A stretch of DNA of 64,000 nucleotides from Paenibacillus bouchesdurhonensis (GTDB taxonomy: Bacteria > Bacillota > Bacilli > Paenibacillales > Paenibacillaceae): contig NZ_LT732548.1 in the NCBI RefSeq assembly GCF_900155685.1, forward strand, positions 3,034,887-3,098,886, given 5' to 3'. Below, piece by piece: positions 1-64,000 of this stretch (its first letter is position 1; each line of letters starts with the position of its first letter). A program made the translations under genes and the position numbers. The notes beneath the pieces were generated by a model. The model had not been told where the DNA came from and searched no databases. It was given only the letters and a program-made list of their open reading frames with translations.

Positions 1-225
1 CATTTCTAAAAAAACCATTTTGCCAACACACTCCTCTTCCCTCTAAATTAACGGGTATATCACATGAATATAACCATTTACAGATTGTTTCTCATCTGAC
101 AAACAAATGAGAAACACCTCATATTTTTCGTCAGATAGTGTAAGTTTTTGCTCTTTACGTACTCCTTGATTTGTTGATCGATGTTTTGCATAACTTGGGC
201 CTAATAATCTCAAAATACCAATATA
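1..225. other. Intergenic region, no recognisable gene
   Basis: This is the region downstream of the surface-protein gene. On the minus strand an open stretch of about 50 codons ends in TAG near position 46 and contains no residues I recognise. It has no convincing ribosome site, so I do not call it a gene. A perfect 9-bp inverted repeat (87-115) lies inside it. Confidence 0.4.
87..115. repeat. Perfect 9-bp inverted repeat (hairpin)
   Basis: GTTTCTCAT and ATGAGAAAC are separated by 11 bases. No clear U-run follows on either strand, so it is not a textbook terminator. It may help end transcription of the surface-protein gene that stops at 226. Confidence 0.35.
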
Positions 226-3200
226 TTAATTTAATTCTGCCTGAAGCAAGCTGTAGATGATGGCTGCAGCCTCCGCTCTGGACGCAGTGCCTTTCGGAGC
301 GAATCTACCATTATCCATACCCTTGATTACTCCTGCAGCTTGCATCGCTGTGGCTGCTTCTCGGGCGTACAATGATATCTGATCGTGATCTTCAAAGACC
401 GTTACTGTATCCGATCCATTCAAGCTTAACCCTGCAGCCAAAGCTGCACGATATGCCAATACAGCCATCTCTTCTCTAGTAACGATATTATCCGCACCGA
501 AGGTTCCGTCTGACCGTCCGTTCACGATTCCGAGCCGGTATGCCGCAGCCACCTTATCTGCGTACCATGCCCCCTGTGGAACATCCTTGAACGATAGTAT
601 TGAGTCCGAATTAGAATTCGTTAATTCGAAGGTATTCAATAGCATGGTGAGGAACTCGGCCCGGGTCACTTGAGACGTTGAATGGAACGTTCCATCACCC
701 ACTCCGTTTACAATACCCCGTGCTGCTAACGCTTCAATCGCTTCTCTAGCCCAGCCGCCTGTGACATCGCTGAACTGAACATTTCGGAATGCGACCACGA
801 ATTTCTGCTTTTTCAGGGGTTTGAACACCATTTGTTCAGTGACAGGATTATAGATCGCGTTATTGACAATTTCAAGCTTACCTGAAGCATTTATCGTATA
901 AAGGATAATCTGACTGGCTCTTTCTCCATTTTGAAGTTTATATTTCAGAGCAACGTGCACATCTCCTATGGTGTCGAATTTGTCAATCTCCTTACCGTCC
1001 ACCACAATTCTAATTTCGTAGACTTCATCCGCGTTTAGGCTTCTCAGAGAATCAGCATTCTCCAAGTCCGCTAAGTTCGCTTTTCTCAATGAAATCATTG
1101 CTTTTTCGGCAGTTGAACCTCCATTTCTGAATATTAGATCTCTCGATACCGAAACATTGGCTTGCCCCAGATCAAGCTCAATTCGATTCAAATCCTCATT
1201 CACCTTGATTTCAGCCAGTGGTAGTGTAACATTCACTTGCTCCGCGGAATTCGATAAGAGCACCTCAATGCGAAGAACCCCGTCGGTCATTTCTGCAATG
1301 GCATCCTTCACGATCCCGGAATTCAATTCTAGCGTTGCAATTCCGCTTGCCCTTATCACAGGCCTGATAATTATTTTTCCGCTGTCAACCCATCCTGCTG
1401 TTTCCGAAGGCACAGGTGTTGGAGTAACTGTCGGAACCGATGCCGATGGGAACGACGGAGGTGCTGATGACCCACCTTCTATAGGATTCCCGGGCTCTGG
1501 CAAAGCTGCCTTCACCACCACGGTTGCTGATGCCGTAAAACCGCCGTCTTCCGAGGTCGCCGTAACGACTGCACTTCCTGCTGCCACAGCGGTTACATTA
1601 CCATTTTGATCGATGCTTGCAACTCCCGAATTGGCAGAAGACCACACAACATTCCGGTTAGATGCATGTTCAGGCAGTACCGTTGCCATTAACTGCTCCT
1701 GCTGACCCACGGACAGCTCCAATTTAGCAGCATTCAGTTTGATCCCTGTTGCTCTGCCTGGTACTGCGATATCCGCAATATTGTACATAAAAATTAGTCT
1801 TTCATTCGTTGTAATATCAGGAACATCCGTGATTTGCTCCAAACGCTTGGAACCTAATCGAAGAGTCAGAACCGCATTAGCTCCTGAACCAGAAGCTTGT
1901 TGATATACGATTCGATTGTCGTACTTGGGTGAAGCTAGAGCGAATGGGCCGACCCCGCTGGAGCGAAGAATAAACTTTTCATTTTCTCCGATCACAGCAG
2001 CATCTGCTTTAATCACATGATTACCATCAACCATTTCATCCTTCACCGACAAATAGGTATTTGTCTTGACCAGCTTGATTGCATAGGTACCGTCGCTATT
2101 AGCAGTCATTTGGAAAAATGGTGCTGCTTGCTTTATCACACTGGTCACTAGCTCACCGTTTTCATTGATATCATAATAAGAATTCAATGTCTCTGCGACT
2201 CTCTGTCCATCCACCATACTCCAATTTCTCTGATACAACGGCTCCCATCGGGTTCGCATCTGAAAATAGGACTCATTGGAGCGAAGCGGCTCACCATTGT
2301 AGAGCGTCAGTGTGCCGAAGTTAAGGTTATCAAAATGCACCATGCCTTGAGGACGGGCTGCCCGCGCTGCTCTCTCCGTCCATGGCAACTCAACGTGTCC
2401 CGTCTTGCGGTAAAGTGCCAGCGCCTGTTCGAATACGGGCCGCAATTCACCACGGTTAAGTCCGTTGGACTCTCTGTCAAAACCCGCCCCATAGTACCCT
2501 CTGGAAGGATCACCGAATACATTCGGCATCCCGACAAAAGGAACCTCCTCACCATAGAGTTCCTTCGAATACAAATTATATTTTGCTGTGTATTCAAAAG
2601 CTTTAGCCAATCTGTTATCGTACAAGGAATACAGATCCGAACCTTGATTGTAAGCGATGATGCAGATTTCAGCCATGTATCCGATGCCTAACATTGCATG
2701 AGCTTGATCGCGTCCGGTTTCCATGGTTTGTCCGGTGTCATTCACATATGCAAAGATCGACCCGTTCACATGAATATCTTGATATAATGCCATCGCACGA
2801 TCATAAATTTCCGTATTGTCACACAGAACACCTATTGACATCATAGTGACCAGAGCCGCTGTATCCCAGTTGCCATTGGCAAGCATTGGGGCTGCCGCAT
2901 CCTGGATGACAGGATAAACTACGTTTAACATCATATCTTGCAATGCTTGAAAGTCAGCATCACTGTATCCGCTATATCCGCCGTCATAATACTTTAAGAT
3001 TTCGGCAGCACTGGCATATTTGTACGCATTGATACCAGCGCCAAGGATTCGGTCTCTGCCATCAATAACCTTAAGTGTATGCGCCCAGGTGCTCAGGATC
3101 CCCGCTGCATTCTCCGCATACTTGTCTTCTCCCGTAATTACCCATTGCAAGGCATTGAAATAAGCAGCAGTGCCGCCTTATTCAAAATAACCGATATTTC

Positions 3201-5097
3201 CGGAATCCGAAGGTGCTCCTCCACGTCCCACATTTGTAAAGGCTGTGGTCATATAATTGAAGCTGGATAGGTGATAGGGAACACTGTTCTGCAATCTCTG
3301 GTAATCGGAATACCAAGGTTCTTCCTTGGCCTGAACATGATGCCTCATGCTATCCAGATCTTCTTGCGTATGCAGGATACCCGGATGACTGAAAATTCTG
3401 ACAGCGACCCCCGATTCTGTCTGAATGCCATGGCCACTGTAGGTAATAGTAAATCTGTGGCTGCCGATGCTCAAATCAGCTATTGTCGCCTTCATTCGTC
3501 CTTCCGTAAACTGAACCTCTGTACCAGCTCGATCGATACTGTAATTTTCAGGGTTGGTATCCCCATTTAGGGGACGCCAGTGCAGCAGCACATCATTTCC
3601 TGTTACCTTCTGGCTGACCTCCAACAAATCCGCACCAGTCACTTCTTCAAAATAAAACCGATATTCCGAATTTTCAAGGGCAATACCGGTCGATTGCATA
3701 GAATCCTCTGTCATCTTAACGTTGAAGCGGTCAAAACCCGAATCATCCCTCATCGTGGACAAATGGGAATAGATGCGATAATAATCAGACTGTGCATAAT
3801 GGTCGATATAAAATCGCTCGTTCCAGTTCGGGGTAACTGCAGATGCTTTAATTTCAAATACTCTGTCCGTACTGGTTCCGCTCGAAGCACCACTTATAAT
3901 ATTAAAGTACCTGTGCGTATTATTCAGGAATTCTTCTGCTGTATAGTAGTTTTGAATCGTTAGGTATTTTCCTGTATCCAGCGATTTTATGGAATAAATC
4001 GTCCTGGTAGCTCCTACTTCTTCTTCCGCTTTATCAACTGTGGCGAAGTAGTCCAGAACGTACAAAGCAAAGTTAGATCCGTCTTCCCTGCTAGCCGTAA
4101 GCGATAACGTTTCAGTAACAGGATCCACCTTCACATATCTGCCATCTGTATTTTTTATTTTCATAATTTTTGCCGCATGCTTACTATTATCAAAATAATT
4201 GCCCATGTTCGGGCCCGAAATTTGAACAGGCCTCTCGGCAGCTTCCAGTCTGTCCATAGCCGCTTGCAGAGACAGCATTGCTTGATCAACCTCCTGTTGC
4301 GTCACCGGGGATCGGATGGTTCCCTTCGCATGCCGGATTGCTTCCAGGAGCGCTGCCCAGCTGTCAATCTCATAATCCGATTCTGTTAATTGCTCCGCTG
4401 CGGCAACTAATGCTTTTAGAGCCTCTTTATCGGTTCCATCATTTACAACTGGTTCACCCAGCGTGACGGTCAGAGATGGACCGGGATGCCCCGAAGTATT
4501 CCTTGAAGAATACATCTCGCTGGCATTAACTGTGTTGTCATTCACACTAGCGGTTGTCAAATGAATACTTACCGTTTTTCTTCCGCTGCTTAATGCAGAT
4601 TGAAAGATGGATGACACATCCACAGAGAGATTCTCCTCCCCTGTAGACACTACATTCTTTGTCACAACCGGCGATCCCGCCATATCATAGGGGCGGTTAT
4701 TATAAGTGACATTTGTTACCGTCCATGGTTCTGTGGAATTTCTCAGCGTCGGCTCGCTCTCCGTGAATATCAGTTCATTGGGCGCATGACTCTTTCTGAA
4801 ATTCAAATTCATTTGCATCTCTTCAATAGCATAATATTGGGTATCTATCGAGGATAAATCGAATTGAAGATACACGTGGCGGTGCTTTCCGTATATCAGT
4901 TTATTTGCGTTCGAGTTAACCATCGTGGTGTTGTCTTGGGAATTGAAATTCGATACAAATGCATCTTGTGTTGCCGGGAAGGTGTCGGCCTCAGCTGCCG
5001 CAACTAGTGTTGTTCCCAGTAAAAAAGTGGTGAGGGGCGTGCCTAACAGGGAAACGCATAACAATAAAGACAAAGCCCGCCTAATTAATCTAAACAT
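226..5097 (-). pseudogene. SLH-anchored alginate-lyase-family surface protein, interrupted by one in-frame TAA
   Basis: One reading frame of about 1623 codons is broken by a single TAA at 3178-3180 (codon 640); both halves are in the same frame with no indel. The start is the ATG at 5097, preceded by an AGGAGGAG ribosome site; an upstream TTG lies inside that site. Domains in order, by eye: signal peptide (1-35), a DNRLRE/CBM96-like beta domain (about 36-215), a FIVAR-like helical segment (220-290), a beta-trefoil/fascin-like region (300-480), an Fn3-like segment, and an alginate-lyase-type alpha-toroid from about 565 to 920. The stop falls inside the toroid. Then come a second trefoil-like region, a BIG2 Ig-like domain, a Pro/Ser/Thr linker and three SLH repeats at the C terminus. 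Intact, it would be a secreted lyase bound to secondary wall polymer. As read, the product would be a secreted, unanchored N-terminal half. The exact substrate is not certain from the fold. A sequencing error at the TAA is possible. Confidence 0.8.
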
Positions 5098-5122
5098 ACT
5101 TCTCCTCCTCAAAAGAAATCGT

Positions 5123-5156
5123 TGAAAGCGCTATCATTAATCTCTTTTAAAGAATA
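5123..5156 (-). promoter_or_regulatory. cre box and -10 for the surface-lyase gene
   Basis: TGAAAGCGCTATCA (5123-5136) matches the catabolite-responsive element consensus TGWNANCGNTNWCA at every fixed position on both strands. It lies 26 bp upstream of the ATG. A TATTCT -10 candidate is at 5151-5156. The distance from cre centre to -10 equals that of the laminarinase and pectate-lyase genes. CcpA repression is inferred. Confidence 0.65.
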
Positions 5157-5301
5157 CCACTTTGTTTTTTGTCACAACATGCTCTTTTTTTAGAATGAAC
5201 TGAGGTTTTTTTAGGAAAAGCATAAAAAAACCGGCTTGCGGTCATAAAGTGCCCCCCTAGAATTCATCGGTTAAACCAAGGGGTGCTAAACCTTTAATCC
5301 A

Positions 5302-6045
<744 letters not shown>

Positions 6046-6049
6046 CGAC

Positions 6050-6514
6050 TTAATATTCTCCTTTAATTATGAAAAACGAGCCCCGAATGGTTCCAGCTAA
6101 TTTAGACTTCTGTCTAGCGAACTTAAACTTCCCTTCTAACTCCTTGGGGATTTCCATCCCCTCAGAAAGCTTAAAACCAACGGCTCGCTTCTTAGGTTCA
6201 TCAACCGTATACATGACGTTGAGCGCAAGACCATCCTCATAAAAGACGAAAGTCCATTTGATATTTTCCACTTGGAAACGCGACGTTTCTAATGGTTTGG
6301 CCGCAAACTCAATATCGCGTTCTTCTTTCAAAATTTGGTTCACATAATCAAGGATCTCCTGGCTTTCACTGGCAGGTACAACCGTAAATTCATGCTTATA
6401 TTTGTTCATAAAGTAACGGGCTTCATTCGCTCGTAAGCCAGCAAGCGCTTCTGCTACGGGTGAAGACTCTAAACCAAGCGTCGATACGTTTTTAAAGTCT
6501 ACGATATAGGACAT
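6050..6514 (-). CDS. Conserved-looking hypothetical protein, 154 aa
   Basis: I do not recognise the family. The ribosome site AGGAGAG sits 8 bp before the ATG at 6514; an ATG two codons upstream is too close to it. The protein is soluble, mixed in charge, with no signal peptide or membrane segment. Phe/Tyr/Trp residues cluster in the middle (IKWTFVFYEDGLALN) and the C terminus is Lys-rich. It lies 76 bp downstream of the GyrI-like gene on the same strand and is probably co-transcribed with it. Codon use looks ordinary for the window. Confidence 0.6.
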   Translation of the reverse strand: MSYIVDFKNVSTLGLESSPVAEALAGLRANEARYFMNKYKHEFTVVPASESQEILDYVNQILKEERDIEFAAKPLETSRFQVENIKWTFVFYEDGLALNVMYTVDEPKKRAVGFKLSEGMEIPKELEGKFKFARQKSKLAGTIRGSFFIIKGEY

Positions 6515-6589
6515 GTTCATCTCTCCTAAAAGTTTTGTGATTAGAACCTGCTTCGAGTAAAACTCGCAGCGGAAGCTTTACTGATCTCT

Positions 6590-7069
6590 TTATTTCCTTA
6601 CAACGGGAATCCACATTTCACCAAATACGGAGCCGTTTCGCTGCCCCATCTCAACCGTTGCATTTGGCCCGCCAACATAGGCAAAATTCTGTGCTTCCGG
6701 CAAGACTTGTCCAAAGGCAATACCAGTAAGCATATTACTCAACTCCCAAGATGTCTTCCCTTCCCCTTTTACAACCAGGTATTCCCCTTTAGGAAATTGA
6801 ATCACTCTGGTTGCTTCCGGTACTGATGCTTCTGTCATGACGCCAGCATAATGCATCATCTTGTTATTTACCGCTTCGTTTACGGCAAAAATGTAGTCAT
6901 TTGCGGCTATGGTTTTTAAAGTGTCAAGCCTTCCATCTTGTTTCACTGCCTCCCAAAAGTCTGCTTTTTCCTTATTTATGCCGGCATAGTCTGTGTAATC
7001 GCTCTGAAGCTCAATTCTGATACCTAAAACGATAAAGCTGTCTTTTTCCTCAAGGATATAATTTGCCAT
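6590..7069 (-). CDS. GyrI-like / AraC effector-binding-domain protein
   Basis: A stand-alone small-molecule-binding domain of the GyrI/SOUL-like superfamily, about 159 aa, without a DNA-binding domain. Visible signs are an N-terminal beta strand (YILEEKDSFIVLGIRIEL), the middle strand FPKGEYLVVKGEGKTSWELSNM and the C-terminal strand SVFGEMWIPVV. Such proteins bind hydrophobic cations, drugs or related ligands. The ATG at 7069 is chosen because an AAGGAAGG ribosome site sits 8 bp upstream; longer starts run through that site. It is divergent from a WYL-type regulator starting about 110 bp away, which suggests that regulator controls it. The ligand is unknown. Confidence 0.7.
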   Translation of the reverse strand: MANYILEEKDSFIVLGIRIELQSDYTDYAGINKEKADFWEAVKQDGRLDTLKTIAANDYIFAVNEAVNNKMMHYAGVMTEASVPEATRVIQFPKGEYLVVKGEGKTSWELSNMLTGIAFGQVLPEAQNFAYVGGPNATVEMGQRNGSVFGEMWIPVVRK

Positions 7070-7180
7070 ATTCAAAACCTTCCTTTTTTTAAAAATTATC
7101 AAATGGTTTTGTCTATTCACTTGATGGGTTTATAATAACCTTAAATCATGTCAAAAAATGATACTGTTTCGGGGGGCCCG

Positions 7181-8173
7181 ATGAAAAAAGTTGAACGGAT
7201 AAATATCATTATGCGGTATATCAACAACCGCGCTCACTTTACCATTTCTGAAATCATGCGGGAATTTAACATCTCTCGTTCGACAGCCATTAGAGATATC
7301 CGAGAAATCGAAGCGATGGGGATGCCGCTTGTCGCTGAAGTTGGAAGGGATGGGGGGTATTTTGTCATGAACAACTCTGTCCTGCCCACTGTCCGCTTTA
7401 CCGATAATGAAATTAAAGCTTTATTTATTGCCTTTATGGCCACAAGAAATCAACAGCTCCCTTATCTCAAAAGTCGTCAGTCTTTAGCTGAAAAATTACT
7501 GGGTTTCATCTCCGAAAACCAGCAAGATGACCTTGTTCTTTTAAATCAAATATTGCTTTTTGAAGGAACCAACCCCCATAATCCAGACCTGCTTGATCTG
7601 TCAGACCTGCCCCACCCCATGTTAGAAAAACTTATCCAAATCCTTCTGTTGGACAGCTATTTATTGGTTTCCATCAAAGAAGAGAACGCAATAAAATCTT
7701 GTCCCATTTATCTCCTGCATCTTTATCATGAAAAAAGTCTATGGCAAATTGAAGGCTTTGACTTAGAGGAAGAAAAGAGACGGATTATTCCTGTCGACAG
7801 TCTCACCAATGTAGAACCATACCCTGCGAAAAAAAGAGGAAGTAAGAAGAAGATTCTAGAAAGCCTAAGTAAGCAGGAAGAAGTCATCAACCTTGTCCTT
7901 GATCTTGGTCCAAAGGCGATTGCCCAGTTCAAAAAATACCATCCTTTAAAGATTTCGATCTCGTATACGAATCCGTATCAAACCACGGCCACCTTAAAGA
8001 CTTTTATCAATGTTCATCATTCAGAGGAATTAACCGAGATAACCAATTGGCTGCTTTTCCTGGGTGAAGATCTCAAGGTCAGGGAGATACCAGAAGAAGT
8101 CCTAGAAGGCTTACAAGAGAGATTAAGCTTATACGGCCATAAGCAGTGCCAGCTTTTTGATACATTTCCATAA
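7181..8173 (+). CDS. HTH / WYL-domain transcriptional regulator (YafY type)
   Basis: The N-terminal winged helix-turn-helix (about residues 1-65; ISEIMREFNISRSTAIRDIREIEAMGMPL) is followed by a long C-terminal sensing region with a WYL-like segment (ISIKEENAIKSCPIYLLHLYHEKSLWQIEGFDLEEEKRRIIPVDSL). Proteins of this kind are repressors or activators whose WYL domain binds a ligand or nucleic acid. The ATG at 7181 follows a G-rich ribosome site (GGGGGG) and begins MKKVERINIIMRYI, the usual family start. An ATG at 7148 lacks a ribosome site. It is divergent from the GyrI-like gene and is likely its local regulator. Confidence 0.78.
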   Translation: MKKVERINIIMRYINNRAHFTISEIMREFNISRSTAIRDIREIEAMGMPLVAEVGRDGGYFVMNNSVLPTVRFTDNEIKALFIAFMATRNQQLPYLKSRQSLAEKLLGFISENQQDDLVLLNQILLFEGTNPHNPDLLDLSDLPHPMLEKLIQILLLDSYLLVSIKEENAIKSCPIYLLHLYHEKSLWQIEGFDLEEEKRRIIPVDSLTNVEPYPAKKRGSKKKILESLSKQEEVINLVLDLGPKAIAQFKKYHPLKISISYTNPYQTTATLKTFINVHHSEELTEITNWLLFLGEDLKVREIPEEVLEGLQERLSLYGHKQCQLFDTFP

Positions 8174-8329
8174 GAAACCTTTAAGGGCCTTTGAGTTGAA
8201 CATTCCATTTTAATCAATCCTTTATGCGATCCTGGACTTTAGTCGAGGTTCGCTACCTGCCACGGTCTGTTCCGACTCAAGGAGATATTCGTTATAATAT
8301 TGCCAAGTCTTTTGGAGGAGCGATTGATC

Positions 8330-9070
8330 ATGAATTACGAACATAAAGTACAGAGGGAAGTTGCCAACTGGGAACAAAAAATGTTCAAACCGCCAGGATG
8401 GCTGGAGAAAACGTCAAAAACGATCGGCAATCGAATAAACCATTTCATTCCCCCGAAGGTGCACAGTATCATTACGACCACCATACGATCGATCGTGCGC
8501 ACGGCACTGTTCGGTGCAGAATATACACCTAGCCGTCCCGTGCAGCGTACTCTGGAACTGGAGTCTGCCGATCAAGAAGCGAATGAGTTGTTTGCCCTGT
8601 ACCAAAAAATCGCAGTTGCTGAAGGCGCCGGAACTGGAGCTGGCGGCATTATGCTTAGCATGGTAGACTTTCCAGCGTTAATTGCGATCAAGATGAAATA
8701 TTTGTTCGAGCTGGCGCATGTTTATGGCTATGACACCAAACACTTCTCCGAGCGAGTATTCATTCTCAAGGTATTTCAAATGACGTTTTCGGGGCCGGAA
8801 AATCGTGCCAGATTACTCTCCTCCATCAAGTATTGGCATATTGAAAAGGAACAGTGGTTCTCCGATGCTGAATACTCCCGGAATATGGACTGGGAGACAT
8901 TCCAGATCGAGTACCGAGACGCCATCGACTTCCGGAAAATGCTGCAAATGGTGCCTGGAATCGGTGCTTTCGCAGGCGCATGGGCGAATTACACGATCCT
9001 TGAGGAGCTGCGCGAATTTGCTATGAATGCTTACCGCCTGCGCAGATTGCACGATGATTTCGTGTTTTAG
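8330..9070 (+). CDS. EcsC family protein
   Basis: About 246 aa. The central region AEGAGTGAGGIMLSMVDFPALIAIKMKYLFELAHVYGYD is characteristic of the EcsC family. In Bacillus, EcsC is encoded with the EcsAB ABC transporter, though stand-alone copies like this are common and their role is unknown. The start is the ATG at 8330, with GGAGGAG 9 bp upstream; an earlier in-frame ATG overlaps this site. It is monocistronic and ends at a bidirectional terminator shared with the convergent FNR-type gene. The Gly/Ala-rich segment may associate with the membrane, but there is no clear transmembrane helix. Confidence 0.75.
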   Translation: MNYEHKVQREVANWEQKMFKPPGWLEKTSKTIGNRINHFIPPKVHSIITTTIRSIVRTALFGAEYTPSRPVQRTLELESADQEANELFALYQKIAVAEGAGTGAGGIMLSMVDFPALIAIKMKYLFELAHVYGYDTKHFSERVFILKVFQMTFSGPENRARLLSSIKYWHIEKEQWFSDAEYSRNMDWETFQIEYRDAIDFRKMLQMVPGIGAFAGAWANYTILEELREFAMNAYRLRRLHDDFVF

Positions 9071-9111
9071 GGTTAATCCTCTCTCTGACTCCCTTGCGTA
9101 ACGGCTTCTAA

Positions 9112-9156
9112 AAAAAATGCCTAATAGAATGGAATTCCATTCTATTAGGCATTTTT
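9112..9156. terminator. Bidirectional terminator (perfect 32-bp palindrome)
   Basis: Positions 9119-9150 form an exact palindrome (arms GCCTAATAGAATGG / CCATTCTATTAGGC around AATT), flanked by A7 on the left and T5 on the right. It lies between the convergent EcsC and FNR-type genes and can terminate both. Confidence 0.85.
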
Positions 9157-9865
9157 AATCAACATGAAGTAACAATTGATCCAAATCTGGGATTTTAATT
9201 TTCTTTTTGGGTAATTGCTTGATCAATCCATGTTGTTCAAGTGAAGTAAATTTACGGCTGATTGTTTCTGGTGTTGTACCAAGATACGAAGCTAAATCCT
9301 TTCTAGACATCGGTAAAGTAATCGTTGGACTATTGCCGCTCCCCTTTTCAACACACTCTGCTAAAAAGGAAATAAGACGGGATTCCACATTTTCAATCGC
9401 TACCTGAGTGGTTTGTTTTTCAGATTCTTTCAAACGCATGGTAACCTCTGACAGTATTCTTAAAGAAATCTGCGGATATGCCAACAAATATTTCTGTAAA
9501 TCCTCTTGTTTGATTAAACAAATTGACGTATTCTGCAGGGCTTCAGCATAATTCTCATGAACACTTCCGGGTTGGAAGATGGCCACCTCACCTGTGAAAT
9601 CTCCTGGATTTAAAATTCGAACGAGTTGTTCCTTTCCGGAGTCAGATAAACGGTAAATCCGAACCTTACCTGAATTGATAATATACAGGGTGTCATCCTC
9701 CTCACCTGCACGGAATAACAATTCACCTTTTTGTAAATGAAGTGTTTTGGCTGATTCTGCAATCATATCCATTTGACGATCTTCCAGATGGTTAAAAATC
9801 GGAACTAAACGAACGCATTCAGCATGTCCACGGTGGTGATGACAACCTTGACTTTGTTCCAACAT
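9155..9865 (-). CDS. Crp/Fnr-family regulator (FLP-like) with N-terminal Cys/His cluster
   Basis: 236 aa. A short N-terminal extension carries CHHHRGHAEC. A cyclic-nucleotide-binding-type beta-roll follows (about 25-145: KGELLFRAGEEDDTLYIINSGKVRIYRL), then a dimerisation helix and a Crp-type helix-turn-helix (about 175-225: MSRKDLASYLGTTPETISRKF). The CHHHRGHAEC segment, with two Cys and four His, may bind metal or an iron-sulfur cluster or act as a thiol switch. It does not match the four-cysteine pattern of E. coli FNR. The gene sits downstream of the metal-transport cluster. Two FNR-type boxes precede the ATPase gene and the HMA/ric pair, making this protein the obvious candidate to bind them. 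In Lactococcus, flp genes are likewise linked to a metal P-type ATPase gene. The start ATG follows GGGGGA. Confidence 0.85.
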   Translation of the reverse strand: MLEQSQGCHHHRGHAECVRLVPIFNHLEDRQMDMIAESAKTLHLQKGELLFRAGEEDDTLYIINSGKVRIYRLSDSGKEQLVRILNPGDFTGEVAIFQPGSVHENYAEALQNTSICLIKQEDLQKYLLAYPQISLRILSEVTMRLKESEKQTTQVAIENVESRLISFLAECVEKGSGNSPTITLPMSRKDLASYLGTTPETISRKFTSLEQHGLIKQLPKKKIKIPDLDQLLLHVD

Positions 9866-10028
9866 AATATCCCCCTTTTTATTTCTAGTACAGCTTGCTC
9901 TATTGTAAAAAAGGCTTTGCGCCCCTAGATAAAAAGATCTTTGCTATTTATTATATCAATCTATGAAAATGAATTCGAGAAGCCTCCACAGTATTCGTGT
10001 ATCAGTTACCAGTAGGTTCTTAAATAAA

Positions 10029-10063
10029 ATAGCCACTGAGAAATAATGTTTTCTCAATGGCTA
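10029..10063 (-). terminator. Rho-independent terminator after the ric-like gene
   Basis: On the minus strand a stem (ATAGCCAxxGAGAAA paired with TTTCTCxxTGGCTAT, with two internal mismatches) is followed by a T-rich run. It lies about 50 bp beyond the stop of the 10111-10416 gene. Confidence 0.65.
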
Positions 10064-10110
10064 TATATGGAGTTTTTTTCAATAGCCTTTTCCTGCCCCG
10101 TCCCATATCC

Positions 10111-10416
10111 TTAAGAGTGATACGCTTTGTCTGCTTCCGACAACATATTATATACGGCTGCATAAGTGTCGCATACATCTCCAGGAATGGTGTAATTGCC
10201 TGTAATTTTACGTAACTGAGCAAATTCGAGATCCAAGTTGGGTTTGTTAGTTCTTGCGTTTTTAACTTTATCGTTTATTGCTTCAAATAGACTACGTATT
10301 TCAAATGCTTCTGGGTGATTCTTACCATGGGCACGTGTGATAGCAGTAGTGAATAAATCTAATTTTTCAAAATAGTCCGTTGCAATATCGATAAATGTTC
10401 CTGTTTGTTCTAACAT
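10111..10416 (-). CDS. Ric-like small protein (putative iron-sulfur cluster repair family)
   Basis: 101 aa, soluble and helical. Sequence features include FIDIATDYFEKLDLFTTAITRAHGKNHPEAFEIRSLF and a C-terminal NYTIPGDVCDTYAAVYNML. It resembles small Firmicute proteins annotated as iron-sulfur cluster repair di-iron protein Ric. I base this on remembered sequence similarity, so the name is tentative. It has His and acidic residues that could bind iron but is too short to carry a full hemerythrin fold plus the ScdA N-terminal domain. It lies 39 bp downstream of the HMA gene on the same strand with its own AGGAGG site. It probably shares the FNR-box promoter upstream of that gene, which fits a role in redox or metal stress. 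Confidence 0.6.
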   Translation of the reverse strand: MLEQTGTFIDIATDYFEKLDLFTTAITRAHGKNHPEAFEIRSLFEAINDKVKNARTNKPNLDLEFAQLRKITGNYTIPGDVCDTYAAVYNMLSEADKAYHS

Positions 10417-10455
10417 GCTGCTTCCTTCCTCCTTGAATGAATTTTGTTTTGCATC

Positions 10456-10689
10456 TTAGGCAGATTTTACTTTTGATTTTATGACGGGATACCCCAAGTC
10501 CTCGATGGCTTTTTCGATATCGCCAATAGCTATCTTTTCTGAATGAAAATCTACTTTTACTTTACTTGCATTGAATAATACTTTTACGCTATCTGGATTG
10601 ATGCCGTTCAATCCTTTTACTGCATTCTCAATCTTTTGCATACATGATGGACAAGATAAGGTATCTAGTTGAATGCTAGCTTTTTGCAT
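10456..10689 (-). CDS. HMA-domain metallochaperone (CopZ-like)
   Basis: 77 aa, a single heavy-metal-associated domain with the ferredoxin-like fold. The metal site is CPSC at residues 14-17 (TLSCPSCMQKIENAV), which replaces the usual GMTCxxC. The cognate P-type ATPase just upstream lacks an N-terminal HMA domain, so this protein may supply that function in trans. The start ATG at 10689 has an AAGGAG site 9 bp upstream. The promoter has an extended FNR-type box. The metal is not certain: CopZ proteins carry Cu(I), but Zn/Cd/Fe versions exist. Confidence 0.85.
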   Translation of the reverse strand: MQKASIQLDTLSCPSCMQKIENAVKGLNGINPDSVKVLFNASKVKVDFHSEKIAIGDIEKAIEDLGYPVIKSKVKSA

Positions 10690-10755
10690 GATTTATTTCT
10701 CCTTTTTTTTTAATGTTGTGGCTTCGTTATTCCGCCTCTTCCTCTTCACAGTTCA

Positions 10756-10797
10756 AGTATAGCTTTGTTTTGTCTTCAAAAAATTGATAGAGATCAA
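10756..10797 (-). promoter_or_regulatory. FNR/FLP-type box and -10 for the HMA-ric operon
   Basis: TTGATAGAGATCAA (10784-10797) is a perfect FNR-type site (TTGAT-N4-ATCAA). A TATACT -10 lies at 10756-10761 on the minus strand and no good -35 is present. Box centre to -10 centre is 32 bp, which puts the box at -41.5. That is the class II activator position and implies activation. Confidence 0.8.
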
Positions 10798-10808
10798 GTT
10801 ATGATGAT

Positions 10809-12662
10809 TTAAATTTTTAAACGGAATCTCAACAATCTCATACCATTAAAGATGACCGCCAAGATACTTGCTTCGTGAACCAACATCCCAATGGACATGT
10901 TCATCCACTCACTGAATAATACGCTGGCGAGCAAGACCAATACCACACCTACCGCAATGAAGATGTTTTGTTTCATGTTTCTTGCGGTTGATTTTGTCAG
11001 GCCTAATGCGTGTGGCAAACGGCTGAAGTCAGAATTCATTAAGACTACATCGGATGTTTCAATCGCAACGTCTGTTCCGCTTCCCATGGCGATCCCGATA
11101 TCTGCTAAGGCCAAGGATGGGCTGTCATTGACCCCGTCACCGACAAAGGCTACGATTTGACCTTCTGCTTGCATTTTTTCAATATAAGCTGATTTACCTC
11201 CTGGCAGCATATGACCATGCGCTTCAGTCAGCCCAAGTTCACGAGCAACTAAATCAACTGTCCCTTGGTTGTCCCCGGAAAGAACCACCAGGTTTTTCAC
11301 GCCTAGTTTTTTAAGTTTTTGGAGATCTTGTTTGACGCCTGGACGGATTTGATCCCGAATACCCATTAGAACTTTCAATTTTCCATCAACTGCGGTCAAG
11401 ACAAGAGAGTTCCCGTTTTGTTCAAAGCGTTCTACGTCTCTTCGGACTTTTTTGTTTAGTTCAACATTTTCCTTTTCCATTAAAGCTACGTTACCAACTG
11501 CTATACGATGACCCTTTACTTTTGCGACAATCCCGCCACCTTTAACCACTTCGGTTTCTTCTACAGTGGAAAAAGTAGTCTCGCCAATGTCTTGCAGGAC
11601 TGCCTTTGCCAGTGGGTGATCTGATTCACGTTCTACACTTGCCAAGTATCCTAGTGCTTCCTCAATATTTTCACCGTAAAATTCTTTTTCGGCAACCTCA
11701 GGGTTCCCTACGGTTAAAGTTCCGGTTTTATCAAAAACAATCGTGTCAACATTACTGAAATCATGGATCACTTCACTACCTTTTAAGAGTACACCATTCC
11801 GGGCGCCATTTCCGATCCCGGCAACGTTGGATACTGGCACTCCGATAACCAATGCCCCTGGGCATCCCAATACCAAGATCGTGATGGCCAGCTCAATGTC
11901 ACCGCTGAACAGCCCAATAATTAAGGAAAGGATTAGAACAGCTGGGGTATAGTATTTCGAGAAACGGTCAATGAACCTTTCTGCTTCTGATTTGGAATCC
12001 TGTGCTTCTTCAACTAATTCGATGATTCTACCAAATGTTGTATCTTCGCCGACACGATCAGCTCGGATTTGAATCGTTCCGTTTTCCAAGATAGTTCCCG
12101 CAAACACTTCAGAATCAACAGTCTTGCTTACGGGTACGGACTCACCCGTGATACTCGCTTCATTGATGTGACCTTCTCCAGTCAACACGGTTCCATCCAC
12201 TGGAACTTTCGCACCGGTCTTTACGAGCAGGATATCTCCTTCGTCTACTTCATCGACCTCTACCTCTTCAAATTCTCCGTTTTCCATTTGTTTCAGGGCA
12301 CTTTCTGGTGCCATCTCGGTTAATTCTTTAATGGCGGATCGTGTTTTATTCAAAGTGCGCTGTTCTAAGAAAGAACCGAATAAGAATAAGAAAGTAACAA
12401 TAGCTGACTCTTCATAGTTTTGAATTAAAAAAGCTCCAATAACGGCGATGGTGACTAATACATCAATACTGATGACTTTTACTTTTAATGCTTGATACGC
12501 TTGAATGGCGATGGGGGCCACCCCGAAAATAGAAGCAATGATGAATGACCAGTTGAAAAGAGTGACATTACCTAAAACAAAATGACTAAACAAACCAATT
12601 AAAATTAAAGTTCCGCTAATCAGCGTTATCTGATTTTTCTTCCTTAATACATGGATTTGCAT
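10809..12662 (-). CDS. Heavy-metal-translocating P1B-type ATPase (CPG motif)
   Basis: 617 aa membrane pump. All P-type motifs are visible: ITGES in the actuator domain, DKTGT with the phosphorylated Asp, SDHPLA in the nucleotide domain, and GDGVND. The transmembrane metal-site motif is GCPGALVIG, i.e. CPG rather than the usual CPC or SPC. There is no N-terminal HMA domain; a separate 77-aa HMA protein is encoded next to it. The start ATG follows AGGAGG by 6 bp. The promoter carries an FNR-type box at -41.5. The context (FLP-like regulator, Ric-like protein) suggests export or homeostasis of Fe, Zn or another metal under redox stress. Which metal cannot be told from sequence. Confidence 0.9.
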   Translation of the reverse strand: MQIHVLRKKNQITLISGTLILIGLFSHFVLGNVTLFNWSFIIASIFGVAPIAIQAYQALKVKVISIDVLVTIAVIGAFLIQNYEESAIVTFLFLFGSFLEQRTLNKTRSAIKELTEMAPESALKQMENGEFEEVEVDEVDEGDILLVKTGAKVPVDGTVLTGEGHINEASITGESVPVSKTVDSEVFAGTILENGTIQIRADRVGEDTTFGRIIELVEEAQDSKSEAERFIDRFSKYYTPAVLILSLIIGLFSGDIELAITILVLGCPGALVIGVPVSNVAGIGNGARNGVLLKGSEVIHDFSNVDTIVFDKTGTLTVGNPEVAEKEFYGENIEEALGYLASVERESDHPLAKAVLQDIGETTFSTVEETEVVKGGGIVAKVKGHRIAVGNVALMEKENVELNKKVRRDVERFEQNGNSLVLTAVDGKLKVLMGIRDQIRPGVKQDLQKLKKLGVKNLVVLSGDNQGTVDLVARELGLTEAHGHMLPGGKSAYIEKMQAEGQIVAFVGDGVNDSPSLALADIGIAMGSGTDVAIETSDVVLMNSDFSRLPHALGLTKSTARNMKQNIFIAVGVVLVLLASVLFSEWMNMSIGMLVHEASILAVIFNGMRLLRFRLKI

Positions 12663-12708
12663 TTTTGTCCTCCTACTAGTTTTACTTTTTCTTATTGTTG
12701 GTGATTCT

Positions 12709-12750
12709 AGTATAGGATGTTTTAGGTTAATGAAAATTGACTCGTATCAA
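12709..12750 (-). promoter_or_regulatory. FNR/FLP-type box and -10 for the P-type ATPase gene
   Basis: TTGACTCGTATCAA (12737-12750) matches TTGAT-N4-ATCAA with one mismatch. A TATACT -10 lies at 12709-12714. The centre-to-centre distance is 32 bp, exactly as at 10756-10797, so this box is also at -41.5. The -10 lies about 47 bp upstream of the ATPase ATG. Confidence 0.75.
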
Positions 12751-12900
12751 GTTTCAGTATTTATGAGAAAATAATAGGTTGGAATCCGCCGATGACAATA
12801 TAAGCAAGCCCAAATCTTCAACCTTGCATTTTTTTATGGTTGTAGTCAATGTATTAGCCTCCTTATAATTCCCTTAATTCCCCTCCCTACATTTTTCCGA

Positions 12901-13215
12901 TTAACTAACTAGTTTCAGACCAACAGCAGATCCAAGCACCATGGCAATAAATAAAATTCGCAAGAAATTTTTTGGTTCACCATAAAAGACCATTCCGAGA
13001 ACCGCTCCACCAGATGCCCCGATTCCTGTCCATACCGCATATGCCGTTCCCATCGGCAAGGTGCTCATCGCCAAAGACAAGAACAAAAAGCTTAATCCGA
13101 AGCCTGCAACCAACAAAAATAATGATAGCGCATTTCGATCTTTGTTCAATTTATTAATCATCAGGACGCCGAACATTTCAAATAACCCTGCTAGAACAAG
13201 AAAAAACCAATTCAT
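12901..13215 (-). CDS. gdnD: SMR-family guanidinium exporter subunit (GdnD/YkkD type)
   Basis: 104 aa with four predicted transmembrane helices, a small multidrug resistance protein. It has the conserved membrane Glu (LAGLFEMFGVLMINKL, first helix) and the GTAYAVWTGIGASGG signature. It is the shorter partner of a heterodimeric pair. Its ribosome site AAGGAGGTGG overlaps the end of gdnC and the two genes are 3 bp apart, so they are translationally linked. The upstream guanidine-I riboswitch identifies the likely substrate as guanidinium rather than a broad drug set. The symbol is assigned by that context. Confidence 0.85.
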   Translation of the reverse strand: MNWFFLVLAGLFEMFGVLMINKLNKDRNALSLFLLVAGFGLSFLFLSLAMSTLPMGTAYAVWTGIGASGGAVLGMVFYGEPKNFLRILFIAMVLGSAVGLKLVS

Positions 13216-13218
13216 CTG

Positions 13219-13554
13219 TTAAGCCACCTCCTTTTTCTTATCTTTGCTTAACATTTTTAGCCCAATAACCCCCAATAGCAGCACTGCAATGAGCAGCATC
13301 TTTTCCATTTGAACAGGAGCGCCAAATATAATTATTTCTGCAAGAACAGTACCAGCTGTACCTAAACCAACGAAAACAGCATATACAGTGCCAACAGGCA
13401 GGAATCGAGAAGCCCCAATCATCAAGGTGAAGCTTACGATAATGGCAATCACTGTTGCCCCCCATTCAAAAATTCCGCTGGCATGTTTCAATCCAATGAC
13501 CCATCCCACCTCAAATACCGCAGCGATAATAACAGACAACCACGTTTTGTTCAT
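13219..13554 (-). CDS. gdnC: SMR-family guanidinium exporter subunit (GdnC/YkkC type)
   Basis: 111 aa with four predicted transmembrane helices. The membrane Glu is in [19 protein letters not shown] and the signature [17 protein letters not shown] follows. The C terminus is Lys-rich (KDKKKEVA), as in the longer subunit of paired SMR exporters. The start is the ATG at 13554, behind GGAAGG at 8 bp; the longer frame to 13611 has no ribosome site. It is the first gene after the guanidine-I riboswitch and its terminator. Together with the next gene it would form a proton-coupled guanidinium antiporter in the cytoplasmic membrane. Confidence 0.87.
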
Positions 13555-13617
13555 TGCTTTAACCTTCCTCTCTAGAATTACGCTACTTATAACATTTATC
13601 AAATGTAGCAAAAATAT

Positions 13618-13670
13618 AAAAAAGCCTGGGAAAACAAACTGTTTTACAACAGTTTATCTCCCAGGCTTTT
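13618..13670 (-). terminator. Riboswitch expression-platform terminator
   Basis: On the minus strand, AAGCCTGGGA pairs with TCCCAGGCTT, with an inner stem AAACTG/CAGTTT, followed by TTTTTTAT. It overlaps the 3' part of the aptamer, so formation of one structure should exclude the other. Transcription would end before gdnC without ligand. Confidence 0.85.
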
Positions 13671-13752
13671 ATCCCTCCGTGGCACAACGAATGAGTTGTG
13701 AGTTATCTCTCGGACCAGCCAACAATAAATCGCGGAACCCTAGATAACATTT
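13655..13752 (-). promoter_or_regulatory. Guanidine-I riboswitch (ykkC class)
   Basis: Read on the minus strand, the conserved blocks of the ykkC RNA appear in order: TCTAGGGTTCCGCG, then GGCTGGTCCGAGAGATA, then a variable hairpin (ACAACTCATTCGTTGT), then GCCACGGAGGGATAAAAGCC running into the terminator. These blocks match the known guanidine-I aptamer. Guanidine binding stabilises the aptamer and lets transcription continue into the SMR pair. This is recognition by eye; an Rfam covariance search for the guanidine-I family would settle it. Confidence 0.92.
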
Positions 13753-13833
13753 GAATTATTCAATTCTTTTAAATTATACACAGTTTCTTGTTCTTTTCAA
13801 CTCCGCAAAAAGACCGCTCTAAGCTTGAGAACA

Positions 13834-15258
13834 TTATTTAATAACTACATATTCCAAGTCGACAAGCTTTGCGTAGGTGATAATTTGGTCTGTTGTTAAG
13901 TTTAATGAAACAACGGTATGATGGCCGCCGCCATTCTCGATCCAAGCTTTAACCCCATCTTGGAAGTTTGGCTTAACTTCCCATAGTACGCGGGCCACTG
14001 GCAGTTTAGGGGCTGGAACCGTCGGTTCAAAGGCAGAAACTTCGTTGATCAATAGTTTATAGTGAGTGCCAAAGTCAGCCATGGAAACAACTACGCCTTC
14101 TCCACTTTTACCATCAAATACTAAACGGGCTGGATCTTCACGATCGCCAATGCCTAATGGTGAAACGATAATTTTTGGTTTATTGCCCGCCAATGTAGGA
14201 TCCACTTCAAGCATATGCGATTGCAGGATGGCTTCTTGACCAGCCGCCATTTCATAAGTGTAATCTTCCATAAAGCCTGTAGATTGGTTATGGCTCATCA
14301 CTTTGAGCAAACGGTCAAGTGCCGCCGTCTTCCAATCCCCTTCACCCGCAAAGCCATAACCTTGAGCCATCAAGCGTTGGACGGCTAATCCAGGAAGCTG
14401 CTTCATGCCATGCAAATCTTCGAAGTTCGTTGTAAAGGCATTGTAGCCGCCTTGATCCAGGAAACGTTTCATGGCAATTTCATAGCTTGCTTGTACTTTT
14501 ACACTAGCCTCCCAGTCTTCCTTACTGTAAGTCCCGTAATCGAAGTCATAAAGCTTTGCATATTCGGCGAACAATGCATCAATTTCTTCTACTTTAACCT
14601 CATTCACGTATTGAACAAGATCGCCGATGCCAAAGTAATCAACGGTCCAGCCAAATTGAATTTGTGCTTCAACCTTATCTCCTTCGGTTACGCCAACGTT
14701 GCGCATGTTGTCGCCAAAGCGAGCAACTTTAATATTGAAACTTTCGTTATAGGCAACCGCGACGTCCATCCATTCTGCAATCTGCTTCTGTACTTCAGGA
14801 CGCTCCCAGTATCCTACTACAATTTTGTTTTGTTTCTTTAAACGTGCATTGATGAAGCCATATTCACGATCACCATGAGCTGCTTGGTTGAGATTCATGA
14901 AGTCCATATCGATCGTAGCCCAAGGGATGCTCTCATTATATTGCGTTGCCAGATGAAGCAAAGGCTTTTGCAAAAGCTTTGTTCCGCGGATCCACATTTT
15001 TGCAGGCGAGAACGTATGCATCCAAGTGATGACACCAGCAACCTCGTCACGATAGTTGACTTCTTTCATGATGCTTGTGATTTTATCTGCGCTAACAGCC
15101 AAATCCTGTAATACTAACGGGTAAGGCAGAACTCCGCTGTTGTTCAAAGCATCCGTCATCGCCTGCGCGTGTGCCTTAACCTCAGATAATGCTTCTTCCC
15201 CATATAGGTGCTGTGATCCGACGACAAACCAAAATTGTTTAGCTGCAACTGTTGACAT
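13834..15258 (-). CDS. araA: L-arabinose isomerase
   Basis: 474 aa from the ATG at 15258 (an ATG two codons upstream is too close to the AGAGG ribosome site). It converts L-arabinose to L-ribulose in the cytoplasm with a Mn2+ cofactor. Recognisable segments are [15 protein letters not shown] at the N terminus, [17 protein letters not shown], and the C-terminal [12 protein letters not shown]. Length matches the usual 470-500 residues. It is the third gene of araB-araD-araA on the minus strand, 27 bp after araD. Transcription from the araB promoter under AraR control is inferred. Confidence 0.97.
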
Positions 15259-15291
15259 ATTCATCCTCTTTTCTGTGATTTTATGGAGTAA

Positions 15292-15987
15292 TTAATTTTG
15301 CCCGTAGTAAGCGTCTTTCCCATGTTTGCGCAAGTAGTGCTTATCTAAAATTCGCTGTGGCAATTCCTCTGCAAAACGGTTTAATTCTCTTGCAAATAAA
15401 TTCATTTTCGAAACTTCTTCCAGCACAACACTGTTCATTACCGCAGATTTCGCATCTTTCCCCCAAGTAAACGGCCCATGTCCTTTAAGCAAAACGCCAG
15501 GAACTGCCATAATATCAATGCCTCGCTGTTCAAAAGTTTCGATGATTACCCGGCCTGTTTCCGCCTCGTAACCGCGATCTACTTCCTCTTGTGTCAAGAA
15601 GCGAGCGCAGGGTACGGAACCATAGAATGTATCGGCGTGCGTCGTCCCCATAACAGGAACATCAAGCCCAGCTTGAGCCCAGACGGTCGCCCAGGTGGAA
15701 TGGGTGTGCACGATGCCGCCGATTTGCGGGTAATGCTTGTAAAGTACAGCGTGAGTAGGCGTATCGGATGAAGGTCTCAATTCTCCTTCGACGACATTTC
15801 CATCTAGATCCATAACGACCATATCACTGGCTTTCATCGTCTCATAGCTAACACCACTAGGTTTAATTACGAACAAGCCGCTTTCACGATCGATTGCACT
15901 TACATTTCCCCACGTATATTTAATGAGTCCCTGTTTCGGCAATTCCAGATTGGCCTGGAAAACCTCTTCTTTTAGCTGTTCTAACAC
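15292..15987 (-). CDS. araD: L-ribulose-5-phosphate 4-epimerase
   Basis: 231 aa class II aldolase/epimerase family member that makes D-xylulose 5-phosphate from L-ribulose 5-phosphate. Zinc-binding histidines are visible in GGIVHTHSTWATVWAQ, and GTTHADTFYGSVPC follows. GTWG-type loop residues appear in KYTWGNVSAIDRESG. The start is a GTG with GGAGG 7 bp upstream. It lies 16 bp downstream of araB. Length is standard. Confidence 0.97.
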   Translation of the reverse strand: MLEQLKEEVFQANLELPKQGLIKYTWGNVSAIDRESGLFVIKPSGVSYETMKASDMVVMDLDGNVVEGELRPSSDTPTHAVLYKHYPQIGGIVHTHSTWATVWAQAGLDVPVMGTTHADTFYGSVPCARFLTQEEVDRGYEAETGRVIIETFEQRGIDIMAVPGVLLKGHGPFTWGKDAKSAVMNSVVLEEVSKMNLFARELNRFAEELPQRILDKHYLRKHGKDAYYGQN

Positions 15988-16003
15988 CTTGCTCCCTCCA
16001 TTT

Positions 16004-17608
16004 TCATACTAAATTGTCGACGGCAGCCTGCTCAATGACGAGGCCTTTTTTGTATCTTTCGATAAAGGTTTCAAACCCTTTTACGTCGATCGGATCGGGA
16101 TGAATTTCTTGTGACTCAACATCATTGAACACTTTGTGGTCGAGGAAGTCTTCCAAGCGTTCTTCCTGAGCTTTGCTCATCATGTAAGAGGCTAGAATGG
16201 ACATGCCCCACGCCCCGCCTTCTCCAGCAGTCGACATCACGGAGACGGGTACATTCATAGCGGCGGCCATCATCTTTTGACCGACTACCGGAGTCTTAAA
16301 TAAACCGCCGTGTCCTAGAATGCTGTCAATCGCAACATTCTCTTCCTTCGTCAAAATGTCCATACCGATCTTCAAAGCTCCAAATGCAGTGAATAAATGA
16401 ACCCGCATAAAATTAGCCAAATTGAATTTGCTTTCCGGCGAGCGAACAAATAATGGACGCCCTTGCTCCAATCCCGTAATATTCTCACCCGAGAGGTAGC
16501 CATAGCTGAGTAATCCGCCGCCATCCGGATCGGCTTCCAGCGCTTTATTCAGCATCACGCTGTACAACTGCTCGTTATCTATCTTATTCCCCACGGCTTC
16601 AGAGTACTCGCGGAACAATCCGATCCAGGCGTTGATATCACTGGAACAGTTATTGGCATGAACCATGCCAACCGGACTACCGTTCGGCGTGGTGACCATA
16701 TCGATCTCCGGATATACTTTAGAAAGCTCTTGCTCCAGTACTATCATAGCAAAAACAGAGGTGCCAACAGACACATTACCAGTACGCTTCCTTACGCTAT
16801 TCGTCGCGACCATCCCGGTTCCGGCATCCCCTTCTGGAGGACAAAGCGGAATACCTGCTTGCAATTGGTTGGATGGATCGAGAATTTTCGCGCCCTCTTC
16901 GGTTAAGACACCAGCTTCTTTACCTGCGGTATACACCTTGGGAAGCAGATCATTGATTTTCCATGGGTATCCCTTGCCAGCTACGAGTTCATCAAACTGC
17001 TTGATCATCGATTCATTATAATTGCCTATGGATTCATCAATCGGGAACATCCCTGAAGCATCTCCGATACCAAGAGCTTTGGTTCCGGTCAACAGCCAAT
17101 GAATATATCCTGCTAACGTCGTAACATAGCGGATCTGCGGCACATGTTCCTCATCGTTTAAGATCGCTTGATACAGATGAGCAATGCTCCATCGTTCAGG
17201 GATATTAAATTGGAATAGATCGGTCAATTGTTTGGCCGCTGCCCCCGTCGTTGCATTACGCCAAGTCCGGAACGGTACGAGTAATTCATTCTTCTCATCA
17301 AAAGCCATATATCCGTGCATCATCGCAGAAAACCCGATTGAACCGATCGTTTGAAGAGTAATTCCGTAAGCGCGTTCAACTTCTTGCTTCAATTCGGAGT
17401 AAGCCTTTTGAAGACCTGTGATAACATCCTCTAAGCTATACGTCCAAAAGCCGTCCTTCAACTGGTTCTCCCATTCGTAGCTTCCAGAAGCAATCGTCTG
17501 AAAGCTACGATCAATAAGTACTGCTTTAATACGTGTGGATCCGAATTCAATACCAAGCGAAGTCTCGCCCTTAACGATCGCTTGTTCCATACTCATTCGA
17601 TTCGACAT
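16004..17608 (-). CDS. araB: Ribulokinase (FGGY family)
   Basis: 534 aa FGGY sugar kinase phosphorylating L-ribulose with ATP. The N-terminal phosphate-binding strand is [16 protein letters not shown]; the C-terminal half has [20 protein letters not shown] and [17 protein letters not shown]. The start could be ATG 17608 or the adjacent GTG 17611; GAGGAG lies just upstream. It heads the araBDA operon. Its promoter carries two AraR boxes and a degenerate cre-like site. The sequence fits the xylulokinase-like branch of ribulokinases that takes the place of classic AraB in Paenibacillus; the operon context supports the ribulokinase role. Confidence 0.9.
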
Positions 17609-17625
17609 CACGTTAGTCTCCTCTC

Positions 17626-17639
17626 TGATAGCGCTTTTT
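17626..17639 (-). promoter_or_regulatory. Degenerate cre-like box before araB
   Basis: TGATAGCGCTTTTT keeps the half-site and CG core of the cre consensus but loses the terminal CA. It sits about 18 bp upstream of the araB start, downstream of the promoter. CcpA control of araBDA is known in Bacillus; here it is inferred from a weak site. Confidence 0.4.
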
Positions 17640-17686
17640 AAAGTAAGGTCTTATTTTAAGATTAAGCTTTTCTTATTAACAATTCT

Positions 17687-17743
17687 AGTATATTTTTTTG
17701 TACGTACATTTGTCAACACATTACGATAGATATACATACAAGT
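17687..17743 (-). promoter_or_regulatory. araBDA promoter with two AraR operators
   Basis: On the minus strand, TTGACA (17711-17716) and TATACT (17687-17692) are spaced by 18 bp. The spacer contains an AraR-type box TTTTGTACGTACATTT (17696-17711), close to the known ATTTGTACGTACAAAT. A weaker box (17728-17743, core ATACATACAAGT) lies with its centre 32 bp upstream. Two in-phase boxes suggest cooperative repression, as in B. subtilis. Confidence 0.85.
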
Positions 17744-17837
17744 TTATAATAGCATGAGACGACACTAGCTTTCAAACAACAAATCTACGCGTCATCATAA
17801 GGATTGCTCCCTCTTTTTATTTTTTTCACAATCATGC

Positions 17838-17857
17838 TATAATTTGTACATACAAGT
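17838..17857 (+). promoter_or_regulatory. araR promoter with AraR operator
   Basis: An extended -10 TGCTATAAT ends at 17843 and directly overlaps an AraR box ATTTGTACATACAAGT (17842-17857; 14 of 16 bases match the known operator). This implies autorepression of araR. Confidence 0.85.
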
Positions 17858-17906
17858 ATTCTAAATATGCAAATATATAGCGAACAAGTATGGAAGAAGG
17901 AGTAAC

Positions 17907-18992
17907 ATGAAACCTAAATATCAAGTGATCATTGATGATATAAAAAGCAAAATCCTTGCCGGAGATTACAGTGTAGGAGAACAAATTCCTACAGAGTCCG
18001 CCATGCAGTCCATGTACGAGGTTAGCAGACAGACCGTTCGAAAAGCGATTTTAGGACTAGCCACCGAAGGGTTCCTGCGAAGCGAGAAAGGGTCTGGAAC
18101 TTATGTCAGCAACCAATACCGCTCGAAATCCGGCGGTAATTCCCATAAGAAGACCATCGGCGTAATCACTACTTACATCTCCGATTACATCTTCCCTTCC
18201 ATTATCCGGGGGATCGAAAGCAGATTGAACGAGGATAATTATTCATTGCTATTAGCCAGTACTAATAACGATGTAGAACAAGAAAAAAAGGCTTTGGAAA
18301 TGATGCTGTCATATGGTGTAGACGGCCTAATTATTGAACCTACGAAAAGCAATCTATACAATCCAAATATTGCTTACTACCTGTCTTTTAAGGAACAAGA
18401 AATTCCGTTCGTGATGATCAATGCTTTTTATGAGGAAATTGAGGTGCCTTTTCTTTGTCTCGATGATGTGCAGTCCAGCTATTTGGCTACGAAGGAACTC
18501 ATTTCCAATGGACACACACAAATCGGACTTATTGCCAAAATGGATGATTTACAAGGGAAATATCGAATGAAGGGGTATATCAAAGCCCTTGGTGAAGCCA
18601 AATTGCGCTTTGATCCAGAGCATGTTCTCTCATTTGACACGGAGACGAAGAAAGCGCTGGCTACAGACCTAAAGGATTTCTTGAGTAAAAACAGAGAGAT
18701 GCTCACAGCTATCGTTTGCTACAATGATGAGGTCGGCTTGGAAGTGGTCAACGCTTGCAGACAGCTTGATATTTCTATTCCGGAACAATTATCGTTAATA
18801 GGCCAGGACAATTCCTATATCGCTAAAAACGCGAACATTAAGTTAACGACCCTTACGCACCCTCAAGAACAAATGGGACGTGATGCGGCGGATTGGGTCA
18901 TTAAGAAATTACAAGGTAAGAAAGATTTGCAAAACCACACTTACTATCAGCCCGTATTAATCGAAGGTGAAACGGTATTAAAGAGACCGTAG
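17907..18992 (+). CDS. araR: Arabinose repressor AraR
   Basis: 361 aa chimeric repressor. The N-terminal GntR-type winged helix (about 1-70: YEVSRQTVRKAILGLATEGFLRSE) is joined to a LacI/GalR-type sugar-binding core (about 80-361: KTIGVITTYISDYIFPSIIRGIE; EQLSLIGQDNSYIAKNANIKLTTLTHP). This combination is the hallmark of AraR. L-arabinose should release it from DNA. It is divergent from araBDA with three matching operators between the genes. The start ATG follows GAAGGAG. The 3' end is followed by a hairpin at 19102-19132. Confidence 0.97.
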   Translation: MKPKYQVIIDDIKSKILAGDYSVGEQIPTESAMQSMYEVSRQTVRKAILGLATEGFLRSEKGSGTYVSNQYRSKSGGNSHKKTIGVITTYISDYIFPSIIRGIESRLNEDNYSLLLASTNNDVEQEKKALEMMLSYGVDGLIIEPTKSNLYNPNIAYYLSFKEQEIPFVMINAFYEEIEVPFLCLDDVQSSYLATKELISNGHTQIGLIAKMDDLQGKYRMKGYIKALGEAKLRFDPEHVLSFDTETKKALATDLKDFLSKNREMLTAIVCYNDEVGLEVVNACRQLDISIPEQLSLIGQDNSYIAKNANIKLTTLTHPQEQMGRDAADWVIKKLQGKKDLQNHTYYQPVLIEGETVLKRP

Positions 18993-19332
18993 GCCCCTTA
19001 AATACACTGACACAAGGGCTGCGTATCCTGACATTTCTACGAGACCGAAACTTTCACCGGCTAGAAGATACGTACTTGCCTCGGCTTGCCGACAACAAAA
19101 TAATAGCCCTGGCTTAGTCGGCCAAGGCTATTTTCGACTTTCAGTTGCACCATTTGGGGGCTAATGCATACCGAATCCTTCCCCTCGCCAACTTTCGCTT
19201 GCACAGATCCCCAGAAGGAAATTTTAATATTAAAAGTCCACCGTTGTTCAATAAGATTAAAAAGAGATATAGTTATCCGTTCTATTTACAATAACTTCGA
19301 AGTACTTTGTGAGTTTTTACTTCTATAATGTT
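18993..19332. other. Intergenic region after araR
   Basis: About 340 bp between the convergent araR and DJ-1/PfpI genes. It holds the araR terminator hairpin (19102-19132) and otherwise AT-rich sequence. I see no ORF with a ribosome site, no RNA gene and no mobile-element end. Confidence 0.5.
19102..19134 (+). terminator. Terminator after araR
   Basis: AATAGCCCTGGC pairs with GCCAAGGCTATT (one mismatch in 12), followed by TTTTCG. It lies 110 bp past the araR stop. Confidence 0.6.
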
Positions 19333-19959
19333 TTATATTGAATTCATTAACTGGAAGAAGTATTCAGGTTTGTGAGTCTTATTTAGGTTATACCATGAAT
19401 GTAATGTATCTGGTGCAAATACATCTAATTTTTTCAGTACTTCCTTCGCAAATTCCAGAGGAGCTATTCCTGATGCAGTAATTAAATTCTCACCAGATAC
19501 CGCAGGTTCCATCTCATAATATTTTTCTCCTTTATAATTAGGACAAACCGTTTTAATATACTCTAAGTTGTTGCTTGTATGCTTTCTAGAATCTAGGTAT
19601 CCCATATTCGCAAGGGCCTCGGTTGCACCACAAATCGCAGCAACAATCGTACCAATCTTTAAAGCTTCGCCAATTTTTTTCAAGATTGGTTGATGAATAA
19701 CTTCTCCCCAAGTATTCCCTCCAGGTAAAACAAAAAGATCATTACTCTCGAGAGTACACTCATCAAGGGAAATATCGGGTTTGATGCTCAGTCCCCCCAT
19801 CGTGGTAATCATTTCTTTATTAGCTCCTACTGTAACTACTTTTAAAGGTGCTATATCCCTTTTGAAATATCTTCCTGTGTTTAGTTCAGCAATTAAGTAT
19901 CCATATTCCCAGTCTGACATTGTGTTAAATACATATAGATAAACTTTTTTTGTCTGCAT
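19333..19959 (-). CDS. DJ-1/PfpI family protein (type 1 glutamine amidotransferase-like)
   Basis: 208 aa. The nucleophile elbow is AAICGATEALA, with Cys about residue 110; upstream DLFVLPGGNTWGE supplies the usual acidic strand-turn. Family members include YdeA-like proteins, intracellular proteases, isocyanide hydratases and glyoxalase-like enzymes. The C-terminal YNLNKTHKPEYFFQLMN resembles the Bacillus YdeA group. It starts behind GGGAG. The next gene upstream on the same strand is a WYL regulator, 77 bp away, which may control it. Substrate unknown. Confidence 0.8.
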   Translation of the reverse strand: MQTKKVYLYVFNTMSDWEYGYLIAELNTGRYFKRDIAPLKVVTVGANKEMITTMGGLSIKPDISLDECTLESNDLFVLPGGNTWGEVIHQPILKKIGEALKIGTIVAAICGATEALANMGYLDSRKHTSNNLEYIKTVCPNYKGEKYYEMEPAVSGENLITASGIAPLEFAKEVLKKLDVFAPDTLHSWYNLNKTHKPEYFFQLMNSI

Positions 19960-20035
19960 CCAATAACACTCCCAATCACAATTGATACAGCCAATTATAA
20001 TATAACTACCCTGACAGCTAACGTCAGGGTAGTTA

Positions 20036-20998
20036 TCATATTTGATGAAATTTTATTAATTCCGACAGAACTTCAATAAGTCTTTTCTTTAGATTTATTG
20101 GTTCAATAACTTGAATAGATTTACCGTACGGTAAAAGTAAATAAGGTACATATGTATGTATCATATCCTTTTCAAGAAGAAATACTGCTTGATTTGAAGT
20201 CCGTTCTTGTAAGTAATGTCCTAAAAACCAATGTTGGCAAATATCTCCCAAAGCCCTTCTATCCCCATTAATAACCAAAGGGGTGATCCCTTCCTTATCA
20301 TCTAGAGTTGGAAGGAGGTTTTCCATAAAAAAGTCACGTGCTGAAAAATTTTCTGGCTGATTAAACTTATTTTCGGTTAGCATTAGACTTTCAATTCGAT
20401 CTACTCTAAAACTACGGATATCATTCCTAAGATGACAAAATCCAATCACATACCACTTATTATTCCAATAGATAATTTTGTACGGATTGACCAATCTATT
20501 ATTTAATTGCTTTTCGCCACTTTTATGGTAAAGAATTTTTACTGAGTACCCCTCAGATACGGCCTGCTCCAACTCCTTCAAAAAAGGTTCCGTAGAGAGT
20601 GAACTAAATCGACTTATTACTTCAAGACTAATTAAATGTTGGTTTATCTTTGTTTCCTGCTCTTGATTTGAGTATTTACTTAGTTTTGAAATAGCCCTGT
20701 TTAGTGCCTCCCCTCCATAATATCCGGCTTCTTCTGCAAAAACAGCAGCGTGAAATAGTGAAGTTTGCTCCTCAAAATCAAAAAAAAGAGGAGCCTCAAT
20801 AAAATTGTTCAATAAAGTGTATCCACCGTTATATCCTGGTTCTGAAATTATAGGTACGCCACTTGTTGAAAGTGTATCAATATAACGATACACAGTCCTT
20901 ATATTCATCTCTAACTTTTCTGAAATTTGTTTTGCAGTAATTTTTTCACCTGAACGAAGCATCCATAGAATTGCTAACATATTGTCTATTTTAGCCAT
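20036..20998 (-). CDS. HTH / WYL-domain transcriptional regulator (YafY type)
   Basis: 320 aa. The N-terminal helix-turn-helix (ITAKQISEKLEMNIRTVYRYIDTLSTSGVPIISEPGYNGGYTL) is followed by a complete WYL domain (about 150-215: VKILYHKSGEKQLNNRLVNPYKIIYWNNKWYVIGFCHLRNDIRSFRVDRI) and a WCX C-terminal extension. The start ATG follows AAGGTGGG. It is upstream of the DJ-1/PfpI gene and probably regulates it. This is the second WYL regulator in the window and the more canonical one. Confidence 0.88.
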   Translation of the reverse strand: MAKIDNMLAILWMLRSGEKITAKQISEKLEMNIRTVYRYIDTLSTSGVPIISEPGYNGGYTLLNNFIEAPLFFDFEEQTSLFHAAVFAEEAGYYGGEALNRAISKLSKYSNQEQETKINQHLISLEVISRFSSLSTEPFLKELEQAVSEGYSVKILYHKSGEKQLNNRLVNPYKIIYWNNKWYVIGFCHLRNDIRSFRVDRIESLMLTENKFNQPENFSARDFFMENLLPTLDDKEGITPLVINGDRRALGDICQHWFLGHYLQERTSNQAVFLLEKDMIHTYVPYLLLPYGKSIQVIEPINLKKRLIEVLSELIKFHQI

Positions 20999-21461
20999 AT
21001 AATCCCACCTTTATGTGGAGTTTATTTTCTATTGTATATTTTCAATTCTCAGTATAACCCATCAACTGTTCCTTTCCGATAGCTTTCACGAGCCTATCTT
21101 TATTATTGGTAGATTCCCAGAAGGTGAGCAGGTGACCGATTACACGATCATGGCTACCATCCTTCCGTTAGTTATTCCCTTTTAATATTCGTATTGCTCC
21201 ATTAAGCGTCGTGTAGTTGCAGCCGGTTTTCATTGATTCGATCAAATAGGGCTAAATATAATACCAAATCATTTCGCATTGGGGAAGGAAATAGAGGATG
21301 AGAAATGGCAGAAGCACGGAATGAGAAATCAATGCAGACCCTATGAAGAAATGGAGTGTTATTAGACGGAAATTGTCCTAAATCAGCTTCTTAAGTTAAA
21401 ATTAGCTAAATGCCGTCCTCATTTCATTAATATAAAGAAGCATCAGAAAGGAGAATGTTGA
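20999..21461. other. Intergenic region of about 460 bp, unexplained
   Basis: Between the divergent WYL regulator and the amidase. No ORF with a ribosome site is visible. A short plus-strand open run near 21080-21184 (ending VTDYTIMATILPLVIPF then TAA) could be a gene scrap but matches nothing I recognise. No convincing terminator or repeat is seen. Confidence 0.4.
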
Positions 21462-22931
21462 ATGTCTTTATTCCCTTATACTTCCTATGACGCTGTAGGG
21501 CTCGCTCAGCTAGTCCGAGAGAAAGGGGTTTCGCCCGGTGAGCTCATACATGCTGCCATTGCACAAATCAACCAGCACAATCCTGAACTGAATGCCGTCG
21601 TGCATACTCGCTATGAAGCAGCTATTCAAGAAGCTGAACAAGTCAGTATCGGCGAACAGCCGTTTGCAGGCGTGCCTATTTTGCTAAAAGATATTTCTCA
21701 AGCCATCGGCGGTGAGCCGCTGACTTCTGGCTCCCGTCTGTTCCAGCATCATAAAGCAAAGTCGGATTCCCATTTTGTCGCCAAACTTCGAAGAGCGGGG
21801 TTTATTCCCATCGGGCATACCAATACCCCCGAGTTCGGACTGAAAAATATCACAGAGCCGCAATTGTATGGCCCAACACGCAATCCTTGGAATCCTCTCT
21901 ATTCAGCCGGAGGTTCAAGCGGAGGTGCCGCAGCTGCAGTCGCTTCCGGTATGGTTCCACTTGCAGGCGCAAGCGACGGCGGCGGATCAATCCGGATTCC
22001 GGCTTCGTTCAGCGGCCTGTTTGGACTTAAGCCAACACGCGGCCGGACTCCGGTAGGTCCTGGTGTCGGCAGGCAGTGGCAAGGCGCCTCAATTGATTTT
22101 GCTTTATCCAGGACGGTTCGAGACAGCGCAGCCCTGCTTGATGTGCTCCAGGTAGTGCAGAATGAAGCTGCATTTCAGGTTCCATTATATCCGGGAAGCT
22201 ATCTCGAAGATATGTATCGAGCTAACGATAGAACATATCGTTTTGCCTACACCATCGACTCTCCTGTAGGCACTGAGGTTAGTGAAGAAGCCAAACAAGC
22301 CGTGCTTCGGTTAGTGGAGTATCTGGAAGCGGAGGGCCACTTGGTCGAAGAGAAATTAAGTCCCGTCAACGGTGTGCATCTTATGGAAAATTACTACATG
22401 ATGAACAGCGGCGAAATGGCTGCCATGGTGCTTACCATAGAGCGCTCGCTCGGAAGATCGATTACATCAGAGGATATTGAAATTGAAGGCTGGGTGCTGC
22501 TTGAAGCCGGACGCAAGCTATCAGCCGCTGAATATGCGCTCAGTCTTTCGGCATGGGATGTAGCTGCTGCCCAAATGAATACGATTTTTGATACGTACGA
22601 TTTCTATATTACACCGGCGACGGCCTCCCCTGCCCCACTTGTCGGAGAACTAACGCCGAGCCCTGAACAGATCCAGCATTTGCTTGCTGTAAGCGAGCTT
22701 TCAAAAGAAAAACAGCAGGAACTGATTTACAAAATGTTTGAGCCAAGTTTGACCTATACCCCGTTCACTCAGTTGGCTAACCTGACGGGGGCACCGGCCA
22801 TGAGCGTTCCGATTTTTCTCACCAAGTCAGGATTGCCATTAGGGGTACAAATCATGTCTTCCAAGGGACGGGAACATGATTTGTTCTCTCTTGCCCATCT
22901 TTTAGAAAACTCTTCATTATGGATAAGCTGA
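21462..22931 (+). CDS. Amidase signature family enzyme (GatA-like amidase)
   Basis: 489 aa. The amidase signature Ser-cisSer-Lys triad is visible: Lys in [10 protein letters not shown], the cis-Ser in [15 protein letters not shown], and the nucleophile Ser in [12 protein letters not shown]. Length fits the family. The enzyme hydrolyses carboxamides in the cytoplasm. It is not in a gatCAB arrangement, so it is more likely a catabolic amidase than the tRNA amidotransferase subunit. It starts behind AAAGGAG and is single-gene, ending at a bidirectional hairpin. Substrate unknown. Confidence 0.88.
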
Positions 22932-23008
22932 CGCTTTTATTTGCAAATTTGTTCCTGGGCGACATCGTTTGCAACTGGTAACGTATGGTTTCCTCTCTGC
23001 GCTTTACA

Positions 23009-23042
23009 AAAAAACCGACTCTAAATTTAGAGTCGGTTTAGT
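23009..23042. terminator. Bidirectional terminator (perfect 24-bp palindrome)
   Basis: ACCGACTCTAAA/TTTAGAGTCGGT (23014-23037) is flanked by A-rich sequence to the left and TTTAGT to the right. It sits between the convergent amidase and MFS genes. Confidence 0.8.
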
Positions 23043-23043
23043 A

Positions 23044-24351
23044 TTATAAATAACTATGTTCTTCTTTGCTTTCGGGAATTCTCCAAAACATAACTGGAAT
23101 AAGCAGGAGTGAAAGAATACTCCCAGCGAAAGAAAGTGCAGCAAAGCTGAAATAAGCCACCACCATACCTGATAACACTCCTCCCACCGCACCAGCGAGA
23201 GCGATTAATACGTCGACAGCTCCTTACACTTTTGCGCGATTTGATGGAGTTGTTGCATCGATAATTAGTGCCGTACCGCTAATCAATCCAAAATTCCAGC
23301 CCAACCCCAACAGTGAAAGAGCAACGATTAATACTCCCATTGAATGCCCAGGTGCAATCGCTGCGATTACTCCGGCAATCAGAAGCGTAGCTCCAGAAGC
23401 AATCGACATCGCAGTACGCCCAATCTTATCTACGAGGATACCGGTGATCAGGGATGGAAGATACATCGATCCGATATGAAAACCAATGACAATTCCAACT
23501 TCACTTAATCCATGTCCATGATGTTTCATATGAACAGGCGTCATGGTCATGATAGAAACCATAACAATTTGCGTTAATATCATGATTGCTGCTCCAATCA
23601 TGATTCCACGCTTTCCTGCTCCTATATTAGCCGTTTCGATGGCTGTGGAAGCGTATTGCTCATTTTTTTCCAGAGCCGCAATAGCATTTGCTACCAGCAA
23701 AGGATCGGGCCGAAGAAAAGCAAGCAGAACGACTCCCGCTAGAATGTAAGCCACTGCTGCCAAAAGAAAAGGTCCTGCTAAACTTGGAACGCCTATCGAA
23801 AGTGCAAATTCCCCAGTGACATCAACTAAATTCGGGCCAGCAACCGCGCCAAATGTTGTGAACACCATAGCAATACTAGCTGCAGTGGCCCGCTGTTTTG
23901 AACTGGCCAAGTCTGTTCCGGCATAACGCGCTTGCAAATTCGTTGCCGTCCCTGCCCCATAAATCAGCAGCGAAAATAAAAGAAGTGCAATACTATTGGC
24001 TATAGCAGCCGCCACCACCCCAATGGCCCCTATACCGCCAGCTAGAAATCCCAAGCCCAATCCCCAACTCCTTCCAAAGCGTTGGGAAAGTCGGCCAACC
24101 AACAAAGCCGCACCTGCTGAACCTAACGTAAACAGTGCTGTTGGGACACCCGTAAAATTATCAGTTCCTAGCATATCCTGAGCCAAAAGCGCTCCTACTG
24201 TAATTCCAGCTGCGAGACCGGCGCCTCCAAAAATTTGTGAAAGAATAACTATGGCTAAGGTACGGCGGTATAATTTATTTTTCTCTTCAGGAGAATCAAC
24301 ATAGCTTTGCACGGAGATTGGCAGCTTCTTTAATTCTGTTCTCGAAGACAT
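23044..24351 (-). pseudogene. MFS transporter interrupted by one in-frame TAA
   Basis: A 435-codon major facilitator frame carries a single TAA at 23224-23226 (codon 376). Reading through gives AKV-stop-GAVDVLIALAGAVGGVL, then two more hydrophobic helices and a natural stop at 23044-23046. The expected residue is probably Gln (CAA to TAA). The intact first part has about ten helices, with GRLSQRFGRSWGLGLG as the loop 2-3 motif. Truncation would remove the last two helices, normally destroying function. It lies 26 bp downstream of an ArsR-rhodanese gene and is probably co-transcribed with it, which hints at export of an oxyanion, a sulfur-linked toxin or a metal. A sequencing error at the TAA is possible. 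Confidence 0.82.
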
Positions 24352-24377
24352 TGTAGATCCGACATCCTTCCATCCTC

Positions 24378-25034
24378 TTAGATTAAGTTAGTTACAAATG
24401 CATTCCAATCATGAACTCTCTTGCCCAAACGCGCAGCCTGAATTCCTTTTGATTTCAACAACTCTATTGCCTTGATAGACATCAAGCAGTACGGGCCTCT
24501 GCAATACGCTACAACTCTAGCACTTGCGGGCAACGATGCTAACTGCTCAGCCAGCTCTTCCATAGGCATCGATAAAGCGCCAGGTATATGAGCAGCGTCA
24601 TACTCATCTTTTGGACGTACGTCAATAAGGGTTACCTCTCCGGCTTCCATACGTTTCAAGAGTTCTTTCATTGAGATTTCTTCTACATCTGACAGTTGCC
24701 CTAAGAATTCGTTTTTAATATGATCAATTTCAATTAATTGTTTATCAGCTAGTCCATAAAGAGAATCTAAGAAATGTAACACAGCAGGATCAGCCAGCTC
24801 ATAAAAAACGAAGTTCCCTTGTTTTTTAGAATCTACCAATTTAGCATGATGTAGAGTTTGCAGATGCTGAGAAACATTAGCTATGGACATGGAAGTCATT
24901 TTCGATATACTCTCCACCGATTTTGGGCCTTGTACTAAAACATCCAGGATCTCTAATCGTTTCGGGCTTGAAAGGCACTTGCCAACCCGTGCATATTCTT
25001 TAAATAGTTCATCTTTAAAGTATCTTTCATTCAT
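24378..25034 (-). CDS. ArsR-type HTH fused to a rhodanese domain
   Basis: About 218 aa. The N-terminal ArsR-like winged helix (about 10-95: SSPKRLEILDVLVQGPKSVESISKMTSMSIANVSQHLQTL) is followed by a rhodanese domain (about 120-218) with the active-site loop YCRGPYC. The catalytic Cys is present, so persulfide transfer or sulfane-sulfur sensing is plausible. The start ATG at 25034 follows GAGGTG; a GTG further up is part of that site. An inverted repeat TTCAAT-N6-ATTGAA lies 21 bp upstream and is probably its own operator. The downstream MFS gene is its likely target. Confidence 0.88.
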   Translation of the reverse strand: MNERYFKDELFKEYARVGKCLSSPKRLEILDVLVQGPKSVESISKMTSMSIANVSQHLQTLHHAKLVDSKKQGNFVFYELADPAVLHFLDSLYGLADKQLIEIDHIKNEFLGQLSDVEEISMKELLKRMEAGEVTLIDVRPKDEYDAAHIPGALSMPMEELAEQLASLPASARVVAYCRGPYCLMSIKAIELLKSKGIQAARLGKRVHDWNAFVTNLI

Positions 25035-25054
25035 CAAAATCAACACCTCAATAA

Positions 25055-25072
25055 TTCAATTGATTTATTGAA
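25055..25072 (-). promoter_or_regulatory. Inverted-repeat operator before the ArsR-rhodanese gene
   Basis: TTCAAT-TGATTT-ATTGAA, arms perfectly complementary, immediately upstream of the ribosome site. Size and spacing are typical of ArsR-family operators. Autoregulation is inferred. Confidence 0.6.
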
Positions 25073-25236
25073 TAGTTTAATTGCTGATGTTTCGTATGTC
25101 AATTGAAATACTTAAAAACAATTTTTTGGAATGACAAAAAATCCTTCATGGGTATGAAGGATTTCGGAATATTGTTGAATCTTGCAGGTAAAATTTTAAA
25201 ATTAAAATCTGATAGTGATTTTTAAATTCGAGAATT

Positions 25237-28200
25237 TCATCCTCTGTTGCGTATCTGAAATGCAACCTTCGTCCCTGCGCCTAACGTGCTTTTAATTTGA
25301 AGCCCTGTTCCAAAATGTCGTTTTAAACGCTGATTCGTATTGATCAATCCGACTCCTGAATTTCGATCTGCTTTTCTTTGTAATATGCGCTGCATTTGGG
25401 TTTCGTCCATGCCGATCCCATCATCCTCAACGGTGATTTCTGCATGTTTCTCATAAAGAGAAATCCTAATATATATTTTCCCCCCGTGCGCACGCTTCAT
25501 TATGCCATGTATTATCGCATTTTCGACTAAAGGCTGGATCGAAAGAAATGGTACTTTTAGTTCCTCGTAATCATCTACCTCCCAAATCACCTCGAGTCTT
25601 TCATCAAACCGAACCTTTTCAATATACAGATAAGAACGTACTAGACTCAATTCCTCTTCGATTGGAACAAGTCCATCCATATTTTGAAAGCTAAATTTAT
25701 TTCTTAAAAAATGGCTGAACTCTTCAAGCAAGTCCCGCATCTTATCCAAATTGACATCACTTAAAGCGGCTATAGCGTTTAGGGCATTAAATAAAAAATG
25801 AGGCTGAATTTGTGCTTGCAGCCAGGCAGCTTCTAGCCGCAATTGTTCCTTGACGACTTGTTTAATCGTGGTCAGCGCCTCAATCCGCGATCTTATCTCT
25901 AGGGGTTCCACCGGCTTAGTCACATAATCGTTTGCACCTGCCAAAAAACCGCTTTGAATATCTTTCGGTTGACTTCTTGCAGTAAGCAGCAAAACAGGCA
26001 GTTCCGTGAGTGTAAAGCGCTCACGAATCTTTTGCGTAAGCTCATAGCCGGACATCCGCGGCATCATCACATCGGAAATGACCAGATCCCATTCTCTTGC
26101 ATCAAGTATCGCCAACGCCTCCTTACCGCTCGTCACCATCGTTGTATCATATTCGTCTTGGGGTAATATCGCTTCAAGCACTTGAAGATTGACCGGATCA
26201 TCATCCACAATGAGGATGAGCGGGCGATCCCGATTCATTTCTATTGAAATTGTTTGTTTCACAGCTGGCGGAACTTCAACTTTTTCCAAACTGACTGAAA
26301 CTTCTTCCTGAGTCGCCAAAGATGGCGCTCCCGGATTTGCAAGCTTTAGCGAAAATGTAAATTTTGTGCCCTCGCCTACAACAGAAGACACCTCTATCGC
26401 ACCGCCATGAAGCTCAACCAACTGCTTGCTTATACTTAAGCCCAACCCAAAGCCGCCTTCAATCAATGTCTCGCTCGTACCCGCTTGCTCATACGGACGG
26501 AATAGACGCTTTATCATATTCTCATCCATCCCGATCCCGGTATCAGTAATATCAATATAAGCTCTTCCATCCTTCGCAAAAGCTTGGATTGAAATGACTC
26601 CTTCATTTGTATATTTCACAGCATTATGAAGTAAATTGAAGATGATTTGAACAACCCGATTCTCATCCGCAAAGACAGGTGGGAAATCATCGGGAATTTG
26701 ATTCGAGATTTTTATCGACTTCACTTCCAAGTTTAATTGCAGCATATCAAGTACTCCCGTCACGATCGGCTGTATCTGTATGACTTTTTTCTGCAGACGC
26801 GGGTTGCCCTCCCGCAAACTCATGACGTCAATCAAATCATTTAATATCAAGGTTAGACGCCGTCCTACAGACAAGACCGTTTCTAGCTCATGAATGCTCC
26901 TTTCCTGCATTAAATGCTGCTCTCTCTTTAAGACGGATTGTGACATGTTAAGCATGCTATGTAACGGATTTTTAAACTCATGGGAAGTGTTTGCCAAAAA
27001 TTGATCCTTATGATCATTCATTCTTTGCAATGTTGCTGCAAGCTCCTTGGTATTCGCATGCATGTTAAAATAATCTTTAAACCATACAGAAGCCAAAAAG
27101 CCCATAGAAAGAATCAACTCAAACGGATAGTAGACTAGACTCAAACCGCTTTCCCGCCAGATTAACGACCAAACAAAATGATGAATCAACACAACCATTG
27201 AAACAAGCAATAGCAAATTGCCCTTTCTATCCTTGACCGCTTTTTTAAAGATTGCAATCATCGTAATCCCTGCAGCAATTCCGCTCAGCAGGAAATAAAC
27301 CGGAAAGAGCATAATCACCTGAGGGGGATCTAAGAACAACGTGATCCCGGCCGTCCCGAAGCTTATTGCACGATATACAGGATACACTCGTCTCCAATAA
27401 GGAAGTTCACGGTGATGCGTACACCCTAACAAAGCATAGGTTCCTATAACAAGAGCAACATTAGATAACCGAAAATCCCAACTGCTGCCCATATAAAATA
27501 ATTGGTGAAACAACTTCTCATCATTGCTTAATACACTAGTAAGTGTTACACATAGGGTCACCAAGGAAAAATAAAGCAGCCTCTTCTCCTTATTGCCCAA
27601 TAAGAACAAGATGAGCGAGTAGATCGAATGCATAAGAAATATTATCGCAGCCAGAAGCTGCATGGAAACAGAGACTTTCATGTCCGTTAAAATCGTTTCT
27701 TCAGAACCGAATTTGATGGATCGGACGATGCCGCTGCTTCGGCTATCCACATAATTTGCCGCCTGAACAACAAGCTCGATGACACCGTTATCGTCTGCCG
27801 TAAAGGTTGTTGTATAAGGCAGGTTCTTTGCAGTATAATCCTCCTTCGTTTCCGCCACGCGCCCGGATTTAGCAATCAAACGCCCATTGACGAATAATTC
27901 TGATGAAGTACGCACGCTGGGCACGCGAATACTATAGTTCATATCCTCTTCAGGATTTACATAAAGACGCAAGCGATAGGAAGCAAATCCATATGGAGTT
28001 GGCTTATCAGCATCCAAAGCTTCATTCCAACCCCCTGGCACCTGGATCAGCTGTGGTTTCATCTCACTTAAATCTTGCTGCTGTCTGCCATCCATCAGCC
28101 ATTGCGAGGGATAAAACTCCCATTCCCCATCCAGCAAAAGAACATCGCCGTCTTGGGCATTCCAATCACGCAAATCTAACTGCCCATTTTGAATAAACAC

Positions 28201-28326
28201 CTTTTTTTGATCAGGGAAAAAATCCATCCAAAAAAGACGCAAGCTCGATAGAGTGACTAGTAATAACGCTAATAATAAAATAAGATGGCTCTTTCTCATT
28301 GGTTGCTTTGCCGAATTATTTGCCAA
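25237..28326 (-). CDS. Composite membrane sensor kinase (7TMR-DISM, HisKA-HATPase, REC, LytS-type kinase)
   Basis: 1029 aa from a TTG at 28326 with GGGGAGGAG 6 bp upstream; longer starts run through that site. Order: N-terminal signal anchor; extracytoplasmic 7TMR-DISM beta-sandwich (about 40-190, sugar-binding-like: YSIRVPSVRTSSELFVNGRL); seven membrane helices (about 210-400); HisKA (His about 449 in NTSHEFKNPLHSML); HATPase (FGLGLSISKQLVELHGG); receiver domain (Asp about 751 in LVISDVMMPRMSG); then a second kinase module of LytS type (QIQPHFLFNALNAI, His about 843) with its own HATPase (GVGLINTNQRL). Two kinase modules in one chain is a notable architecture. It lies 160 bp downstream of the laminarinase gene and may sense glucan breakdown products. 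No separate response regulator is adjacent. Confidence 0.9.
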   Translation of the reverse strand: MANNSAKQPMRKSHLILLLALLLVTLSSLRLFWMDFFPDQKKVFIQNGQLDLRDWNAQDGDVLLLDGEWEFYPSQWLMDGRQQQDLSEMKPQLIQVPGGWNEALDADKPTPYGFASYRLRLYVNPEEDMNYSIRVPSVRTSSELFVNGRLIAKSGRVAETKEDYTAKNLPYTTTFTADDNGVIELVVQAANYVDSRSSGIVRSIKFGSEETILTDMKVSVSMQLLAAIIFLMHSIYSLILFLLGNKEKRLLYFSLVTLCVTLTSVLSNDEKLFHQLFYMGSSWDFRLSNVALVIGTYALLGCTHHRELPYWRRVYPVYRAISFGTAGITLFLDPPQVIMLFPVYFLLSGIAAGITMIAIFKKAVKDRKGNLLLLVSMVVLIHHFVWSLIWRESGLSLVYYPFELILSMGFLASVWFKDYFNMHANTKELAATLQRMNDHKDQFLANTSHEFKNPLHSMLNMSQSVLKREQHLMQERSIHELETVLSVGRRLTLILNDLIDVMSLREGNPRLQKKVIQIQPIVTGVLDMLQLNLEVKSIKISNQIPDDFPPVFADENRVVQIIFNLLHNAVKYTNEGVISIQAFAKDGRAYIDITDTGIGMDENMIKRLFRPYEQAGTSETLIEGGFGLGLSISKQLVELHGGAIEVSSVVGEGTKFTFSLKLANPGAPSLATQEEVSVSLEKVEVPPAVKQTISIEMNRDRPLILIVDDDPVNLQVLEAILPQDEYDTTMVTSGKEALAILDAREWDLVISDVMMPRMSGYELTQKIRERFTLTELPVLLLTARSQPKDIQSGFLAGANDYVTKPVEPLEIRSRIEALTTIKQVVKEQLRLEAAWLQAQIQPHFLFNALNAIAALSDVNLDKMRDLLEEFSHFLRNKFSFQNMDGLVPIEEELSLVRSYLYIEKVRFDERLEVIWEVDDYEELKVPFLSIQPLVENAIIHGIMKRAHGGKIYIRISLYEKHAEITVEDDGIGMDETQMQRILQRKADRNSGVGLINTNQRLKRHFGTGLQIKSTLGAGTKVAFQIRNRG

Positions 28327-28416
28327 GAAACACTCCTCCCCTGAATATACTATAACAAACATGACGGATAAACGGACGATATGATCTACGAGGTCTTCCT
28401 CAAAAGACAAAACAAT

Positions 28417-28466
28417 AGGACAGGCGAGCGGGAAGTAGTAAAACTTCGCCGTCGCCTGTCCTGATT
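28417..28466 (-). terminator. Terminator after the laminarinase gene
   Basis: AGGACAGGCGA / TCGCCTGTCCT arms (28417-28427 and 28452-28462), perfectly complementary, just past the stop at 28486. On the minus strand ATTGTTTTGTC follows. It separates the laminarinase from the sensor kinase gene. Confidence 0.7.
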
Positions 28467-28485
28467 CAGTCCGAGATTACACGGA

Positions 28486-30864
28486 TTACTCCGGTGTTCC
28501 TTCGGTCACGCCATGGATATAGGTGAGCCAAGGAGTATCCAAAGCCCCTTGCCCCGGGTTATAAGTAAAGAAGTACTCCACGGTATCCCCTTGTTGCAGG
28601 TTATTCAGAGGATAAGTGTAATCGCCGTTTCCGTTTGAGGTCATGGCTACGTTCATTTGCGCACCATGATTGATCTTGTAATGCAGATCGGCAAAGGTTG
28701 CGCCATTAACGTAGAACAGCAAGTCATCGCCTGTTTTCTTTAGGCCCCGCACCTCATCGCCGATAATGATCGTGGTAGATGGCCCCGGCACATTTCCATT
28801 TCCAGGGCTGCCTCCGCCATTTTCTTTATAGACCCGCACATAATCGACCTGCATCGTGGCAGGAATATCGGATGGATTCGGGGTGATGCCGCCGTCAAAC
28901 ATTCCGCCGATCGCCAGATTCATAATAAGATAGAAAGGCTGGTCGAAAGGCGCGTTTGGATTGTTTGGTGCAGCTAGCGAATACCATTGCTCATTGGTCA
29001 CTTTAAAGAAAAATTTGCCATCCACATACCATTTGATGTTGTCCTCTTCCCAAACGACGGAATATACATGAAAATCATTGTCGATGGTTTGGCCTTCAGG
29101 GAACTGATATTCGCCAGAAATATGCTGGTTCGCCGGCCATGTTCCGCCAAAGTGTACGGCACCGGTCGACATGCCAGGCAAACGCCCTCTCGCTTCCATT
29201 ACATCGATTTCGCCGGATGCTGCCCATGTCCCGTAAGGGCTGTCTTGTGGAAGCATCCACAATGCCGGCCACACGCCATGGCCTGTCGGCAGCTTTGCGC
29301 GGAAGTCGACTCGGCCATATTTAAGGTTAAAATGATCCTTCGTGTTAACTTTACCAGATGAGTATTGCGCAAACCGGTTTGGATCCTGCGGGAAAGACTT
29401 GGAATCATGCAGAGCCCGGAGATTCAGTTGCCCGTCCTGTACGAATACGTTTTGCGGACTGTCGGTATAGTGCTGCAGCTCCGAATTGCCCCAGCCCCAT
29501 GTACCAGGATCATCATTAAGATAATAGCCTTGTTCGTAGTTCCATTTGCTCATATCCAGACCGGTGCCATTAAATTCATCCTGCCAAATGAGATCCATGC
29601 CCGCGATCACTGGGTCGTTTGGCGTTCCAATAGCAATATCCTCATGATCGCTTACATCCGGTCGAGGGGCATTCGGATTGCCGATCAATGTGTAGTTAAC
29701 ATAATTGTTTCCGATGCTGCCGCCCTTTTGCCCGTTTAATGGATAGCCGATACGAATCTGCATATCTTCCTGGATCGGTTGGAACCACAAGCCATAAATG
29801 TAATCAGCCCAGTACCCCCATTGATTCTTATCGGACATATTGTTGTAGCCGTTCGCGGAGTATGAAAACCCGCTCTGACCCGAATCCCCCAAATTAACCC
29901 ATTGCCCATTGATGTTAATCTCGTATACGAAATTGTCAAGCTCCGTGCCGATCGCCGCGCCTCCGTCAATTTTAGGCAGCGGGATGCCGATCGTACCGCT
30001 TTCATCCGCCGTAAAGGTCGTTCCTTCATAAGGAGTAATGACATATGAATTTCTTTCGGCTTCATTAAAGATGATCGTATATACGACATGAACCAAAGAA
30101 CTCTTCGATTCCAATTTGACGTTGATCGACTCCGTTACGTTAAACCAGTAGCCGCCCCCGCCTTCAGTAAATTGACCGAAGTTTCGATCATAAATCCAGC
30201 CGCTCGCCGCATTATTGTCGATATCGATCCATGCGCTGCTGTTTACAGGCTTCACATACACCTTCAGATCTTCAGCGACAGCATCATAAATGACGGCAGG
30301 GTCGTTGTTGAAGGTTGGATAAGTGAAGCCCGCTCCACCCGTAAAGCTAGCGGCAATCTCCGGCCCTTGAGTAGGTGTCATGGCCGTAATCGTAGTTTTG
30401 TTGATGTTCTGAAACTCAAGCGTGTATTCCAAAGCAACCCCATTCGTCTTGGAGTACAGTTGAATCTCGGTCGTTGCTGAGAGAGTGAACCAATAACCGG
30501 TAAAGCCTCCGTCGCTCCAGTGTCCCCAGTTCTGGTTATAGATAAAGCTGCTGACACTGTCAATATCGACCCAGTTGCCGCTCACTTTCACATTAACGCC
30601 TACGTCATGAGCAACATCACTCCAAGTTGCGGAGCCTCCGTTGAATATGGGCATGACAAAACCGTAGCTGGCTTGTCCTACGCCTGACTTGGAAATGACA
30701 GGCCCGTCTGCTGCTGAGAAATAATCCATAGAGATAACTGCGGTTTCTGCAGCCTGGACCTTTGAGGTGGACCATAGGCCAGCACTAGCCAGCAATACAA
30801 TCACTAAGAGCAAACTCAATCCCTTCTGCAAATACCGCCTTTCCGTTGTGTGATTTCCCTTCAT
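28486..30864 (-). CDS. Secreted GH16 laminarinase / beta-1,3-glucanase with CBM56-like domain
   Basis: 792 aa from ATG 30864 (GGGAG 8 bp upstream). A signal peptide ends near KVQAAE. Three related repeats of about 110 residues follow (about 40-390), each with a GNWVDID / AWIDIDN / GQWVNLG core and an aromatic YWF or LWF end; they are likely carbohydrate-binding. The GH16 catalytic domain (about 415-680) has GEIDVMEARG, with the nucleophile and acid/base Glu of the ExDxxE motif. The C-terminal 90 residues (DDLLFYVNGATFADLHYKIN to GALDTPWLTYIHG) resemble CBM56, a beta-1,3-glucan-binding module. It hydrolyses beta-1,3-glucan outside the cell. The promoter has a cre-like box shared with the pectate lyase gene. 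Confidence 0.93.
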   Translation of the reverse strand: MKGNHTTERRYLQKGLSLLLVIVLLASAGLWSTSKVQAAETAVISMDYFSAADGPVISKSGVGQASYGFVMPIFNGGSATWSDVAHDVGVNVKVSGNWVDIDSVSSFIYNQNWGHWSDGGFTGYWFTLSATTEIQLYSKTNGVALEYTLEFQNINKTTITAMTPTQGPEIAASFTGGAGFTYPTFNNDPAVIYDAVAEDLKVYVKPVNSSAWIDIDNNAASGWIYDRNFGQFTEGGGGYWFNVTESINVKLESKSSLVHVVYTIIFNEAERNSYVITPYEGTTFTADESGTIGIPLPKIDGGAAIGTELDNFVYEININGQWVNLGDSGQSGFSYSANGYNNMSDKNQWGYWADYIYGLWFQPIQEDMQIRIGYPLNGQKGGSIGNNYVNYTLIGNPNAPRPDVSDHEDIAIGTPNDPVIAGMDLIWQDEFNGTGLDMSKWNYEQGYYLNDDPGTWGWGNSELQHYTDSPQNVFVQDGQLNLRALHDSKSFPQDPNRFAQYSSGKVNTKDHFNLKYGRVDFRAKLPTGHGVWPALWMLPQDSPYGTWAASGEIDVMEARGRLPGMSTGAVHFGGTWPANQHISGEYQFPEGQTIDNDFHVYSVVWEEDNIKWYVDGKFFFKVTNEQWYSLAAPNNPNAPFDQPFYLIMNLAIGGMFDGGITPNPSDIPATMQVDYVRVYKENGGGSPGNGNVPGPSTTIIIGDEVRGLKKTGDDLLFYVNGATFADLHYKINHGAQMNVAMTSNGNGDYTYPLNNLQQGDTVEYFFTYNPGQGALDTPWLTYIHGVTEGTPE

Positions 30865-30914
30865 AAAATACACTCCCTTATCAAAAGTAGATGTACCCAG
30901 CCTTAACGCCTTTA

Positions 30915-30950
30915 AGAAAGCGCTTGCAGCGAGAGTGTCTTTATTCTATC
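30915..30950 (-). promoter_or_regulatory. Promoter and cre-like box of the laminarinase gene
   Basis: AGAAAGCGCTTGCA (30915-30928) is a cre-like palindrome with two mismatches to consensus. A TAGAAT -10 is at 30943-30948. The 16-bp block 30935-30950 (GTGTCTTTATTCTATC) is identical to 62248-62263 in front of the pectate lyase gene and stands at the same distance from its cre-like box. The -35 is weak (TATTCA). Confidence 0.65.
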
Positions 30951-31075
30951 GAATTCCCATTCCGATGAATAGGTACCGTTTTTAGGATTGTGTCCCAATA
31001 TTTCGGCATCCTCGCTTGCAATGAATAAATTTCCTTCTTTAACAAACACTACAGTTATGAGGAGGCTGATATATT

Positions 31076-31750
31076 ATGTGTCAACGTCTTTCCATGGCGG
31101 CCGAGCTGCCGGATGTTCAAGAGCATTTTCAGATTGAACGGGTGATGTACTACTATAAAAACCGCTATAATATCAGCCCGACGCAGAATATGCCGGTCGT
31201 CCTGCAACAAAACGGGGAGCGAATTCTGGATGAGTTTCGTTGGGGGTTCATTCCTTACTGGGGAAAAGATGCGATCAATGCAGATCTTAGAAATGTGCAT
31301 CAGAATCCGACCTATCGCAAAATGGTGGACAGGCAGCGCTGCGTCATTCCGTGCAATGGATTGTATTATTGGAAACAGCAAGGAAAAAGATCATATGCGG
31401 TGCGGGTGGTCATGAAAAATCGGAGTATGTTTGGAGTCGCCGGGCTATACGAAATATGGCGCGACTCACGTGGAGAACCGCTCCGCACCTGCACCTTGGT
31501 CATGACGGATGCCAACCCGCTGATTGGTGAATTCGAGAGCCGGATGCCGGCGATTCTTTCTCCGGATAATATGGCCCGATGGCTCGATGAGCGGACAAAT
31601 AACCTCGATGCGCTCGATCCGATTCTACGGCCCCATTCGGCAGAAGAAATGCATGTGTATGCCGTGACGCCGTTGATCGACAACAACAGACATGACACGG
31701 ATGAATGCATCCGGGAAATGGATTTGAACCGGGCGTGGGTTAAGCGCTGA
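31076..31750 (+). CDS. SRAP-family protein (YedK/HMCES-like) with altered active site
   Basis: 224 aa. The SOS-response-associated peptidase fold is recognisable: Met-Cys2 start (MCQR), YNISPTQNMPVV, RWGFIPYWGKD, INADLRNV, RCVIPCNGLYYWKQQG, MFGVAGLYEIW and SRMPAILSP. In YedK and HMCES, Cys2 forms a thiazolidine crosslink with abasic sites in ssDNA, helped by Asn75, Glu105 and His160. Here Cys2 and the Asn remain, but the Glu of the WFEW-type motif is Tyr (GLYYW) and the His of IHDRxP is Glu (FESRMP). Gly3 is also Gln. DNA-protein crosslinking may be changed or lost. The start ATG follows GGAGG. Single-gene unit. Confidence 0.85.
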   Translation: MCQRLSMAAELPDVQEHFQIERVMYYYKNRYNISPTQNMPVVLQQNGERILDEFRWGFIPYWGKDAINADLRNVHQNPTYRKMVDRQRCVIPCNGLYYWKQQGKRSYAVRVVMKNRSMFGVAGLYEIWRDSRGEPLRTCTLVMTDANPLIGEFESRMPAILSPDNMARWLDERTNNLDALDPILRPHSAEEMHVYAVTPLIDNNRHDTDECIREMDLNRAWVKR

Positions 31751-32440
31751 ATCCCCAGCGCCCGGATAAAGTGAAGTTCTTTAAAATAATTTTGATCCCT
31801 GCAGATCCATCAGTTTGCTTGCTCGATATTAGGTTAACTTTCTCCGCACTAACTAACATGAAGGCAAGCAAAGCTATCACCACCAGCGGAAATGAAGTTA
31901 TGCTCGTTTGTGTGGCAAGGAGTCCAAATGCGGGAGGAAGCAATGTGGTTCCTGTATAGGCGACAGCCATCTGATAACCCATAAGTCTTGCTGAATTCTC
32001 TCTCCCAAACCGAGACGGCGTTTCATGCACCCGCAACACTTAGCACCTGACCGTAGCGGATCAGCAAACGATTAGAGACTTTCAGCGTAATGAAGCCGGT
32101 AACCAGCCTTCCGACCGTTATCCCGCCATAGTATAGTGAGATCCACCATACAGCCGTCTCTGCAGTAATATTTCTTGCCCCGACCAGATAACTGGCTCCC
32201 CACAATCCTACGGTAGCCTCCACGCCGTAATAGAATAAAAAGGCAATAAGGGTTTGACGCCTCTAATACGAAAGACATTAACTTTGGCCATCATCTTCGA
32301 TTGCTGTTTGTCGTTTTGTATATGCTCATCGTTTTGCGGCTGCTCAAGTTTTCGAGCTGCAGCGACGCGTTTCCATAAAGGGAGCGCAGCAAGAAAAATA
32401 TAAACGAGTGCAAATTGAATTATGGCAACCGCAGCATAAC
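31740..32440 (-). pseudogene. C-terminal half of an MFS transporter gene, frameshifted
   Basis: Three pieces in different frames read as one MFS protein: YAAVAIIQFALVYIFLAALP near 32380-32440, then GLWGASYLVGARNITAETAV with YYGGITVGRLVTG near 32080-32230, then GRENSARLMGYQMAVAYTGT onward to 31740. At least two frameshifts or small deletions separate them. The N-terminal half is absent. The 5' edge fuses directly to the end of the upstream 305-aa gene, whose last residues (VMLRLP) are read from this MFS DNA in another frame. The 3' end overlaps the convergent SRAP gene by 11 bp. Probably non-functional. Confidence 0.8.
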
Positions 32441-33337
32441 CTCATGGTTACTTAATCTCTGCTCCAGCATTACTGCCAGATCTTCGATTGTATCCCAAAC
32501 GATGGGACGGAGCTCTTTTGATTTTACAGGAAGTCTATTGGACTCGCTGCCCTTTATGATCCATATCACCGGGATGTTCAAACCAAGCGCATATCCTGCC
32601 GCAAAATACACCTCAGGGGATTGACCTGTTAAATCCGCGATAACCAATTTACTCTCCCCTATAAGTTCTAAGGAATATGGTTCAGAGTTCTCTGTTTCCT
32701 TAGGTGTAAGCAGGCGCGGCAGATAACCGTACTGCTCCATTTTAGGCATCAGTATTTGCAGCCAGTTCATCCTCATGTCCTCCTCATCCGAAATAAGGAC
32801 GGAGCACGGCAATATTTTTTTTCCGCCAGCGCTTGCTTCTGCTTCCCTCCATCCTTTCTCCGTCAACTGAAAGGCCGTTCCTTCCCGGTTGAGCAGTGCC
32901 TCGCTTCTCAGTTTGTCCATGATATATACCAGCTCTTGCAGATTCGGAGAATACGTCAGATTGTAGCTGCTGGAGAGTGGATGAATGACCACCGATTCCC
33001 CCGGGCTCTTGGAATGTCTGTACAAATATTGCAGTAGACGGTTTCCTTTATCCTCAATGGACACAGGAATTCTCGGGGAGTTTACTATGGTTTCCAACTC
33101 CTTGGCGGTCAGAGTAACACTTTCATTACAATCTGTTAGCTCCCGGATATAAGCCGATACTAAGTGAAGCATGTCGCGTTTCTTTTGGTGTGGCAATGAA
33201 TGAATAGGTTCATAGCTGTCTCTTAGCAAGCTGTAGAAGCCGGCGGGAGAACAGGCGCAGCCGATATATCTATCGTAATCGCCTTCCGGTGTAATGGGGA
33301 CAATCTCATCGCAAAACAAACAGTGTCTTTTCATCAT
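32420..33337 (-). CDS. Protein with N-terminal Cys motif and C-terminal deoxyribosyltransferase-like domain
   Basis: 305 aa, family not firmly recognised. The N terminus has paired cysteines (CLFC at 6-9, then CAC at 27-29), perhaps a zinc knuckle. A middle helical region with winged-helix character follows (about 60-170: FQLTEKGWREAEAS). The C terminus (about 175-295) resembles the nucleoside 2-deoxyribosyltransferase / TIR-like nucleotide-binding fold: ESKLVIADLTGQSPEVYFAAGYALGLNIPVIWI. That motif also appears in predicted stress or defence sensors. The last six residues derive from DNA of the decayed MFS gene, so the native C terminus may be slightly altered. A GAGGTGAT ribosome site precedes the ATG pair. 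No partner gene suggests a defence operon. Confidence 0.6.
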   Translation of the reverse strand: MMKRHCLFCDEIVPITPEGDYDRYIGCACSPAGFYSLLRDSYEPIHSLPHQKKRDMLHLVSAYIRELTDCNESVTLTAKELETIVNSPRIPVSIEDKGNRLLQYLYRHSKSPGESVVIHPLSSSYNLTYSPNLQELVYIMDKLRSEALLNREGTAFQLTEKGWREAEASAGGKKILPCSVLISDEEDMRMNWLQILMPKMEQYGYLPRLLTPKETENSEPYSLELIGESKLVIADLTGQSPEVYFAAGYALGLNIPVIWIIKGSESNRLPVKSKELRPIVWDTIEDLAVMLEQRLSNHEVMLRLP

Positions 33338-33426
33338 GACTACGCATCACCTCTTATCAATTGCTACCCTATACCTTATCAAGATTTTCTAAGAAAATGG
33401 ACTGGAAGATCTTTCCCCAAATGAGT

Positions 33427-33456
33427 AAAAGACAGCCGGATATCCGACTGTCGTTT
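33427..33456 (-). terminator. Terminator after the ROK-MFS operon
   Basis: GACAGxCGGATATCCGxCTGTC (33431-33452, one mismatched pair) followed on the minus strand by TTTTACTC. It lies just beyond the MFS stop at 33463. Confidence 0.7.
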
Positions 33457-33462
33457 ATCTGA

Positions 33463-34722
33463 TTATATGATTTCTTTCCGTTTGTATAGATAAGTATATA
33501 GTATGATTCCGGCAACCGAACTTAACGCTGCGCATAAGCCTATAACGCCATAGCCGGCCTGAAGCCCCCGGAACAGACCAATTGGCGAATCCGCTCCGAA
33601 AATGCCCTTAGTGATTTCGATAACTCCCCCGATCAAGTAGTTGCCGATGACGCTGCCTACTCCCATCAATGTAACGGTAAACGTAATTGCAGTATCGCTG
33701 CCTTTCGGGTATCTTCTGGCAATAAAAGCCATGACCGTTGGGTAGATCATTGCAATGCCTACACCGGCGGCAGCGAATAGAAATGCTAAGTTTTCTCCGC
33801 CAAAGATTGCTGCAAAAGTACAAGCCGCCGATATCCCCGAGAATACAATCAATGATAAAGTAAAGCCAATTTTGTCGGTTAACGGCCCAAGCAAAAGCCG
33901 GGCAAGCGCAAAGCACAAGAAAAATGCTGACAACATGCTTGAAGCTGAAACCGTGCTCCAGCCGTAAGCTTTTTCGAGAAAATTAACGAGCCATCCTCCA
34001 ACGGCCAATTCGGATACGACGCCAAAGGTTAGTACAAGCACCATCAGCCATATAACGGGATCTTTAAGCAATGTTTTTAGAGGTAAACGATCTTCTTGCT
34101 CGATGTCGTCCCCAGGGAAAGTACTGAACAATGCAAAAACAATCGGTATCACGGACAAGAGCAGCATGACTAGATACATGCCACGCCAGTCCAGCGTATA
34201 ACCATTGATCGTAACCTCCATTAGCCCTGTCGCAATGAGCGGTGCAACCGTCGAGCTAAGGCCATAGAAACCGTGGCTTAAATTCATCATCGTTCCCGTG
34301 TTTTTCACAAAGATGCGGGCACCCAGAATAGCCAGCCCAATCTCGAGCATCCCGTTCCCAATATACATTAAGAAATAGGACGCCGAAAACAAGGAATAGT
34401 GCTGTGAGAAGAATATGAGGATACCCGAGATGGCCATCGCCGCAAAAGCTATAATCGTTACTCGTTTTATTCCCCATATCTTAGTGAGATAAGCCGTAAA
34501 AGAGCAAGCAATTAAATAGCCCAGCGCATTAAGGGACAATAAAGTGCCCAACTGTGATTCACTTAGCATAAAATCCAATTGAATGCGTGGAATTGCAGGT
34601 CCCTTTATATTTTCCGAAATACCGAAAATGATGAAGCCTATAAATATTGTAGCAAGCTGCATTGCGAATATTTTATTGAAATTTCCTGATCGTTTTCCCA
34701 CTCTAAGCTGCTCCTTATCCAT
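33463..34722 (-). CDS. MFS transporter (sugar-porter-like, FucP/YfkF type)
   Basis: 419 aa with about 12 membrane helices. ITKGIFGADSPIGLFRG is a loop near the C terminus; the helix 2-3 loop is AYLTKIWGIKRV, and LARLLLGPLTDKIGF lies between helices 8 and 9. It is complete and unbroken. Its ATG overlaps the stop of the ROK gene (TAATG), so translation is coupled. A ROK-family regulator in the same operon suggests uptake of a sugar or sugar derivative. Substrate unknown. Confidence 0.85.
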   Translation of the reverse strand: MDKEQLRVGKRSGNFNKIFAMQLATIFIGFIIFGISENIKGPAIPRIQLDFMLSESQLGTLLSLNALGYLIACSFTAYLTKIWGIKRVTIIAFAAMAISGILIFFSQHYSLFSASYFLMYIGNGMLEIGLAILGARIFVKNTGTMMNLSHGFYGLSSTVAPLIATGLMEVTINGYTLDWRGMYLVMLLLSVIPIVFALFSTFPGDDIEQEDRLPLKTLLKDPVIWLMVLVLTFGVVSELAVGGWLVNFLEKAYGWSTVSASSMLSAFFLCFALARLLLGPLTDKIGFTLSLIVFSGISAACTFAAIFGGENLAFLFAAAGVGIAMIYPTVMAFIARRYPKGSDTAITFTVTLMGVGSVIGNYLIGGVIEITKGIFGADSPIGLFRGLQAGYGVIGLCAALSSVAGIILYTYLYKRKEII

Positions 34723-35750
34723 TATCTTTTTTCAATGATTCGCAGGCGATAGGCTAGGCTCTCCAGTGTCTCTGTCACCATACCTTTCATATATTCCTGG
34801 TGTGTGTCGTTTTTGACAAAAAGCTTTGGCATATGCTCCTCCGGAATGTGTTTCACGCACCCCTCATAGATTTCTTCCAGCTGCGCTTCACGGGGCAAAT
34901 CCCCTGTTATCGCAATGGATACCGGGTTAATCAATGCAATGATCGAGGTTAGCGTTTGGATTGCCAGCCGGACAAAGCCTTCATCGGTGTGTAATTGCAG
35001 CAGCTGCTCCTCACGGGAGATTCCAAAAGGCAAAAAAGAAACCTCGCCACCGAACTTTGTGTTACCGGATAGAATTTGCCCGTTTACGATAAAGCCGGCA
35101 CCGGGAAAATGTTTTTTTGGAAACGTGACTACGGCAAAGGTTTTTTCCTCTTCAAAGTTCTGCAGATGGTAAAACCCATAAACCGTCATATTCATATCGT
35201 TTTCAATTATGACTGGAATCGTATATTTTTCTTCGAGATACGGCCCCAGTGATTGGCCTGCAAGGTCAGGGACATCACAAACACCGATTACCCCGCAATG
35301 GGCGACCCCGGGTACTCCAATACCGATAGCCTGTGCATTGCTATGCTTGCTGAGCAATTCGCCGACCAAGCTATCGACCTCATCAACACCGATATGCATC
35401 AATTCCAACGAAGCTTCTTCGACGGTCTCGCCGATAAGATTAACGATACTGTAGCTGACCCAGTGGATGCCATCTTCCGTCTTGATCAGCAAACAAACGA
35501 CGCAGCCAAAGTCAGCATTATACTCATACTGCATGGCCGGCCGCCCGCCGCTTGGTTCATCCGGCTTTACCTCGATCACTTCGCCGATTGCCACAAGATC
35601 GTTTAATATGGTTCCGCATGTAGCCACGCTTAAGCCGATTAAGCTTGCAATGGACGCTTTGGTGACCGTCCCCTGCGCTTTCAACGCATTTTTGACTAAC
35701 TCAACATTCATTTTTTTAACTTGACTCGTATTATACGAGACAGGCTTCAC
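34722..35750 (-). CDS. ROK-family transcriptional regulator (NagC/XylR type)
   Basis: 342 aa from a GTG at 35750 (GGGG about 9 bp upstream). The winged helix-turn-helix at the N terminus (VTKASIASLIGLSVATCGTILNDL) is followed by a ROK core (about 85-330) with AIGIGVPGVAHCGVIGV and VIIENDMNMTVYGFYHL. The usual zinc-binding CxCGxxGC cluster is not visible where expected, so this may be a divergent sensing domain. It is co-transcribed and translationally coupled with the MFS gene, so it is probably its repressor. A perfect inverted repeat (35725-35739) lies within its first codons. Confidence 0.85.
   Translation of the reverse strand: MKPVSYNTSQVKKMNVELVKNALKAQGTVTKASIASLIGLSVATCGTILNDLVAIGEVIEVKPDEPSGGRPAMQYEYNADFGCVVCLLIKTEDGIHWVSYSIVNLIGETVEEASLELMHIGVDEVDSLVGELLSKHSNAQAIGIGVPGVAHCGVIGVCDVPDLAGQSLGPYLEEKYTIPVIIENDMNMTVYGFYHLQNFEEEKTFAVVTFPKKHFPGAGFIVNGQILSGNTKFGGEVSFLPFGISREEQLLQLHTDEGFVRLAIQTLTSIIALINPVSIAITGDLPREAQLEEIYEGCVKHIPEEHMPKLFVKNDTHQEYMKGMVTETLESLAYRLRIIEKR
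35725..35739. promoter_or_regulatory. Inverted repeat within the start of the ROK gene
   Basis: CTCGTA-TTA-TACGAG, perfect arms, covering codons 4-8 of the ROK gene. It includes a TATAAT-like core on the minus strand. It may be an operator for autoregulation, but coding constraint alone could explain it. Confidence 0.4.
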
Positions 35751-35932
35751 TGTTCATAACCCCATTTCATAATACTTTTTAAAAGTCTTTTAATAATCGG
35801 ATTATACCTTTGCCCTATTGTTCAGTCAATTGCAAAATAAGGAGCATACCAGCGATGATTAAGACCTAAGCATATTTTTGTTGTTTTTTTGGAATATTAC
35901 AAAAGATTAGTTTAGGAAAGGCGAGGATTCCA

Positions 35933-37372
35933 ATGAGTGCATACAGCTTAAGACTTCTCGAAGAACTGCTCTCCGATAATCCAGATATCGTATTTAAATC
36001 ATTCCTCATACATGGCAGGACATGCACGTTGATCTACATTCCTACCATTATCGATAACAGTACTCTCCAAAAAAACATTGCGCATTTATTACATATCGAA
36101 AGTCAGTCCGACAGTCAATGGGATGATTTTCGTACTAGGCTAGAGCACGGGCAAGCATTTCCTATTGCTTATCAAGCCGTCTCAAATATTAAGCAGGCAT
36201 CTGAATTGATTGTGCAAGGAAAAGCTGTACTCTATGTACAAGAACTCGCAACTTTTTATTATTTTGACATCGTACAATATCAGAAAAGATCGATCACCGA
36301 ATCGCAAAATGAATTAGTTGTCACCGGTCCGCAAGAGGCTTTCATTGAAGATATCCAGAGCAACCTTTCATTGCTTCGCCATAAGCTTAGGCACCCTAAA
36401 TTGAAATTAAAAGAATATACGATTGGAGACTATTCTAACACTTTAGTCTATGTCGTTTATATTGATGGACTCCCCAAGAAGGAGATTTTGAACAAAATTG
36501 ATAAAAAGCTGACAAGCATATCTATAGACGGAGTCTTTGGAATCAGTTATTTAGTTGAGCAATTCAAGGATCAGCCTTCTCTTTTTCCAATTTTTCAGTA
36601 CACGGAACGTCCAGATGCGGTTGCTGCTTCCATTCTGGAAGGCCGGATAGGCATATTAATGGACGGAGTCCCTGACGCCGCAATCGCTCCTGTAACCTTC
36701 TTTTCATTGTTACAATCCTCCGAGGATTATTACCAGAATTTCTATGCCGCCAGTTGGATTAGGATCGTTCGATTTACGTTTTCTATTTTATCTCTGCTTC
36801 TGCCCGCGCTGTATGTTGCAATTACGACTTTCCATCCCCAAGTTCTTCCCGCCAATCTGTTAATTACGATCTCCGCAGCTCGCGAGAACATCCCTTTCTC
36901 GGCATTATCCGAAGCTTTAATCATGGAGCTCACCTTTGAAGCACTCCGGGAGGCAGGCACACGAATCCCCAAACCTGTTGGACAAACGGTTTCTATCATC
37001 GGCGGGATTGTCATTGGACAAGCCGCTGTTCAAGCTGGGATCGTATCCGCTCCTATGGTCATTGTTGTCTCCATTACAGGAGTTGCATCATATATCATCC
37101 CTCATTTAGAACTAGGGCTGATTTTAAGGCTGCTTCGTTTCCCTTTTCTTATTTTAGGCGGATCGATGGGACTGATCGGCATATTCGCTGGATCATTTGT
37201 CATCTACGCGCATTTAGTAAGCTTGAAACCTTTTGATGCGCCATACATGCAACCGATCGCTCCTTTGGTCTTATCCGATTGGAAGGATACATTCCTGCGT
37301 GTCTCCTCGCCTCAAATGAAGAAGCGCAGCAACGCCTTTTCAAGAATCAGGAACCGAAGGAGAGACAATTAA
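35933..37372 (+). CDS. Spore germination protein, GerA family (A subunit)
   Basis: 479 aa. The N-terminal hydrophilic domain (about 1-230) contains the family motif SILEGRIGILMDGVPDAAIAPVTFF near 225-250. About five membrane helices follow, with PVGQTVSIIGGIVIGQAAVQAG. The Ger A subunit is an integral part of the inner-membrane germinant receptor. It is the first gene of an A-C-B operon: a 3-bp gap to the next gene. The C terminus is Arg-rich. The germinant cannot be told from sequence. Sporulation-specific transcription is expected, but I could not identify a clean sigma-G promoter. Confidence 0.93.
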   Translation: MSAYSLRLLEELLSDNPDIVFKSFLIHGRTCTLIYIPTIIDNSTLQKNIAHLLHIESQSDSQWDDFRTRLEHGQAFPIAYQAVSNIKQASELIVQGKAVLYVQELATFYYFDIVQYQKRSITESQNELVVTGPQEAFIEDIQSNLSLLRHKLRHPKLKLKEYTIGDYSNTLVYVVYIDGLPKKEILNKIDKKLTSISIDGVFGISYLVEQFKDQPSLFPIFQYTERPDAVAASILEGRIGILMDGVPDAAIAPVTFFSLLQSSEDYYQNFYAASWIRIVRFTFSILSLLLPALYVAITTFHPQVLPANLLITISAARENIPFSALSEALIMELTFEALREAGTRIPKPVGQTVSIIGGIVIGQAAVQAGIVSAPMVIVVSITGVASYIIPHLELGLILRLLRFPFLILGGSMGLIGIFAGSFVIYAHLVSLKPFDAPYMQPIAPLVLSDWKDTFLRVSSPQMKKRSNAFSRIRNRRRDN

Positions 37373-37375
37373 CAT

Positions 37376-38530
37376 ATGAGAGGATCGCTTTTGAACATCG
37401 TTTTCTCACTGTTAGTTCTATCCATGATGACCGGATGCTGGTCCAAAGTGGAGCTGGATGAACGTGTTTTTGTTAACGGATTATATGTGGACGTAGGTAA
37501 AACCCCTGGAACCGTGGCCGTGACTATCAGCACCCCTCTCTCGAATCGGCTTCAATCCGGTCAGGAAAGCGGGGGCGGAAGCAGCAGCGAAAAGCCCTAT
37601 TCCCTGCTCACCCAGCAATCAACAAGCATCGGCAAGGCCCTTGAGACGATTCATAAGGATCTCTCCCGCCAGCTCAGTCTGTCAGAGATAAAAATTATTA
37701 TGATCAGCCAAGAATACGGTAAACAAGGAATCTCCGATCTCCTGGAATGGATCAAAAGAGAGCCTGATGTCCCAATAGGAGCCTATATATTAGTGACATC
37801 CGGAGATTTACAAGAGACGGCACATCTAACGCCGGTATTTGAACAGTTGCCTACTACTGTCCTTCTAAGCTTCGCTTCTCAAAGTTACATGCTGAACACA
37901 ACCATTCGAGACTGTATCGTTTCGGAAACGGCAGGGTTAGGGTTTGCTGTTACCCAATTGAAAAACGGTACGATCATTTCGGCTGCGGACACTGACAAAA
38001 AAGAAGTCTGGGCAGGGATACAGGGCGCTGCTTTGTTTCAGGGGGACAAGCTAAAAGGAGCACTGCCCTATGAAGAAGCCAAAATTATAGCTTGGGCTAA
38101 AGGAAATCTTAGGTTTCCTATTTACTCTGTTCAATGGGACGGGACTCGAGGCAATGCCGATGTGAAATTCACTTACACGAACGGACGAACCTCCGTCAAG
38201 ATGACCAATGAGGAGCCGATCTTCACGGTTCACCTAAAGGGAAGAGCCAGCATCATAGCTAAGAATGATCCCTTAAACCGTCCAATCAAGGACATCAGCG
38301 GAATCATTATGGATCGGTTAAATCAAAAAATCTCAGCTGACTTTAACAATAGTATAAAGGCAACTCAAAAGGCTGGTGCTGACGTTCTTCAGCTTGGATT
38401 TCTATTGGAGTGGAACTACCCTCTTTTTTGGAACAAGGTAAAGGATAAATGGCCGGACTACTACAGCCATCATGCCAAAATTAATGTGGTCACGAACTTT
38501 ACCTTCGATGATTTTGGCAAAGAATATTGA
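37376..38530 (+). CDS. Spore germination lipoprotein, GerC family (C subunit)
   Basis: 384 aa. The lipobox is MMTGC (Cys about residue 21), followed by WSKVELDERVFVNGLYVD, the typical GerAC start. The C-terminal Ger(x)C domain spans about 215-375. It is anchored on the outer face of the spore inner membrane as part of the germinant receptor. It starts 3 bp after the A gene, inside an operon with the order A-C-B. Confidence 0.92.
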   Translation: MRGSLLNIVFSLLVLSMMTGCWSKVELDERVFVNGLYVDVGKTPGTVAVTISTPLSNRLQSGQESGGGSSSEKPYSLLTQQSTSIGKALETIHKDLSRQLSLSEIKIIMISQEYGKQGISDLLEWIKREPDVPIGAYILVTSGDLQETAHLTPVFEQLPTTVLLSFASQSYMLNTTIRDCIVSETAGLGFAVTQLKNGTIISAADTDKKEVWAGIQGAALFQGDKLKGALPYEEAKIIAWAKGNLRFPIYSVQWDGTRGNADVKFTYTNGRTSVKMTNEEPIFTVHLKGRASIIAKNDPLNRPIKDISGIIMDRLNQKISADFNNSIKATQKAGADVLQLGFLLEWNYPLFWNKVKDKWPDYYSHHAKINVVTNFTFDDFGKEY

Positions 38531-38547
38531 TCTAAAGGAGAGAAAAA

Positions 38548-39654
38548 ATGACTTCAAACAACTGGCGGTTGGCTAGATTTGCATTTGTCTACTTCAACTC
38601 ACAAGCCTCCATTTTTCTAATTCCTTCTCTGCTAGCATCCTCTAATTATCAAGGGATTGCTGGTATCGTGTTCGGATCTCTCCTGAGCCTGATCGTTTTA
38701 AGTGCAGTCGTATATGTTGGGAAATTGCAGCCTTCCGCTTCTTGGGTAGAATTCGGCAAACAAATCATGGGCAAAGGACTCCATAGCCTCATGATTTTTT
38801 TACTGCTGGTGTGGTGCGTGTATTATGCTTCCTACGATATTCAAAACTTTGTTTTGTTTTTCGGTACGAATTATTTAAAGGGCACACCGCCCTGGTTTAT
38901 TCAGATAATTATTGCTCTAGTGGTCATCTATGTCGTCAGTCGAGGAGTAAAGACTATTGTGTATATGTCTGATGGGCTTTTTCTAATCATCTTTTGCTCG
39001 ACCTTGTTTATGTTTTTCTTTTTTGCGCAAAAAGCCAACTTTCAGATGCTGCCTGCTTTAGTGCACTACTTTGATTTCTCTACCTTTTTCAAAAACACTT
39101 TGGCGACATTCTCTGTAGTTACGGAGTGGGTTGTTTTCCTCTTTCTTTTCCCCGAATTTCAATGTGGAAAGGGAACCTTCCAGAAGCTGGCGGTTGCATC
39201 AGTAGGGAATTGCCTCATCGTTATGGTGGGCTGGATCTTCACTTTGCTAAACTTTAGTCCTCATTATGCTAAACAGATTCAATATCCTTTCCTCGAAATC
39301 ATTCGAAGTATGATCAACGAGGGACTGTTGGAAAATTCAGCCCCTTTTATTATCGGGGTTTGGACAGCCTCTATGTTCATTCATTGCGCTTTCCTGATTT
39401 ATGTGGCAACAAAATGCCTGACCTATTTAACGAAGGGTAAGAGCGAAGCTGTGATAATCCCGACTTTAGTTGTAATAGCAGTTGCGATCGCGCTTTATTA
39501 CGCCTATCATTTATCAGCTTATCAGAAGCATTACTTTTCTTTTGCTGTGGTGCTGATCTGGATGTTGATTGAGTGTATACCTTTGTATTATGCGATTGTA
39601 GCCATGATTAGGTTCCGGAAAAGGCCCCTTCATAGAAAGGAAACGAGTCAATAG
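38548..39654 (+). CDS. Spore germination permease-like protein, GerB family (B subunit)
   Basis: 368 aa with about ten membrane helices, belonging to the APC-like endospore germination permease family. Recognisable segments are VVYVGKLQPSASWVEFGKQIMGK and VVTEWVVFLFLFPEFQCGKG. This subunit is thought to bind the germinant. It follows the C subunit by 17 bp with a AAAGGAG site. It completes the operon; no D gene is seen. Confidence 0.92.
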   Translation: MTSNNWRLARFAFVYFNSQASIFLIPSLLASSNYQGIAGIVFGSLLSLIVLSAVVYVGKLQPSASWVEFGKQIMGKGLHSLMIFLLLVWCVYYASYDIQNFVLFFGTNYLKGTPPWFIQIIIALVVIYVVSRGVKTIVYMSDGLFLIIFCSTLFMFFFFAQKANFQMLPALVHYFDFSTFFKNTLATFSVVTEWVVFLFLFPEFQCGKGTFQKLAVASVGNCLIVMVGWIFTLLNFSPHYAKQIQYPFLEIIRSMINEGLLENSAPFIIGVWTASMFIHCAFLIYVATKCLTYLTKGKSEAVIIPTLVVIAVAIALYYAYHLSAYQKHYFSFAVVLIWMLIECIPLYYAIVAMIRFRKRPLHRKETSQ

Positions 39655-40027
39655 GAGGACTGCCCCATAAAGCTCTACCTTGCGGAACTGAACATCGCTA
39701 TTCAATGAAATATCGCATTGCTGTTTATATTTTGTGTTCAAAGACGTTCTCGTTTATTTATGTATAATGACATCCCTTGTTTTTCAAAAATACAAAAGTC
39801 TCTCAAAACGCCATAAACCACCCTAATATCCACGATAAACAATCAATGTATCCCTGCATTGATGATGGCAATTTCTACGTTAATGAAAGCTTTAAACCGC
39901 TTTAAAACACGTATTTCAAACCCATCTCCCATATGTTATCATCACTTTAGCCTTGTAGCACGAAAGAATGTAGATTTAACCATCCTTTTATAACCTGGAT
40001 TCAATTAAAATGACAAGGAAGATCGTG
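39655..40027. other. Intergenic region before the MATE gene
   Basis: About 370 bp. A TATAAT at 39763-39768 could be a -10, but no -35 of good quality pairs with it. The rest shows no ORF with a ribosome site and no strong hairpin. Confidence 0.4.
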
Positions 40028-41398
40028 ATGAATAACAACATGAATTACCGATTTGCTAATGAGGGAATTCCAAAACTAATTCTCTCGCTTGCTGCGCCAG
40101 CCGTCGCCGCGCAGGTCATCAATGCACTATACAATATAGTTGATCGAATGTTTATTGGAAGGATGCCGGAGACAGGAACTCTCGCCTTGTCTGGCATCGG
40201 CGTTGGATTCCCGCTGATTATGGTGATTTCAGCCTTTGCTGCGCTTATTGGATTTGGCGGAGCGCCTCTCGCCTCTATTCACATGGGAGAAGGGAATCCA
40301 AAAAAAGCGGAAGAAATGATGGGCAATTGTTTTGTTATGCTTCTGATCGTTTCAGTTGTGCTGACCCTATCTATTCTCATATTCAAAACACCGTTATTGA
40401 CTCTATTCGGAGCTAGTCCGGAAACTTTGCCGTTTGCTGACGATTATATGGGAATATATTTAATAGGAACGGTCATGGTGCTTCTAACGGTTGGCTTAAA
40501 TCAATTTATTGCCGCCCAGGGATTTGCAAAAACGGCAATGATGACGATATGTGTAGGGGCAGCCGTAAATACGATCCTTGATCCTATTTTAATTTTCGGG
40601 ATGGATATGGGCGTCAAGGGCGCGGCACTTGCTACAGTGATATCACAGACCATCTCAGCGGTATGGGTCTTATGGTTTCTCACTTCGAAACGAGCCCATC
40701 TGCGTCTGCGAATCAACTACATGCGCATCAACCCCAAAATTGCTGTAAGTGTACTTACTTTGGGACTTTCCCCGTTTATAATGCAATCGACGGAGAGTCT
40801 TATTCAAATTGTATTCAACACTTCCCTTGCGAGATATGGCGGAGACCTGTACGTTGCCGCTATGGGAATCATGAGCAGTCTCATGCAAATCTTCACCCTG
40901 CTCTTGCAAAGTTTTGCACAAGGGGCACAGCCGATTATCGGATATAATTTCGGTTCCGGCAATTATAAGCGGGTTAAATCTACTATATTGTTTTGCAGCA
41001 TTTTTTGCGCTGCTTTTGGGTTAGCTATGTGGAGTATCGCTATCTTTCTACCTCAGCTTCCCGCTATGGTCTTTACGAATAATCCCGAGTTGATCACACT
41101 AACAGCTAAGCTTATGAAAATATTTTTTCTCGGCACATGCATTTACGGCCTTCAATTAGCATTTCAGCAAATTTTTCTTGCCTTGGGACAAGCCAAGGTT
41201 TCTATTTTTATCGCCATCTTGCGTAAAATAATTTTACTTATTCCGTTGGTATACGTACTTCCAGCTTACATTTACCCCAAAACGGATGCCGTTATTATGG
41301 CTGAACCGATTGCAGATGTCTTAGCGGCTTTAACTTGCTGCGGTTTATTTGGATTAACTATCAAACGGCTTCTAGGAGAAAATAATTGTAGCACCTGA
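40028..41398 (+). CDS. MATE-family efflux transporter
   Basis: 456 aa from ATG 40028, behind AAGGAAG; a longer start at 40010 overlaps that site. It has twelve membrane helices in two halves of six. Typical features are NALYNIVDRMFIGRMPETG in helix 1-2, VGAAVNTILDPILIFGMDMG, and GAQPIIGYNFGSGNYKRV in the second half. The DinF/MepA-like branch of MATE exports cationic drugs using Na+ or H+. Single gene; no adjacent regulator. Confidence 0.9.
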   Translation: MNNNMNYRFANEGIPKLILSLAAPAVAAQVINALYNIVDRMFIGRMPETGTLALSGIGVGFPLIMVISAFAALIGFGGAPLASIHMGEGNPKKAEEMMGNCFVMLLIVSVVLTLSILIFKTPLLTLFGASPETLPFADDYMGIYLIGTVMVLLTVGLNQFIAAQGFAKTAMMTICVGAAVNTILDPILIFGMDMGVKGAALATVISQTISAVWVLWFLTSKRAHLRLRINYMRINPKIAVSVLTLGLSPFIMQSTESLIQIVFNTSLARYGGDLYVAAMGIMSSLMQIFTLLLQSFAQGAQPIIGYNFGSGNYKRVKSTILFCSIFCAAFGLAMWSIAIFLPQLPAMVFTNNPELITLTAKLMKIFFLGTCIYGLQLAFQQIFLALGQAKVSIFIAILRKIILLIPLVYVLPAYIYPKTDAVIMAEPIADVLAALTCCGLFGLTIKRLLGENNCST

Positions 41399-41607
41399 AC
41401 GGCTAATGCCAGAGGCAAGTGCGGCAGCCTGCATTGTTCCTTTTTGAAACGAGTCGTCCGCTATCCGGAACTCCATCGCTCTCCAGTACTGTGATGGATT
41501 GTCAGAGCAAGTCTTATTATACTTGCTTATCCGCGGATGATTAGATAATATGCAAATATTATGGGTCACATTAGAACGGGATTGTTTATTAACGAGGGAG
41601 GATGCAT

Positions 41608-42999
41608 ATGGGTTATTTAACATCGAATCAGGCCGATCAAATCTTGCAAGATCATCGCCATTATTTCCGCACTGGTCAGACGCGAAGTGTTCAATTCCGT
41701 CTGGAACAGTTGAAGAAATTGTCAGATGCGATCCGACGCCATGAGCAAAATTTGCTGTCTGCCTTATATAAAGATCTGCGCAAAAATGAGTTTGAAGCTT
41801 ATACAACGGAAATTGGATATGTGCAGAGCAGTATCCGTCATACTATGAAACACTTGCGGCAATGGGCAAAGCCGAAAAAAGTAAGAACCCCCTTCTATCA
41901 TGTCGGTTCCAAAAGCTATATGTATAAGGAACCCTACGGAACCGTCTTGATTATCGGTCCGTTCAATTATCCGTTCCAATTGTTGATTGAGCCGCTCATA
42001 GGGGCGATTGCAGCAGGAAATTGCGCCGTCTTAAAGCCCTCCGAGAATACCCCTACCGTGGCAGCCGCCGTGAAGCTGCTCATTCAGGAAGCGTTCAATG
42101 AGGAATATATTCGCGTGATTGAAGGTGAACGAGAAACGACCTCGTCTTTAATACACGCTCCATTCGACTATATCTTTTTTACCGGAAGCGTGCCTGTGGG
42201 TAGAATCGTCATGGAGGCAGCTGCCCAAAACCTTATCCCCGTCACGCTTGAGCTTGGAGGCAAAAGCCCAGTCATTGTAGACCGAACCGCGGATATCGAT
42301 GCAGCTGCCAAACGAATTATATGGGGAAAGATGATTAACACGGGCCAAACCTGCATAGCTCCCGATTATGTACTCGCTCACTCGGAGATTAAAGATGAAT
42401 TAATCGCAAAGATGAAAACAGCTATCACATCCTTTTACGGATCGGATGCAAGACAGAGCAGCGATTACGGCCGCATCGTGAATGAGCGGCAATTCGATCG
42501 GTTGGCTGCGATTCTAGATAAAGATCGAGCTAATGTGCTTATCGGCGGCAATGCATGCAGGGAAGATCGATATATCGAGCCCACTCTTCTTAATACGTCT
42601 TCCTGGTCGGATGCGGCGATGCAAGATGAAATCTTTGGCCCGATCTTACCTATTATGGGGTTCCAACAACTAGAGGATGCGATTCAGATGATTATTTCCC
42701 GCCCCAAACCGCTAGGCCTATATTTATTTACAAATGATAGACGTGTCGAAAATGAAGTTCTTACCCGCCTCTCCTTCGGAGGCGGCTGCATCAATGACAC
42801 CATTACACATGTGGCCAATCCTCATCTGCCGTTTGGAGGAGTTGGGGAGGCAGGCATTGGCGCTTACCATGGAAAGTACAGCTTTGACCTGTTCTCCCAC
42901 ACCAAAAGCATTATGAAAAAGAGTACAAAGTTCGACATGAACATCTTGTTTCCGCCTTACGGCGACAACGTGAAATGGATCCGAAAATTATTGCGTTAA
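41608..42999 (+). CDS. Aldehyde dehydrogenase, class-3-like (NAD(P)-dependent)
   Basis: 463 aa from ATG 41608 (GGAGG 6 bp upstream; an ATG at 41602 is inside the site). Catalytic residues are visible: the general-base Glu in TLELGGKSP and the nucleophile Cys in NTGQTCIAPDY; the nucleotide-binding FTGS is present. The C-terminal NPHLPFGGVGEAGIGAYHG is conserved. It resembles B. subtilis YwdH and animal fatty-aldehyde dehydrogenases. The class-3 group oxidises long-chain or aromatic aldehydes. The last 4 bp overlap the end of the convergent GNAT gene. Confidence 0.92.
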   Translation: MGYLTSNQADQILQDHRHYFRTGQTRSVQFRLEQLKKLSDAIRRHEQNLLSALYKDLRKNEFEAYTTEIGYVQSSIRHTMKHLRQWAKPKKVRTPFYHVGSKSYMYKEPYGTVLIIGPFNYPFQLLIEPLIGAIAAGNCAVLKPSENTPTVAAAVKLLIQEAFNEEYIRVIEGERETTSSLIHAPFDYIFFTGSVPVGRIVMEAAAQNLIPVTLELGGKSPVIVDRTADIDAAAKRIIWGKMINTGQTCIAPDYVLAHSEIKDELIAKMKTAITSFYGSDARQSSDYGRIVNERQFDRLAAILDKDRANVLIGGNACREDRYIEPTLLNTSSWSDAAMQDEIFGPILPIMGFQQLEDAIQMIISRPKPLGLYLFTNDRRVENEVLTRLSFGGGCINDTITHVANPHLPFGGVGEAGIGAYHGKYSFDLFSHTKSIMKKSTKFDMNILFPPYGDNVKWIRKLLR

Positions 43000-43493
43000 A
43001 TTTCTTTCTCCATGACGTAATCATCCATAACAAAACCATTTCCGATGTCTGCTGCTTGGGTTCGGACGGTCTTAAACCCTTTTTTCTCATACACCGCGAT
43101 TGTGGAAGTGTTATGCCGGTTTACCGTTAGCCAGATGGCAGCTAAATTACGGTTGCGGCAAATATCGACCAGAAGTTCCATCGCCTGACTGGCATAGCCC
43201 TTACCACGGTGTTCTTGTTGAATATAAAATTTGCTTAGAAACAGCTTGCCTTCTTCTGGTTTCACACCCAAATAACCAACAGGATTATCCTGGATGGTCA
43301 TAAAATAATATTCATAATCCTGATTCGTCATTTGATCCGTCAACGCCGGAACTGATTGAAACTTCTCGATCATATAATCGATTTGTTCATTGGAAATGAT
43401 AGTGATAAAATATTCGTGCCAAATCTCTGAAGCCAAATGTGCCAATGAGGCAATCTCTTTCTCGGTATCGATTTTCATTAGAGACAGCTGCAT
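42996..43493 (-). CDS. GNAT-family N-acetyltransferase
   Basis: 165 aa. The acetyl-CoA pyrophosphate-binding motif is QQEHRGKGYASQAM (about 93-106); downstream LTVNRHNTSTIAVYEKKGFK is the usual family C-terminal segment. It starts behind GGGAGG. Substrate unknown; such genes often modify small amines or ribosomal and other proteins. Tail-to-tail overlap of 4 bp with the ALDH gene. Confidence 0.88.
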   Translation of the reverse strand: MQLSLMKIDTEKEIASLAHLASEIWHEYFITIISNEQIDYMIEKFQSVPALTDQMTNQDYEYYFMTIQDNPVGYLGVKPEEGKLFLSKFYIQQEHRGKGYASQAMELLVDICRNRNLAAIWLTVNRHNTSTIAVYEKKGFKTVRTQAADIGNGFVMDDYVMEKEI

Positions 43494-43604
43494 ATAAAAT
43501 TTCCTCCCAACTTCATTTTATACTAACGATCCGAGAGGTTACTAAGCTTACGCCAAAACAGTATCGTGAAGCTTACGGTGTCAAATAAAAAAATGTCATT
43601 TCCA

Positions 43605-44630
43605 TTATTTAATGATCTGGACCTCAGGTTCTGGAATGAACCCGTATTTCTTGGATATCGCTTCAGACACGATCGCTTGCAGTTGAAGAATATTTTCCGC
43701 CGTGGCATTATTTACATTGATCAACATATTGCCATGGTGAGAAGAAATCATAGCACCCCCGCACGCTGTCCCTTTCAATTGCAGTTGATCGACTAACGCG
43801 CCAATGGACTTCCCGATATCATAATTATTTTTAAAATAGGAACCGCATGAATGATTGACAAAATGCTTGTTTTGGGATCGATACTCTTCGATCTCTTGGA
43901 TGAATACTGGCGTTTCAGGCTGCGTAAGTCTCTTCATTTCCCCCGAGAAAAACGCATGAAATTGCATTAAATTTGATTTATTGTCTTCCATGAGCATATA
44001 TTTTTCCAAAACCGATTCGATCTCTAGCTTGCTCAGCAAGGGATGGCCTTCTACAGATATATCCGCACCGACAATAATCCAGGGGTTATTCTGAAATATA
44101 GATTGTTTATAACCATACTTGCATTCTTCAACGGGTATACACTTGATCTCTAAGCTCGGTTCAGCCATATCCAAATAATATACCCTGGAGATAACATCGC
44201 CTATTTGCCCCTGGTAATACTTGGCATTCATGTAAATGCCGGCGCCAAAACTACCCGGCAACAAATGCGTGAATTGAAAGTCTGTACTGTGAATTAACTC
44301 TCCTGCAAGAGCTAACATCGACATCGGAATCCCAGCCGACACAAACCACTCGTGGTCTTTAACCTCGAATTGCAATAGTTCTTTTAATGAGATATACATC
44401 GTATTTACGTTTGGACGGTCAGAAAATAAAATATTACTTCCAATTCCAAAAATCGTATACTCTAAACGCTGTTGATTACAATATCGCAGTAGTGCAACTA
44501 ACTCTGCAACAGTACGTGGGCTGGCAAAATACTCCGCATTTCCTCCTATAGCATATGAGCAGTGGTTGGCTAATTTCTCTTGCTTCCTGATGAATTGTTC
44601 GAGTTGACGTGCCTCTTTATGTGAAATCAA
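43605..44630 (-). CDS. MurB-like UDP-N-acetylenolpyruvoylglucosamine reductase (isolated paralogue)
   Basis: 341 aa from a TTG at 44630 (AAGGTG upstream). Family features: FAD-binding GIGSNILFSD, the PGSxGA loop (LPGSFGAGIYMNAKYY), the catalytic Ser in SCGSYFKN, and the catalytic Glu in PEPEVQIIK near the end. It reduces the enolpyruvyl ether in peptidoglycan precursor synthesis. It sits outside any mur or division cluster, is longer than typical MurB (about 300), and has unusual changes (SCGSYFKNN for AGSxFKNP; MISSHHGNMLINV). It may be a second copy with a specialised role, for example in sporulation or secondary metabolism. Fold assignment is firm; physiological role is not. Confidence 0.82.
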   Translation of the reverse strand: MISHKEARQLEQFIRKQEKLANHCSYAIGGNAEYFASPRTVAELVALLRYCNQQRLEYTIFGIGSNILFSDRPNVNTMYISLKELLQFEVKDHEWFVSAGIPMSMLALAGELIHSTDFQFTHLLPGSFGAGIYMNAKYYQGQIGDVISRVYYLDMAEPSLEIKCIPVEECKYGYKQSIFQNNPWIIVGADISVEGHPLLSKLEIESVLEKYMLMEDNKSNLMQFHAFFSGEMKRLTQPETPVFIQEIEEYRSQNKHFVNHSCGSYFKNNYDIGKSIGALVDQLQLKGTACGGAMISSHHGNMLINVNNATAENILQLQAIVSEAISKKYGFIPEPEVQIIK

Positions 44631-44779
44631 TCGTGGTCACCTTTCTATCCCTTATATTCATTCAGTAATTATTTTATCATATGAAGCTGACACCTAAAAA
44701 ATCAATACCGAAATCGCCTTCACCTGCTCTTAAGGCAAACCACTTCTTCCAAATCACAGGGTCGTTTCTCTGTCCAATT

Positions 44780-45724
44780 CTAATCAGAAGTCGCAACTTG
44801 TTCAGCCAGCTTATGACTGTCGATCACTCGACTTGCATTGATCATGCAATGATCTGGACGATCCAAACAATGCAGGAAATCATCAACTGCACCTGTAAAT
44901 CCACGGCGATACAGGACACTGTCCCAGCTGCCGAACGTCTCCTTCTGTGAAAGTGCCCCATGCTCCATATACGTAGCTTCATCCAAATTGAGGACAGTTG
45001 CCGACCTTCCGCCCCCATGCAGCTCGATTTTCTCCAGGTCGGTTCCTGCTTGCCGCACCATATCGTACGTACTGTACACGGTATCACTGAGCCGTACCGC
45101 CCCGGTTCCATGCAGCAGCCTGTCTGCGTTGTCCTTGCGGATATAATGATGAAGTAGTTCAAAATCGTGATCCGCCATCCATATTAACAGGTCAAGCATG
45201 TGAATCAAATCATCGTAGACGGTCTCCTTCGCAGGGCGCTGATGGAGCCCTGTCCGATGCTTGACCACTGTCACTGATTCGCAGCCCCGGCCTCCCCCCA
45301 TCCACTCCCGGGCTTTCCGATACAGCGGAGCGTATCTACGATTAAATCCAACGGCCAGCAACAGTCCTTGAGCTTCGGCAAAGGCAGTCATCTCATTGGA
45401 CTCCCGCAAGTTATAGGACAATGGTTTGTCCACATAGACAGACAACCCTCGTTCAAGGCACTGCATAACGATATCAAAATGAGCCTCAGTTGCTGTGTGA
45501 ATAAAAACCGCATCAAGCTCCCATGACAGCAATTCTTTCATATCCGTTGTCCCTCGTTCAATTCGGTACAGATTTTGCATTTCCGCCACCGATCCTGCAG
45601 ATCGGTTCATCAACCCAGCAATTTCCACATCGGGATGGGATGACAACAGAGGCATGTATACTTTTCGCGCGATACCGCCGAGCCCTATGATGGCAGCACG
45701 GGTTCGTCTGCTCACATTGTCCAT
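44780..45724 (-). CDS. Gfo/Idh/MocA-family oxidoreductase
   Basis: 314 aa. The N-terminal Rossmann fold shows AAIIGLGGIARKVYMPLL. The Lys-Pro motif is VDKPLS, where Asp replaces the usual Glu of EKP; the Lys is retained. The C-terminal beta-sheet domain follows, with DDLIHMLDLLIWM near the usual catalytic His region. It probably oxidises or reduces a sugar or inositol derivative with NAD(P). It is the second gene after a Dabb protein on the same strand (33 bp gap), so the two are likely co-transcribed. Substrate unknown. Confidence 0.87.
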   Translation of the reverse strand: MDNVSRRTRAAIIGLGGIARKVYMPLLSSHPDVEIAGLMNRSAGSVAEMQNLYRIERGTTDMKELLSWELDAVFIHTATEAHFDIVMQCLERGLSVYVDKPLSYNLRESNEMTAFAEAQGLLLAVGFNRRYAPLYRKAREWMGGGRGCESVTVVKHRTGLHQRPAKETVYDDLIHMLDLLIWMADHDFELLHHYIRKDNADRLLHGTGAVRLSDTVYSTYDMVRQAGTDLEKIELHGGGRSATVLNLDEATYMEHGALSQKETFGSWDSVLYRRGFTGAVDDFLHCLDRPDHCMINASRVIDSHKLAEQVATSD

Positions 45725-45757
45725 CGATGAATTTCACCTCTCACACAGCTTTGGTTT

Positions 45758-46060
45758 TTACTTATAAATAACCAGATCAATCTCTTGAAAGCGGCTCACT
45801 TTTGTATTCCAACGCTCCTCAACATATTTGACATGTACCGGATGGTTATTGTAAGTGTCGTAAGCGCTCTGATCAGCAAATACCATGGAGAATCCATAAT
45901 CAAATTCATTCTTCTCACTTACCTGGCGAAACACCTCGAATTGTTCAACACCAGGTATTGCAGACAGTTCCTCCCTACTTATTTGTAAAAAAGCTTCTGT
46001 CTCCGGGTTATCTTTGCCAGAATGCAATGAGAATGTCACCATGTGTTTAATGGAACTCAT
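45758..46060 (-). CDS. Dabb-domain (stress-responsive alpha/beta barrel) protein
   Basis: 100 aa. The dimeric A/B-barrel shows at the start as IKHMVTFSLHSG and later as FDYGFSMVFADQSAYDTYNNHPVHVKYV, which is the Dabb signature. Members degrade or bind small aromatic or polyketide-like molecules; many have no known function. It leads a two-gene unit with the Gfo/Idh oxidoreductase and has its own AGGAGG ribosome site. Confidence 0.85.
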   Translation of the reverse strand: MSSIKHMVTFSLHSGKDNPETEAFLQISREELSAIPGVEQFEVFRQVSEKNEFDYGFSMVFADQSAYDTYNNHPVHVKYVEERWNTKVSRFQEIDLVIYK

Positions 46061-46123
46061 TCAATTTCCTCCTTTATCCCCCTCGATTCTGAGGTTTCGC
46101 TTAGTCAATTAAATAATAAACTA

Positions 46124-46580
46124 CTAGAAACCTGATGTATACTGCTTAGGGACAGTCATTTCCTTCTTTAGACTTGCCGCTGCTTCAAGTGTCCAGTAAG
46201 GATTCCTCAGCATCCCTCTTCCGATTGCTACAAGATCTGCATCTTCATTGCCGATGACTGCATTGGCCAGAATAGGATCTTCGAGCCTGCCAACGGCGAT
46301 AACTGGAACATTCAATGAAGTCTTAATTTCTCTAGCCAAGGGAACTTGGTAAGCCGCATGTGTTCCTGGCTTTCCGAATGCGGCCATCGGGTTCCACATC
46401 GGTCATTTCAATCATAATAAACCCGGCTCCACCAATCGCTCGGCTAACATAATGAAGATAATGCCAGTCGGTAGCTATCCCATCTTTATTCTCGACTGAA
46501 TATTGACACATCGGCGGCATAACGACACGATTTTTTAATTCCAAACCTTTTATTTGATATGAGCTAAATAAATGGTTCAT
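46124..46580 (-). pseudogene. Old Yellow Enzyme (YqjM/NamA-type) remnant with internal deletion
   Basis: The N-terminal 75 residues (LFSSYQIKGLELKNRVVMPP, with MCQYS and GFIMIEMTDVEPDGRI) are typical of NADH:flavin/OYE enzymes. A C-terminal piece in another frame (YQVPLAREIKTSLNVPVIAV through LVAIGRGMLRNPYWT) is the end of the same enzyme. YqjM is about 338 residues, so roughly 180 central residues are missing and the frames do not match. The ribosome site AAGGAG and the start at 46580 are intact. Non-functional. Confidence 0.85.
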
Positions 46581-46621
46581 GAAAAACACTCCTTTTCATT
46601 AGATGAGCCTATCCACACACC

Positions 46622-46650
46622 AAAAAAAGCGCCCGAAAAACGGGCGCTGC
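46622..46650 (-). terminator. Terminator of the lpd-lplA operon
   Basis: AGCGCCCG-TTTTT-CGGGCGCT on the minus strand (46628-46648) followed by a run of T. It lies 28 bp beyond the lplA stop and just before the decayed OYE gene. Confidence 0.88.
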
Positions 46651-46675
46651 ACCAGATGCTTTCATATTGAGTTTA

Positions 46676-47602
46676 CTACCCATTTGCTTCGATCATATCC
46701 AATAGCTTATCTTCACTGATCTGATTAAATTCCAAGCCAATAAATTGATTCTCGATTTGTTCGCAAGGAACAAGGCTAAGACTGTCGGTATAGATATTGA
46801 TTTTTTTGATCCGACCATTCTCAATACTTAGAAGAGCTTGAATAATGCCTAGAGACGTTTTTCTTTCGAGCATGACATCGTATTTCGGACACTCCCCATA
46901 TATCCATCCAGAATCTTTATACTTATGCAAATTAATAGGCTTGTAATTTTGACTGCTATAAGTTAGCGGCTGGCAAGTCTCTCCATAATCTTCTTCAAAG
47001 TAGAACATTAGCAACTCAGTCAATTTGGCCACAGAAAAAGAAGGGTTAAGCGTTTTTAAATTAACAACTCTGCTTTTTACCGAAGTGATTCCTCTAGCTT
47101 CCATTTTTAACTTGGACGGCTTCAGCACTTTGACCAGTTGGTTCACATCTACATCGACCATTAAAGTGCCGTGATGAAATTCATTCCCGTCCTCCGCATA
47201 GAAAGCATGTCCGGAAAATTTGAAACCCTGTATCGTCAAATCGTTTCTGCCAGACAGTTCAACTGCAACATCAAAGGCTTCAACCGCCTTCTTAATCACA
47301 TTCAGTTGCTTTTCTACATTTTTATTGCTTTCTTTGTAAATAAAGGTGAAGTTCAAATTGCCTAAGTCATGATAGACTGCACCCCCGCCAGAAATCCGTC
47401 TAGCCAAGCGCACCCCGCTCGAACTCAATTGCGAGACATCACATTCAAGAAAGGGATTTTGATTCCTGCCAATCACAACGGTTTTTTCATTTTGCCAAAT
47501 ATACAGAATGACCTCATTCTGCTGAACATGCTTGAGCAAATCTTCTTCCAATGCCAAATTATAATAAGGGTCGTGCTCGGTAGAAACAATAATTCTATTC
47601 AT
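46676..47602 (-). CDS. lplA: Lipoate-protein ligase A family enzyme
   Basis: 308 aa. The ligase motif RRISGGGAVYHDLGNLNFTFI (about 68-88) and the C-terminal lipoate ligase domain are present. It attaches lipoate to a Lys using ATP, via lipoyl-AMP. The ATG lies within the last codons of lpd (8-bp overlap), with AGGAGC upstream, so expression is coupled. The obvious neighbouring acceptor is the lipoyl domain at the N terminus of Lpd. The strand order is lpd then lplA, followed by a terminator. Confidence 0.92.
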   Translation of the reverse strand: MNRIIVSTEHDPYYNLALEEDLLKHVQQNEVILYIWQNEKTVVIGRNQNPFLECDVSQLSSSGVRLARRISGGGAVYHDLGNLNFTFIYKESNKNVEKQLNVIKKAVEAFDVAVELSGRNDLTIQGFKFSGHAFYAEDGNEFHHGTLMVDVDVNQLVKVLKPSKLKMEARGITSVKSRVVNLKTLNPSFSVAKLTELLMFYFEEDYGETCQPLTYSSQNYKPINLHKYKDSGWIYGECPKYDVMLERKTSLGIIQALLSIENGRIKKINIYTDSLSLVPCEQIENQFIGLEFNQISEDKLLDMIEANG

Positions 47603-49289
47603 CGAAATGTAACGCTCCTATGCTCAACCCCAGTACAGCTTCATGTATAACTTCTCCCGTAGTTGGATGAGCAAAAATGGTATGCGCAATCTCACTTTCG
47701 CTTACACTGGAATTAATCATCACCGTTAATGTACTAATCAGAGCAGAAGCTTCAGGTCCGATGAGGGAGGCGCCGACCAGCTTGCCGCTATCCAGATCTT
47801 TAATCAATTTGATAAATCCTCTCGCTTCTCTCATCGTTAATGCCTTTCCATTGGCCTGAAAAGGGAATTTGCTCACCTGAATGTTTTTACCCATCAGCTT
47901 AGCCTGGTCTTCACCGAGTCCCACCGCAGCTATTTCGGGCGATGTAAAGATGACATTAGGCACCAAATCATAATCAACATATCCGTCCATGCCCAACATA
48001 TGATCGACCGCTGCTATTCCTTCATGCGAAGCCACGTGGGCGAGTTGGATGCGATTGGTTACGTCTCCGATCGCATAAATATGCTCGACCGAAGTCTTCA
48101 AATGTTCATCTACCGCGATGCCTTTTCCATTGTCATTCAGCTTAATTCCTGTATTCTCAATGTTCAGCCCCTCGATATTCGGCATTCTGCCAATGGCCAC
48201 CAATACCTTTTCGCTCGTTATATACTTTTCGGCACCATCCTTTTCATAAATTACGATCGCTCTTCCAGTCTGATCCTTTTCAATTCTTGTAACCTTGGCA
48301 CCTGTATGAATCCCTATCCCTCGTTCAACAGCAATATTGGAAATCTCTTCGGAAATATCTTTGTCTACTATTGTCAGCAGCCTGTCGCAGAATTCCAACA
48401 CATCCACCTGAATTCCGAAATTGGAATATAGGAAAGCAAACTCCATACCGATCACGCCGCCGCCGATAATCGTAACTGAGCTAATATTCTCTCTGTGAGC
48501 AAGAGCAGACGTACTGTTCATGACAAAATCATGATCTATGCCTGGAAGATGGGTTTCGGAAATTTTTGAGCCTGTCGCAATCAAAGTGTTTTGGGCATCT
48601 ATGGTGTACTCATCTTTTCCGTTCTTGACGAGCACCTGACTATCATTAACAAAAGAAGCCGTTCCCTTGATGACTCTGATGTTATTTTTGCTCAGAAGGT
48701 ATTCTATACCTGATACCAATGTGCCTCTGATTTCATCCTTTTTATCAATCACTTTCGCCATATCCAATTCCAGTTCTTTGACGGCTAATCCGAAATCATC
48801 GGCATGCATCATTTGGTGGAAAACCTCGGAGGATTTGATTAAAGCCTTCGTGGGGATACAGCCAACATTTAGACACGTTCCGCCCATGGCATCCTTCTCC
48901 ACAAGAACGGTTTGGATTCCCTTTTTTGCTGCATAAAGAGCAGCTACATAGCCTCCAGGGCCGGCACCGATAATTAATAATTCAGTTGCCAGCTCTTCCT
49001 TTTTGCCTTGCAGCAGCCCGCCAAAATAATCAAGCTTTGGCTTGGCAGGTACGGATTCTTCGGATGTCACCTCAAACAGGCTTTCCCCGATTTCAATTTC
49101 CTGCCCCTCCTCAACCAGTACTTTATCTATTCTACATTTGTACTTGGATAACAACGGAGAGTTTCCTTTTTTACTTTCCATTTGAAGTAATGCTTGACCA
49201 ACTTCTATCTGATCTCCTTCGGCAACATTGAGCTTTCCGATTTTCGTCTTCTTGTCATGCCCTGTTAGTTGCTCCAGCTTAATGATCAT
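47595..49289 (-). CDS. lpdA: Dihydrolipoamide dehydrogenase with N-terminal lipoyl domain
   Basis: 564 aa. The first 80 residues form a lipoyl domain; the candidate acceptor Lys is in MESKKGNS, at the position of ExDKA. Residues about 100-564 are a complete flavoprotein disulfide reductase: FAD motif LLIIGAGPGGYVAALYAAKKG, redox disulfide GGTCLNVGCIP, NAD motif TIIGGGVIGMEFA, and the C-terminal HPTTGEVIHEA with the His-Glu pair. It reoxidises dihydrolipoyl groups to make NADH, or in reverse reduces lipoyl groups with NADH. No E1 or E2 gene is nearby. The start ATG follows GGAGG. The CMD/AhpD-like gene is 88 bp upstream across a hairpin. Confidence 0.93.
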   Translation of the reverse strand: MIIKLEQLTGHDKKTKIGKLNVAEGDQIEVGQALLQMESKKGNSPLLSKYKCRIDKVLVEEGQEIEIGESLFEVTSEESVPAKPKLDYFGGLLQGKKEELATELLIIGAGPGGYVAALYAAKKGIQTVLVEKDAMGGTCLNVGCIPTKALIKSSEVFHQMMHADDFGLAVKELELDMAKVIDKKDEIRGTLVSGIEYLLSKNNIRVIKGTASFVNDSQVLVKNGKDEYTIDAQNTLIATGSKISETHLPGIDHDFVMNSTSALAHRENISSVTIIGGGVIGMEFAFLYSNFGIQVDVLEFCDRLLTIVDKDISEEISNIAVERGIGIHTGAKVTRIEKDQTGRAIVIYEKDGAEKYITSEKVLVAIGRMPNIEGLNIENTGIKLNDNGKGIAVDEHLKTSVEHIYAIGDVTNRIQLAHVASHEGIAAVDHMLGMDGYVDYDLVPNVIFTSPEIAAVGLGEDQAKLMGKNIQVSKFPFQANGKALTMREARGFIKLIKDLDSGKLVGASLIGPEASALISTLTVMINSSVSESEIAHTIFAHPTTGEVIHEAVLGLSIGALHFDE

Positions 49290-49331
49290 GATGTTTGCCT
49301 CCGATTATACGTGATGTGATGCAAAATGTGA

Positions 49332-49370
49332 AAAATAGCAACCCCCTGCCCTTGTCAGGAGGTTGCCGTG
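49332..49370 (-). terminator. Terminator or attenuator between the AhpD-like gene and lpd
   Basis: On the minus strand GCAACCTCCTG pairs with CAGGGGGTTGC (one mismatch), followed by TATTTTTC (49338-49366). It may end the AhpD-like transcript or allow partial read-through into lpd. Confidence 0.75.
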
Positions 49371-49377
49371 ATTAAGC

Positions 49378-49731
49378 TTATTTAAAATCCTTTTCAAACT
49401 CGTCAATGGAATCTTTGAGTAAAGTTACAGAGTAAGCCATGCTTGGTCCGCCGCCGAATGCAACAGCAACCATAGCCGCTTCCATTATCTGCTCTCGGGT
49501 AGCCCCTGCTTCCAATGCTTTGTATACATGAAAAACGATGCAGTATTCGCAACGGTTATATGCGGCAATCCCTACGCTGATTAATTCTTTCGTTTTCGTA
49601 TCGAGGGCACCCTCCGCATAGCTGGTTCCAAGCAAATTCATAAATGCATTTACGCTCTCCGGATTCGTTCCGGACAATTCTTGCAAGCCACCCATAAAGT
49701 CATTCAACATTTGTCTAACATCCTTCTTCAT
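49378..49731 (-). CDS. AhpD-like carboxymuconolactone decarboxylase family protein
   Basis: 117 aa from ATG 49731 (AAGGAG 10 bp upstream; a longer GTG start runs through an inverted repeat). The AhpD active-site spacing is exact: Glu49, Cys61, Cys64, His68 (E-x11-C-x2-C-x3-H in KELISVGIAAYNRCEYCIVF followed by H). In M. tuberculosis AhpD this set reduces peroxiredoxin AhpC and is itself recharged by lipoyl groups on DlaT through Lpd. The protein lies between a MarR regulator and lipoyl-Lpd/LplA on the same strand. No AhpC gene is adjacent, so the disulfide it reduces is unknown. Confidence 0.88.
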   Translation of the reverse strand: MKKDVRQMLNDFMGGLQELSGTNPESVNAFMNLLGTSYAEGALDTKTKELISVGIAAYNRCEYCIVFHVYKALEAGATREQIMEAAMVAVAFGGGPSMAYSVTLLKDSIDEFEKDFK

Positions 49732-49773
49732 TCTTACCAGCTCCTTATTTGTGAATTTATTCACTTGTTATCT

Positions 49774-49809
49774 AACTAATACTTTACACTGCATTAGTTG
49801 CTATGTAAA
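49774..49809 (-). promoter_or_regulatory. Promoter with MarR-type inverted repeat before the AhpD-like gene
   Basis: TTTACA (49804-49809) and TAAAGT (49781-49786) are spaced 17 bp on the minus strand. The arms AACTAAT and ATTAGTT (49774-49780, 49793-49799; perfect complements, 12-bp spacing) straddle the -10. This is where a repressor of the MarR family would bind. A second repeat GTGAAT-TT-ATTCAC covers 49751-49764. Confidence 0.7.
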
Positions 49810-49862
49810 GCATTTTAGAAAAAAATAGTCTGGCAAATAACTCCAAGTTGTTTTCCCCTTCT

Positions 49863-50288
49863 TTATTTCGTTAAGTTTGATACCATTTTTTCCAGTACAT
49901 TCTTGAAGATTTCCAAGTCTGTTGGGGAAATGTCTTCCGTTGCATCCTCATGAAAATTTTCTCCTAGTGGCAGGAGTTCTGTTCTTAATTGCTCTCCCTT
50001 TGCCGTCAGGTTAATCCTTATAATTCTGCGATCCGCTGTATCTCTTGTTCTAACGCATAAATCGTCCCTTTCCATCCGCTCCATCAGTCTGGCGATAGAA
50101 GATTCGTTGGCGTTCATCTTGTGTGCTAATTCTTTCTGAGAAATATTTTTTTCCTCGCCAATAAAAAACAGAGCAATCCATTTCACTCTAGTAACATTAT
50201 TTTCCCTTAGTCGCGTATTAAATGCGTCGACAATTTTTTTGGAGGCTGTATTGGTAATGAATCCGATGCAATCGTTTAGATTAAACAC
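49863..50288 (-). CDS. MarR-family regulator with N-terminal Cys
   Basis: 141 aa from a GTG start. The winged helix is EEKNISQKELAHKMNANESSIARLMERMERDDLCVRTRDTADRRIIRINLT (about 48-98). Cys7 sits in LNDCIGFI, similar in place to the redox-sensing Cys of OhrR/MgrA-type MarR proteins; a second Cys is in the wing region. It lies 131 bp upstream of the AhpD-like gene on the same strand and the promoter between them carries an inverted repeat. Regulation of the thiol module in response to peroxide, thiol or another ligand is inferred. Confidence 0.88.
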   Translation of the reverse strand: MFNLNDCIGFITNTASKKIVDAFNTRLRENNVTRVKWIALFFIGEEKNISQKELAHKMNANESSIARLMERMERDDLCVRTRDTADRRIIRINLTAKGEQLRTELLPLGENFHEDATEDISPTDLEIFKNVLEKMVSNLTK

Positions 50289-50404
50289 TATGATATCCCT
50301 TCCTTATTGTTTCAACTAAATTTTTTCTATATTCTATTCTAAACTATAACATATCATCTTAAGCAAATACCCCTGTGCTCATCCAATTCCGTTTCCTGCT
50401 AAAA

Positions 50405-50434
50405 TAAATGGAGACCCTGCGACAGGCCTCCTTA
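50405..50434 (-). terminator. Terminator after the glycosyltransferase gene
   Basis: GGAGGCCTGTCGCAGGGTCTCC on the minus strand folds with a few mismatches and is followed by ATTTATTTT (50410-50431). It lies about 70 bp past the stop at 50500. Confidence 0.55.
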
Positions 50435-50499
50435 TCCCTATATTAATTCCAGTTGATTGGAATTCTAATAATTGTAACAACGCCCGACTACATCCAACT

Positions 50500-51591
50500 T
50501 TATCTATGCGAATATAACATTAACAGCCTATCGGCTGTTTGCCGCCAAGTAAAATTGTCAATTACGCTAATTCTTCCTTTGGCTCCCATTTCGCGTCCTA
50601 GCTTCTTATTTTTACCGAGCTTTATCAAATACTGAGCAAACCGTTCAGCACGCCTGTAATCGTCTACCAAAAAACCATTGCTTTCATGTTTCACTATTTC
50701 AGGAATTCCGCCAATTTTCGAAGCGATCACGGGCAATCCCGACGCCATGGCTTCAACATTCACTAGTCCGAAGGCTTCATGCTTTTGGGATGGACAAACC
50801 AAGCAATCCGCAATTCCATAGACCTTATGAATGTTGGAATGTTTCTGTTTACCGAGCCACTTTGCAGGTACGTTTAACTTCGACGCCAGGGTTCGCAGCT
50901 GCTTCACATACGAAGCCCTTCCCCGTCCAGCAATGACCACTTGCAGAGGTACTTCTTGCCCGGCGAGGCTTGCCGCTTTCAGCAGTATAGGAACACCCTT
51001 ACGCGGAATAACGCGCCCAACGAACAAAGCGGTATATCGCTCTCCTATACCATACTTTTTCCTGTACCTGGATCGATCAGCCGGGGTTGCCGGGGAAAAT
51101 CTTCCCGTATCAACTCCAAGTTCAACGGTTCGGATTTTTTGCGCTGCATCTGGAAACCGGTTCATTAATTTTTGTTTCAGCGAGCTGCTGTTTGCAATGA
51201 TAAGCTTGGCATGCCTTAGGCTTCTTGCAACATGATTGGTAGGCGGTACAAATGTGAGTGAATGCAGATATAATATTACCTTCATGTTTGGAAATGCTTT
51301 TTGAATTGATGCCATATAATGAGGACGATTGTCAACCTGAATGACATCAAAAAGCTTCCCCTGGATAAAACGAAGAACAGCGGCAATATAAGTCTTTGAG
51401 CTCCCCGATGGAACTCTGACGATGTTGACACCGCCCTCGTTGCTTTGAATCGGCATCCCCTTTGACGTTCTGCTTAAGATCGTCACCTTATGTTTCCTTG
51501 CAAGCTGTTTCGCTATAGCGAGAATACATATTTCTACCGATCCGTTTCCTGGAACGGGGATTTGCTCAGGAGCAACAATCAAGATCTTCAT
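50500..51591 (-). CDS. GT4-family glycosyltransferase (CotSA-like)
   Basis: 363 aa. The C-terminal donor-binding half has LFVGRVIPRKGVPILLKAAS and the EX7E-type motif CPSQKHEAFGLVNVEAMASGLPVIA. The N terminus begins MKILIVAPEQIPVPGNGSVE, a start shared with spore-coat proteins CotSA/YtcC-like. It uses a nucleotide-sugar donor in the cytoplasm. It starts behind GGGAGGG. It is divergent from an ATP-grasp gene of the YheC/YheD spore-coat group, which favours a coat or spore-surface role. Confidence 0.88.
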   Translation of the reverse strand: MKILIVAPEQIPVPGNGSVEICILAIAKQLARKHKVTILSRTSKGMPIQSNEGGVNIVRVPSGSSKTYIAAVLRFIQGKLFDVIQVDNRPHYMASIQKAFPNMKVILYLHSLTFVPPTNHVARSLRHAKLIIANSSSLKQKLMNRFPDAAQKIRTVELGVDTGRFSPATPADRSRYRKKYGIGERYTALFVGRVIPRKGVPILLKAASLAGQEVPLQVVIAGRGRASYVKQLRTLASKLNVPAKWLGKQKHSNIHKVYGIADCLVCPSQKHEAFGLVNVEAMASGLPVIASKIGGIPEIVKHESNGFLVDDYRRAERFAQYLIKLGKNKKLGREMGAKGRISVIDNFTWRQTADRLLMLYSHR

Positions 51592-51829
51592 TCCTTACCC
51601 TCCCTCTCAGAGCACGCATTCTGCTTGAACACTACTATACCTATTCAATCTTGTGGAATGGGTATAGTCTGTTCACCTTGTTGCCAGCCCTTTTTTCTTA
51701 AGTTACAAGAAAGTAAATTTTTGTTTTAATGAATTGTATAAATTGCCTACTCGGGCAAGGGTGAATATACATAGAATGTGAAATAAAAACGGCATGCAGC
51801 ATCTAGTTAGATCAGGAGGAATGATTGCG

Positions 51830-52588
51830 ATGAGCGAAAAGAAACCACGCAAGACAGTAATGAGCAAATGGGCTAAAACAAAGGTGCTCGTCAAAAGCAA
51901 AAAGGTGCTTCCCTTTATTCCGGATACCCAAAAATTCAGCGAATCCACCTTGAAGAAAATGCTCAAGCTATATAGCATGGTATATGTTAAGCCTGAAAAC
52001 GGAACTTATGGCAAAGGAGTAATACGTGCACAGCTTCTGAAAACCAATGAACTTATGTACCAAATTGAAACAACTGAAAAAACCTTTAAGGATTATAAAG
52101 CATTTTATAAATCCATACAAAATTTCACACATAAGAAAAGCTATATTATTCAGAAGGGCATTCATTTATTGAAATATAACAAACGACATTTTGATATCAG
52201 GGTCATGGTACAGCTAAGCCCGAAAGGAAAATGGGAAACAACAGGCCTCATCGGGAGGGTGGCACATCCTAAAAAAATAGTGACGAATTATCACAGCGGC
52301 GGCAGGCCTATGGATGTCAAACGCCTTCTAGCTGCCCACACTTCAAATAGTGAAATTCAAAAAGTAATGCATACTCTTAACGAGCTAGGTGTTGCCACAG
52401 CAAAATCACTGCACAAGAAATACCCCGGAATACAGCAAATTGGATTGGATATTGGGTTCGATCATACCTGGACACCGTGGATTATTGAAGTGAACACAAA
52501 CCCAGATCCGTATATATTCAATAAATTAGCTGATAAATCGATGTACAAAAAAGTAATTCGCTACAAAAGAGCGGCGGCGACGATCTAA
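51830..52588 (+). CDS. YheC/YheD-like ATP-grasp protein (spore-coat associated family)
   Basis: 252 aa from ATG 51830, with AGGAGG 10 bp upstream; an ATG nine bases earlier is too close to that site. The ATP-grasp lysine segment is MVYVKPENGTYGKGVIR, and the metal-binding end is DIGFDHTWTPWIIEVNTNPD. YheC and YheD of B. subtilis are spore-coat proteins of this family; several paralogues are usual in Paenibacillus. The substrate is unknown. Divergent from a CotSA-like glycosyltransferase. Confidence 0.85.
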   Translation: MSEKKPRKTVMSKWAKTKVLVKSKKVLPFIPDTQKFSESTLKKMLKLYSMVYVKPENGTYGKGVIRAQLLKTNELMYQIETTEKTFKDYKAFYKSIQNFTHKKSYIIQKGIHLLKYNKRHFDIRVMVQLSPKGKWETTGLIGRVAHPKKIVTNYHSGGRPMDVKRLLAAHTSNSEIQKVMHTLNELGVATAKSLHKKYPGIQQIGLDIGFDHTWTPWIIEVNTNPDPYIFNKLADKSMYKKVIRYKRAAATI

Positions 52589-52631
52589 CCAAGGCCGAGG
52601 CAAACCCTCGCAGCTGCTGGAACGGTATAAA

Positions 52632-52665
52632 GAAGAAAAACCGCCAAGCGGTTTTTCTTCTTAAA
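52632..52665. terminator. Bidirectional terminator
   Basis: GAAGAAAAACCGC-CAA-GCGGTTTTTCTTC folds perfectly and ends in A/T runs on both sides. It lies between the convergent YheC/D-like gene and the solute-binding gene. Confidence 0.85.
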
Positions 52666-52671
52666 CAGTGG

Positions 52672-54381
52672 TTATTGAACTTCTTTACCTGTGAAGAGAG
52701 ATACTCTTGCTTTGACAAGCGCAGTGTATTCTTGCTCCATTTTCTCGGCGCCTACTTGGTTTATTTCAGCGATAAAAACGTCATAGATTTTGTCAAACTC
52801 ACCCGGCTTGGCTAACACAGCTTCCGGTATCCGCTTACGAACGATATCCTGCGTTTTATTATAAATAATTTGGTAGTCTCCGTCCGTAGGCACGTGCATA
52901 TTGTACAGAGCTCCCCATTCCTTGACCGGAAACTCATCTTCACCCGGGAAAAGATCCTTCCAGGTCGTAGCGTTGTACGCGGCCAGCGCTTCCTTCTCGG
53001 GAACGGAGTAACTGGCGATAATTTGTTCAGGGAAATTGGTTGTGTAGTAGTTGTCCGTGGAATCTGTAACGCCATCCCCGTAGCGCACCCCGAAAATAGA
53101 ATACATATCAATGCCGCTTTGCTTTGAAAAATTCGTCGCATCATTGACTTTTTGGTTGAGAACATCGGCAGGTATGACGCGTTTGCCATCCACGATGTCG
53201 TAATGCTTGCCTTCGATTCCCCAATTTCTCAACACCTGCCCCTCTTCCGAGGATAGCCAGTCAATGAATTTGATGGCACGCACTGGGTCTTTACAAGCGG
53301 TCGTGATGCTGATCCCATACCCGTCTACTCCAATGGCTTGCATCGTGTGATCCTTGTACTGCTCCCCCATCGTAACAGGAAAATGTCCGTAGGTGTACTC
53401 TTCTTTACCCACGGTTTTCAGAGCATTCACCGCATCCTGGTATTCCCATTTTACCGAAGTAAGGCCCAGCACGCGCCCGCTGGCAATTTTGGCTTTGTAT
53501 TGATCTTCCTTTTGCACGAAAGATTCTTTATCCAGTAAACCTTCGAGATACATATGATTCAGCCACCGGAAATATTCTCTCTCTTCCGGGCGTTTGTAAT
53601 GAAGCATGGCTTCATAGGTTTTTGGATCCACGTAATATTCACCATCGCCGGGAATTCCCGTTGTAAAAGCCGCTTGGTTCGTTACCGTAATCATGATCTT
53701 CCAATCGTCGGCATTCAGCGTCAAGGGAATCGTGGGCTGGCCATCCGTCGTCGGATGCTTCGCTACGTATTGTTTGAGTACGTTTTCAAAATCATGGACT
53801 GTTTTGATTTGCGGATAACCTAGCTCTTTCAGTACACGCAGTTGAACTTGAAAACCGCTGTTGGCGTCAAATACTTGCTGATCCACACCAACATTGGTAG
53901 GAATGGCGTAAATTTTCGGATCGTCTTTGCTGTATTTCATTCGGTTCATATTTTCTCCCATAACCTTCTTGATATTGGGAGCATGTTCATCGATAAGCTC
54001 CGTGAGGTCAATAATCGCATCGGCATCTATCAGGGCTCCGAGCTCTCCTTTGGCGTAAATCAGATCCGGGTACTGTCCGCTAGCGGCCATCAAAGCGATT
54101 TTGCTTTGCCCCCCGCCGCTGCCTATATCGAATTCCGCATCTAGGGTAATGCCGGTTTTGGCTGTAATCTCTTTACCCACATCATCCTGCATGTTGTTCC
54201 AGTTCGGGCTTGCGTCCGCACCGAAAAATGAAAATGTAATCGGGCTCGTACCATCCTTGCTAGCCTCAGGCGCTGGATTGGCGGATTGCTTTCCTGAGGA
54301 GCTGCAGCCTGCCGAAAAAGCCAGTGTAGTGGCGAGAATCAAAGCTGCAAGCTTTTTAGGTTTGCTTCCTAGCATGACCAT
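52672..54381 (-). CDS. Extracellular solute-binding lipoprotein (YtcQ/LipO-like), no adjacent permeases
   Basis: 569 aa from ATG 54381 with GGGGGA upstream. The signal peptide ends in a lipobox FSAGC (Cys about 26). The mature part has the family-1 solute-binding fold: ITFSFFGADASPNWNNM at the start, DLIYAKGELGALIDADAIIDLTELI, and ITTACKDPVRAIKFIDWLSSEEGQVLRNWG. Such proteins deliver oligosaccharides to YteP/YtcP-type ABC permeases. No permease genes are next to it, so it may share permeases encoded elsewhere. The promoter has a conserved element shared with the GH43 gene; the divergent AraC regulator is the likely controller. Confidence 0.9.
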   Translation of the reverse strand: MVMLGSKPKKLAALILATTLAFSAGCSSSGKQSANPAPEASKDGTSPITFSFFGADASPNWNNMQDDVGKEITAKTGITLDAEFDIGSGGGQSKIALMAASGQYPDLIYAKGELGALIDADAIIDLTELIDEHAPNIKKVMGENMNRMKYSKDDPKIYAIPTNVGVDQQVFDANSGFQVQLRVLKELGYPQIKTVHDFENVLKQYVAKHPTTDGQPTIPLTLNADDWKIMITVTNQAAFTTGIPGDGEYYVDPKTYEAMLHYKRPEEREYFRWLNHMYLEGLLDKESFVQKEDQYKAKIASGRVLGLTSVKWEYQDAVNALKTVGKEEYTYGHFPVTMGEQYKDHTMQAIGVDGYGISITTACKDPVRAIKFIDWLSSEEGQVLRNWGIEGKHYDIVDGKRVIPADVLNQKVNDATNFSKQSGIDMYSIFGVRYGDGVTDSTDNYYTTNFPEQIIASYSVPEKEALAAYNATTWKDLFPGEDEFPVKEWGALYNMHVPTDGDYQIIYNKTQDIVRKRIPEAVLAKPGEFDKIYDVFIAEINQVGAEKMEQEYTALVKARVSLFTGKEVQ

Positions 54382-54425
54382 CGTTTCCCCCTTCATCTTT
54401 TCTTGATATTCAATGCTTATTCATC

Positions 54426-54488
54426 ATTTTAATTCACGAATTGAGGCTAAACCTTGATTTTTAAGTCATGCACTAGCATGATATAGAC
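54426..54488 (-). promoter_or_regulatory. Conserved AraC-type element and -10 (copy 1, solute-binding gene)
   Basis: The element runs from 54450 to 54488 (plus-strand ends AACCTTGATTTTTAAG and ACTAGCAT, then ATAGAC). A TAAAAT -10 lies at 54426-54431 with 18 bp between. The same blocks occur at 57013-57052 before GH43 with the same 18-bp gap to TAAAAT. The poor -35 (GGTTTA) fits an activator-dependent promoter. Confidence 0.65.
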
Positions 54489-54520
54489 ATGAAAGAATCA
54501 TTGTCAGGTGGGGATATTTC

Positions 54521-55381
54521 TTGAGCGATGTATATTTAAACTGGTTTACGACGGACATGCAGTTCCCATTTTTTATTCAATACGGCGGACATGAAGCCGA
54601 TACTTCCCTGCATCAGCATATGGATTTCTCCGAGCTCGTTATCGTGCTGAATGGAAATGCTACACATATCGTCAATGACGAAGCCTCTTTCATCAAGAAG
54701 GGCAATGTGTTTGTCATCAACGGTGGAACGGCTCATGGCTTTAAAGATCCTGTTGATTTTAAAATTTGCAACATAATGTTTAGATCCGAGATGCTCCAAT
54801 CTGCTGGTCCCGACTTAAGAACATCTAACGGATTTCAGGCGCTTTTCATTTTGGAACCGTTTTACCGCAACATCCATGCCTATAAAAGTAAGCTCAGCAT
54901 GTCGGTTTCCAGCCTTGAATATGTCTCGTCACTCATCTCTGTTATGGTCGAGGAATACGATATGAAGCTTCAAGGCTATAAGACGATGCTGGCTTCTAGA
55001 TTTATGGAACTCGTCGTCTATTTGTCCAGGCAGTATGACAACCAGGAGAGCGCCTTGGACAGCAGTCTGATGCATCTAGCAAATGCAATCTCCTATATAG
55101 AAGATCATTATCTCGAGCCGATCTCGTTGGAGGAAATTGCGGCGAGATCCAATATTTCAGTAAGGCACCTGAACCGGATATTTAGAGACTATTACCAAAC
55201 GACGCCGATTGCTTATCTTCAGCGCCTCCGTCTGGAACGGGCATGTTCTTTATTAAGACAAACAAATCTTACAGTTACAGAAATCTCGTATGAATGCGGA
55301 TTTAACGACAGCAACTATCTTACGCGCCTGTTTAAAAAAACATATGGCGTTTCGCCTAAAGCCTATCGACAGAATCGCTGA
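54521..55381 (+). CDS. AraC-family regulator (cupin plus double HTH)
   Basis: 286 aa from a TTG at 54521 with GGTGGGG upstream. The N-terminal cupin (about 15-95: HQHMDFSELVIVLNGNATHI) binds a ligand. The C-terminal AraC HTH pair (about 185-286) includes ISLEEIAARSNISVRHLNRIF and LTVTEISYECGFNDSNYLTRLFKKTYGVSP. It is divergent from the orphan solute-binding gene and adjacent to GH43, so a transport and degradation regulon for one hemicellulose oligosaccharide is likely. The gene ends 5 bp from the convergent GH43 gene. Confidence 0.92.
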   Translation: MSDVYLNWFTTDMQFPFFIQYGGHEADTSLHQHMDFSELVIVLNGNATHIVNDEASFIKKGNVFVINGGTAHGFKDPVDFKICNIMFRSEMLQSAGPDLRTSNGFQALFILEPFYRNIHAYKSKLSMSVSSLEYVSSLISVMVEEYDMKLQGYKTMLASRFMELVVYLSRQYDNQESALDSSLMHLANAISYIEDHYLEPISLEEIAARSNISVRHLNRIFRDYYQTTPIAYLQRLRLERACSLLRQTNLTVTEISYECGFNDSNYLTRLFKKTYGVSPKAYRQNR

Positions 55382-55386
55382 TCCGG

Positions 55387-56928
55387 TTAACTATTCTCCA
55401 GCCCGCCCAGCTTCGTAGAATCAAGCGGTTCATAATCAAACCAGTCGAAGAACGCCGGGGTCGCTTCCTGCGTTTCACTTGTCGCATACATCGCAATGAA
55501 TACCCCCGTAAAGCCGCCTGCTACTTCTGTAGATAGCAGATGCGTTTCACCCCAGCCTACTTTAATGACCTCCGATGAATATGAGCGGATAGAAAACTCA
55601 AATCTCTGGGGCAAGGCTTTAATCATTAGTGCAACCTGACCTTCCGGGCAATCCATTGTTTCCTCTACCCTTAGCGAACCAACGGTTCGCCGAAAAACGA
55701 CTCTTTTCCTTCCCTCTATCAATCGTACGGCAAGATCATAATGGTGTCTTTCGTTCATATAAACAGTTAATCCGGCTTCTTCTCCATCGTTCAGCGGTTC
55801 AAATTCCAGCGCTGTGGCAAGGCGGCAAGAGAAATGACAAAGCCTGCGGCCTATAAAAGCTGGAGATGCGGCATCGTTCAAAGTCGTTCTGTTTCCTCTT
55901 AGGGCAAGATATCCTCGCCTTTCCTGCAAAGACCAACTCTCCGGTAGCGGATTTCTCAGGAACGTCCAGTCCAAGCCTAGCTGCGATTGATTGAAGTCAT
56001 CTCGAATCGGCTTATCCGGCCAGCGGACTTCAGGCAGCGGCGGCGCATCCATGACAGACTCCATCCTTCCCCCATTGCCGATGATGGGCCATCCATCCTC
56101 TGTCCAATTCACAGATGCCAAGAAAACCTCTCGCCCAAGATGATGCTTCATCGGATATGAGAGGGGCCTGATGCCTAAACAAACAGCCCACCAGCTGCCG
56201 TCCTGTATCTGTACCATATCCGCATGTCCCGTAGCATGTATACTGCTCTTCATGCTCCTGTTTGAAAGAATGGGATTATAGGGACAGGATTCATAGGATC
56301 CGTACGGATTGCTGCTTCTGGCAATCGTCACCATATGGCCGTATTCGGTTCCACCTTCGGCGATCAATAAATAATAATATCCATTGATCTTATACAGATG
56401 AGGAGCTTCCGGATACGCGCCTCCTGTCCCTTTCCAAATGAGTCGACTTTCCGTCAGCATATTTCCGGTTTCAATATCAATTTCGCACTGATAGATCCCA
56501 TCCCCCTGATCGCCGGTTCGGGTGGATTGAAAATAGATGCGGCCGTCTTCATCGAATAAAAGTGAAGGATCTATGCCGTTCTGAGCTACCGGAATGGGAT
56601 CAGACCATGGCCCGGACGGCTGCGTGCTTTTCACATAGAGATTTCCAATTCCGCCAAGGTTGGTCGTCGTCATATAGAACCAGCCGTCATAATAGCGGAG
56701 CGTCGGGGCGTAAATCCCCCCTGAGCTCCATGCATTGGCAAGAGGCAATTGTCTTTCTGTCGTCAGGCAATGGCCAATTTGACGCCAATTAACAAGATCT
56801 TTGCTATGAAAAATAGGGACTCCGGGAAAATACTCAAACGAACTGGTGACCAAATAGTAATCGTCGCCCACACGGCAAATGCTGGGATCGGGGTAAAAGC
56901 CCGGGATTACAGGGTTGGTATATTGCAT
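55387..56928 (-). CDS. GH43-family beta-xylosidase / alpha-L-arabinofuranosidase
   Basis: 513 aa from ATG 56928 (AGGAGTGG upstream). The five-bladed beta-propeller (about 1-310) shows NPVIPGFYPDPSI with the catalytic base Asp, NGIDPSLLFDEDG with the pKa-modulating Asp, and AYPEAPHLYK with the catalytic acid Glu. The C-terminal half (about 320-510) is a beta-sandwich typical of GH43 xylosidases. No signal peptide is visible, so it acts on oligosaccharides inside the cell. It would release xylose or arabinose, which araBDA nearby could use for the arabinose part. The promoter element matches that of the solute-binding gene. Confidence 0.93.
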   Translation of the reverse strand: MQYTNPVIPGFYPDPSICRVGDDYYLVTSSFEYFPGVPIFHSKDLVNWRQIGHCLTTERQLPLANAWSSGGIYAPTLRYYDGWFYMTTTNLGGIGNLYVKSTQPSGPWSDPIPVAQNGIDPSLLFDEDGRIYFQSTRTGDQGDGIYQCEIDIETGNMLTESRLIWKGTGGAYPEAPHLYKINGYYYLLIAEGGTEYGHMVTIARSSNPYGSYESCPYNPILSNRSMKSSIHATGHADMVQIQDGSWWAVCLGIRPLSYPMKHHLGREVFLASVNWTEDGWPIIGNGGRMESVMDAPPLPEVRWPDKPIRDDFNQSQLGLDWTFLRNPLPESWSLQERRGYLALRGNRTTLNDAASPAFIGRRLCHFSCRLATALEFEPLNDGEEAGLTVYMNERHHYDLAVRLIEGRKRVVFRRTVGSLRVEETMDCPEGQVALMIKALPQRFEFSIRSYSSEVIKVGWGETHLLSTEVAGGFTGVFIAMYATSETQEATPAFFDWFDYEPLDSTKLGGLENS

Positions 56929-56988
56929 CAAAGTTCCACTCCTACTCACTGTAAATTTTGTGCTAGAACATGTTAGCTCGCATCGATT

Positions 56989-57052
56989 ATTTTAGTTTAC
57001 AATTCGGAATTTAACCTTGATTTTCAAGCCCTGCGACTAGCATAAAATAGAC
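56989..57052 (-). promoter_or_regulatory. Conserved AraC-type element and -10 (copy 2, GH43 gene)
   Basis: Element at 57013-57052 (AACCTTGATTTTCAAG, then GACTAGCAT, then ATAGAC), one base longer than copy 1. The TAAAAT -10 lies at 56989-56994, 18 bp away as in copy 1. The conserved order and spacing are strong signs of one regulator. Confidence 0.65.
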
Positions 57053-57208
57053 TTAACTATATGCAGCAGCATGTTGTAGGTGAAATCAAACAAATTTGAC
57101 TTAGGCTGCACTATGAATCTATCATTAAGTTTAGTATTAATTGTCATAAAAGGATAATATTGATTTGTCAGGATTCAGATTCTATGACTTGCAGAAAGGA
57201 TGGCTGTT

Positions 57209-58468
57209 ATGAATCATTCAAATGGAGTAGCGCCGGAAAAAGCAGTATTCAGCTTATTTAGCGGTGAAAGCGGTGATAATCCGTTTTCATTATTTGCCCA
57301 GCTTCGCGGGATCGGTTCCGTTATTCCAATCCCGTTTCCGATGGGCAGCACGGATCGTCCAGCCTGGATGGTCACGCGCATGGAGGAGGCTATGCTTGTC
57401 CTCAAGGATCATCAGCTCTTTACGGTGGACAGCAGCTCCATAGCGGGTAGTCATCCGATGTTGTCTTTAGCGGACAGTGCAGACCCTGCATCGCCTCCTA
57501 CCTTCTTTACCGGTAAATCCATGCTCACCGTTGATGAGCCTGATCACCGCCGGCTGCGCAGATTAGTATCAAAGGCTTTCACGCCCAGATTTATTGAGAG
57601 CCTGCGTCCGCGCGTACAGAAAATTGCCGATGAACTGATTGACCTGGTGCAAGCTCGGGGCCAAATGGACCTCGTAACAGACTATGCTTATCCCTTGCCG
57701 ATTAACGTAATTTCCGAAATGCTCGGCGTGCCTAGAGCTGATCGGGAGCAAATCCAAAGCTGGTCGGCAGCGCTGGCCCATGGATTAGGACTAGGACGGC
57801 GGGAGCCGGGAGTCGACGAGCATTTGCGAGCCTTCGGCGAATATACAGCTCAACTTGTCGACATTAAACGACAGCAGCCGGGCAATGACCTGATCAGCCA
57901 ATTGATTGCAATTGAAGAAGAGGAAGACCGGCTTGATGAAGCAGAGCTCGTATCCATGATTACATTGCTTATCTTTGCAGGACATGAAACGACGTCGAAC
58001 CTGATCGCGACCGGAAGCCTTATGCTGCTGGATCATCCTGAGCAATTGAAGAAGCTGCAGGCCAATTTAAGTCTTGTTCCCTCTGCGGTAGAAGAGCTGC
58101 TGCGGTTTAACGGCCCTGCTACCATTGCCGGCCCTCGTTTTGCTACGGAGGATATTGAGCTCGCCGGACAGCAAATCAAGAAGGGCGACGCCGTCATCGT
58201 TGTACTGAAATCCGCAAATCGAGATGAAATTCCGTTTGCTTACCCTGAGGAACTGGATATTACACGCAAAATCAACCGGCATCTTGCCTTTGGGCATGGC
58301 ATTCATATGTGCCTAGGAGCGCCGCTCGCCCGAATGGAAGGCGAAATTGCCTTTACCACCCTGCTGACGCGAGTGCCCGGCATTCGGCTGAATATGCCGC
58401 GAGAGAAGGTGAAGTGGAACTTCACATTAAGCTCACAAGGATTAACTAAGCTCCCTGTAGCTTTTTAA
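57209..58468 (+). CDS. Cytochrome P450 (CYP107-like, bacterial class I)
   Basis: 419 aa from ATG 57209 (AAGG 9 bp upstream; an ATG at 57200 is too close). Motifs: I-helix AGHETTSNL; heme-binding FGHGIHMCLGAPLAR with the axial Cys; the ExxR-type segment EELLRF near 290. Soluble. It hydroxylates a substrate that cannot be inferred; relatives act on polyketides, fatty acids and peptides. No ferredoxin or reductase gene is adjacent. Monocistronic, ending in a clear hairpin. Confidence 0.92.
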   Translation: MNHSNGVAPEKAVFSLFSGESGDNPFSLFAQLRGIGSVIPIPFPMGSTDRPAWMVTRMEEAMLVLKDHQLFTVDSSSIAGSHPMLSLADSADPASPPTFFTGKSMLTVDEPDHRRLRRLVSKAFTPRFIESLRPRVQKIADELIDLVQARGQMDLVTDYAYPLPINVISEMLGVPRADREQIQSWSAALAHGLGLGRREPGVDEHLRAFGEYTAQLVDIKRQQPGNDLISQLIAIEEEEDRLDEAELVSMITLLIFAGHETTSNLIATGSLMLLDHPEQLKKLQANLSLVPSAVEELLRFNGPATIAGPRFATEDIELAGQQIKKGDAVIVVLKSANRDEIPFAYPEELDITRKINRHLAFGHGIHMCLGAPLARMEGEIAFTTLLTRVPGIRLNMPREKVKWNFTLSSQGLTKLPVAF

Positions 58469-58488
58469 GAGGAGGCTTTAAAAAGACA

Positions 58489-58528
58489 TAACGAAAGACA
58501 TCACAGCGGGATGATGTCTTTCGTCTTA
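58489..58528 (+). terminator. Terminator after the P450 gene
   Basis: ACGAAAGACATCA / TGATGTCTTTCGT, 13-bp perfect arms around CAGCGGGA (58491-58523), 20 bp past the stop. Confidence 0.8.
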
Positions 58529-58533
58529 GTTAT

Positions 58534-58663
58534 TTATTTATGGCCAACGAGCGGATGCGGAACATACGGTTCTTCGAGCGCGGCGATTTCTTCAGGTGTC
58601 AACTTTACCGATAGAGCGGCAACCGCATCCTCAAGATGAGAAATTTTAGTAGCCCCGATGTTC
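58534..58663 (-). pseudogene. C-terminal scrap of an aldo/keto reductase gene
   Basis: Only about 43 codons remain: IGATKISHLEDAVAALSVKL, then TPEEIAALEEPYVPHPLVGHK and stop. This is the end of an NADPH-dependent aldo/keto reductase (family about 320 aa). Upstream sequence belongs to an AraC gene on the other strand, so the rest was lost by deletion. Confidence 0.8.
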
Positions 58664-58666
58664 ACT

Positions 58667-58981
58667 AGAGAAATTCTATATCGCCTTTTGCAGGGGCAGC
58701 ATGGGACTACTTTGGGACAGATTGCGATGGAAGGAAGCAGCACTTACCGAATCAGGAACGCTATTGAACAAATCATGCATCATTATGATCAGCCGCTGCG
58801 AATCGATGAACTGGCTCAATTAGCCTGCATGAGCGTTTCTTCATTTCATCGAAACTTTAAGGAAATAACCGCTATGAGCCCTATCCAGTTTCAAAAAGAA
58901 TTGCGATTACAGGAGGCTCGGAGGCTTTTATTATCCGAGTCGGCAGAGGCCGCTGCATCGCGGCCATCTTGTACGATATGA
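58667..58981 (+). pseudogene. Middle fragment of an AraC-family regulator gene
   Basis: REILYRLLQG through IRNAIEQIMHHYDQPLRI, ELAQLACMSVSSFHRNFKEI and TAMSPIQFQKELRLQEARRL match the AraC_N-type regulators commonly placed beside aldo/keto reductase genes. The N-terminal cupin part and the second helix-turn-helix are missing. Together with the AKR scrap this marks one deletion that removed the start of both genes. Confidence 0.75.
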
Positions 58982-58988
58982 CATATAT

Positions 58989-60014
58989 CTAGTCTATTAT
59001 TGCCGGAATAATCCGCTCCTTAATTAGTGTCCACCGATCACGGGGCTGAACGATAAATTCGGAAGCAATCGCTATGACCAATTCTATCGCCGGAATGCAG
59101 CAAATGACATTTCCGCCATCGCCTAGTGCTAAGTAAGCAAAAACTCCGTCCTCTTCACGCAGCCACCATAAATACCCGTAATTATTAGGGTTCATCTCCG
59201 TGGATTCTTTAATCCATTCAGCAGGAATGACCTGCCGATGACCCCATTTTCCCTGACTTGAATAAAGCAGGCCCAAGCGTGCCATGTCCCGCGGAGTTAG
59301 CGTAAGTCCCCATCCACCCGCAGTAATGCCCTCGGGATCGTTAACCCATCCTTTGACATGAACCCCGAATAAATCATCAAACCCAAATGATTTCATGTTA
59401 TAATCCTGAATTTCTTTCATGCCGATAGGTTTAAATAAATGTTCATTGGCGAACTCGCGTGCACTTCTTCCAGTGGTCCGAGTAATGATGGCGGAAAGGA
59501 GATGTGTCCCTGCCGTGGAGTACTTGAAAGAACCGATACTTCCTCTTTGTCCCAGCATATCGAGCGTATATTTGATCCAATCTGGCTGCATGCACATTTC
59601 GTCGAGTGGTTCATGCCAGTCTTCAAATGCATAGGGAGCTGTCATTGTGAGTAAATGTCGTAGCGTAATTTTACTTTTCTGCTTGTCAGCAGCATTCCGA
59701 ACATATTCGGGGAAAAAATCCAATACGTGCTGGTCAACACTTTTAATATATTTAGCATCAATGGCGATTCCAATGAGGGCCGATAGGACGCTTTTCGTAA
59801 CTGAGGTTACATGGTGCGCATCATTCAGGTCATAGCCATTATAGTACTGTTCAAAAGCAATACAGCCTTTTCTCGCCACGACAATGCCATTTACGTTGCT
59901 ATATTCCGATGAAATGATCGTTTCAAGCTCTGACAGCCTTTTTGAATCCATTCCTAAGGTCATCGAGTCTGCCGTTTGCCACTCCGTAGTCGGCCAGTAT
60001 CTTATTTGCATCAT
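58989..60014 (-). CDS. Serine beta-lactamase-like hydrolase (class C / S12 family)
   Basis: 341 aa from ATG 60014 (GAGGG upstream; a TTG at 60032 is inside the MerR gene). The active-site SxxK is SVTKS (Ser about 68), and YST (FKYSTAGTHLL) takes the place of the YxN motif. No signal peptide is seen, so it is probably a cytoplasmic esterase, amidase or peptidase rather than a resistance beta-lactamase. It is about 10 bp downstream of a MerR regulator and probably in one operon with it. Confidence 0.87.
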   Translation of the reverse strand: MMQIRYWPTTEWQTADSMTLGMDSKRLSELETIISSEYSNVNGIVVARKGCIAFEQYYNGYDLNDAHHVTSVTKSVLSALIGIAIDAKYIKSVDQHVLDFFPEYVRNAADKQKSKITLRHLLTMTAPYAFEDWHEPLDEMCMQPDWIKYTLDMLGQRGSIGSFKYSTAGTHLLSAIITRTTGRSAREFANEHLFKPIGMKEIQDYNMKSFGFDDLFGVHVKGWVNDPEGITAGGWGLTLTPRDMARLGLLYSSQGKWGHRQVIPAEWIKESTEMNPNNYGYLWWLREEDGVFAYLALGDGGNVICCIPAIELVIAIASEFIVQPRDRWTLIKERIIPAIID

Positions 60015-60024
60015 GCGTCCCTCT

Positions 60025-60852
60025 CTATTCAAATCGTTTTATTGGAAAATATACTTCGGTAATCAAATTCATAGGCTCGATCGCCTGGTTAGGGTCGGTT
60101 ACATACAATTCATAAGGAGAATTTATTAATTCATAGCCCTCGATCTCGATCCATTCCCGCAGTTTGGCATACACCGACGTCAATTCTGAGTAGGCGCCTT
60201 TAAAAGTAGACTTCGCACACAGGCCGCCTGGCAATTCCCTCACTCCGCTTATAGTTTCTGCAATGGGGATCGCAAACTCTGTATCATTGCCGGCAGGATT
60301 GTATTCGGCACTGTGATAAATCGTCATTGGTTTGCCCAGCAGGGTGAGCCTCTCCGTAGCGATCTTTTCATATAGCATGCTGAAATATTTCCCATATCCT
60401 TCTGCATAATCATTGCTGCTCATCGTCCTCCGCAGCGATAGAAGCTTCATCAATGGGGCCTCGACAAGCTGTACTTCTATATGGTCCAAATATGTCATCA
60501 TGGGTATGCCCTTCTCCAAATTTAAAATATCATGGTTCATTTGTTGAAGGATCATATGTAATGTATTTATTTTCTTCTGCATTTCCCCCCTCTTGCGACT
60601 CAGGGCGGAACGAAGCTTCTCTTCTGGATGCTCCTCCTCCAATTCCAAAATGACTTTAATTTCTTCAAGAGAAAAATGATAGGTTTTCAAACGATTAATA
60701 AAAATCATCTTTTTTAGTTGGCGGATAGAATAATACCTATATCCATTCTCATAGTTAATCTCATCAGGGTTTATTAATCCGATTTCGTCGTAATAGCGAA
60801 GTGTTTTGGTCGATACGCCGCAGATCTTTGAGAACTCTCCTATCGATAACAA
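60025..60852 (-). CDS. MerR-family regulator with GyrI-like effector-binding domain (BltR/Mta type)
   Basis: 275 aa from a TTG at 60852 (GGGAGGTGG 4 bp upstream). The MerR HTH (about 1-75: FSKICGVSTKTLRYYDEIGL) is followed by a long coiled coil (about 75-115) and a C-terminal effector-binding domain (about 120-270: VQLVEAPLMKLLSLRR; ITEVYFPIKRF). Such proteins sense lipophilic cations. Its own promoter has a TTGACT / 19-bp spacer / TATGGT arrangement with a dyad in the spacer, typical of MerR targets. It precedes the serine hydrolase gene. Confidence 0.88.
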   Translation of the reverse strand: MLSIGEFSKICGVSTKTLRYYDEIGLINPDEINYENGYRYYSIRQLKKMIFINRLKTYHFSLEEIKVILELEEEHPEEKLRSALSRKRGEMQKKINTLHMILQQMNHDILNLEKGIPMMTYLDHIEVQLVEAPLMKLLSLRRTMSSNDYAEGYGKYFSMLYEKIATERLTLLGKPMTIYHSAEYNPAGNDTEFAIPIAETISGVRELPGGLCAKSTFKGAYSELTSVYAKLREWIEIEGYELINSPYELYVTDPNQAIEPMNLITEVYFPIKRFE

Positions 60853-60896
60853 GAGGCCACCTCCCTTTCGCCTTGAAATTATTTTGCTTATTTCCA

Positions 60897-60927
60897 ACCA
60901 TATACCTTCCCCTAGGGGGAAAGTCAA
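60897..60927 (-). promoter_or_regulatory. MerR-type promoter (19-bp spacer with dyad) before the MerR gene
   Basis: On the minus strand TTGACT (60922-60927) and TATGGT (60897-60902) are 19 bp apart. The spacer holds the near-perfect dyad TTCCCCCTAGGGGAA. A long spacer with a dyad is the hallmark of promoters activated by MerR-family untwisting, so autoactivation is likely. Confidence 0.7.
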
Positions 60928-61104
60928 CATATTTGAAAAATCCCTATATGTTGTCTAGGACATCATCCATAAGTATTAAATATAGTTCATTTAAACCTTG
61001 GATCTAACAGACTTTTTAAATATCTAATCTTCGCCCGTCTGCTCATAGGTGAGAACCCACGTTATCTAGAACGGTGAACTCGATCCATACTCATTAAGAA
61101 GCGC

Positions 61105-61136
61105 GGAAAAAACCGTCCCGATTCGGGACGGTTCAT
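61105..61136 (-). terminator. Terminator after the pectate lyase gene
   Basis: AACCGTCCCGA / TCGGGACGGTT hairpin (61111-61133) followed by TTTTTTCC on the minus strand. It lies 20 bp past the stop at 61155. Confidence 0.85.
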
Positions 61137-61154
61137 CGATGTTGGCTATTCCTT

Positions 61155-62114
61155 TTATTTCAACACGCTGGATGGCCAGTTTCCGTACCAGGAGTAGCCC
61201 GTTCTTCTTTCCTGCTCAATCTCGCTGAGCTTGTACTTTACCACACCGTCCCGACCGACAAAAATCGGCTTATTCGTACCCATCTCGTAAAAACGCGCCC
61301 AAATCGGCGTAGTTACGCTCGAGTCGTTCACAACAACAACGTCATCGCTTGTTTTGACGACTTTAATGCCGGTAATTTGCACGGCTTTGAACCAATCTTG
61401 CGCAGCCTTAATGGAGGCAGAGATTTGTGAAGTGGAAGATCTGGTTTTTAGGAATTTCACGATTGTAGTGCTTTCTTTAGCACTTAATGAGGGAACCTCG
61501 TAGCTTCTTGCCCCTGCCGGCTTCAAAGTGGAAGAGTCATGCTGCTGTCCCCATGCTGTCAATTTACCGTTCACAACGACTTGGGTCTTAAGGATACAAT
61601 CAACCCCTTTATCGACAGCTTGCTTGCTTTTACTAGCTAGGCTGCTATCCACAAATGAAAAGTCTCCCTTTCGATTAGCGATTTCATCCAGCAAGATCAT
61701 GACGTTGATCATGGCATCATCATTGTAAGTAATATGTTTATGATAACCGGAGCCTTGATAAACCTGCGGCCATCCGCCATTGGAATACTGCATTTTAATC
61801 AGGAAGTTGATGCCCTTAATGGCTGCAGAAGAATGCTTGCTGTCTCCGGTCTTCTTATATTCGGCCGCCAATCTACGGATTTCCGTATATGTAGCCTTAT
61901 TATCAATCGTTGATTTGGCCCACTCTCCGCTCGTTACCGCGTAGTCCTTCTTCCACCCGCCGTCGTTCTGCTGATTTTTCAAAATATCAGAAATACTGGC
62001 TGTTGTACCTGAGGCATCTGCAGCTAGGACAGTTGTAGCGGGTTGCAGCAAGACTGCAGGAACGGATAGCATGATCGAGAAGGCCAAAGCCAAAGCTATC
62101 GTTGTTTTCTTCAT
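61155..62114 (-). CDS. pelA: Secreted pectate lyase, PL10 family
   Basis: 319 aa from ATG 62114 (AAAGGAG upstream). The signal peptide ends near TTVLAADA. The PL10 alpha-alpha toroid is recognised by NQQNDGGWKKDYA, MQYSNGGWPQVYQGSGYHKHITYNDDAM and ARFYEMGTNKPIFVGRDGVVKY. It cleaves polygalacturonate by beta-elimination outside the cell. It is a single-domain enzyme with no carbohydrate-binding module. A strong sigma-A promoter and a palindromic cre-like box lie upstream, in the layout shared with the laminarinase gene. Confidence 0.93.
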   Translation of the reverse strand: MKKTTIALALAFSIMLSVPAVLLQPATTVLAADASGTTASISDILKNQQNDGGWKKDYAVTSGEWAKSTIDNKATYTEIRRLAAEYKKTGDSKHSSAAIKGINFLIKMQYSNGGWPQVYQGSGYHKHITYNDDAMINVMILLDEIANRKGDFSFVDSSLASKSKQAVDKGVDCILKTQVVVNGKLTAWGQQHDSSTLKPAGARSYEVPSLSAKESTTIVKFLKTRSSTSQISASIKAAQDWFKAVQITGIKVVKTSDDVVVVNDSSVTTPIWARFYEMGTNKPIFVGRDGVVKYKLSEIEQERRTGYSWYGNWPSSVLK

Positions 62115-62227
62115 AGTTAAGCTCCTTTTCAAAGATTAGTATATCGTTCAATGAATATATTTTTTGATAGATATTGGTTTATGCATCTCTCCTTACTATA
62201 AAATACTTATTAAAAGACAAACTTAAA

Positions 62228-62284
62228 TGGAAGCGCTACCAATAAGTGTGTCTTTATTCTATCCACTTCTCTCCCGGTTGTCAA
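62228..62284 (-). promoter_or_regulatory. Promoter and cre-like box of the pectate lyase gene
   Basis: TTGACA (62279-62284) and TAGAAT (62256-62261) with a 17-bp spacer form an excellent sigma-A promoter. TGGAAGCGCTACCA (62228-62241) is a cre-like palindrome about 22 bp from the -10 start. The block GTGTCTTTATTCTATC (62248-62263) is shared exactly with the laminarinase promoter. Confidence 0.75.
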
Positions 62285-62414
62285 TTATTTCCTGTACAAC
62301 GTTTGACATCTATTTTTGAACTCCTCTTTTCGTTCTATTTTTGAATATACAGGTGAATATGCTGCTGCGATGCTGGTTAAGATAATAGTAACCACTTTTA
62401 AGGAGGTTTTCATT

Positions 62415-64000
62415 TTGGGAGAGAATAAAGATATGAATGCTTTAAACAGGCAAGATGTAAGTCGCGAGATACTGACAACGCGTCAAGGCCATCCTGTAAA
62501 GGATAACCAGAACATTCGAACGATCGGTGATCGTGGCCCGGCCACCCTGGAGAATTATCATTTTATCGAGAAGATTTCCCATTTTGACCGTGAAGAGGTG
62601 CCGGAACGCGTAGTACATGCTCGCGGAACTGGAGCATTCGGGTATTTTGAAACTTACGGAAAGGTCGGAAATGAACCGGTAGAAAAGTATACTCGCGCAA
62701 AAGTTTTCTCAGGTGCCGGAAAAAAAACACCGTTAATGGTTCGATTCTCCACAGTGGCAGGAGCGAAAGATTCACCGGAAACCGCACGGGATCCCCGCGG
62801 CTTTGCTGTGAAGATGTATACGGAAGACGGAAACTGGGATCTCGTTGGCAACAATCTTAAAATTTTCTTTATCCGCGATGCGATGAAATTCCCCGATATG
62901 ATTCATGCATTTAAAGCAGATCCCGTATCCAACGTGCCGCATCCTCAGCGGATGTTTGATTTCGTTTCCCGTTCACCTGAAGCAACGCATATGATTACCT
63001 TCCTATTCTCTCCTTGGGGCATACCTGCAACATACCGCCATATGCAGGGTTCAGGCGTTAATACCTACAAATGGGTCAACGATAAAGGCGAGGCTGTGCT
63101 AGTGAAGTATCATTGGGAGCCTAAGCAAGGGATCCGCAATTTGACCCAAGAAGACGCAAACGCCATTCAAGGGAAGAATGTCGGTCATGCGACACAAGAT
63201 TTATTTGAAGCAATCGAGCGCGGCGATTATCCGGAATGGGAGCTCTTTGTTCAGATCATGGAGGATGGTTATCATCCGGAGCTTGATTTTGATCCCCTTG
63301 ATGATACGAAACTATGGCCGGAGGATCAATTCCCATGGCTGCCTCTGGGCCGTATGGTTTTGGATCGCAATCCGGTGGACTTCCATGCAGAAATCGAGCA
63401 AGCTGCCTTTGGTACCGGAGTACTTGTCGATGGAATGGACTTCTCCGACGATAAAATGCTGCAGGGGCGTACCTTCTCCTACTCCGATACTCAGCGCTAT
63501 CGCGTTGGTGCGAACTATTTGAAATTGCCGGTGAACGCGCCGAAAGTGCCTGTTCGCACGAACCAACAGCGAGGCCAAATGGATATTCGCGATCCGAGAG
63601 AATCTGGAGAGAACCAGCATATTAACTACGAGCCCTCGATGATTGGCGGCTATCAGGAAGCAAGCCAGGAAGATCCTCCGCAGCACCGCCCAATGTATAA
63701 TGCGGCAGCAATGAGTGCGCCGATCGATCGTCCGAACAACTACGGTCAAGCAGGCCATACATACCGGAGCTTTGAGGATTGGGAGCGCGATGAACTGATC
63801 AACAACCTGTCCGAAGCGCTTGCGGTATGCGACAAACGAATTCAAAAAGCCATGATCGAGCATTTCACTCAAGCCGACGAGGATTATGGTCGCCGCGTGG
63901 CAGAAGGAATCGATAAGGTAATGAAAGAGAGCCAAGAATTGAAGCAGGCTAGCCAGCTTCCAGGCCGCGAGGCCGGCAGATCAAAATTCGGTCAAGGTTC
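62415..64000 (+). CDS. Heme catalase, 3' end outside the window
   Basis: At least 528 codons, open to the window edge. It begins at a TTG (AAGGAGG 8 bp upstream) or the in-frame ATG at 62433. Catalase landmarks: distal His in [36 protein letters not shown], the distal Asn in [12 protein letters not shown], and the proximal Tyr region [12 protein letters not shown]. It converts hydrogen peroxide to water and oxygen. More than 528 aa suggests the longer KatX/KatE-like type of Bacillus rather than the 480-aa small form. The subclade cannot be fixed without the C terminus. The promoter is not certain. Confidence 0.93.

Follow-up and report, generated by a model that had tools for sequence, protein, structure and literature searches.

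An FNR-like regulator and rigidly spaced class II-type promoters predicted to control a mobile metal module of Paenibacillus bouchesdurhonensis and other Firmicutes

Introduction

The regulators to which metal resistance in Firmicutes is usually linked are Fur, PerR, MntR, ArsR/SmtB, MerR and CopY/CsoR. Activators of the FNR type read TTGAT through the E-xx-SR residues of their recognition helix, and an exact register between activator site and -10 hexamer, combined with a poor -35, is the signature of class II activation. FNR of E. coli and A. fischeri combines this helix with a set of four cysteines, and serves a global anaerobic regulon. The FNR-like proteins (FLPs) of Gram-positive hosts, among them FLP of L. 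casei, FlpA and FlpB of L. lactis and FlpS of S. suis, have two conserved cysteines. The described target of FlpS is arginine deiminase. In the available parts of two papers, FlpA is placed among metal-homeostasis regulons (PMC3616900) and a Dps-like gene is altered in an flpS mutant (PMC5039431).

The P1B-4 ATPases, which include the Fe(II) exporters PfeT, FrvA and PmtA, have SPC in TM4, according to the accessible portions of PMC7012047 and PMC3283593. Their TM6 motif is HEGST, and the regulators of the Fe(II) exporters are Fur and PerR. Ric, ScdA and YtfE are proteins of iron-centre repair.

Here we analyse a stretch of 64,000 nt from P. bouchesdurhonensis (contig NZ_LT732548.1), called the window below, in whose positions the box coordinates are counted. 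Its metal cluster resembles the FNR systems in the fold of the regulator, the E-xx-SR helix, TTGAT-N4-ATCAA sites, a spacing that would place them at -41.5 and a poor -35. It differs from them in that the four-cysteine set is FNR's and not found here, and in that the promoter design serves one metal locus and not a global anaerobic regulon. With the FLPs it shares its FNR-like character, two conserved cysteines and Gram-positive hosts, whereas the described FlpS target is of another kind. The ATPase resembles the P1B-4 group in size, in that no HMA domain was found in it, and in a TM6 motif HE(G/A)SI close to HEGST, but it has CPG in TM4, and its predicted regulator is FNR-like.

Two promoters of identical geometry

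The cluster consists of the following features, in descending order along the minus strand.

12750..12737, minus strand: FNR-type box of the ATPase promoter, TTGATACGAGTCAA, read from the sequence and kept upstream of ATPase genes in relatives
12714..12709, minus strand: -10 hexamer TATACT of the ATPase promoter, 22 nt 3' of the box
10809..12662, minus strand: P1B-type heavy-metal ATPase, 617 aa, with CPG in TM4 and HEASI in TM6
10797..10784, minus strand: FNR-type box of the HMA promoter, TTGATCTCTATCAA, read from the sequence
10761..10756, minus strand: -10 hexamer TATACT of the HMA promoter, 22 nt 3' of the box
10456..10689, minus strand: stand-alone HMA protein, 77 aa, with a CPSC metal-binding motif
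10111..10416, minus strand: half-length Ric-like protein (half-Ric), 101 aa
10029..10064, minus strand: terminator-like hairpin that separates the HMA-ric unit from the regulator gene, a consensus match only
9155..9865, minus strand: Crp/Fnr-family regulator, 236 aa, with Pfam domains cNMP_binding and HTH_Crp_2

Both promoters read box, 22 nt, TATACT and then the gene start (12662 for the ATPase, 10689 for HMA). A preliminary description of this DNA had placed both boxes with their centres 32 bp from a TATACT, had seen no good -35 at either promoter, and had noted an FNR/FLP-type gene in the same cluster. All of this agrees with our analysis: the centre distance is 32 bp at both promoters, the best -35 of the ATPase promoter is TTTTCA with a 16-nt spacer while none is listed for the HMA promoter, and the Crp/Fnr gene lies at 9155-9865. 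The HMA box matches TTGATN4ATCAA perfectly, and the ATPase box has one mismatch. Because a 14-bp class II site centred at -41.5 leaves a gap of 22 nt to a hexamer at -12 to -7, the geometry in the window is exact. With the hexamers set at -12 to -7, and start sites predicted from them, both boxes would be centred at -41.5.

Rarity of the composite site

The box by itself was rejected as evidence, since the window holds about as many as chance predicts (70 matches with up to two mismatches vs 62.7 expected); exact palindromes occur 19 times across the genome. A third perfect palindrome of the window (24472-24485) has no gap-22 composite and falls inside the coding region 24378-25046 (minus strand), whose product joins an ArsR-type regulator to a rhodanese domain.

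The composite site (TTGA-N6-TCAA, 22 nt, TATANT) is far rarer. It occurs twice in the 5.82-Mb genome, both times at the module, while the reversed control gave none and 16 Mb of sequence simulated with an order-2 Markov model of the window gave none either. The preliminary description had suggested a genome-wide search for more boxes at -41.5; among 21 box-hexamer matches with gaps of 8-36 nt in the whole genome there was no third at gap 22, hence no gap-22 regulon member beyond these two.

In 38 other genomes of the genus, which hold no close version of the module, there were 18 composite sites in total, against 8 for the reversed control over all 40 genomes; three of the 18 (in G481, G522 and G527) lie within ~2.5 kb of a relative of the regulator. 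Since these genomes hold about one composite per two genomes, it is the pairing, linkage and conservation of the sites that carry the weight. In 20 related genomes the composite was found 75 times and its reversed control 5 times.

Conservation of the spacing in relatives

Relatives were collected by an ATPase scan of genome contigs from Bacillales, Lactobacillales and Clostridia-type records, of which the best 80 of 423 were used. Together with three plasmid loci, the nearest same-genus relative (L030) and the whole window they form a set of 85 loci. Cases of a box followed by TATANT at gap 22 numbered 190, whereas the remaining gaps between 10 and 40 gave 31 together; these raw counts overstate the number of independent events, since the set includes many close copies of mobile modules. 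Sites with gaps of 21-23, 198 in all, precede the ATPase gene in 69 loci, the HMA gene in 65, the regulator in 28 and Dps in 27; the rest precede half-Ric (3) or one other gene, and one site has no gene.

When one representative was kept per 90% ATPase cluster (35 clusters, L030 left out) and a looser hexamer was used, gap 22 still accounted for 47 cases vs 22 at other gaps. A gap-22 site stood before at least one module gene in 30 of the 35 clusters and before two or more in 16; it was missing in five (representatives L112, L122, L126, L137 and L138). L030, whose ATPase is 94% identical, keeps both composite promoters with a changed ATPase box core and two changed spacers. A box not conserved in relatives had been named at the outset as evidence against the proposal; both box and spacing turned out to be conserved.

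The same design was found further away. In all 19 additional loci of the family with a CPG-type ATPase of 42-50% identity (the L049 frame holds a stop), the HMA or ATPase gene is preceded on its coding strand by a gap-22 site, and none of nine control loci with a CPC-type ATPase has one. Hexamers in this distant set are weaker: 19/19 match TATAAT at four or more positions, only 7/19 at five or more of the six, and with the looser setting 22 sites had gap 22, against 12 for the rest of the range 8-40. The flanks fetched for ten of the 19 loci contain an FNR-like gene; those of the other nine showed no regulator. Among seven longer stretches of the distant group the order is HMA, ATPase, regulator in five (L194-L198); L199 differs, and L200 shows no regulator. 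Plasmid pGdh442 of L. lactis (regulator 40%, ATPase 54% identical) and an L. paracasei plasmid, the latter in a stretch without an annotated regulator, also have gap-22 sites before ATPase and HMA. Genes bearing the site encode the HMA protein and the CPG-type P1B ATPase, joined in some lineages by Dps and the regulator. These comparisons mark the composite promoter as an old and stable design that travels with the module genes.

The module genes

CPG in TM4 was found in all 81 ATPases read, and outside that count in L030 and the 19 distant ones. TM6 reads HEGSI in 40 of the 81, HEASI in 37, HELSI in three and HEVSI in one; compared with HEGxT, HE is kept, I replaces T throughout and G is replaced in half. 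Scored against pumps with solved structures, the window ATPase comes about as close to the copper ones as to those of cadmium/cobalt type and of zinc. A copper-type reading is not favoured, because CPC is lacking and TM6 is nearer to that of the SPC/HEGST pump 7qbz, which we take to be sCoaT, than to that of LpCopA. The HMA protein, in turn, resembles copper chaperones.

The half-Ric gene is probably co-transcribed with HMA, to judge from its position. Its product had no Pfam match and nothing in PHROGs, and showed a weak C-terminal match to TIGR03652 (37.6 bits vs a cut-off of 204.7), a family model of 216 positions against its own 101 aa. The predicted helical bundle (pLDDT 90.5) is best matched by Ric/ScdA and YtfE, with a best Foldseek E of only 0.009, and H30, H34 and C82 are invariant in 25 aligned sequences. 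Half-Ric is most like the iron-centre repair proteins in fold and differs from them in length and in its weak family scores.

Mobility and gene neighbourhood

Among the matches listed, an ATPase more than 50% identical was found in only this genome and G359 of 197 genomes of the family. The same two, out of 40 genomes of the genus, are alone in having two composites within 2 kb and a regulator at least 90% identical. With a close module in just these two, the cluster was probably acquired by transfer.

Relatives of the module genes also lie on plasmids. Two separate PLSDB searches gave 434 plasmids with an ATPase relative (E up to 1e-100; 95 under 60% identity) and 435 with a regulator relative (E up to 1e-30; 97 under 60% identity). 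On Listeria, Enterococcus and Carnobacterium plasmids the order is Dps, regulator, HMA, ATPase, with regulator and HMA separated on some by an lgt gene or fragment, and on pLMR479a all four genes have gap-22 sites. A near-identity DNA search of plasmids found 11 Staphylococcus/Mammaliicoccus records that match ~16% of the query, and the plasmid of strain CX 2-6 (length 168,866, the same as in PMC8554106) carries the module. Neighbours in 59 loci longer than 10 kb include Dps (25), FetB (5) and cupin (5) genes. In both L. lactis and L. paracasei the module is accompanied by a ferritin-like gene, below the Pfam cut-off in L. lactis, and CadD-type cadmium genes adjoin the module on two plasmids.

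Several further arrangements were seen nearby. On pLMR479a (L141, 11288-14330) a SIR2-family gene beside a DUF87 (HerA-like) gene adjoins the module and, from its annotation, looks like a defence pair. In Bacillus niameyensis (L070, 12360-13822) the set HMA, Ric, HMA and regulator is present again ~4 kb away from its first copy, and the fetched DNA ends within this second one. In the window, a Guanidine-I riboswitch (13656-13754, minus strand) precedes paired SMR genes (12901-13215 and 13219-13557), likely an ordinary guanidine exporter. ORF translations suggest that 13834-18992 holds an operon for arabinose (isomerase, epimerase, kinase) and, in divergent orientation, a GntR/LacI-type regulator.

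The linked regulator and alternative explanations

The sites, their exact spacing and conservation, the linkage and the FNR-type recognition residues can be read directly from the DNA and its translations. Very probably, the linked FNR-like regulator acts through class II sites to switch on a module for metal detoxification that is small and mobile. According to this mechanism, the active regulator would bind each box as a dimer centred at -41.5 and, through class II contacts, activate two weak promoters with poor -35 elements. One would drive the CPG-type ATPase, presumably a metal exporter, and the other the HMA metallochaperone together with half-Ric; in relatives the same promoter type may also drive Dps and sometimes the regulator. 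Autoregulation is not suggested in this genome, where no gap-22 box precedes 9865; in 28 of the 85 loci one stands before the regulator gene.

The predicted structure of the regulator (mean pLDDT 79) matches CRP and FNR structures with Z of 18-23 among the 50 matches listed. Its recognition helix reads TTPETISR; in an alignment of 14 of the 40 distinct listed sequences, E200, S203 and R204 of this helix are invariant in 14/14, and they align with FNR residues of the same helix. C17 and C116 are the only cysteines invariant in all 14 (the window regulator has C8, C17, C116 and C171), which is the two-cysteine FLP pattern of one N-terminal and one core cysteine; the four cluster-binding cysteines of FNR were not found in this alignment. 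Aligned with FNR, C116 falls on the core cysteine, and C17 lies in the same N-terminal segment as FNR's other three. An equation of C17 with FNR Cys29 by alignment was not borne out residue for residue. The regulator therefore appears to work like FNR at the promoter while standing outside the four-cysteine FNR group. As that set is absent and only C17 and C116 are invariant, its signal could be a metal, thiol redox, an iron-sulfur cluster or oxygen. Of what was first proposed for this locus, the sequence supports FNR-type sites at the class II position of a small metal regulon and an FNR-like gene linked to it, whereas control by oxygen or redox finds no support in the form then given; oxygen control of the module is hypothetical.

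One explanation for the signal, which we hold tentatively and rate somewhat short of an even chance, is that the regulator is a metalloregulator on an FNR fold that senses metal directly through a His/Cys-rich N-terminus together with C17 and C116. Its targets are metal-handling genes, and the N-terminal segments of many relatives are rich in His or Cys (CHHHRGHAEC, CCHHQHGHAEC, HHHHHSHIDC, HHHHHHHHHEPGNHAAC). The His positions vary, however, with H10 nearly but not fully invariant and few His in L107 and L095, and residues 1-12 of the model have pLDDT below 50, so that no site geometry can be read there.

An alternative explanation, which we regard as unlikely, would make the regulator a genuine [4Fe-4S] FNR that senses oxygen, and the module an anaerobic regulon. 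The best PDB sequence matches are indeed to A. fischeri FNR (residues 4-229), C116 occupies the place of the FNR core cysteine, some relatives have extra N-terminal cysteines (e.g., CHC in L047), and FlpA of L. lactis is said to hold an oxygen-labile cluster via non-cysteine ligands in the available part of PMC5039431. Yet, C17 aligns with no N-terminal cysteine of FNR, the plasmid copies L141-L143 hold just the two invariant cysteines, and the same part of that source notes that Gram-positive FNR-like proteins often have two cysteines.

Repression from these sites seems improbable. Position and spacing alone do not prove activation, and the box lies where RNA polymerase binds, but repression would not require the site to keep a fixed register, and the exact 22-nt register with a poor -35 is what class II activation looks like. 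It is more doubtful still, indeed very improbable, that another Crp/Fnr protein of the host binds the boxes. The genome encodes three further Crp-like proteins (E up to 1e-5) with helices TRESISK, RRETVNR and TRESVNR, the first a near match with E-xx-SK; because none has E-xx-SR, the linked regulator is argued to be the binder. Moreover, the site accompanies the module across many genera and on plasmids, and paired composites within 2 kb are confined to the two genus genomes with the close regulator. Chance coincidence of the box pair is next to inconceivable: the box alone is common and background composites do occur in the genus, but two composites 2 kb apart before the genes of one module, in a register kept in relatives, already contradict it.

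Which metal

By association, ferrous iron is the likeliest cargo, at close to but not above an even chance, followed by other divalent metals. Iron is indicated by the Dps/ferritin partners, the neighbouring iron-export genes of the FetAB type in a few loci, the Ric-like fold, the closeness of the ATPase TM6 to that of Fe(II) exporters, and a NiCo riboswitch. The latter precedes a neighbouring ATPase on a Carnobacterium plasmid and on pLMR479a, where it has been reported (PMC6985202, in the part available), and its class is said to respond to Fe(II) in the accessible part of PMC12593503. Our scan of 20 loci (17 of the 80 contig loci and plasmid loci L142, L143 and L174) found it in only two (L143 and L174), so that its association with the module is not general. 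A firm call for iron is not made, because of this low count, because FetB adjoins in only 5 of 59 loci and because TM4 is CPG and not SPC; the copper-chaperone-like HMA protein and the CadD-type genes on two plasmids count against it as well. A fuller picture, which is speculative and on balance unlikely to hold as a whole, would be that Firmicutes share a mobile module for defence against Fe(II), whose FNR-like sensor with a His/Cys tail, of metal or of an iron-sulfur cluster kind, directly activates a new CPG-type subgroup of P1B Fe(II) exporters together with an HMA chaperone, Dps and half-Ric.

Relation to previous work and implications

Module genes have been recorded before: a table for pLM58 annotates them one by one (PMC5663981, available part). 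The titles and abstract openings searched contained no description of the promoter or regulon of the module. Its locus tags are absent from the main text of PMC6985202, and the available part of the cadmium RNA-seq paper on CX 2-6 (PMC8554106) does not mention it. Overlap of the published FlpA regulon with the module is possible.

The regulon described here extends the preliminary description to a mobile module that in relatives includes Dps and sometimes the regulator itself, while in P. bouchesdurhonensis it has just two promoters. It would represent FNR-like class II control put to a mobile metal module. A metal module of many Enterococcus, Lactococcus, Leuconostoc and Listeria plasmids thus appears to be run by an FNR-like activator through a rigid class II promoter. 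The module poses the question of the substrate of the CPG-type P1B ATPase group and, as a concrete and testable regulon, offers a way into what two-cysteine FNR-like proteins sense.
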